A stretch of 21,026 bases of DNA from a virus: the IMG/VR virus record IMGVR_UViG_3300024518_001525, positions 1 to 21,026 of that record; one strand, given 5' to 3'. Under the pieces are notes generated by a model. That model did not search any database. It was not told where the DNA came from and was given only the letters and a program-made list of their open reading frames with translations. Made by a program: the position numbers and the translations under genes. This document shows, piece by piece, positions 1-21,026 of the stretch (position 1 is its first letter; the number at the start of each line of letters is the position of its first letter).

Positions 1-19
1 TGCTGGCCCTCCTGAAGGT

Positions 20-325
20 ATGGTAAAACAAATGATCCCATTCCCAGCAATGTGTTTACCAGCGACAGTAGAGAAACATCATTTCGCGGCTCTCATGGGT
101 GCATTAATTAATGACTACGGCGTTCATATCTCGATGACGTTCAGCGCGAGTCAGGATCAGAGTAGACGGGTCGCAATCATTGAGAACCCTGCTACTGGAT
201 TGGCTGGTGTGTTGATGATAATGGACGATCAGACTTGCATTGCCTTCAGCGGGGAGGATAGGCAAGTCTATATGCGCCCTCCAAACCATCCCGAGGGCAC
301 AGCGAATGAGGCTCCGAAGACATGA
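20..325 (+). CDS. hypothetical phage protein, possibly 5'-truncated
   Basis: I do not recognise this protein of about 101 residues. It is soluble, with no evident signal peptide, membrane segment or catalytic motif. The reading frame stays open from base 2 into the ATG at 20, so the true start may lie outside the window. An internal ATG at 32 is another candidate. There is no well-spaced ribosome binding site before the ATG at 20 (an AAGG only 2 nt away). The stop overlaps the next start as ATGA, so it belongs to the same plus-strand transcription unit as the small membrane-protein genes that follow. Confidence 0.6.
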   Translation: MVKQMIPFPAMCLPATVEKHHFAALMGALINDYGVHISMTFSASQDQSRRVAIIENPATGLAGVLMIMDDQTCIAFSGEDRQVYMRPPNHPEGTANEAPKT

Positions 326-528
326 GTGACGTTAGTGATCTTGAGATTGGGAAACTAATCCAGAAGGTTGATAGCCTTGAGGCCATGGTAAGAGAACAGA
401 ACGACCGGCTGGATAGGCTGGATCAACAGCTAGAACGTACGAGAGGCATAGGCATTGGTGTCGTCTTGGCTACTGTAGGTTTATCGGGTATAGGTGGTTC
501 GCTATTTACGAGGTGGTTAAGCGGATGA
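322..528 (+). CDS. small coiled-coil protein with C-terminal membrane segment
   Basis: This 68-residue protein has a hydrophilic heptad-like N-terminal half (about residues 8-40, rich in L, E, Q, R and D). One hydrophobic segment follows (about residues 43-62, GIGIGVVLATVGLSGIGG), then a short charged tail. The layout resembles small phage membrane proteins near lysis genes (XhlA- or holin-accessory-like), but no family can be assigned. It starts at an ATGA overlap with the preceding gene, and its own stop overlaps the next ATG in the same way. A lysis or envelope role is inference from topology and neighbours only. Confidence 0.65.
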   Translation: MSDVSDLEIGKLIQKVDSLEAMVREQNDRLDRLDQQLERTRGIGIGVVLATVGLSGIGGSLFTRWLSG

Positions 529-908
529 ATATAGATGCGAGAGTTTTAACAGTCGTGCTTTTCTTAGTTGCTCAAAGCGCAACAGGTATATGGTGGGCAA
601 GCAATCTATCCAGTGAAGTAGCGAGGCTTGCTGGCATCCAAGGCCAAGCTATCCCCGCTCTTGAGGCAGAGGCCCAAAAGTGTGGCATAGCTATACACAA
701 CAACGAGGCTGCTATCAAAGAATTACAAGAGCATGACCAAGCCATCTCTGGGCTAGATGTTTTGGAGTTTAAGATAGACGAGCTAAGAAAAGAGATCGCG
801 TCCTTGCGAGAAGTTGATCGAGAGATTATGACTCAGCATGAAAAAATATTCGACTGGATGGCACAGTCTAGCTCTATGCAGCAGAAAGGTGGCAATCCTT
901 ACAACTAA
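525..908 (+). CDS. membrane-anchored coiled-coil protein (possible i-spanin-like)
   Basis: This protein is about 127 residues from the ATG at 525. That ATG overlaps the upstream stop as ATGA and has GAGGTGG about 8 nt before it; the in-frame GTG at 513 is less likely. Residues 6-26 form one hydrophobic anchor (VLTVVLFLVAQSATGIWW). The rest is periplasm-like and largely coiled coil, around residues 55-110. An N-terminal anchor followed by a periplasmic coiled coil is the plan of inner-membrane spanins (Rz type), but many phage membrane proteins share it. A lipoprotein gene lies 0.5 kb downstream, which would fit an o-spanin partner only loosely. Confidence 0.65.
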   Translation: MNIDARVLTVVLFLVAQSATGIWWASNLSSEVARLAGIQGQAIPALEAEAQKCGIAIHNNEAAIKELQEHDQAISGLDVLEFKIDELRKEIASLREVDREIMTQHEKIFDWMAQSSSMQQKGGNPYN

Positions 909-1081
909 TGAAACACCTAAAAGACATTAACATGAGTTGGAGTAAGCACCTATGGTACGCACTGACGTTGGCTGGGAGGTTGTTTCTTTTGTCGTTGACT
1001 GCTGTGGCACATGGAATGTTGCCCTTTATATTTTCGTCCACAACATCTGAGGGCATAAAGAAACTACATGAGGAACTATGA
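908..1081 (+). CDS. DUF6356-like small protein
   Basis: This 57-residue protein reads from the ATG at 908, which overlaps the upstream stop (TAATG), to the TGA at 1079-1081. The sequence has an N-terminal HLKDINMSWSKHLWYALTLA stretch, a hydrophobic middle with AHGMLPFIF, and a C-terminal SEGIKKLHEEL. I recognise this as the pattern of the DUF6356 family (a DVNMxYxQH-like start, a central His-Ala-x-x-P-F segment and a KKLHxxL end). Its biochemical function is unknown; one amphipathic or membrane-associated helix is likely. It overlaps the Fe-S carrier gene as ATGA, so the two are probably translationally coupled. Family recall is from memory, not a search. Confidence 0.75.
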   Translation: MKHLKDINMSWSKHLWYALTLAGRLFLLSLTAVAHGMLPFIFSSTTSEGIKKLHEEL

Positions 1082-1377
1082 CAATCACAGAAGCGGCGCA
1101 GACAAAGGTAGACCAGACCCTAAATGGAGAAGGGTTCTTAGGCGTACACTTAGAAGGTGGGGGTTGCTCTGGTTATCAAATAAAGTTAAACCCGTCAACA
1201 GACATACCCTCAGACGCGAAGATGCTGTCGGAGACAATCTTCTCAGATGCCACCTCTTTGGAACTTTTAGGTGACGCAGTGATGGACTGGGACAACGACC
1301 CTTTCAGACCATCCTTTCATTTCACACCGCCTACAGGATCATCATCTTGTGGGTGTGGATCATCGTTTACTATATAG
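1078..1377 (+). CDS. A-type iron-sulfur carrier (IscA/ErpA/HesB family)
   Basis: This 99-residue protein has the three family cysteines in place: Cys30 in GGGCSGY and Cys91 and Cys93 in the C-terminal CGCGSSF. A-type carriers bind a [2Fe-2S] or [4Fe-4S] cluster at these cysteines and pass it to apo-proteins in the cytoplasm. Its length matches the family (about 100-120 residues), and the N-terminal ITEAAQTKV helix is typical, so it looks intact. The ATG at 1078 overlaps the DUF6356-like stop. HesB-like genes occur in some phages as auxiliary genes. Here it could help mature Fe-S proteins during infection; the client is unknown, and the RNR of this window is cobalamin-dependent rather than Fe-dependent. 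Confidence 0.92.
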   Translation: MTITEAAQTKVDQTLNGEGFLGVHLEGGGCSGYQIKLNPSTDIPSDAKMLSETIFSDATSLELLGDAVMDWDNDPFRPSFHFTPPTGSSSCGCGSSFTI

Positions 1378-1385
1378 GAGACATC

Positions 1386-1505
1386 ATGGAAAAATGGAAA
1401 GAATTAGGAAAGAGAAAAAAGTTTTGGGTGGCGGTAGGAATAATCGTAATCGTTGCCGTAGTAGGCTCTGTGTCTGGCTGGTGGTCATCGCCGCCAGCGG
1501 TTTGA
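1386..1505 (+). CDS. 39-residue single-pass membrane peptide
   Basis: This short gene reads from the ATG at 1386 to the TGA at 1503. It has a good ribosome binding site (AGGAG at 1375-1379, then ACATC). The peptide has a charged start (MEKWKELGKRKK), one hydrophobic helix (about residues 13-30, FWVAVGIIVIVAVVGSVSG) and a short WWSSPPAV tail. It looks like a small inner-membrane phage protein with its N-terminus in the cytoplasm. Most of it overlaps the lipoprotein gene in another frame. The strong binding site and sensible topology argue that it is expressed, but the function is unknown. Confidence 0.6.
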   Translation: MEKWKELGKRKKFWVAVGIIVIVAVVGSVSGWWSSPPAV

Positions 1506-1843
1506 CAGGATGTCAGCATTTGAAAACGGGACTAGCGACGAGCGCCATTGTCGGTGCGACGACTGCCTTAGTTCCGGCTGCGATTGTTGTTCCAGCGGTC
1601 CTAGGGGGAGTGACGGCTGCGACTGTCTCTGCGATAACTGCGGCTCCCGCACAGGCGTCTGAGATCAATGCGGACACTGTTGTTCAAGAAGCCCCGGCAA
1701 ACTTCTTTGATTTGCTGGGATCACTGGTGGAGGTTGGCGGATGGCTGTTGATACTAATTTTTGTGGCTCCGATGTTGTTGGGGTGGCTGCTTCCAGGGCC
1801 CCTGACGACACACAGCAAAAAGAAAAAGGGTCGAAAAAGATAG
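1394..1843 (+). CDS. putative phage lipoprotein with C-terminal membrane helix
   Basis: The frame encodes a basic N-terminus, a hydrophobic h-region (LCVWLVVIAAS) and a lipobox, LTGC, so the mature N-terminal cysteine is probably lipidated. A long Ala/Val/Thr-rich hydrophobic stretch follows, then a hydrophilic linker, a second strong helix (GGWLLILIFVAPMLLGWLL) and a lysine-rich tail (KKKKGRKR). The start is uncertain: ATG 1394 gives 149 residues, while TTG 1424 or GTG 1481 give shorter forms. ATG 1394 places the start inside the 39-residue membrane-peptide gene, in a different frame. The protein probably acts at the envelope; whether it is part of a lysis complex or superinfection exclusion cannot be told. 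Confidence 0.7.
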   Translation: MERIRKEKKVLGGGRNNRNRCRSRLCVWLVVIAASGLTGCQHLKTGLATSAIVGATTALVPAAIVVPAVLGGVTAATVSAITAAPAQASEINADTVVQEAPANFFDLLGSLVEVGGWLLILIFVAPMLLGWLLPGPLTTHSKKKKGRKR

Positions 1844-2058
1844 TAGCGGTTTCTTGGATAGACTCCTACACAGATGGGGGATGGGCTGAGTACTCTCCAG
1901 AGGAGGCAGAAACCACGACCTACGGCATCCTTGTTGACAAGAATGACAAGTGGACTACCTTAGCAATGACGGAGGAGAAAGGGTACTGGGGAAATCTCTG
2001 GTACATACCAACGAAGAATGTACTCAAGATCAGGGTTATCGAATACTCCTCTGAGTGA
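1741..2058 (+). CDS. hypothetical small soluble protein
   Basis: The product is up to 105 residues from ATG 1741, which has GGAGG 7 nt upstream inside the lipoprotein gene. The conserved-looking part starts near KKIVAVSWIDSYTDGGWAEY and continues as a beta-rich fold with GYWGNLWYIPTKNVLKI. The real start could be later, for example GTG 1783, because the first 35 residues share DNA with the lipoprotein tail in another frame. I do not recognise the family. It is the last plus-strand gene of the left arm, and its 3' end overlaps the convergent metallophosphoesterase gene by 23 bp. Confidence 0.6.
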   Translation: MAVDTNFCGSDVVGVAASRAPDDTQQKEKGSKKIVAVSWIDSYTDGGWAEYSPEEAETTTYGILVDKNDKWTTLAMTEEKGYWGNLWYIPTKNVLKIRVIEYSSE

Positions 2059-2779
2059 TAGCCCTTATACCATTGTAATAACCCTCCCCATCTAACCCCT
2101 CTAACATAATAACCCCACGCCACCACTGATACTCAGTGTCCTGGCACCAGGACTCAGTGTACTTAGGGTGGGAGTAGCACCCGGCAGACAAGCCAAAGAT
2201 CTTCTGACCATCCGGACGAGTCTGTTCAGAGTGGTTGAATAAGTGGGAATGTCCTTGCACTGCAGAGCAGTGGAGCTTTGTTACCAAAGCATGGCCTATG
2301 TGGACTGAACTGATAGGCCTTCCCGCCACACCAGAGGTAAAGTAGTGGCTGAAGGAGATTCCCTGTATAACTACACTCCTTTTGAAAGGAGTAACCTTCC
2401 ACCCGAAGTCTTCATACTTCAGGTCATGCAATCCGATAGCCCCCTCTAACTCAGGGCTAGTGTTTACCGCACGAGCTATCCTGTCCTCATGGTTCCCCAT
2501 ACACATGTGCAGCTTAGGTTTGTACCCTCGTACCCTGTTTATAGGGGCAAACAGTTTCTTCTGCGCGTCTATGACCGCAGAGACATCCTTCTTATACCTC
2601 CTTCCTTCAAAACCCTTAGTTCCTCTATCATAGGAGGACAAGCTAGGCATGTCAGCCATGTCCCCTATACAGACTATGATCTGAGGCTTCTCCCTGGCTA
2701 TGTACTTCCCTAGGGCAGTGAACCGACTGTTATCATAGTCAGGATGGGCATGAGGATCACCTATAACTAGTAGGTTCAA
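2036..2779 (-). CDS. calcineurin-like metallophosphoesterase
   Basis: This 247-residue protein has the full order of metallophosphoesterase motifs: GDPHAH (Asp8, His10), GDMADM (Asp40), GNHEDR (Asn96, His97) and QGHSH (His177, His179). His145 in FSHYF is another possible ligand. These residues would coordinate two metal ions and hydrolyse a phosphomonoester or phosphodiester. The substrate cannot be told; phage members have been linked to nucleotide or nucleic-acid phosphate processing. It is the last gene of the minus-strand early operon; its start overlaps the upstream stop by 4 bp. No separate terminator is visible at its convergent end. Confidence 0.88.
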   Translation of the reverse strand: MNLLVIGDPHAHPDYDNSRFTALGKYIAREKPQIIVCIGDMADMPSLSSYDRGTKGFEGRRYKKDVSAVIDAQKKLFAPINRVRGYKPKLHMCMGNHEDRIARAVNTSPELEGAIGLHDLKYEDFGWKVTPFKRSVVIQGISFSHYFTSGVAGRPISSVHIGHALVTKLHCSAVQGHSHLFNHSEQTRPDGQKIFGLSAGCYSHPKYTESWCQDTEYQWWRGVIMLEGLDGEGYYNGIRAITQRSIR

Positions 2780-3150
2780 TGGTCCTTCCTTGATTTCTTA
2801 ACGAGCTCTATAACATCCCCTCCCTCTATGGACCTGCCCTTCATCTGCCCACTCCTGTAGTTTATGGAGGCCTTGGTTTCTATCTGTTGGTGAGGGCCAG
2901 CGTACTTGTTGTGCATCTCAAGAGCCATTGGACAAGCCCCAGGATCGAAGTAGTCTCTCATAGTCTCCCACAGAGCGTGGTCGTTCTGCCCTCTCCCTTC
3001 CCTGATAGCTTCGTTGATGACCTCATGTATGTAGATGTACAACTCCTCATCTTTCATTGCAGGCTCTATCAAACTCTCAGCTATACCAATAGCTGCTGTA
3101 AGATGGAAGGCCATGATCCCTGCTAATGTTTGCGCTGTATCATTTCCCAC
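2776..3150 (-). CDS. hypothetical early protein
   Basis: I do not recognise this 124-residue soluble protein. It has a helical N-terminal half (AGIMAFHLTAAIGIAESLIEPAM, then acidic helices) and a basic C-terminus (VKKSRKDH). No signal peptide, metal site or nucleotide-binding motif is visible. It is tightly packed between the exonuclease and metallophosphoesterase genes (overlaps of 11 and 4 bp), so it is probably co-transcribed and used in early infection. Confidence 0.72.
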   Translation of the reverse strand: MGNDTAQTLAGIMAFHLTAAIGIAESLIEPAMKDEELYIYIHEVINEAIREGRGQNDHALWETMRDYFDPGACPMALEMHNKYAGPHQQIETKASINYRSGQMKGRSIEGGDVIELVKKSRKDH

Positions 3151-3946
3151 GTCTGTTCTCCAAAGATCTCAACCTACTGTAGCCCTCGAGGAAGCCAAGG
3201 AAGGCTATGAAGTTATCCATAACCTCCACTGAAGCAGAGCTTTCAAACTCTCCCGTAGCCTTGTCAAAGCGTAGCACGTAAGCCTTGTCCACTTCCTTGC
3301 CACGCATGTCCTCTATAGCTTTAGCATAGGCTGCACACTGCAGGTGGTACGACGAGTATATAGACTTCGATGTCTTGAAGTCTATGACGCAGTACTCATC
3401 GTTAATGGTGGCTGTCGCGTCAACAGTCCCTGCATACTTGTGGCCTCTATGGTATACCTTCTCCTCTACCGTGTGCCACTCTATCTCGTTGATCTTTGTC
3501 CACTCCCTAAACGCGTTGATAGCACGTTCGGCCTGAGAGTTCTCAGGCATACCAGGGACGGGCCCCTTACCTAGCTTCCATAAGATGGCCTCTTCACACC
3601 ACTTATGAACCATAAGCCCTACGTTAAGAGCCTGTCCTGAAGAGGTCTTGTACGCAGAGCGAATCCCTTTTCCCATCTCCGCCTCTGTCATGGATGGGGT
3701 CTTGCCCAGTAGCTTATGGGCGTTCATGTTGTAGAACTTAGCCCCCTCGTTAGCTGCCCACGGTACAAGTGCAGGCTTTGCTATGGAGTCCAGTATGGTG
3801 GTTACCGAGGGAGCGTAAGCGCCTTCCACATTATAGTAATGTTTTTTCGGATCGAAATTAAGAATAACCACACTTCCGTCATGGTATTCTATTTCATGGT
3901 CAACTCCGCTAGAAGTCAAAGTCTTCGTCCCTTGGCGGGGCCTCAC
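3140..3946 (-). CDS. PD-(D/E)XK exonuclease (RecB/Cas4-like, phage type)
   Basis: This protein is about 268 residues and carries the nuclease core GTVDATATINDEYCVIDFKTSK. Asp176, Asp189 and Lys191 form the D...D-x-K catalytic set, and Gln203 in HLQCAAYA is the conserved motif-IV Gln. His114 (GLMVHKWCEEA) fits the N-terminal RecB-nuclease His. It should degrade DNA ends in a metal-dependent way, in recombination or host-DNA recycling. The start is uncertain: GTG 3946 overlaps the upstream gene by 38 bp, in-frame TTG and GTG codons lie downstream, and no strong binding site singles one out. Its neighbour is a single-strand-binding-like protein, a common pairing. Confidence 0.88.
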   Translation of the reverse strand: MRPRQGTKTLTSSGVDHEIEYHDGSVVILNFDPKKHYYNVEGAYAPSVTTILDSIAKPALVPWAANEGAKFYNMNAHKLLGKTPSMTEAEMGKGIRSAYKTSSGQALNVGLMVHKWCEEAILWKLGKGPVPGMPENSQAERAINAFREWTKINEIEWHTVEEKVYHRGHKYAGTVDATATINDEYCVIDFKTSKSIYSSYHLQCAAYAKAIEDMRGKEVDKAYVLRFDKATGEFESSASVEVMDNFIAFLGFLEGYSRLRSLENRRGK

Positions 3947-4241
3947 GGGTCCCCATGTCCTGTGGATCGCTAAACTTCAGCTTGAGGTAGATCTTACCAT
4001 CCTTGCTCTTGTTCTTCCACATAGCTGCTCGAACCTCTTTGCCATTAACAAGACCCTTCCCAGAGTAGGGTGGAGACTTCTCGCTCTTCTTCTCTTGGGG
4101 CCACAACGTAACCTCATTGTCCTTCACTTCATACGCCATCTTAGTTTCCTCTCGTTGCTGTTGATTGAGTTGATCTTCATTCGCCCACCCTTGGGCGTTG
4201 TTGTAGTCGTCCCGCCACTGCGCCAGTTCTTCTGCATCCAT
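3909..4241 (-). CDS. DUF736-like/single-strand-DNA-binding-like protein
   Basis: From ATG 4241, which overlaps the upstream stop as TGATG, the protein has about 110 residues. A longer start at 4283 adds 14 residues but overlaps the neighbour by 43 bp. An internal ATG at 4139 has the best binding site (AGGAAAC then TAAG) and would give 76 residues that cover the whole recognisable domain. That domain reads YSGKGLVNGKEVRAAMWKNK, then YLKLKFSDPQD, and ends in an acidic DEDFDF tail. The NGKE...AxWKN pattern recalls DUF736 proteins, and an acidic C-terminal tip is typical of phage single-strand-binding proteins. The functional assignment is tentative; the adjacent exonuclease supports a DNA role. 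Confidence 0.7.
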   Translation of the reverse strand: MDAEELAQWRDDYNNAQGWANEDQLNQQQREETKMAYEVKDNEVTLWPQEKKSEKSPPYSGKGLVNGKEVRAAMWKNKSKDGKIYLKLKFSDPQDMGTREAPPRDEDFDF

Positions 4242-4564
4242 CAAAACCCCGTCTTTCTGTTGTTGGCTGAGCTTGTTTGCCATACTGCTATCGTCGCCTC
4301 TGCTGCTGTGTATTTATGTCTAAGGGCTATCTCCTTTTCTCGAGCTACCTTCAGCCCTTCCAGTAGCTCCCTATACTCGGGGTGAGCATACGCCCACGCT
4401 TCTTTAGCAGCCACTGTATCCTCTGGTGACTGCTGGAACAGTACAGAGAACTTGACCTTCTTAAAGTCCTCCAAGTGTAGTTTATCGGATAACGCTTGCC
4501 CGTGTGCTGCCGCATTATCCCTCATCCAGTCTCGAGCCTTCTCTGCTGAATTCTCGTCTATCAT
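4241..4564 (-). CDS. conserved phage hypothetical protein (helical)
   Basis: This 107-residue all-helical protein starts MIDENSAEKARDWMRDNA and ends in AAEATIAVWQTSSANNRK. I recall similar short proteins in many phages beside single-strand-binding and exonuclease genes, with the same ENxA...YxxxLE.LKxA...A.I.AW.T.SAN pattern, but no established function. It overlaps the HNH gene upstream by 4 bp (ATGA) and abuts the single-strand-binding-like gene downstream. A structural or accessory role in recombination is a guess from the neighbours. Confidence 0.8.
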   Translation of the reverse strand: MIDENSAEKARDWMRDNAAAHGQALSDKLHLEDFKKVKFSVLFQQSPEDTVAAKEAWAYAHPEYRELLEGLKVAREKEIALRHKYTAAEATIAVWQTSSANNRKTGF

Positions 4565-4890
4565 AACCTGTAGTACTCGTAAGGTTTGTACGTAATGGAT
4601 ATTACATCATGTTTGGTAGCTGCGTCAAGCGCTTTGAATATAAAAGGTGCCTGGAAGTCCAGCACCTCCCCATCTCCATTGTGAGCTCGAGCGTGGCAGT
4701 CATAGCACAAAGGCATCGTAAGTATGTCTGATGCTTTAAGACCCATGCCTCCTCCTCCCCACGGGGAGTACCGATGCTTCAGGTGATGGGCAACTACAGT
4801 CCCGTCAATGATGCTGCAGTTAGAGCAGGGCATCTCACTGACAAACTTGAGGTAGTCCTTGTTTTGCCAGCGCTTATCTTTGGCTATCAA
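4561..4890 (-). CDS. HNH-type zinc nuclease (DUF968/Ref-like)
   Basis: This 109-residue protein has two zinc-ligand pairs, Cys22-x2-Cys25 and Cys62-x2-Cys65. Between them is the catalytic-type AHHLKHR segment (His35, His36, His39), and CHARAH (His66, His70) follows. This matches the treble-clef HNH layout of DUF968/YbcO/Ref-like phage nucleases. It would make metal-dependent nicks or breaks in DNA, probably during recombination or replication. It starts with ATGATTGC and overlaps its neighbours by 4 bp on both sides. Free-standing homing activity is less likely given how tightly it sits in the operon. Confidence 0.83.
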   Translation of the reverse strand: MIAKDKRWQNKDYLKFVSEMPCSNCSIIDGTVVAHHLKHRYSPWGGGGMGLKASDILTMPLCYDCHARAHNGDGEVLDFQAPFIFKALDAATKHDVISITYKPYEYYRL

Positions 4891-5399
4891 TGTCCGTATA
4901 CCCCATCACCTAAGTAAACCCCCTGTTCCGTACCATACCCCGGTAGGTCTGAGTACCAAGGTTCACTATGAACATACGGAGGAACATTTTCCCGTAACCA
5001 ATCTATGCAGTCCTGCTTTCTTTTGGACGTAAAATATAATTCTCCATCACACATCACCAGCCAACCAAGTTTCTTGACGCCCCATTTCCCGCCATCACGG
5101 TAATCGTAAGTGGGCCTTATGTCTGCCTCTACCGTCCATGAATGATCATCTTCATCTTGTCTGCGGAATTCCTTGAACCCAGCGATACCACATAAAGCCC
5201 TATACAGATCACACTTTGCCAAGAACTCGTAATACTCCCCCCTATCGGTTCCAGAATCATCGCTCCTTGGCATGGTTACTCGATTGATATTCCGTATCGT
5301 AATGTCGATCCCCTCTGGGGAGGCATCTATAGGCATTGGCTTTGGCTCGTCATTACTATACCATTTTCTGTCCTTAAAATATTCTGAAAGTTTTTTCAT
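4887..5399 (-). CDS. hypothetical protein downstream of RNR
   Basis: The ATG at 5399 overlaps the RNR stop as ATGA and gives about 170 residues. A start nine bases further up, inside the RNR gene, is less likely. I do not recognise the protein. It is soluble and acidic, rich in aromatic residues, with a central SWTVEADIRPTYDYRDGGKW stretch and a Tyr/Gly-rich C-terminus (GYGTEQGVYLGDGVYGH). No catalytic motif is evident. Position suggests co-expression with RNR and the HNH nuclease. Confidence 0.72.
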   Translation of the reverse strand: MKKLSEYFKDRKWYSNDEPKPMPIDASPEGIDITIRNINRVTMPRSDDSGTDRGEYYEFLAKCDLYRALCGIAGFKEFRRQDEDDHSWTVEADIRPTYDYRDGGKWGVKKLGWLVMCDGELYFTSKRKQDCIDWLRENVPPYVHSEPWYSDLPGYGTEQGVYLGDGVYGH

Positions 5400-7240
5400 A
5401 TTTCGCACACTCCTGCTGTGCAGGCCAGCTCTTGACTGGCCGTGGTATTGTCTACGTTTTCTTCGAAATTGAAGTCTATTTCTTTTGGCATCTCTTTCAC
5501 TATATTAGTATATTCTAATTTACTAATATCCTGATAAGGGGCCTGTTCATAGATGTGGTCATCGTCTGCAGAGGGGAGGAAGGAGATACCATTCACCATC
5601 CTGAAGTTCTCCCACACCCAAGACCCTACAGAGGGCCAATCACTCTCCCCTACGTAACAGGTCATGCTTGGTTTATGCTCACACCAATGGAGCGCAAACC
5701 GCCTCCATGTGCTCAATTGAGAGATAGGGCTTATATCTTTGCGTGTAAGGCCGTCAGACTTCATTGGGAAGTAAAACACCCAGGCCTCTGGGTTTTGCTT
5801 GTCCTCTTCATAAGGTATACCAGCGTCAATCATAACTTGTGCTAATGGGTCCTTCTTATCGTTACGCACTGCCCTTTTGTAGAAATTGTTGTAAGCAGGG
5901 TGGATTCCCGAGCTACATGAGGCAAGCTGACTCACCGTACCAGAAGGTTTCACACAGGTAACAGCCGCAGAGGGGGAGATCCCTAAGCGTGCAGCCCACT
6001 TCTCGTTAGTCGATACAGCATGGTTACGCAGAGACTCGAGCTCTTTAGGCGTAGCATTGTAGAGGGCAGGGCAATCGTATATCCCGGTAAAGGACACCCC
6101 TAACAGTCTTTCCTCCTCGCAGTTACGCTTCCAGATAGCACGTAAGTACCTAAAGTCAGTCAGAGTAGACTGTATCGTCCCCAGTATAGTTGCATACTCC
6201 ACCTTTTTCTTTAGTGTAGCAATAGTATCATCTGGCCTAGCCACTAGCTCAGAAAGGTTGCAGAATTCTGCACTGCGAAGTACTATTTCGCTGCAGGGAT
6301 TTGTACCGAAGTCATGGTTCTCGTCTCTCCGCTCGGGGAGCATATCTCTACAAGCCTGACGGTTGAAGACCCCACGTTCACCTGACCTACTTTCGTATAT
6401 AGATAGCCATTCACGCATGAAAGCGCCCACCTCGGGCTGCTCGGTAAAGCATATTGAGTTATTAGCAAGTGCTCTTTGCGGATTCTCTGTCCACCACTGT
6501 CCACTTTTCGCATTACGCATCCTCTCGTCGGAGTGATTGGAAAGACTGATTAGCGCAGTCCGGCGTACACCACCTACTAAGACAGCCTCTCCCTCATGGC
6601 AAATGAGGTCATGGACCTCCATAGAGGTGAGTTTTCTGCCTGCAGCGTTCTCAAAAACCCTTATAAAGTGCCGAAACATCCTCTCCAGAGGCTCTGGACC
6701 GGAGGCTCTACCCCCGAAAGTCTTTAACGGAGCACCTGAGGGCCTTATATTCGAGGTATCTATCTTGGGAATCAGCCCAGAATACAGCATTCCAACCAGT
6801 TCCTTTAGGGATTTTGCCCATCCTAGCTTGGAGTCGCTGACTACAATTGTCGTATCGGTATGATGGAATTCCTCCGCTACCTCAGGGAGCTTGGCTATAT
6901 ACTGCCTCTCCACAGAGAAACCCAGGCCAGTACCGCACAGCATAATGTAAAGGGCTTCATCAAACACCCTAACATGGTCTACGGCAACGTAGGCACAGTT
7001 GTAGCCCGCTACGTGGTCCCTTTCCAGAGCCCTCCCACTGGTCATAACAGCCCTCATAGAGGGAAGCACCTCCTTCTCAACGATAGCCTTACGTAAGAAC
7101 GATAGGTTCTGTCCTGTGTGGTCTGAGAAGAACTCTATGTACCTGTCTACTGTCTCGGGCCACGTTTCTCGCCTTTGTTTCTCGGGCAGATATCTTGCGT
7201 AACGAGAGATAGCGATGTAGTCTTGGTATAGGGATGTCAT
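5396..7240 (-). CDS. nrdJ: class II (adenosylcobalamin-dependent) ribonucleotide reductase, monomeric type
   Basis: This 614-residue enzyme reduces ribonucleotides, probably triphosphates, to deoxynucleotides for phage DNA synthesis. Seen: Cys82 in NCAYVAV (redox), the active-site loop NPCSEI (Cys316, Glu318), Cys327 (partner redox Cys), a GGRASGP loop, the phosphate-binding KPSGTVSQLASCSSG segment, and the C-terminal pair Cys607 and Cys612 (CTAGVC). The Cys pattern and single chain match monomeric class II reductases of the Lactobacillus leichmannii type. No small subunit or glycyl-radical activator lies nearby. It is shorter than the roughly 740-residue reference enzyme, as phage versions often are. 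No intein is seen. It sits mid-operon with ATGA overlaps at both ends. Confidence 0.94.
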   Translation of the reverse strand: MTSLYQDYIAISRYARYLPEKQRRETWPETVDRYIEFFSDHTGQNLSFLRKAIVEKEVLPSMRAVMTSGRALERDHVAGYNCAYVAVDHVRVFDEALYIMLCGTGLGFSVERQYIAKLPEVAEEFHHTDTTIVVSDSKLGWAKSLKELVGMLYSGLIPKIDTSNIRPSGAPLKTFGGRASGPEPLERMFRHFIRVFENAAGRKLTSMEVHDLICHEGEAVLVGGVRRTALISLSNHSDERMRNAKSGQWWTENPQRALANNSICFTEQPEVGAFMREWLSIYESRSGERGVFNRQACRDMLPERRDENHDFGTNPCSEIVLRSAEFCNLSELVARPDDTIATLKKKVEYATILGTIQSTLTDFRYLRAIWKRNCEEERLLGVSFTGIYDCPALYNATPKELESLRNHAVSTNEKWAARLGISPSAAVTCVKPSGTVSQLASCSSGIHPAYNNFYKRAVRNDKKDPLAQVMIDAGIPYEEDKQNPEAWVFYFPMKSDGLTRKDISPISQLSTWRRFALHWCEHKPSMTCYVGESDWPSVGSWVWENFRMVNGISFLPSADDDHIYEQAPYQDISKLEYTNIVKEMPKEIDFNFEENVDNTTASQELACTAGVCEI

Positions 7241-7605
7241 TCGGGGTCTGTTCCTCCGTAGTTAGAGGGAACATCATAGTCGTCCCCTTCGCCAAGCGGT
7301 GGCGTAGAGTCTCCCAGAGCCGCTGACAGTAAGTTTAATAAGTCCGGGAGGCGGACTAGTGCTAGCATCTCAGGGCTGTTGTACTCACCAAGTATGACAG
7401 TAGGTATTAAGTCCTCTCCAGATCCCCGTACTGCTTGATCCATTGCGTCCTTAATGAACTTAGAGATCTTCTTTCGGTACTTACACTCTATCCCAAGATA
7501 GGGATGCTTTACATCTAAAGGAGTTCTTCTATCTGAGACGGGAATCCTCTCCCCTCCAGTGCGTTGAGCAACACGCCTTTCAAATGCTTTCCAAGTCTTG
7601 TCCAT
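7237..7605 (-). CDS. putative PD-(D/E)XK endonuclease / Holliday-junction-resolvase-like
   Basis: This 122-residue protein starts KTWKAFERRVAQRTGGERIP, has DVKHPYLGIECKYRKK (Asp31, Glu39, Lys41) and then a helix with AMDQA. The order E...D...E-x-K fits small PD-(D/E)XK nucleases of the Hjc/VRR-NUC type in phages. It probably cleaves branched DNA intermediates. The C-terminus is low-complexity and acidic (GEGDDYDVPSNYGGTD). It overlaps the RNR start by 4 bp and the HTH gene stop by 1 bp. A single-stranded or other structure specificity cannot be excluded. Confidence 0.78.
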   Translation of the reverse strand: MDKTWKAFERRVAQRTGGERIPVSDRRTPLDVKHPYLGIECKYRKKISKFIKDAMDQAVRGSGEDLIPTVILGEYNSPEMLALVRLPDLLNLLSAALGDSTPPLGEGDDYDVPSNYGGTDPE

Positions 7606-7799
7606 TACCTTGGACGCCTTATCAAGTTCCGAATCGGATAGGTCATGTACGGGCTTCTCCAGAGTGAGCCCACGTTCAGCTTAGATATTAAAGTTCTGGA
7701 GACACCAAACATAGGAGCTATGTCTTTCATCTGAGTCCCTTCCCTTAGTTCTATGTATATTTCCTCAACTGCTTGCTTAGAGAGCTTCGTTGTAGGCAT
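7605..7799 (-). CDS. small helix-turn-helix DNA-binding protein
   Basis: This 64-residue basic protein has a clear helix-turn-helix at about residues 22-43 (TQMKDIAPMFGVSRTLISKL), as in resolvase-like or homing-endonuclease-associated HTH modules. The C-terminus (RSPYMTYPIRNLIRRPR) is basic. It lies between the helicase and the resolvase-like gene, touching both. It may be an early regulator or a remnant of the DNA-binding part of a homing nuclease. I see no nuclease domain. Confidence 0.78.
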   Translation of the reverse strand: MPTTKLSKQAVEEIYIELREGTQMKDIAPMFGVSRTLISKLNVGSLWRSPYMTYPIRNLIRRPR

Positions 7800-8693
7800 T
7801 TAACTGTCTAACTCCTCGTCATCCATGACTATTTTCCGTGGAAGCTGGTGTTCCGTAGTGAGATTAAGAGACTCAAGGTTTAACCAGAGGTCGAATTCAC
7901 ACTCCGCCATGTCCCAGTGCCTCGCTTTAGAGATCGCCATGTACGCATCAGCCTCACTGGGATCATCATTATAGTATCGCCCGAGAAGTATTACGTTGTC
8001 AACTCTGTCCGTGAGCTCCCCAGCTCCCCTGATCGAGAAGCGGTCTATTTTATCTCTAATGCTCATAGATTTCCTGGCATGGCAGACAAGGATGATATGG
8101 CAGTCCAAGTCTCTGCAGGCATCTGCTAAGCGGCAGACTACATTCTTCTGGGCTGTATAGTCATCGTTAGCTATACCCCCTATGGTCATAAGAGAATCTA
8201 TGAGGATAAGCTGGGTGCCGTACATGTCCCGGCTATAGCTTATAACGGCTAGGAGCATGTCCAGGTTCACGCTACCCTGCTTGTCGAAGAAGTAGAGTTT
8301 GTTACGAGCCCAAGCATTGAATCCCAGGCCAAAGTCTATAGTGGGCTTCAGCAAGAGAGAGGCTTGACGCCACATACGAGCCAACTGGGACTTAGGGCTC
8401 ATCTCAAGGGAGATAGAGAGGCAATTGACCCCCTGCTCCATTGCGTTTAGCAGGATTTGACCACAAGCCAGAGACTTACCGCTTGAGTTTATACCTCCTA
8501 CGATGGTGCATTCACCATTCCTGAGTCTAAACTTATCTTCTATATTACCCCAAGGGAGAGCAACACCAGTAACGTGCTCTCCAACCAGATAGTAATCAAG
8601 AACCTCCTGCGTAAACTCGTTCGCAGGCTTTATACATTGCTCCTCTTCTATTTGATAATAGGGAGCCAGTACTTCAGAACTTAACACGTCCAC
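7800..8693 (-). CDS. DnaB-like replicative helicase (RecA-fold ATPase)
   Basis: This 297-residue protein begins at a GTG (8693) with AGGAG 7 nt upstream. Walker A is GGINSSGKS (residues 66-74), the DnaB-type H1a glutamate is in SLEMS (Glu97), and Walker B is LILIDS (Asp166). A sensor-like HIILVCHARK follows, then an SIRGAGELTDRVDNVI stretch typical of DnaB/Twinkle C-terminal domains. It would unwind DNA ahead of the fork as a hexamer. It has only the ATPase domain plus a short N-terminal region, with no primase or zinc domain, so a separate primase or host help is implied. It is the first clearly replicative gene of the early operon. Confidence 0.88.
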   Translation of the reverse strand: MDVLSSEVLAPYYQIEEEQCIKPANEFTQEVLDYYLVGEHVTGVALPWGNIEDKFRLRNGECTIVGGINSSGKSLACGQILLNAMEQGVNCLSISLEMSPKSQLARMWRQASLLLKPTIDFGLGFNAWARNKLYFFDKQGSVNLDMLLAVISYSRDMYGTQLILIDSLMTIGGIANDDYTAQKNVVCRLADACRDLDCHIILVCHARKSMSIRDKIDRFSIRGAGELTDRVDNVILLGRYYNDDPSEADAYMAISKARHWDMAECEFDLWLNLESLNLTTEHQLPRKIVMDDEELDS

Positions 8694-8813
8694 AGCGTTT
8701 CTCCTATACCCGTCTACTACTGGTTAAAACAACTTCCGTCCGTATAGACCTCTCTTCTATATGTCGGTTTATTCGACTTTCCCTCAAGAGGACAGAAGAT
8801 TACCTATAAGCGG

Positions 8814-9038
8814 CTACAACTCAGATTTGCGTAACTTACCGATCTCCTTTTCCAAATCCTCCAGATGTTCACTGAGATACCCAATACAGCTTTTTACAAG
8901 CTCGGTATGGTAATCCAGATCAGCTCGATCCCTACCATCACGCCTCCATTCAGCTATGTAATCAATGATATCTGTGCATTCATCGTTAATCAAGCCGAAA
9001 TACCTCTCAACATGCTCGATATTCTCTTTCTCTGCCAT
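8814..9038 (-). CDS. hypothetical small helical protein
   Basis: I chose the ATG at 9038 because it is preceded by AAAGGAGACAGTTT, a strong binding site. The longer frame to 9104 would overlap the upstream gene. The 74-residue product (MAEKENIEHVERYFG...) is acidic and helical, with a probable coiled coil at the C-terminus (LSEHLEDLEKEIGKLRK). No family was recognised. About 120 bp of non-coding DNA separate it from the helicase gene, the largest gap in the operon. Confidence 0.72.
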   Translation of the reverse strand: MAEKENIEHVERYFGLINDECTDIIDYIAEWRRDGRDRADLDYHTELVKSCIGYLSEHLEDLEKEIGKLRKSEL

Positions 9039-9051
9039 AAACTGTCTCCTT

Positions 9052-9552
9052 TCAGCTCTTCTTGACGGCCCAATAGTCAGTGTCTGCAAGTGATTTCTTA
9101 CCATTTCTCTTGGCTCTCTCGGGTTGCCAATACTGGTTCCCCCATGCTGAACCCTTACCTGCTTGCCCGTGAAAGCTATGTTTCCAGCTCACTTGGGCGA
9201 AGCCTAAGCCTCCTCTAAAGACTGGAGGAAGCTCGTAGTCAACCACTATACTGTTCTTGTCTACCATGTGCAAGCCTACTTCTCGAGTAGAATCATAGTC
9301 CAGTCTCTCAGGGCCTGTGAAGTCCGTAAGCGTCAGGTAGACCTCCCATGCTTCTTTTAGTGCTCTGTTCCTCTGTCTAGCTGTTACACTAGTGATACTT
9401 TGGATGGCCTCTATGAGAGCCAGGCACCTGTTAAGGAGAGTTTCCTTGGGTATCGAACCAGTCTTTATTTGCTCGTAGATGGCTTTCTTAGTTAGTCCCT
9501 TGATCTTCCCCAAAATGTCGTTTGCTTTATTGTTTTTGTCGCGACCATACAT
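9052..9552 (-). CDS. hypothetical protein, first gene of the early operon
   Basis: This 166-residue basic protein is not recognised. The N-terminal half is helical (NDILGKIKGLTKKAIYEQIK, then ALIEAIQSI and ARQRNRALKEAWEVYLTL). The C-terminal half has aromatic and Gly-rich segments (FRGGLGFAQVSWKHSFHGQAGKGSAWGNQYW). The start is ATG 9552, with AGGAG about 14 nt upstream, rather far. As the promoter-proximal gene of the early operon it is a candidate host-takeover or regulatory protein, but that is only position-based inference. Confidence 0.7.
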   Translation of the reverse strand: MYGRDKNNKANDILGKIKGLTKKAIYEQIKTGSIPKETLLNRCLALIEAIQSITSVTARQRNRALKEAWEVYLTLTDFTGPERLDYDSTREVGLHMVDKNSIVVDYELPPVFRGGLGFAQVSWKHSFHGQAGKGSAWGNQYWQPERAKRNGKKSLADTDYWAVKKS

Positions 9553-9627
9553 ATAACTACCAATAGCTCCTATGTCATTGAAACCTTGGGAGTTTACAGG
9601 AGCTTCGCCTAAAAGTAAAGCTCGATA

Positions 9628-9658
9628 TTACGCCTTTATAATCAAAGGCTTACGCCTT
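9628..9658. repeat. TTACGCCTT direct repeats around an inverted repeat, operator-like
   Basis: TTACGCCTT occurs at 9628-9636 and again at 9650-9658, 22 bp apart or about two helical turns. Between and partly overlapping them is GCCTTT-ATAATC-AAAGGC (9632-9649), a 6-bp inverted repeat with a 6-nt centre. It lies about 80 bp upstream of the first early gene (start 9552), which suits an operator. No cognate regulator is identified. Confidence 0.5.
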
Positions 9659-9879
9659 ATTGGTATATACATGTAACCAGCTATTTATCATTGTAGTGTT
9701 GTACTGTTGCCTGACAGACAATAACATCCCTAGCGCTGGATGGATCAGGTGGAAAGGTGTGACTCGACTCGACTGCATGACCCCGAGGATGAATCCGGGT
9801 TAACGTGAAGGTAAGGGTCCCGTAGAGCCCATGATGTAATCTACGCCGGAATACTGAGTTTGAGTACCAATGTAGGTAC

Positions 9880-9891
9880 GTAGGTACCTAC
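9880..9891. repeat. 12-bp perfect palindrome GTAGGTACCTAC
   Basis: A perfect palindrome, preceded at 9872-9879 by another GTAGGTAC, lies about 45 bp before the start of the small gene at 9936. It may be a dimeric regulator site; no function is proven. Confidence 0.5.
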
Positions 9892-9903
9892 AAGCTAGGA
9901 GGG

Positions 9904-9921
9904 CCCCCTTCACAGAGGGGG
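9904..9921 (+). promoter_or_regulatory. GC hairpin just upstream of the 9936 gene
   Basis: CCCCCT-TCACAG-AGGGGG forms a 6-bp stem with a 6-nt loop ending 14 nt before the ATG at 9936. In the RNA it would sit next to the ribosome binding region (AAAGAGA) and could affect initiation or act as a processing or termination site. Confidence 0.4.
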
Positions 9922-9935
9922 TCAAAGAGACACTT

Positions 9936-10088
9936 ATGGAAGATCGGCAGGACTCCAAGACGAAGAGAGCACGCAAACGTGCGAGAAACCTAGTCGCCAA
10001 GCAGAACAAGTACAGCGGCTTTTCTCACCGATCAGACAAAACTTTCCGGAGAAAAGGAAAATATCCTCCTATGGATTTTGAATCGTGA
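9936..10088 (+). CDS. small basic phage protein (50 aa)
   Basis: A short plus-strand gene reads from the ATG at 9936 to the TGA at 10086-10088. The product starts MEDRQDSKTKRARKRARNLV, continues AKQNKYSGFSHRSDKTFRRK and ends PPMDFES. It is very basic, with a RARN-x-V-A-K core followed by an N...H+...K+ stretch. I recall this from small conserved phage proteins (RNPVAKHxxxFNKxxxHxDRKK-like), which supports a real gene. The function is unknown; nucleic-acid binding is plausible from charge. It is isolated between two control regions and is transcribed opposite to the early operon. Its last codons lie in the first unit of a tandem repeat. Confidence 0.7.
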   Translation: MEDRQDSKTKRARKRARNLVAKQNKYSGFSHRSDKTFRRKGKYPPMDFES

Positions 10089-10135
10089 CGCGGCTTTTTT
10101 TATATGGATTCTTCATCGTGACACAGCCTTTTTAT
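10070..10135. repeat. imperfect 33-bp tandem repeat with ATCGTGA boxes
   Basis: Two units begin TATGGATT at 10070 and 10103. Each contains ATCGTGA (10082-10088, 10115-10121) followed by a C/G-rich pentamer and a T tract. A third partial start (TATATGAT) lies at 10133, and a further ATCGTGA is at 10178-10184 before an A tract. The first unit contains the stop codon of the 9936 gene. It may be a tandem regulator site or slippage duplication. Confidence 0.55.
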
Positions 10136-10200
10136 ATGATTTTTTTGGTAGGGGCCCCAGAAGCGCTGGCGGGAGGGATCGTGAAAAAAAGAATAGGCAT

Positions 10201-10253
10201 TTAATAATATTAGACTTTTCTAATGTTCGAATATAATTAAATTCTAATATACT
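10201..10253. promoter_or_regulatory. AT-rich segment of left origin-like module
   Basis: Nearly pure A/T DNA with a small hairpin ATTAGA-CTTT-TCTAAT (10209-10224) ends in CTAATATACT (10244-10253), the reverse complement of AGTATATTAG found in the right module. It lies next to the TGTTGT palindrome and DnaA boxes, so it is a candidate DNA-unwinding element. A promoter role is also possible. Confidence 0.45.
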
Positions 10254-10266
10254 CGACCGGATCTAC

Positions 10267-10284
10267 TGTTGTTTTTTTACAACA
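10267..10284. repeat. TGTTGT-N6-ACAACA palindrome, left copy
   Basis: Two 6-bp arms around six T bases. An identical arm pair with a different centre occurs at 14297-14314. The flanking base extends the shared core to the 9-mer TACAACACT (10278-10286), the reverse complement of AGTGTTGTA in the right copy. It is likely a dimeric protein-binding site. Confidence 0.6.
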
Positions 10285-10297
10285 CTTCGCAAAAAAG

Positions 10298-10334
10298 TTA
10301 TCCACAGGCCCGGATCTGGCGAAAGTTATCCACA
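10298..10334 (+). promoter_or_regulatory. pair of perfect DnaA boxes, left origin-like module
   Basis: TTATCCACA, the E. coli DnaA-box consensus, occurs at 10298-10306 and 10326-10334 in the same orientation, 28 bp start to start. An adjacent AT-rich stretch completes a minimal origin-like arrangement. The same pair and spacing recur at 14242-14278. Binding by host DnaA is established for this 9-mer; origin function here is inference. Confidence 0.65.
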
Positions 10335-10571
10335 ATTACCCCATAAAATAGTGGGAATACTGCGACGCCCTAGAATGCCCCAGGTTGAACGCAATCAATC
10401 AGGGTAATGCAATTGGGTTAGGTCAACTTAAAACGCCCGTGGCGGCCATCTGAGGGCGTCACCGGCCTAGTTATAGCTAGTTTTAGATCTGTAAACTGCG
10501 GGCAAAAAAAGGCCCCGCCGAAGCGGGGCTAATTAGGAGGTCCCGAGCATTACCGCCCTCGGGCGCGGCGG
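10335..10571. other. non-coding segment between DnaA boxes and cassette operon
   Basis: No gene was found in these 237 bases. They contain an inverted repeat ACGCCC...GGGCGT (10433-10438 and 10454-10459) with a 15-nt loop, a CTAGTT repeat near 10468-10480, and the cassette terminator. Confidence 0.5.
10504..10529 (-). terminator. intrinsic terminator of the cassette operon
   Basis: On the minus strand this reads GCCCCGC-TTCG-GCGGGGC followed by CC and seven T. It is a 7-bp GC stem with a TTCG tetraloop and a T tract, a textbook Rho-independent terminator. It lies about 45 bp past the last cassette gene and would stop leftward transcription before the left origin-like module. Confidence 0.9.
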
Positions 10572-10694
10572 TTAGTCTTTCGAAAGTATCGACAAAATTA
10601 GATTATAAGCGAGAACTACTAGGCCGAGAATAACCAGCGCCAGCAGCGCCCCGGCCAGTAATGCCCAGTGTCCGAGCACGTGTAGCCAGTGCAC
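10572..10694 (-). CDS. small membrane protein, last gene of the cassette
   Basis: From a GTG at 10694, two bases after the DUF932 stop, this gives about 40 residues. A 5' extension to a TTG at 10769 would overlap the DUF932 gene by 74 bp. The product has one strong hydrophobic helix (WALLAGALLALVILGLVVLAYNLILSIL) and ends SKD. No strong binding site is seen, so expression would depend on coupling to the DUF932 gene. Function unknown; the size is right for a holin-like or toxin-like peptide, but nothing specific supports either. Confidence 0.5.
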   Translation of the reverse strand: MHWLHVLGHWALLAGALLALVILGLVVLAYNLILSILSKD

Positions 10695-10695
10695 A

Positions 10696-11778
10696 CTAGG
10701 CCGCCAATTGGTAAACAGCGGCCAATGCGCGGCGCTTGATAGACCGGATCGAATCCGGACCGGACCCAATTAAAGCCTGGGCACCCCGGCCCGCGTCGGT
10801 AGATCTACGGCGGTGATCGCAAAAATCAGTTACCGCCGACCATGCACCGAGCAGCGTATCGCGGCGGCTCGGCAGATCCTGCCCAGGCCCGTCGCTGTAC
10901 GCTTCGCGCAGCTGGGTCGATTCGCGATCCCATTTCTTATAGGCGGGGTTGATAACACGCTCGAGCTTCATATCAGTCCGGCGGCGCTCGATAGTACGCT
11001 CGGGCTTCGCACGATCACCTATAAGCGCATTTTCGAAGTAGCCGGCCCGCTGGTTAGCATCGAACGGAATTACCGCGCAGCGATTTAACAGGCGCTCGAT
11101 AGCGTCGAGATCCACAACGCCGATTGCTTCGACCGCGGCCCTAACGTCGAGCGCTTTACCGTGCGAATAGGTAACGCGGGGCGTGTCCTGATTAATAAAG
11201 TATTCGGCAGTGTTTGCACACTCGATTTGAATACCAGTAACACCCGTTATGGTCGCGCCGTAGATTGAAGTTAAAAACGACAGATACATATCGACCATTT
11301 CACAGTCGAGGATCTTAACTTTACGGTCGAACATAGCCGCGGCGAATATCATCCCGCCATTACGTAAAGATCCGGCGGTGTTGATTTGAAGATCACCGGC
11401 GACCCGCTGCGAAACTTGCTGGAAAAACTCGAGCATCTGCCCGGGTTGGTGTGGTTGCCAGCGTGTACCACAGTGTCCGAGCTCCATTTCGGGTTGTCCG
11501 CCTTCGACCTTGATAATCGAACGGTTGAACCTCGAGGGCCGCGTATCGTATACGCGAGTACTGTGCGTGATGCCAGCGCCGTCCACCTGGTCGACGTCTG
11601 ACAACAGTAACAGGTCGTTTGCTCGAGTTTCATAACGGAACGTGAGGTACGCTTCACGTAGTGATTTGTCTACGTCGTACGGATCTGTAATCTGGTTACC
11701 AACGCCCCACCAGCGGCGGCGGTTACGGCCAGCGAATCGGACCGTTCCATCTGCAGTTGTATCTATTTGTGCAGCCAT
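10696..11778 (-). CDS. DUF932 family (phage/plasmid-like) protein
   Basis: This 360-residue protein has the hallmarks I associate with DUF932: a WWGVGNQ N-terminal motif, a middle AGSLRNGGMIFAAAMFD strand pair, then LTSIYGATITGVTGIQIECANT and a SHGKALDVRAAVEAIG segment. DUF932 proteins are widespread on plasmids and phages and have no settled function. The C-terminal 80 residues are basic and probably helical (YKKWDRESTQLREAY). It follows a GC hairpin in a 58-bp gap, the only sizeable gap in the operon, so its dosage may be set separately. A weak AGGA lies about 10 nt before the ATG. Family recall is from memory. Confidence 0.8.
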   Translation of the reverse strand: MAAQIDTTADGTVRFAGRNRRRWWGVGNQITDPYDVDKSLREAYLTFRYETRANDLLLLSDVDQVDGAGITHSTRVYDTRPSRFNRSIIKVEGGQPEMELGHCGTRWQPHQPGQMLEFFQQVSQRVAGDLQINTAGSLRNGGMIFAAAMFDRKVKILDCEMVDMYLSFLTSIYGATITGVTGIQIECANTAEYFINQDTPRVTYSHGKALDVRAAVEAIGVVDLDAIERLLNRCAVIPFDANQRAGYFENALIGDRAKPERTIERRRTDMKLERVINPAYKKWDRESTQLREAYSDGPGQDLPSRRDTLLGAWSAVTDFCDHRRRSTDAGRGAQALIGSGPDSIRSIKRRALAAVYQLAA

Positions 11779-11800
11779 AATTTTATAGTCCTATAGAAGT

Positions 11801-11824
11801 GGGGCGGCACAACAGGCCCGCCCC
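11801..11824 (-). promoter_or_regulatory. intercistronic GC hairpin before the DUF932 gene
   Basis: GGGGCGG (11801-11807) pairs with CCGCCCC (11818-11824) across a 10-nt loop, in the gap between two cassette genes. No T tract follows on the minus strand, so it is more likely an mRNA-stability or attenuation element than a full terminator. Confidence 0.5.
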
Positions 11825-11830
11825 GGTTAA

Positions 11831-12172
11831 TTAACCCCGGACCTCGGGGCGAATAGTTAGCTGATCGGATACGGTCGAGTGCTCTTTCACAAGCGCCTTA
11901 AAAGTATCCTGATCGACATACGTCGATAGGGCCTCGCTAACCTTAGCCCAGCGTGTTGAAACGTGATCTTTACGCCTCAACAAAAACAACGTGTACAACA
12001 AACCCATTAAGACTGGGCTGCGTTCGTTATCCATCCCCGAACGCAAAGCGATCTTTTGACGTTTGCATACTTTCTCGATTGCGTCGAACAGGCCATATGC
12101 GTCGGCGGTGTTCGATACGTGCTCGAGTCGCACGCTCAGTTGATTAATATCGCTGTACCCAGTGGGTAGCAT
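11831..12172 (-). CDS. hypothetical cassette protein
   Basis: The product is about 113 residues from ATG 12172, which overlaps the upstream stop as TGATG; a GTG three bases earlier is also possible. It is helical and soluble (LSVRLEHVSNTADAYGLFDAIEKVCKRQK, then GLLYTLFLLRRKDHVSTRWAKVSEAL). No motif is recognised. It belongs to the translationally coupled run upstream of the DUF932 gene. Confidence 0.72.
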   Translation of the reverse strand: MLPTGYSDINQLSVRLEHVSNTADAYGLFDAIEKVCKRQKIALRSGMDNERSPVLMGLLYTLFLLRRKDHVSTRWAKVSEALSTYVDQDTFKALVKEHSTVSDQLTIRPEVRG

Positions 12173-12528
12173 CACAACAGCCCCGCGGCGCTCAGCGCGT
12201 CGTATGTTTCCCGAGCGCGGTGATAACTGCAGGCTGCTCGAGCGCGTATCACTCGAATAGCCTTACGCCGGGCCGCTGTCTCGTCGACATAATTGTCGGG
12301 GTTACCATCGCACACCAGTTCGTGCAGTTCCTGAATATAATGACCGCACTTTCCGCCTTCGCGGTAAAACTGAAAACGTACTTCGTCGATCACTCGGGGA
12401 TCTAGTTTACGACCGCGACCATACGCCGACGTGATTAGTCGGTCGGCGTGATACATCGCGCCCCGGGTGTGCTCCACAGCGTCATTAATTGCCCGCTGTA
12501 CTTCGGTAGTTAATAGCTGATTAGCCAT
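12172..12528 (-). CDS. hypothetical cassette protein
   Basis: This 118-residue basic, helical protein has GGAG 9 nt before its ATG (GGAGCAAATCAAAATG). Its sequence includes MYHADRLITSAYGRGRKLDP, an FQFYREGGKCGHYIQELHELVCDG stretch with two cysteines and two histidines, and an Arg/Ala-rich end (ARRKAIRVIRARAACSYHRARETY). The Cys/His spacing does not form an obvious zinc finger. It overlaps the DUF7227-like gene by 8 bp. Function unknown. Confidence 0.72.
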   Translation of the reverse strand: MANQLLTTEVQRAINDAVEHTRGAMYHADRLITSAYGRGRKLDPRVIDEVRFQFYREGGKCGHYIQELHELVCDGNPDNYVDETAARRKAIRVIRARAACSYHRARETYDALSAAGLL

Positions 12529-13183
12529 TTTGATTTGCTCCGATTGTTTGCCCGGGCAGACCCCGGGCAGTCTTTTCGATTAAGGCGCGTTTGTGTGCCT
12601 TGGGTCGAAAACCGATTATCACGTTACGGTCGGAGCGAGAACACAGCCCGCAACGTGAGCAATTTAGATTCTTGGTATCAGTGGGACACGCCACGATTTT
12701 ACGACCCGCCGGAGTATATGAGACGTTCGGCGTATCGTTTGGAATAAGGGTAGCGACCTGTAGGCCAGTGTCCGCCAGGCGGTCGGCTTGCGTCGAATCC
12801 TCGGCGCTCAGATTGAAGTTAAAGCCGCCCCGTACAGCATCGCGCAGCAGCTCGAGCGTGTCGCCAATGGGCTTGTGGTGTGTAAACGCGATAACAGGCC
12901 GTCGAGCGTTGGCGTGTACCAGTTGCGGCAACCAGTCTAGTTCTGTATCGCCAGCAACACAGTGTCTCCAAATTTGAGCTCGAGACAAACGCCGGATATG
13001 TTTGCATAGCTGATCCGGTGTGATAGCGAATTCGGGTACCCGGTCCCAATGCAAGCGGACCGGGAAGCCCTCGGCATAACAGATCCCCGCCAATGCACAC
13101 GGCGGGCATGTATCCCGGCTCGAGTACGTCGCCGGAATAGGTCCTAGGTGCCGATTACTCGACTGGTGAATGTATCGAATCAT
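12521..13183 (-). CDS. DUF7227-like cysteine-rich phage/plasmid protein
   Basis: The 220-residue product has an N-terminal LGPIPATYSSRDTCPPCALAG motif with Cys26, Cys29 and Cys35, then IWRHCVAGD, a TPAGRKIVACPTD segment (Cys166), and a C-terminal cluster NCSRCGLCSR (Cys175, 178, 181) ahead of NVIIGF. I recall this pattern (GPIPATxSxxxTCPxxCPx...GCYA ... C..CxLC....R..I.GF) from DUF7227-type proteins on phages and plasmids. The seven cysteines suggest metal or Fe-S binding, and an alpha/beta core (FNFNLSAEDSTQADRLAD) lies between. The catalytic role is unknown. It overlaps its upstream neighbour as ATGA. Confidence 0.78.
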   Translation of the reverse strand: MIRYIHQSSNRHLGPIPATYSSRDTCPPCALAGICYAEGFPVRLHWDRVPEFAITPDQLCKHIRRLSRAQIWRHCVAGDTELDWLPQLVHANARRPVIAFTHHKPIGDTLELLRDAVRGGFNFNLSAEDSTQADRLADTGLQVATLIPNDTPNVSYTPAGRKIVACPTDTKNLNCSRCGLCSRSDRNVIIGFRPKAHKRALIEKTARGLPGQTIGANQNG

Positions 13184-13449
13184 TCTCTGACTGGCACCGT
13201 TCTGTAGTAAGCCCGCAATACCGGGTCGTCACTGTTTCGCAGTTCGCGCAGTCTTAGGTTACGCAGTATCTGCCACGCGGTCACAATACCGTCCAGGTTG
13301 TAAGCGGCCAGTATGATCCGCATGTTGGCAAGCGCTTCGGATAGGTCGGGATCTTCGCCGATCATGAATTGTTTAACGGCCAGCTTTACGGCTTCATCAT
13401 TCAGAAAGTACTCACGGTCGAGACTGACCAGTTCGGCGGCTGTAGTCAT
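13180..13449 (-). CDS. hypothetical cassette protein
   Basis: This 89-residue soluble, helical protein (AVKLAVKQFMIGEDPDLSEALANMRIILAAYNLDGIV and so on) has a very good binding site: GGAGGTG about 5 nt before the ATG, lying inside the 3' end of the upstream gene. It overlaps both neighbours by 4 bp (ATGA). No family recognised. Confidence 0.72.
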   Translation of the reverse strand: MTTAAELVSLDREYFLNDEAVKLAVKQFMIGEDPDLSEALANMRIILAAYNLDGIVTAWQILRNLRLRELRNSDDPVLRAYYRTVPVRE

Positions 13450-13637
13450 CGCGTCACCTCCAAGGCGGCCTGGATCTCAGGTATTAGTGTACCGAGCATA
13501 ATAGATCCGACCACAATGATGAAAAGACAAACACCGACGAATACGCGATCCCAAACTCTCGAAGCGGAATTATATTTACGCGCTTGGTCCTGTACCTGTT
13601 GCAGGTACTCCATGCGTTCCGGTGTTAGCTGTTTCAT
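13446..13637 (-). CDS. small coiled-coil membrane protein
   Basis: This 63-residue protein has a hydrophilic helix (PERMEYLQQVQDQARKYNSASRVW), one membrane helix (VFVGVCLFIIVVGSIMLGTLI) and a short PEIQAALEVTR tail. GGAG precedes the ATG by about 10 nt. It is the second membrane protein of the cassette; the other is the last gene. Function unknown. Confidence 0.7.
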   Translation of the reverse strand: MKQLTPERMEYLQQVQDQARKYNSASRVWDRVFVGVCLFIIVVGSIMLGTLIPEIQAALEVTR

Positions 13638-13831
13638 GATGCTCGCTCCGAAGTGCGGTATCGCACTGGTGTTTCGTCACGGCTCTTTAACTCGGCGTTG
13701 AATATCGACCATGCTGCTCGATCATCACTGTCCCAGAATAGGCCTTGCAAGTTCTCGAGTTCCCAGCGAATGGTGTTACTGGTCATCGCCTGTACTTCAT
13801 TTCTAAACGGTCCGTAATCTACTGTGTACAT
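13634..13831 (-). CDS. hypothetical protein, first gene of the cassette operon
   Basis: I chose the ATG at 13831 because AAGGAAACAAACC precedes it, a fair binding site; a 9-residue extension to 13858 is less likely. The 65-residue product (MYTVDYGPFRNEVQAMTSNT..., then LENLQGLFWDSDDRAAWSIFNAELKSRD) is soluble and not recognised. Transcription must start in the non-coding region to its right. A weak CATAAT hexamer on the minus strand near 13911-13916 is the best -10 candidate I see, with no good -35. Confidence 0.68.
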   Translation of the reverse strand: MYTVDYGPFRNEVQAMTSNTIRWELENLQGLFWDSDDRAAWSIFNAELKSRDETPVRYRTSERAS

Positions 13832-14209
13832 GGTTTGTTTCCTTTTCTCACCGGGCACAATTGCGCGGTGTGCGTCTATTCTGCCACAGGTAGATTTCTA
13901 ATGCACTCTTATTATGCAAATTAAACAGGCTACCTTTTCACCAGTCCGCAAGGCCCTGGAATGGCCTATAACAGCCTGTTCGAGCTCGGCCCCGGGGTTA
14001 CTATCCGGCGCGGCGGAAAGGCCTTAATCAGTACCTGATCTATCACTGTCTGATAGTCCTACAAGGACGTTACCCAGTAGAGGTGTAGAGGGTAGCTACT
14101 CGAGTCTGATAGCTGGTTAGCTGTCTGTATCAATATCCGGCCCGCACACTCACACGCGGTTCGAACCAACCCGGTTTAAGTTCCCGAACTAAAACCCAGC
14201 GTGGCACTA

Positions 14210-14221
14210 GGTATTAATACC
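14210..14221. repeat. 12-bp perfect palindrome GGTATTAATACC
   Basis: A perfect palindrome 20 bp upstream of the first right-hand DnaA box. It could be an additional initiator or regulator site of the origin-like module; there is no copy in the left module. Confidence 0.45.
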
Positions 14222-14241
14222 CAGCAATTCGCGTGGTAATC

Positions 14242-14278
14242 TTATCCACAGGCTAGTACTGAGGGATAGTTATCCACA
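14242..14278 (+). promoter_or_regulatory. pair of perfect DnaA boxes, right origin-like module
   Basis: TTATCCACA occurs at 14242-14250 and 14270-14278, again 28 bp start to start and in the same orientation as the left pair. The first box is followed by GGC and the second preceded by AG in both modules. The right pair is thus an imperfect direct repeat of the left one. Confidence 0.65.
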
Positions 14279-14296
14279 GTTGCAGAAATACCACAG

Positions 14297-14314
14297 TGTT
14301 GTATGCGCACAACA
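14297..14314. repeat. TGTTGT-N6-ACAACA palindrome, right copy
   Basis: The same arms as at 10267-10284 around ATGCGC. It includes AGTGTTGTA (14295-14303), also found at 9695-9703 and, in reverse, at 10278-10286. It lies 18 bp outside the right DnaA pair, whereas the left copy lies 13 bp outside the left pair. Confidence 0.6.
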
Positions 14315-14366
14315 TCAGTGTATAAGTATATTCTACTATTCGAATAGGGGCATAGTAGTATATTAG
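14315..14366. promoter_or_regulatory. AT-rich segment of right origin-like module
   Basis: An A/T-rich run with a perfect 12-bp palindrome CTATTCGAATAG (14336-14347) and AGTATATTAG (14357-14366), the reverse complement of the motif ending the left AT-rich segment. It is a candidate unwinding element, or the promoter region for the head genes. Confidence 0.45.
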
Positions 14367-14501
14367 CATATGCTGATCCTAGTCGTGCCGGACCCCCGGG
14401 CACCCCCCTTGCGTGAAAAATTAAAATTCGATATTCATCCCACTCACCATCGGGGGGAATAACCATTACACTCTAACCTCTTGATAACAAAGGAAAAAGC
14501 T

Positions 14502-14705
14502 ATGTCGGACGAACTGGAAGCGATGAAAAGACGCAGGAAAGGCCTAAGCGGGTTTAGTGATCTGGATGGGATAATCAGTGGTCTAGAGAAGAAAAACATG
14601 TTCGGGAAAAAGGACAGGCTTCTAAAGCAGCAGTATGCAGATGCTAGGAGGATAATGGCCAAAGTCCCTGTTAGTAAGCGTAAAAAGAACAACGGCCCAA
14701 GCTAA
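14502..14705 (+). CDS. hypothetical basic protein, first gene of the head operon
   Basis: From ATG 14502, with AAAGGA 7 nt upstream, this gives 67 residues; the in-frame ATA/TTG region at 14481 is not a likely start. The product is basic and helical (LEAMKRRRKGLSGFSDLDGI...KKDRLLKQQYADARRIMAKV) with a lysine-rich end. No family recognised. It is the first gene after the right control region. Confidence 0.72.
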   Translation: MSDELEAMKRRRKGLSGFSDLDGIISGLEKKNMFGKKDRLLKQQYADARRIMAKVPVSKRKKNNGPS

Positions 14706-14715
14706 GGAGATAACT

Positions 14716-14991
14716 ATGCCAATCGGACCAAACGGAGAACCATTACCATACGGCCCCGGCCCTATGAATCCCGGTATGGGTGGAGGACCAGGACCTGACA
14801 TGCCACCACCAGGAGGACAGCAAATGCCCCCTATAGAGGCTGTAGTAGCCCGTATACAGGAGTTACAGGCTGAATTACAGCAATTAGTGGCCCTAGCAGA
14901 ACAGATGAGTGGACCACAGCAAGGTGGAAACCCGGCACAGGCTGGTATAGACGCTACCAACGCCTCTATGGGTGGAGGGTTGCTTGCGTGA
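14716..14991 (+). CDS. Pro/Gly-rich hypothetical protein preceding small terminase
   Basis: The N-terminal 40 residues are almost all Gly, Pro, Met and Asn (PIGPNGEPLPYGPGPMNPGM). A short helix or coiled coil follows (VVARIQELQAELQQLVALAEQM), then a Gly/Ala-rich tail. AAGGAG precedes the ATG by 7 nt. Such low-complexity proteins are seen next to packaging genes in several phages, but the role is unknown. Its stop overlaps the small-terminase start. Confidence 0.72.
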   Translation: MPIGPNGEPLPYGPGPMNPGMGGGPGPDMPPPGGQQMPPIEAVVARIQELQAELQQLVALAEQMSGPQQGGNPAQAGIDATNASMGGGLLA

Positions 14992-15392
14992 GAACCGCTA
15001 AACAGGAAGCCTTTGTAGAGGAATACTGTAAGAGTGGTAATGCCGCCCAGTCAGCTATTAAGGCTGGTTATTCAGAGAAGGTAGCTAAACAGAAGGGTTA
15101 TTTACTCAAAGAGCAGTTTGCTCGAGAGATTGAGGAAAAGACCAAGAAGATGCTCCAGGACTGTGTACCCGGAGCTCTAGCTCAACTACAGAACCTCTCC
15201 AGTGGGGCTATTAGTGAAGCTGTGAGATTGGGGGCTGTAAAGGACATCCTGGATAGAGCTGGTTACAAACCCGTAGAGAGAGTGGATCAGACCATCTCTC
15301 ATGCTGAGATGTCAAACGAAGAGCTTATGAGGGAGTTGAAGGCCCTTACAGGCTCTACAGAGATTGAAGAAATACCCCAACTGGTGAACTGA
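14988..15392 (+). CDS. terS: terminase small subunit
   Basis: This 134-residue protein begins at GTG 14988 (GTGA overlap, GGTGGAGGG upstream). The start, MRTAKQEAFVEEYCKSGNAA, then AAQSAIKAGYSEKVAKQKG, is the helix-turn-helix of Terminase_2 small subunits, which recognise phage DNA and load it on the large subunit. The rest is helical, suited to ring formation, with a TISHAEMSNEELMRELKAL tail. It sits two genes upstream of the large subunit. Confidence 0.87.
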   Translation: MRTAKQEAFVEEYCKSGNAAQSAIKAGYSEKVAKQKGYLLKEQFAREIEEKTKKMLQDCVPGALAQLQNLSSGAISEAVRLGAVKDILDRAGYKPVERVDQTISHAEMSNEELMRELKALTGSTEIEEIPQLVN

Positions 15393-16054
15393 TGGCTCGT
15401 ATTCTCTCTAAGGAAGAGCTGAGAAGGCGTGCTCTGGCTGCACAACAAGCTGGGCTACTAGCTGATAATCCGTATCCCTACACAGCAGGGCCTTACGTGG
15501 GCGGCTCAGAGATTACCCCTATTATAGAGCGGGGGATACTGGACTACGAGGTGACCGAGGACGAAAGCAAGGTTGATCCAGGCGATAGGGCCTACATGTC
15601 TCCGTACTATAAGACGATAACGATGGGGGATGAAGATCGGCTAAACAAAGCTCAGGGCCCAGGCTCGTACAACGCGACCTTACTACACGAACTAAGGCAT
15701 GGGGGCTTGAACTACCTACGAGAAAATCCAGAGCTGCAGCCTTACATCATGCACCACCTCCAGTACGATGAAGGAGAGTTTGGCAGGAGCTTACGGGATG
15801 TGTTGAAGTGGTCCCCTGCTACGGACAAGGAAATGAGGACACCAGAGCATAAGATGCTGGATGCTGTGGACTCTAGGGCAGATAGGAGGGTGCTGGAGAT
15901 CTGGAGAGATCCAGAAGCACTGGAAGCAAAGGGTCTTCTTGGTCCTGAAATTTCTGTAGAGGGTTTTCAGAGCGAGGAAGAAAGGGCTCAGTATGTGCAA
16001 ATGATGAAGGAAGCAAACGAAGCGTTAGCCAAGAAGAAAAAGAAGAAGAAATAA
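15392..16054 (+). CDS. putative zincin-like (HExxH) protein between terminase genes
   Basis: This 220-residue protein contains LLHELRHGGLNYL, a clean HExxH motif (His99, Glu100, His103) within a predicted helix, the zinc-binding signature of metallopeptidases. A third ligand could be one of His121, His122, Asp126 or Glu127 in MHHLQYDEGE. The motif is preceded by strand-like YKTITMGDE, as in zincins. The C-terminus is charged and ends in seven lysines. No signal peptide is present, so it would act in the cytoplasm or be carried in the virion. The start overlaps the small-terminase stop (TGATG). Peptidase activity is inferred from one motif. Confidence 0.72.
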   Translation: MARILSKEELRRRALAAQQAGLLADNPYPYTAGPYVGGSEITPIIERGILDYEVTEDESKVDPGDRAYMSPYYKTITMGDEDRLNKAQGPGSYNATLLHELRHGGLNYLRENPELQPYIMHHLQYDEGEFGRSLRDVLKWSPATDKEMRTPEHKMLDAVDSRADRRVLEIWRDPEALEAKGLLGPEISVEGFQSEEERAQYVQMMKEANEALAKKKKKKK

Positions 16055-16209
16055 TGCCAGTACAAAAATGCACTCTAAAGAACGGGAAGAAAGGATGGAA
16101 ATACGGGAAATCCGGAAAATGCTATGCAAGTAAGTCAGCAGCCAATCGCCAAGGCGCAGCGATCAAGATTAGTCAGAAGCGAGCTGGAAAAAGCGGTAGA
16201 CATAGCTAA
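16054..16209 (+). CDS. small basic conserved phage protein (51 aa) overlapping terL
   Basis: A short gene reads from ATG 16054 (TAATG overlap with the upstream stop) to TAA 16207-16209. The product starts MPVQKCTLKNGKKGWKYGKS, continues GKCYASKSAANRQGAAIKIS and ends in a basic QKRAGKSGRHS. The C-x-L-x-N-G-K-x-G-W-x-x-G-x-S-G-K-C-Y core matches small phage proteins I recall beside terminase genes. It has two cysteines that could bind metal, but the function is unknown. Its last 86 bp overlap the terL start in another frame. Confidence 0.72.
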   Translation: MPVQKCTLKNGKKGWKYGKSGKCYASKSAANRQGAAIKISQKRAGKSGRHS

Positions 16210-17623
16210 GGAGCTAAGGCAAAGAGAAAGATACAACAGGATAGATGCTTATGATCCCTATCCTTACCAACTAGCCTTCCACGAAACAGGCGCTCTGGCT
16301 AACCAGAGGCTCCTAATGGCTGCTAACCGCATAGGCAAGAGTTACTGCGGCAGCATGGAAATGTCCTACCATTTAACTGGGTTATACCCCGATTGGTGGA
16401 AGGGAAGAAGGTTCAGACAGCCTATTGTGGGATGGGCTGGTGGTGTTTCTAACGAAACGACCAGAGATATTGTTCAATTCGAGTTATTGGGTTCCCCAGA
16501 TGACCCGGAGGCGTTTGGTTCCGGTACTGTACCGAAAAAGCACATAATAAAGACCGAACGCAAACCCGGTGTCCCTAACGCCAAATCGGTCGCCCTAATC
16601 AGGCACGTTAGCGGTGGGAACTCGTCTTTATTCTTCAAAGCCTACGAAATGGGCGTTGAGAAGTGGCAGGGACGCAGTGTGGACTGCATCTGGCTGGATG
16701 AGGAGCCAAGCAGGGACATCTACTCCCAAGCGGTAACGAGAACCCTTGACAGGAAGGGTCTGGTTTACATGACTTTCACCCCTGAGAACGGGATGACAGA
16801 GACGGTTGCTTCTTTTATGAACAACCTCAAGCCGGGACAGTCCCTGAATAACGCTACTTGGGACGATGCTTCTGAGAAAGTCCTCTCGATGAAGGGAGCA
16901 AGAGGCCACCTCAATGAAGCGGTTATGGAACAGATTTTATCCTCCTACTCTCCGCACGAAAGAGAGATGCGGCGGTACGGAAGACCCTCTATAGGAAGTG
17001 GTTTAGTCTTCCCTATAAATGAAGAGAAGTTAATGATAGACCCCATTACTATTCCAGGCCACTGGCCTAGGATATGTGGAATAGATTTTGGATTCGATCA
17101 CCCAACAGCATGTGTATGGCTTGCATGGGATCGAGATGAGGATGAGTTCTATGTATATGACTGTTACAGGCAAGCAAAGGCCTCACCCGCGATTCATGCA
17201 AGTGTTATTCGTACTAGACCGAACTTTATCCCCATATCTTGGCCCCATGACGGCAATAGACGAGATTCTATGGGTAATCCCGGGCTGGCTGACCAGTATA
17301 GGAGTCTAGGGTGCAACATGCTCCCTTTTCACTTTGAAAACCCACCGGCCTTAGGTGAGAAGAAGGGAGGGAACTCCATAGAAGAGGGAATCATGGCTCT
17401 TCTACAGAAGATGGAAGCAGACAAGTTCCACGTATTCTCCACACTAGGGGATTGGTGGGAAGAGTTCAGGATGTATCACAGGAAAGAGGGAAAAATCGTA
17501 CCTCTTCGAGATGATCTAATGAGCGCCACACGATATGGTGCAATGGCAATGAGGTTTGCTGTGTCTGGAGATGATCCGACATGGACAAACGATTTAGAGT
17601 ACAGAAACTATGGTATTGTTTAA
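16124..17623 (+). CDS. terL: terminase large subunit (packaging ATPase-nuclease)
   Basis: This 499-residue protein pumps DNA into the prohead and cuts it. The ATPase domain has Walker A AANRIGKSY (residues 67-74) and Walker B VDCIWLDEE (Asp192, Glu193), followed by a coupling TFTPENG motif near 218. The RNase H-like nuclease domain has GIDFGFDHPTA (Asp321) and WPHDGN (Asp376), plus a late DDLMSATRYG acidic site near 475. The start at ATG 16124 implies an 86-bp overlap with the small gene upstream. No in-frame ATG lies between it and the Walker A region, so it is the best choice. Confidence 0.95.
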   Translation: MQVSQQPIAKAQRSRLVRSELEKAVDIAKELRQRERYNRIDAYDPYPYQLAFHETGALANQRLLMAANRIGKSYCGSMEMSYHLTGLYPDWWKGRRFRQPIVGWAGGVSNETTRDIVQFELLGSPDDPEAFGSGTVPKKHIIKTERKPGVPNAKSVALIRHVSGGNSSLFFKAYEMGVEKWQGRSVDCIWLDEEPSRDIYSQAVTRTLDRKGLVYMTFTPENGMTETVASFMNNLKPGQSLNNATWDDASEKVLSMKGARGHLNEAVMEQILSSYSPHEREMRRYGRPSIGSGLVFPINEEKLMIDPITIPGHWPRICGIDFGFDHPTACVWLAWDRDEDEFYVYDCYRQAKASPAIHASVIRTRPNFIPISWPHDGNRRDSMGNPGLADQYRSLGCNMLPFHFENPPALGEKKGGNSIEEGIMALLQKMEADKFHVFSTLGDWWEEFRMYHRKEGKIVPLRDDLMSATRYGAMAMRFAVSGDDPTWTNDLEYRNYGIV

Positions 17624-19599
17624 TGGCTGACAAGTATACTGATGCAGAACTGATAACAAGAATACGGGGAGAAATCACCGGATCTCTTGGTTATATGGGG
17701 GATACCATCTCCCATCAAAGAGAGCAGGCCATGGCGTATTACTATGGCTTACCCTTTGGTAACGAGGTAGAAGGTCGTTCTCAGTTTGTAGATTCCACAG
17801 TCCAGGACACCATAGAGTGGATAAAACCCTCTCTAATGCGTGTATTCGCTTCTGGTGATGAGATGGTTAAGTTCACCCCCCACGGACCAGAAGATGTGGC
17901 TATGGCTGAACAAGCCACGGATTACGTGAATTACGTGTTTACTAAGGACAATCCCGGTTTTGAGATCCTGTATTCCTGGTTTACAGACGCATTACTCTCT
18001 AAAAACGGCATCGTCAAGGTCTGGTGGGACGAGACGGAAACATCCGTCAGAGAGGAGTATTACGACCTTACGGACATAGAAATAGAGTCTGTCATCTCTG
18101 ATGACGAGGTAGAGGTGGTCCAACACACTGAAGAAGAGCGTCAGGTTGAGTCTGAGATAGGTGAAGTGGCCGAAGTCAGGCACGATGTCGTAATTAAGCG
18201 TAAAGAACGTAACGGCAGGATAAAAATAGAGAACGTACCTCCCTCAGAGTTCCTGATTGCCCGAGAATCCAAGGATATACAGGAATCTAGGTTCGTCTGC
18301 CACAGAGTCCTGAAAACACTATCCGATCTAAGGGAAATGTACCCTGATGAGGACTTAGCCTCCGAAGATCTTGGGGATGGGGGTGAGAACATGACCGCCT
18401 TCTCGAGTGAGCGCCTCGAGCGGTTTGCCTACGACAAATCTGCCGAGTATTGGGAAGGATGGGGAGACACTGACATAGGTGAGGAAGAGCTGAGGACCTA
18501 CTGGCTGCATGAGTGTTTTATGAAGACGGATTTTGATGACGACGGCATTGCCGAGCTCAGAAGGATCGTGATGGTTGGTAGCAAGATTCTGGAGAACGAT
18601 GAAGTCGATAGTATCCCCTTTGTATCAATTACTCCCATAAAGATACCCCATAAGTTCTTTGGCCTTTCTATCGCTGACGTTGTGATGGATCTTCAGCTAA
18701 TTAAGAGCACTATGATGCGGACGTTGCTCGATAACGCCTATAACCAGAACTATGGAAGGTATGCCGTATTGGAGGGTCAAGCGAACTTAGATGACCTCCT
18801 GACGCAAAGACCGGGCGGAGTGGTTAGAGTTAAATCCCCCAACGCCATAATGCCCCTTCCCACACCCGCTTTGGAGCCTTACTCGTTCCAAATGCTTGAA
18901 TACATAGACGGTATCAGGGAATCTAGGGCAGGCGTCTCTAAGATGTCTCAAGGAATGAACGAGAACGCCCTTACCTCCCACACTACAGCTACTGCGGTAA
19001 ACGCCGTTATGACGGCTGCTCAGAGTCGGGTAGAGCTTGTAGCTAGGAACTTTGCAGAGACTGGCGTTAAAGACCTGATGATAAGCATTTACAAGCTCCT
19101 GTATAAGCACCAGGACAAAGAGCGTATGGTGATGCTTAGGAACGAATGGGTCCCAGTTCGTCCTGATGTATGGAAGGACAGCTACGACTGCAGCGTAAGC
19201 GTAGCCCTAGGGACAGGTAACAAGGACCAACAAATGGCTCATCTATCCCAGATGCTCTCCTTCGCTGGAGAAGCTATGAAGGGAGGGCTACCTATTGTAA
19301 GTATGCAGAACATGTATAACTTAGGCTCTGCACTTGTAAAAACAATGGGCTTCCAGAATGTGAGTGACTTCCTGACCGACCCATCTCAAATACCCCCACA
19401 ACCGGAAGAACCGAGTGAGGCACAAATGGAGATGCAAGTTAAGAGTAAGGAGCTCGACATAAAGGCTGCAGAGCTTCAGCTTAAACAGCAGAAGATCCAG
19501 CAGGAGTACCAGAAACTTGCAGTCGATTCTCGACTCAAGCAAGAAGAACTTAACCTTGAGCGTGAGCAGAACCGCGCCGTAGCTATAGGAGCCACATGA
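17623..19599 (+). CDS. portal protein
   Basis: The product is about 658 residues from ATG 17623 (TAATG overlap with terL; no strong binding site, so coupling is likely). The N-terminal QREQAMAYYYGLPFGNEVEGRSQFVDSTVQDTIEW and PSLMRVF segments, the KNGIVKVWWDE strand and the central IPHKFFGLSIADVVMDLQ stretch are typical of portals in podovirus-like head modules. The last 70 residues are a Gln/Glu/Lys-rich helix (MQVKSKELDIKAAELQLK), like the C-terminal barrel of long portals. It would form the 12-subunit ring at the packaging vertex. A long acidic insertion (about 150-195) has no known role. Confidence 0.92.
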   Translation: MADKYTDAELITRIRGEITGSLGYMGDTISHQREQAMAYYYGLPFGNEVEGRSQFVDSTVQDTIEWIKPSLMRVFASGDEMVKFTPHGPEDVAMAEQATDYVNYVFTKDNPGFEILYSWFTDALLSKNGIVKVWWDETETSVREEYYDLTDIEIESVISDDEVEVVQHTEEERQVESEIGEVAEVRHDVVIKRKERNGRIKIENVPPSEFLIARESKDIQESRFVCHRVLKTLSDLREMYPDEDLASEDLGDGGENMTAFSSERLERFAYDKSAEYWEGWGDTDIGEEELRTYWLHECFMKTDFDDDGIAELRRIVMVGSKILENDEVDSIPFVSITPIKIPHKFFGLSIADVVMDLQLIKSTMMRTLLDNAYNQNYGRYAVLEGQANLDDLLTQRPGGVVRVKSPNAIMPLPTPALEPYSFQMLEYIDGIRESRAGVSKMSQGMNENALTSHTTATAVNAVMTAAQSRVELVARNFAETGVKDLMISIYKLLYKHQDKERMVMLRNEWVPVRPDVWKDSYDCSVSVALGTGNKDQQMAHLSQMLSFAGEAMKGGLPIVSMQNMYNLGSALVKTMGFQNVSDFLTDPSQIPPQPEEPSEAQMEMQVKSKELDIKAAELQLKQQKIQQEYQKLAVDSRLKQEELNLEREQNRAVAIGAT

Positions 19600-19844
19600 C
19601 ACCAGAAGAAAGGGTAGGAAGAGCTAAATCCCTATTAGATGATCCGCTTTTAGCCGAAGCGTTTGTTGTACTGAAGGAAGACTTAATGAATAGCTGGGCT
19701 CACAGCGGTTCGACAGATTTGGAAGCCAGAGAATCTATTTGGCTTGCCATGCGACTGCTTGACCGGATTCACAGTCATATATCGTCCATAGTCGAAACTG
19801 GACATATGGCTGAGATAATGGACAAGCAACACCCACATATTTAG
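19596..19844 (+). CDS. conserved small protein between portal and scaffold genes
   Basis: This 82-residue helical protein (PEERVGRAKSLLDDPLLAEAF, then IWLAMRLLDRIHSHISSIVETGHM) overlaps the portal stop as ATGA. Similar short proteins with a RAxxLLxDPxLxEAF start occur at this position in several phage head modules; none has a known function, from memory. It may be a head-assembly accessory protein. Confidence 0.75.
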   Translation: MTPEERVGRAKSLLDDPLLAEAFVVLKEDLMNSWAHSGSTDLEARESIWLAMRLLDRIHSHISSIVETGHMAEIMDKQHPHI

Positions 19845-19855
19845 GAGAAACAAAA

Positions 19856-20887
19856 ATGGCGGATACGCAAACTGCCCCGCAAGTACCGGCTGGATTACAG
19901 CCAATTCCCGCGTTAGGTGGAAGTGTCACTGAAGCGCAAGAAGCATTACTCAGTCTACTAGAACCTGAAGAGGAAACACCAGAAGCTGAGGAAGCTCAAC
20001 CTACCGAAGTTGAAGAGTCTCAACCCGAAGAGGAAGATGAATCATTTGAGGAGGAGTCTGAAGAGGAAGAAGAATCTGAGGACACTGACGAAGAAGCAGA
20101 AGAGGATCTTCTATATGCTGTCACCGTAAACGGTGAAGAGCAGGAAGTAAGCCTTGACGAGCTTATGAAAGGCTATTCACGCCAGTCAGATTATACTCGA
20201 AAAACACAGGAGGTTTCTGAACAACGAAAGGAATTCGACACCATGAAGCAGCAAATGGCGGGAGAATACCAGCAGATTCAGGCCGAAAGACAGCACTACG
20301 TTCAAAACTTACAGTCCTTAATGGAAGGTTCGATGGCGGGCCTCGACAAGTTTGCCGAGGTTAATTGGGAGCTCCTAAAAGAAACGGACCCCATAGAATT
20401 CGTAACCAAGAAAGAGGAATTCCGCGACTCGCAGGAGAAAGTCCAGCGTATGCATCAGGAACAGCACGCTGCCCAACAACGGGGAGCTGCTCAGGCCCAG
20501 CAAGAACATCGCCGGGTTTTAGCAGAAGAAGGAGCCGCTTTAGTTAAGGCGGTCCCTGAATGGGGAGATAGCGAGAAAAAGGAGAAGATGGCTAGTAATA
20601 TCCGCTCCTATGCAATGGAAAACGGCTTTACCAAGGAGGAGTTGGATTCTTTAATAGACCACAGATCCATACTCGTACTACTCAAGGCTCAGAAGTACGA
20701 CAAACTTCAGAAGACTGATGTTAGGTCTAAGAAGCTCAAAAACAAGCCTCGAGTAGTCAGGGCAGGGAGTGGCGTCTCTAGGGATGCAACAAAAAACAAA
20801 CAACGTAGCGCTCAAATGAAGCGTCTTCGAGGCACAGGGCATATTGATGATGCGTCTGCGCTCTTGGAGGATTTTATAGACATTTAA
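19856..20887 (+). CDS. capsid scaffolding protein
   Basis: This 343-residue protein has AGGAG 9 nt before its ATG. The N-terminus is Pro/Ala-rich, followed by a very acidic stretch of Glu, Asp and Ser (about residues 36-84). A conserved VNGEEQEVSLDELMKGYSRQ motif and SDYTRKTQEVSEQRKEF follow, then long coiled-coil helices and a basic C-terminus (residues about 285-325) suited to binding the capsid protein. This is the usual scaffold layout between portal and major capsid. It would guide prohead assembly and then leave. No protease domain is visible, so release rather than cleavage is likely. Confidence 0.88.
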   Translation: MADTQTAPQVPAGLQPIPALGGSVTEAQEALLSLLEPEEETPEAEEAQPTEVEESQPEEEDESFEEESEEEEESEDTDEEAEEDLLYAVTVNGEEQEVSLDELMKGYSRQSDYTRKTQEVSEQRKEFDTMKQQMAGEYQQIQAERQHYVQNLQSLMEGSMAGLDKFAEVNWELLKETDPIEFVTKKEEFRDSQEKVQRMHQEQHAAQQRGAAQAQQEHRRVLAEEGAALVKAVPEWGDSEKKEKMASNIRSYAMENGFTKEELDSLIDHRSILVLLKAQKYDKLQKTDVRSKKLKNKPRVVRAGSGVSRDATKNKQRSAQMKRLRGTGHIDDASALLEDFIDI

Positions 20888-20905
20888 CTAAGGGAGGGAA
20901 ATGCT

Positions 20906-21026
20906 ATGGCAGTTCCGTCAAATACTAGGGAAACCTATGGTGCTATAGGCATCAGGGAAGACCTATCAAATATTATATACAACATCAGTCCTACGGACAC
21001 ACCGTTTCTGAATGGCTGTGGTCGTG
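20906..21026 (+). CDS. major capsid protein, N-terminal part (cut by window end)
   Basis: Only 40 codons are in the window: MAVPSNTRETYGAIGIREDL, then SNIIYNISPTDTPFLNGCGR. The REDLSxIIYxISPTDTPF pattern is the start of the DUF5309-type HK97-like major capsid protein of phages. AGGGAGGGA lies about 7 nt upstream of ATG 20906; an ATG at 20901 is out of frame. Its place directly after the scaffold gene fits. Confidence 0.88.
   Translation, partial: MAVPSNTRETYGAIGIREDLSNIIYNISPTDTPFLNGCGR

Follow-up and report, generated by a model that had tools for sequence, protein, structure and literature searches.

Fe-S assembly genes are known from marine phages. The extracts of Nishimura et al. 2017 (PMC5332604) describe 16 marine viral genomes with such genes, of which 14 have an A-type carrier (ATC) and 6 IscU, together with many close relatives without those genes; according to the extracts of two further papers (PMC9038755, PMC10580990), Fe-S assembly genes are also present in HMO-2011-type phages and in two genomes related to OM43 phages. 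As far as these extracts go, marine-phage ATCs were already known before the carrier analysed here. DUF6356, the family of the neighbouring gene, came up in one of the papers searched, as a list item with no function given.

We analysed a virus contig record of 21,026 bases (the window), in which a DUF6356-like gene and an Fe-S carrier gene overlap as ATGA. A preliminary description of this DNA had taken the overlap as a sign of joint function, and had suggested that DUF6356 may be linked to Fe-S delivery or to the membrane. The overlap is real and both open reading frames lie where they had been placed, but our analysis favours another reading of it: with a probability of about 0.72, DUF6356 and ATC are neighbours by insertion and no dedicated pair, DUF6356 being part of a resident cassette and the ATCs cargo at a hotspot.

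The window portal matches phrog_1216 among the PHROG profiles, and its best deposited match is that of Pelagibacter phage HTVC106P (42%), while the terminase is closest to that of Pelagibacter phage Baldr (57.5%). We named the clade SU10-like after a 32.5-kb relative with portal, major capsid, and adaptor proteins of SU10, in which the carrier shares 97% identity with that of the window. On the minus strand, positions 5396–7240 encode a ribonucleotide reductase whose closest class is the adenosylcobalamin-dependent one (TIGR02505, 3.5e-75, short of the cut-off; phrog_367, 2.4e-165). The two genes of interest belong to a series of small rightward genes that ends against leftward genes (sec123, ccTM68, TMcc114, TM40, F1, and F13 are names coined in this analysis):

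2–325, plus strand: sec123, a small secreted-type protein cut by the contig end (family F8, 66 loci; complete copies have an N-terminal signal-like stretch).
322–528, plus strand: ccTM68, a coiled coil followed by a C-terminal TM-like stretch (weak match to phrog_1296, holin, E 0.18).
525–908, plus strand: TMcc114, an N-terminal TM-like stretch followed by a coiled coil (start ATG at 525, from the 4-nt overlap).
908–1081, plus strand: DUF6356 peptide, 57 aa, with a predicted single membrane helix and invariant H3, H14, and H35 (PF19883, AlphaFold2 model, 88-row alignment).
1078–1377, plus strand: A-type Fe-S carrier (ATC1), 99 aa, with C30, C91, and C93 (PF01521, TIGR00049, IscA/SufA fold).
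1078–1081, plus strand: ATGA start/stop overlap of the DUF6356 and ATC1 genes, read from the sequence.
1386–1505, plus strand: TM40, a single-TM-type peptide of 39 aa that marks the right-hand end of the cargo site and on which the control sample was anchored.
1394–1843, plus strand: F1, with a lipobox-like cysteine and a C-terminal TM-like stretch (start codon inferred; ORF 1349–1843; family in 94 loci).
1741–2058, plus strand: F13, with which the rightward series ends, facing the convergent leftward genes.

TM40 and F1 (window 1386–1843, plus strand) overlap in different frames. For F1, Pfam gave no match and PHROG none better than 0.045; Pfam and profile searches found no family for F13.

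The gene identities given in the preliminary description were borne out. The DUF6356 peptide scores 53.2 bits against PF19883 (E 3.2e-14; cut-off 24.4) and looks like a membrane peptide, its predicted structure (pLDDT 84.5) having helices at residues 2–6, 11–37, and 45–56 and its 19-residue hydropathy reaching 1.79. In an alignment of 88 sequences (27 from phages, 31 from the order of a SAR86 genome, and 30 from other Pseudomonadota), collected by a profile search, which favours conserved positions, H3, H14, and H35 were identical in all 88 and no other residue was invariant; P39 was present in 87. In the unrooted tree, one side of a branch (100/96) is made up of the 27 phage rows together with 13 from the SAR86-genome order. 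The window peptide had no PHROG match and nothing significant among 50,697 deposited phage records (best E 2). Fold matches in BFVD were discarded, with E-values of 0.098 or worse; the model also resembles proteins from a Megaviridae sample and from Marseillevirus LCMAC202 (TM 0.86–0.87), a likeness left unproven by E-values of 0.19–0.38.

ATC1 passes PF01521 at the limit (26.4 bits, cut-off 26.3), lies just under the TIGR00049 cut-off (56.2 bits against 58.8, E 3.2e-15), and matches phrog_17776 (3.7e-14). Its AlphaFold2 model (pLDDT 81, falling under 50 at residues 91–93) resembles IscA 1x0g (TM 0.80, Foldseek 1.2e-05) and SufA 2d2a (TM 0.79). It fails the NCBIfam equivalog cut-offs for ErpA (46.6 vs 117), SufA (41.7 vs 136.2), and IscA (35.1 vs 150.6), and we assign it, from sequence and predicted fold, as an ATC-fold carrier, claiming it as neither IscA, SufA nor ErpA. 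The cysteine triad (C...CxC; C30, C91, C93) is present in all 26 aligned ATC rows, and all 22 ATC1 rows keep GGGCSGY and CGCG; in the ATC2 paralogue (two rows), CGGC replaces CGC, with one extra residue. ATC1 is under purifying selection, with a median dN/dS of ~0.08 (38 usable of 55 pairs, synonymous sites being near saturation). No match to ATC1 was found at E 0.01 among the 50,697 deposited phage records. Single phages carry up to three ATC paralogues (L013, L014), and tandem paralogues are seen at L013 904–1568, L093 984–1639, and L008 2684–3001.

Among 45 IMG/VR loci with a related carrier, 33 have DUF6356 upstream of it on the same strand; the linkage thus recurs in other genomes, though the controls described below show it to be positional. 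Among the 12 loci without DUF6356 upstream, four have at most 208 upstream bases and cannot tell. The DUF6356–ATC1 junction is direct in 8 of the 33 loci (-4 to +3 nt), six of them with a 4-nt overlap, besides the window, and in L013 and L014 ATC2 is preceded, at a distance of 2 nt, by a second DUF6356 copy; these direct junctions count against our reading. In the other 25 loci, at least 135 nt holding one or more small genes separate DUF6356 from ATC. The filler varies between loci: it may be further carriers, an HNH-type protein, a protein rich in Pro and Gly, or one with a CxxC...CxxC pattern that by eye resembles a zinc ribbon. ATC occurs without DUF6356 in L020, L024, L034, and L035; in L020 and L024 the carrier directly adjoins M83, a further gene of the cassette, and in L018 an HNH-type gene separates the two. 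L018 had been suggested by clustering as a DUF6356 carrier; the profile finds none there, and it is counted as being without DUF6356.

The overlap itself carries little information, since a 4-nt start/stop overlap is possible at 15 of the 32 same-strand junctions of the window and a 1-nt overlap at 5 more, and for this reason the ATGA was rejected as evidence of coupling. As a control for recurrence we anchored a sample on TM40, which borders the site on its right and whose choice favours neither DUF6356 nor ATC. The main count took the 45 of 65 TM40 loci with at least 1,000 upstream bases and left out 20: 25 contigs carried both genes, 14 DUF6356 only, 4 ATC only, and 2 neither (Fisher p = 1.0), so that DUF6356 is as common without the carrier (14/16 ATC-less contigs) as with it (25/29 ATC-bearing contigs). 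Clustering at 95% identity (33 clusters) gave 18, 9, 4, and 2 in the same order. A limit of 700 bases gave 28, 15, 4, and 5 (odds ratio 2.3, p = 0.28) and one of 1,200 bases 24, 11, 3, and 2 (p = 1.0); DUF6356 lies up to 1,087 bases before TM40, further for a second copy, so the 1,000-base limit may be short. DUF6356 is missing in only 6 of the 45 contigs, so that a modest preference could go unseen, and the anchoring sees only phages that keep TM40. In a first sample of DUF6356 loci (80 of 122), biased toward ATC-bearing loci because these supplied 7 of the 10 rows of the seed alignment, 39 of the 80 nevertheless had no ATC on the stretch examined. Recurrent adjacency holds within the clade, but in the light of the TM40-anchored sample it was likewise rejected as evidence of coupling. 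The proposed step from overlap and adjacency to joint function is not supported; of the two links suggested for DUF6356, the one to the membrane agrees with helix 11–37 and the hydropathy profile, whereas the one to Fe-S delivery finds no support, the peptide being just as frequent in the absence of ATC, seldom close to one in bacteria, and set among very different genes in other phage lineages.

Pairs of close relatives reveal the edges of the insertion. ATC-less L265 matches ATC-bearing L260 at 90.4% identity over 1,182 bp, up to ~10 nt before the end of DUF6356, and L265 has ~300 other bases where the homology with L260 stops; on the other side, ATC-less L253 and ATC-bearing L237 are 90.6% alike from 18 nt before the TM40 match onward. 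In a divergent lineage, L400 has the order DUF6356-ATC-F1 and its relative L401 DUF6356-TM40-F1, with flanking stretches 81–88% identical. These homology edges and gene orders identify the stretch between DUF6356 and TM40 as a cargo site, at which ATC is an accessory gene, present or absent at one position in close relatives.

The cassette, lying against convergent replication genes, would comprise a small secreted protein, coiled-coil/TM proteins, DUF6356, TM40, and a lipoprotein-like TM protein. It resembles a lysis module, in which DUF6356 would be a single-TM accessory peptide and the genes would probably be expressed late. In the window's clade, the resemblance comes from the layout and from weak matches to lysis families, namely a holin (0.18), an Rz-like spanin (phrog_89, 0.025, for TMcc114, whose best PHROG match is phrog_8909, of unknown function, at 0.002), and a transglycosylase (0.0035, after F1 in L401); no endolysin was identified in the window. 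F1 may be u-spanin-like, judged by eye from its layout. In the gap between DUF6356 and TM40, small genes, among them one for an HNH protein and one to three for ATCs, would come and go, and the ATGA would reflect dense phage packing and at most co-translation.

Because the ATC sequence features are kept and purifying selection acts on the gene, ordinary cluster carriage seems the likely activity: the carrier would take clusters from host Isc/Suf scaffolds via its three cysteines, most likely like a cellular ATC, and hand them to host apo-enzymes or to a phage protein during infection. Searching 24 contigs of the window's kind for IscU gave none, and no Fe-S enzyme appeared among the 19 families listed for the 51 proteins of the 32.5-kb relative. 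On the minus strand of the window (12521–13183) lies a DUF7227 protein (PF23872, 3.5e-50) whose CxxC-type motifs hold nine cysteines; being Cys-rich, it is a possible Fe-S protein and client of the carrier. The Cys-rich protein GP88 is another candidate client, and it was also found in an ATC-less contig.

DUF6356 may itself be cargo, a host-derived membrane peptide of general use picked up by many phages, in which case the surrounding cassette would be no lysis module; we consider this a genuine possibility, though not the favoured one. The peptide occurs in many phage contexts: it directly follows nrdA, with nrdB downstream, in eight contigs (L131, L323, L324, L326–L329, L341), and elsewhere lies beside head-closure, DNA-end-protector, helicase loader, DAHP synthetase, cytidylyltransferase, DNA polymerase, and carbamoyltransferase genes. 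At L131 857–4987 (the same contig as L322), NrdB was recognised by PF00268. Most of the nrdA-DUF6356 contigs have, between DUF6356 and nrdB, a gene that PHROG names 'ferredoxin'; the name was set aside, Pfam finding no family. That DUF6356 is carried by 43 of 398 Pseudomonadota genomes (the phylum of SAR86 genome L135) and that the clade offers no firm lysis family also speak for a cargo peptide. It behaves, however, like a resident, being found in 39 of the 45 anchored contigs whatever the cargo. Another lineage has, close to DUF6356 in 13 loci, a protein with a secondary Rz-like match: its L342 copy hits phrog_4952 (signal peptide motif, 1.1e-24) and, less strongly, an Rz-like spanin (9.9e-7), though the L354 copy has no spanin match. 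A coiled-coil protein stands close by in 12 loci, and its secondary match is to a holin (1.2e-4 in L342, 0.0026 in L354). Such spanin- and holin-type neighbours lend weak independent support to the lysis reading. At L342 3278–4538, L351, L354, and L397, in phages unrelated to the window, DUF6356 sits between the two types of neighbour.

A functional pair, with DUF6356 anchoring the carrier at the membrane to feed membrane-bound Fe-S enzymes and ATC-less phages relying on the host carrier, appears unlikely. It would account for the adjacency and the shared overlaps, for the predicted membrane helix, and for the DUF6356-ATC order kept by the divergent L400; but the two genes are present independently in the anchored sample, where 4 of 45 contigs have the carrier without DUF6356, and other genes intervene in most of the loci that have both. 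In a second sample of DUF6356 loci (80 of 119), L400 was the only one of the 80 with a carrier on the stretch examined. Bacterial DUF6356 and ATC genes are mostly apart as well: all 43 DUF6356-bearing genomes of the phylum sample have ATC genes, but only one of them (G112, 2.35 kb, opposite strands; L169, G112:C70:11000-22000) has the two genes within 5 kb of each other, the distance in the SAR86 genome itself being 106.5 kb. In the order of the SAR86 genome, DUF6356 was found in 63 of 199 genomes, 62 of them not already counted; ATC was present in 61 of these 62 and within 50 kb of DUF6356 in none, many of the genomes being fragmented and only 10 having both on one contig (nearest 56.6 kb). 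When 40 bacterial stretches were clustered, 16 contained an Lrp/AsnC-like family and 10 a family resembling class II glutamine amidotransferases (both named by eye), with no ATC pattern among the families listed. Neighbour frequency in phages and bacteria, which the preliminary description had proposed as a check, shows a recurrent but positional linkage in the phage clade and rare proximity in the bacterial genomes sampled.

The invariant histidines, and the metal-chemistry genes that adjoin DUF6356 in two groups of phages, led us to consider DUF6356 as a metal-binding membrane peptide (iron, haem or zinc) with a three-histidine site in an oligomer, by which phages would manage iron during infection. 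H3 and H14 would precede the membrane helix or fall at its beginning, and H35 would be close to its other end. The NrdB small subunit contains metal in known class I enzymes, and metal binding, if true, would explain the neighbours of DUF6356, Fe-S carriers here and nrdA/nrdB in other phages. We rate it as quite improbable because the ATC neighbourhood did not withstand the control and the nrdA neighbourhood comes from a single lineage. Least credible of all is a recruitment of the ATC fold as a structural or lysis protein that no longer carries clusters, for which one could cite the position of ATC among small membrane proteins and the CGGC of ATC2, against the retention of the three cysteines and of both ATC1 motifs, purifying selection on ATC1, and the dispensability of ATC in related phages.

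These results take away the temptation to read a gene that overlaps an Fe-S carrier as ATGA as necessarily encoding an Fe-S protein, and a neighbouring anchor gene offers a way to test such gene-pair guesses. The analysis also maps a cargo site at which uncultured marine podophages collect one to three Fe-S carriers, and the three invariant histidines of DUF6356, in many phages and bacteria, provide a concrete first set of mutations toward its role.

Compared with known systems, phage DUF6356 has its size, helix, and H3/H14/H35 in common with the Pseudomonadota forms (PF19883), and differs in that phage forms mostly start M-x-HL, many bacterial ones having HP, and sit in phage operons. ATC1 shares fold, cysteine triad, and length with cellular IscA, SufA, and ErpA (PF01521, TIGR00049); unlike them it is phage-encoded, sometimes with two or three copies in tandem, and it scores only at the cut-off of PF01521, below that of TIGR00049, and far below the equivalog cut-offs. 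As in the marine-phage Fe-S genes of the published extracts (PMC5332604, PMC9038755, PMC10580990), the ATC is phage-encoded and patchy among close relatives. Relative to those ATCs as described there, the ones analysed here belong to an SU10-like podophage clade, occupy a defined site beside DUF6356 with up to three paralogues, and occur in contigs in which IscU was not found.
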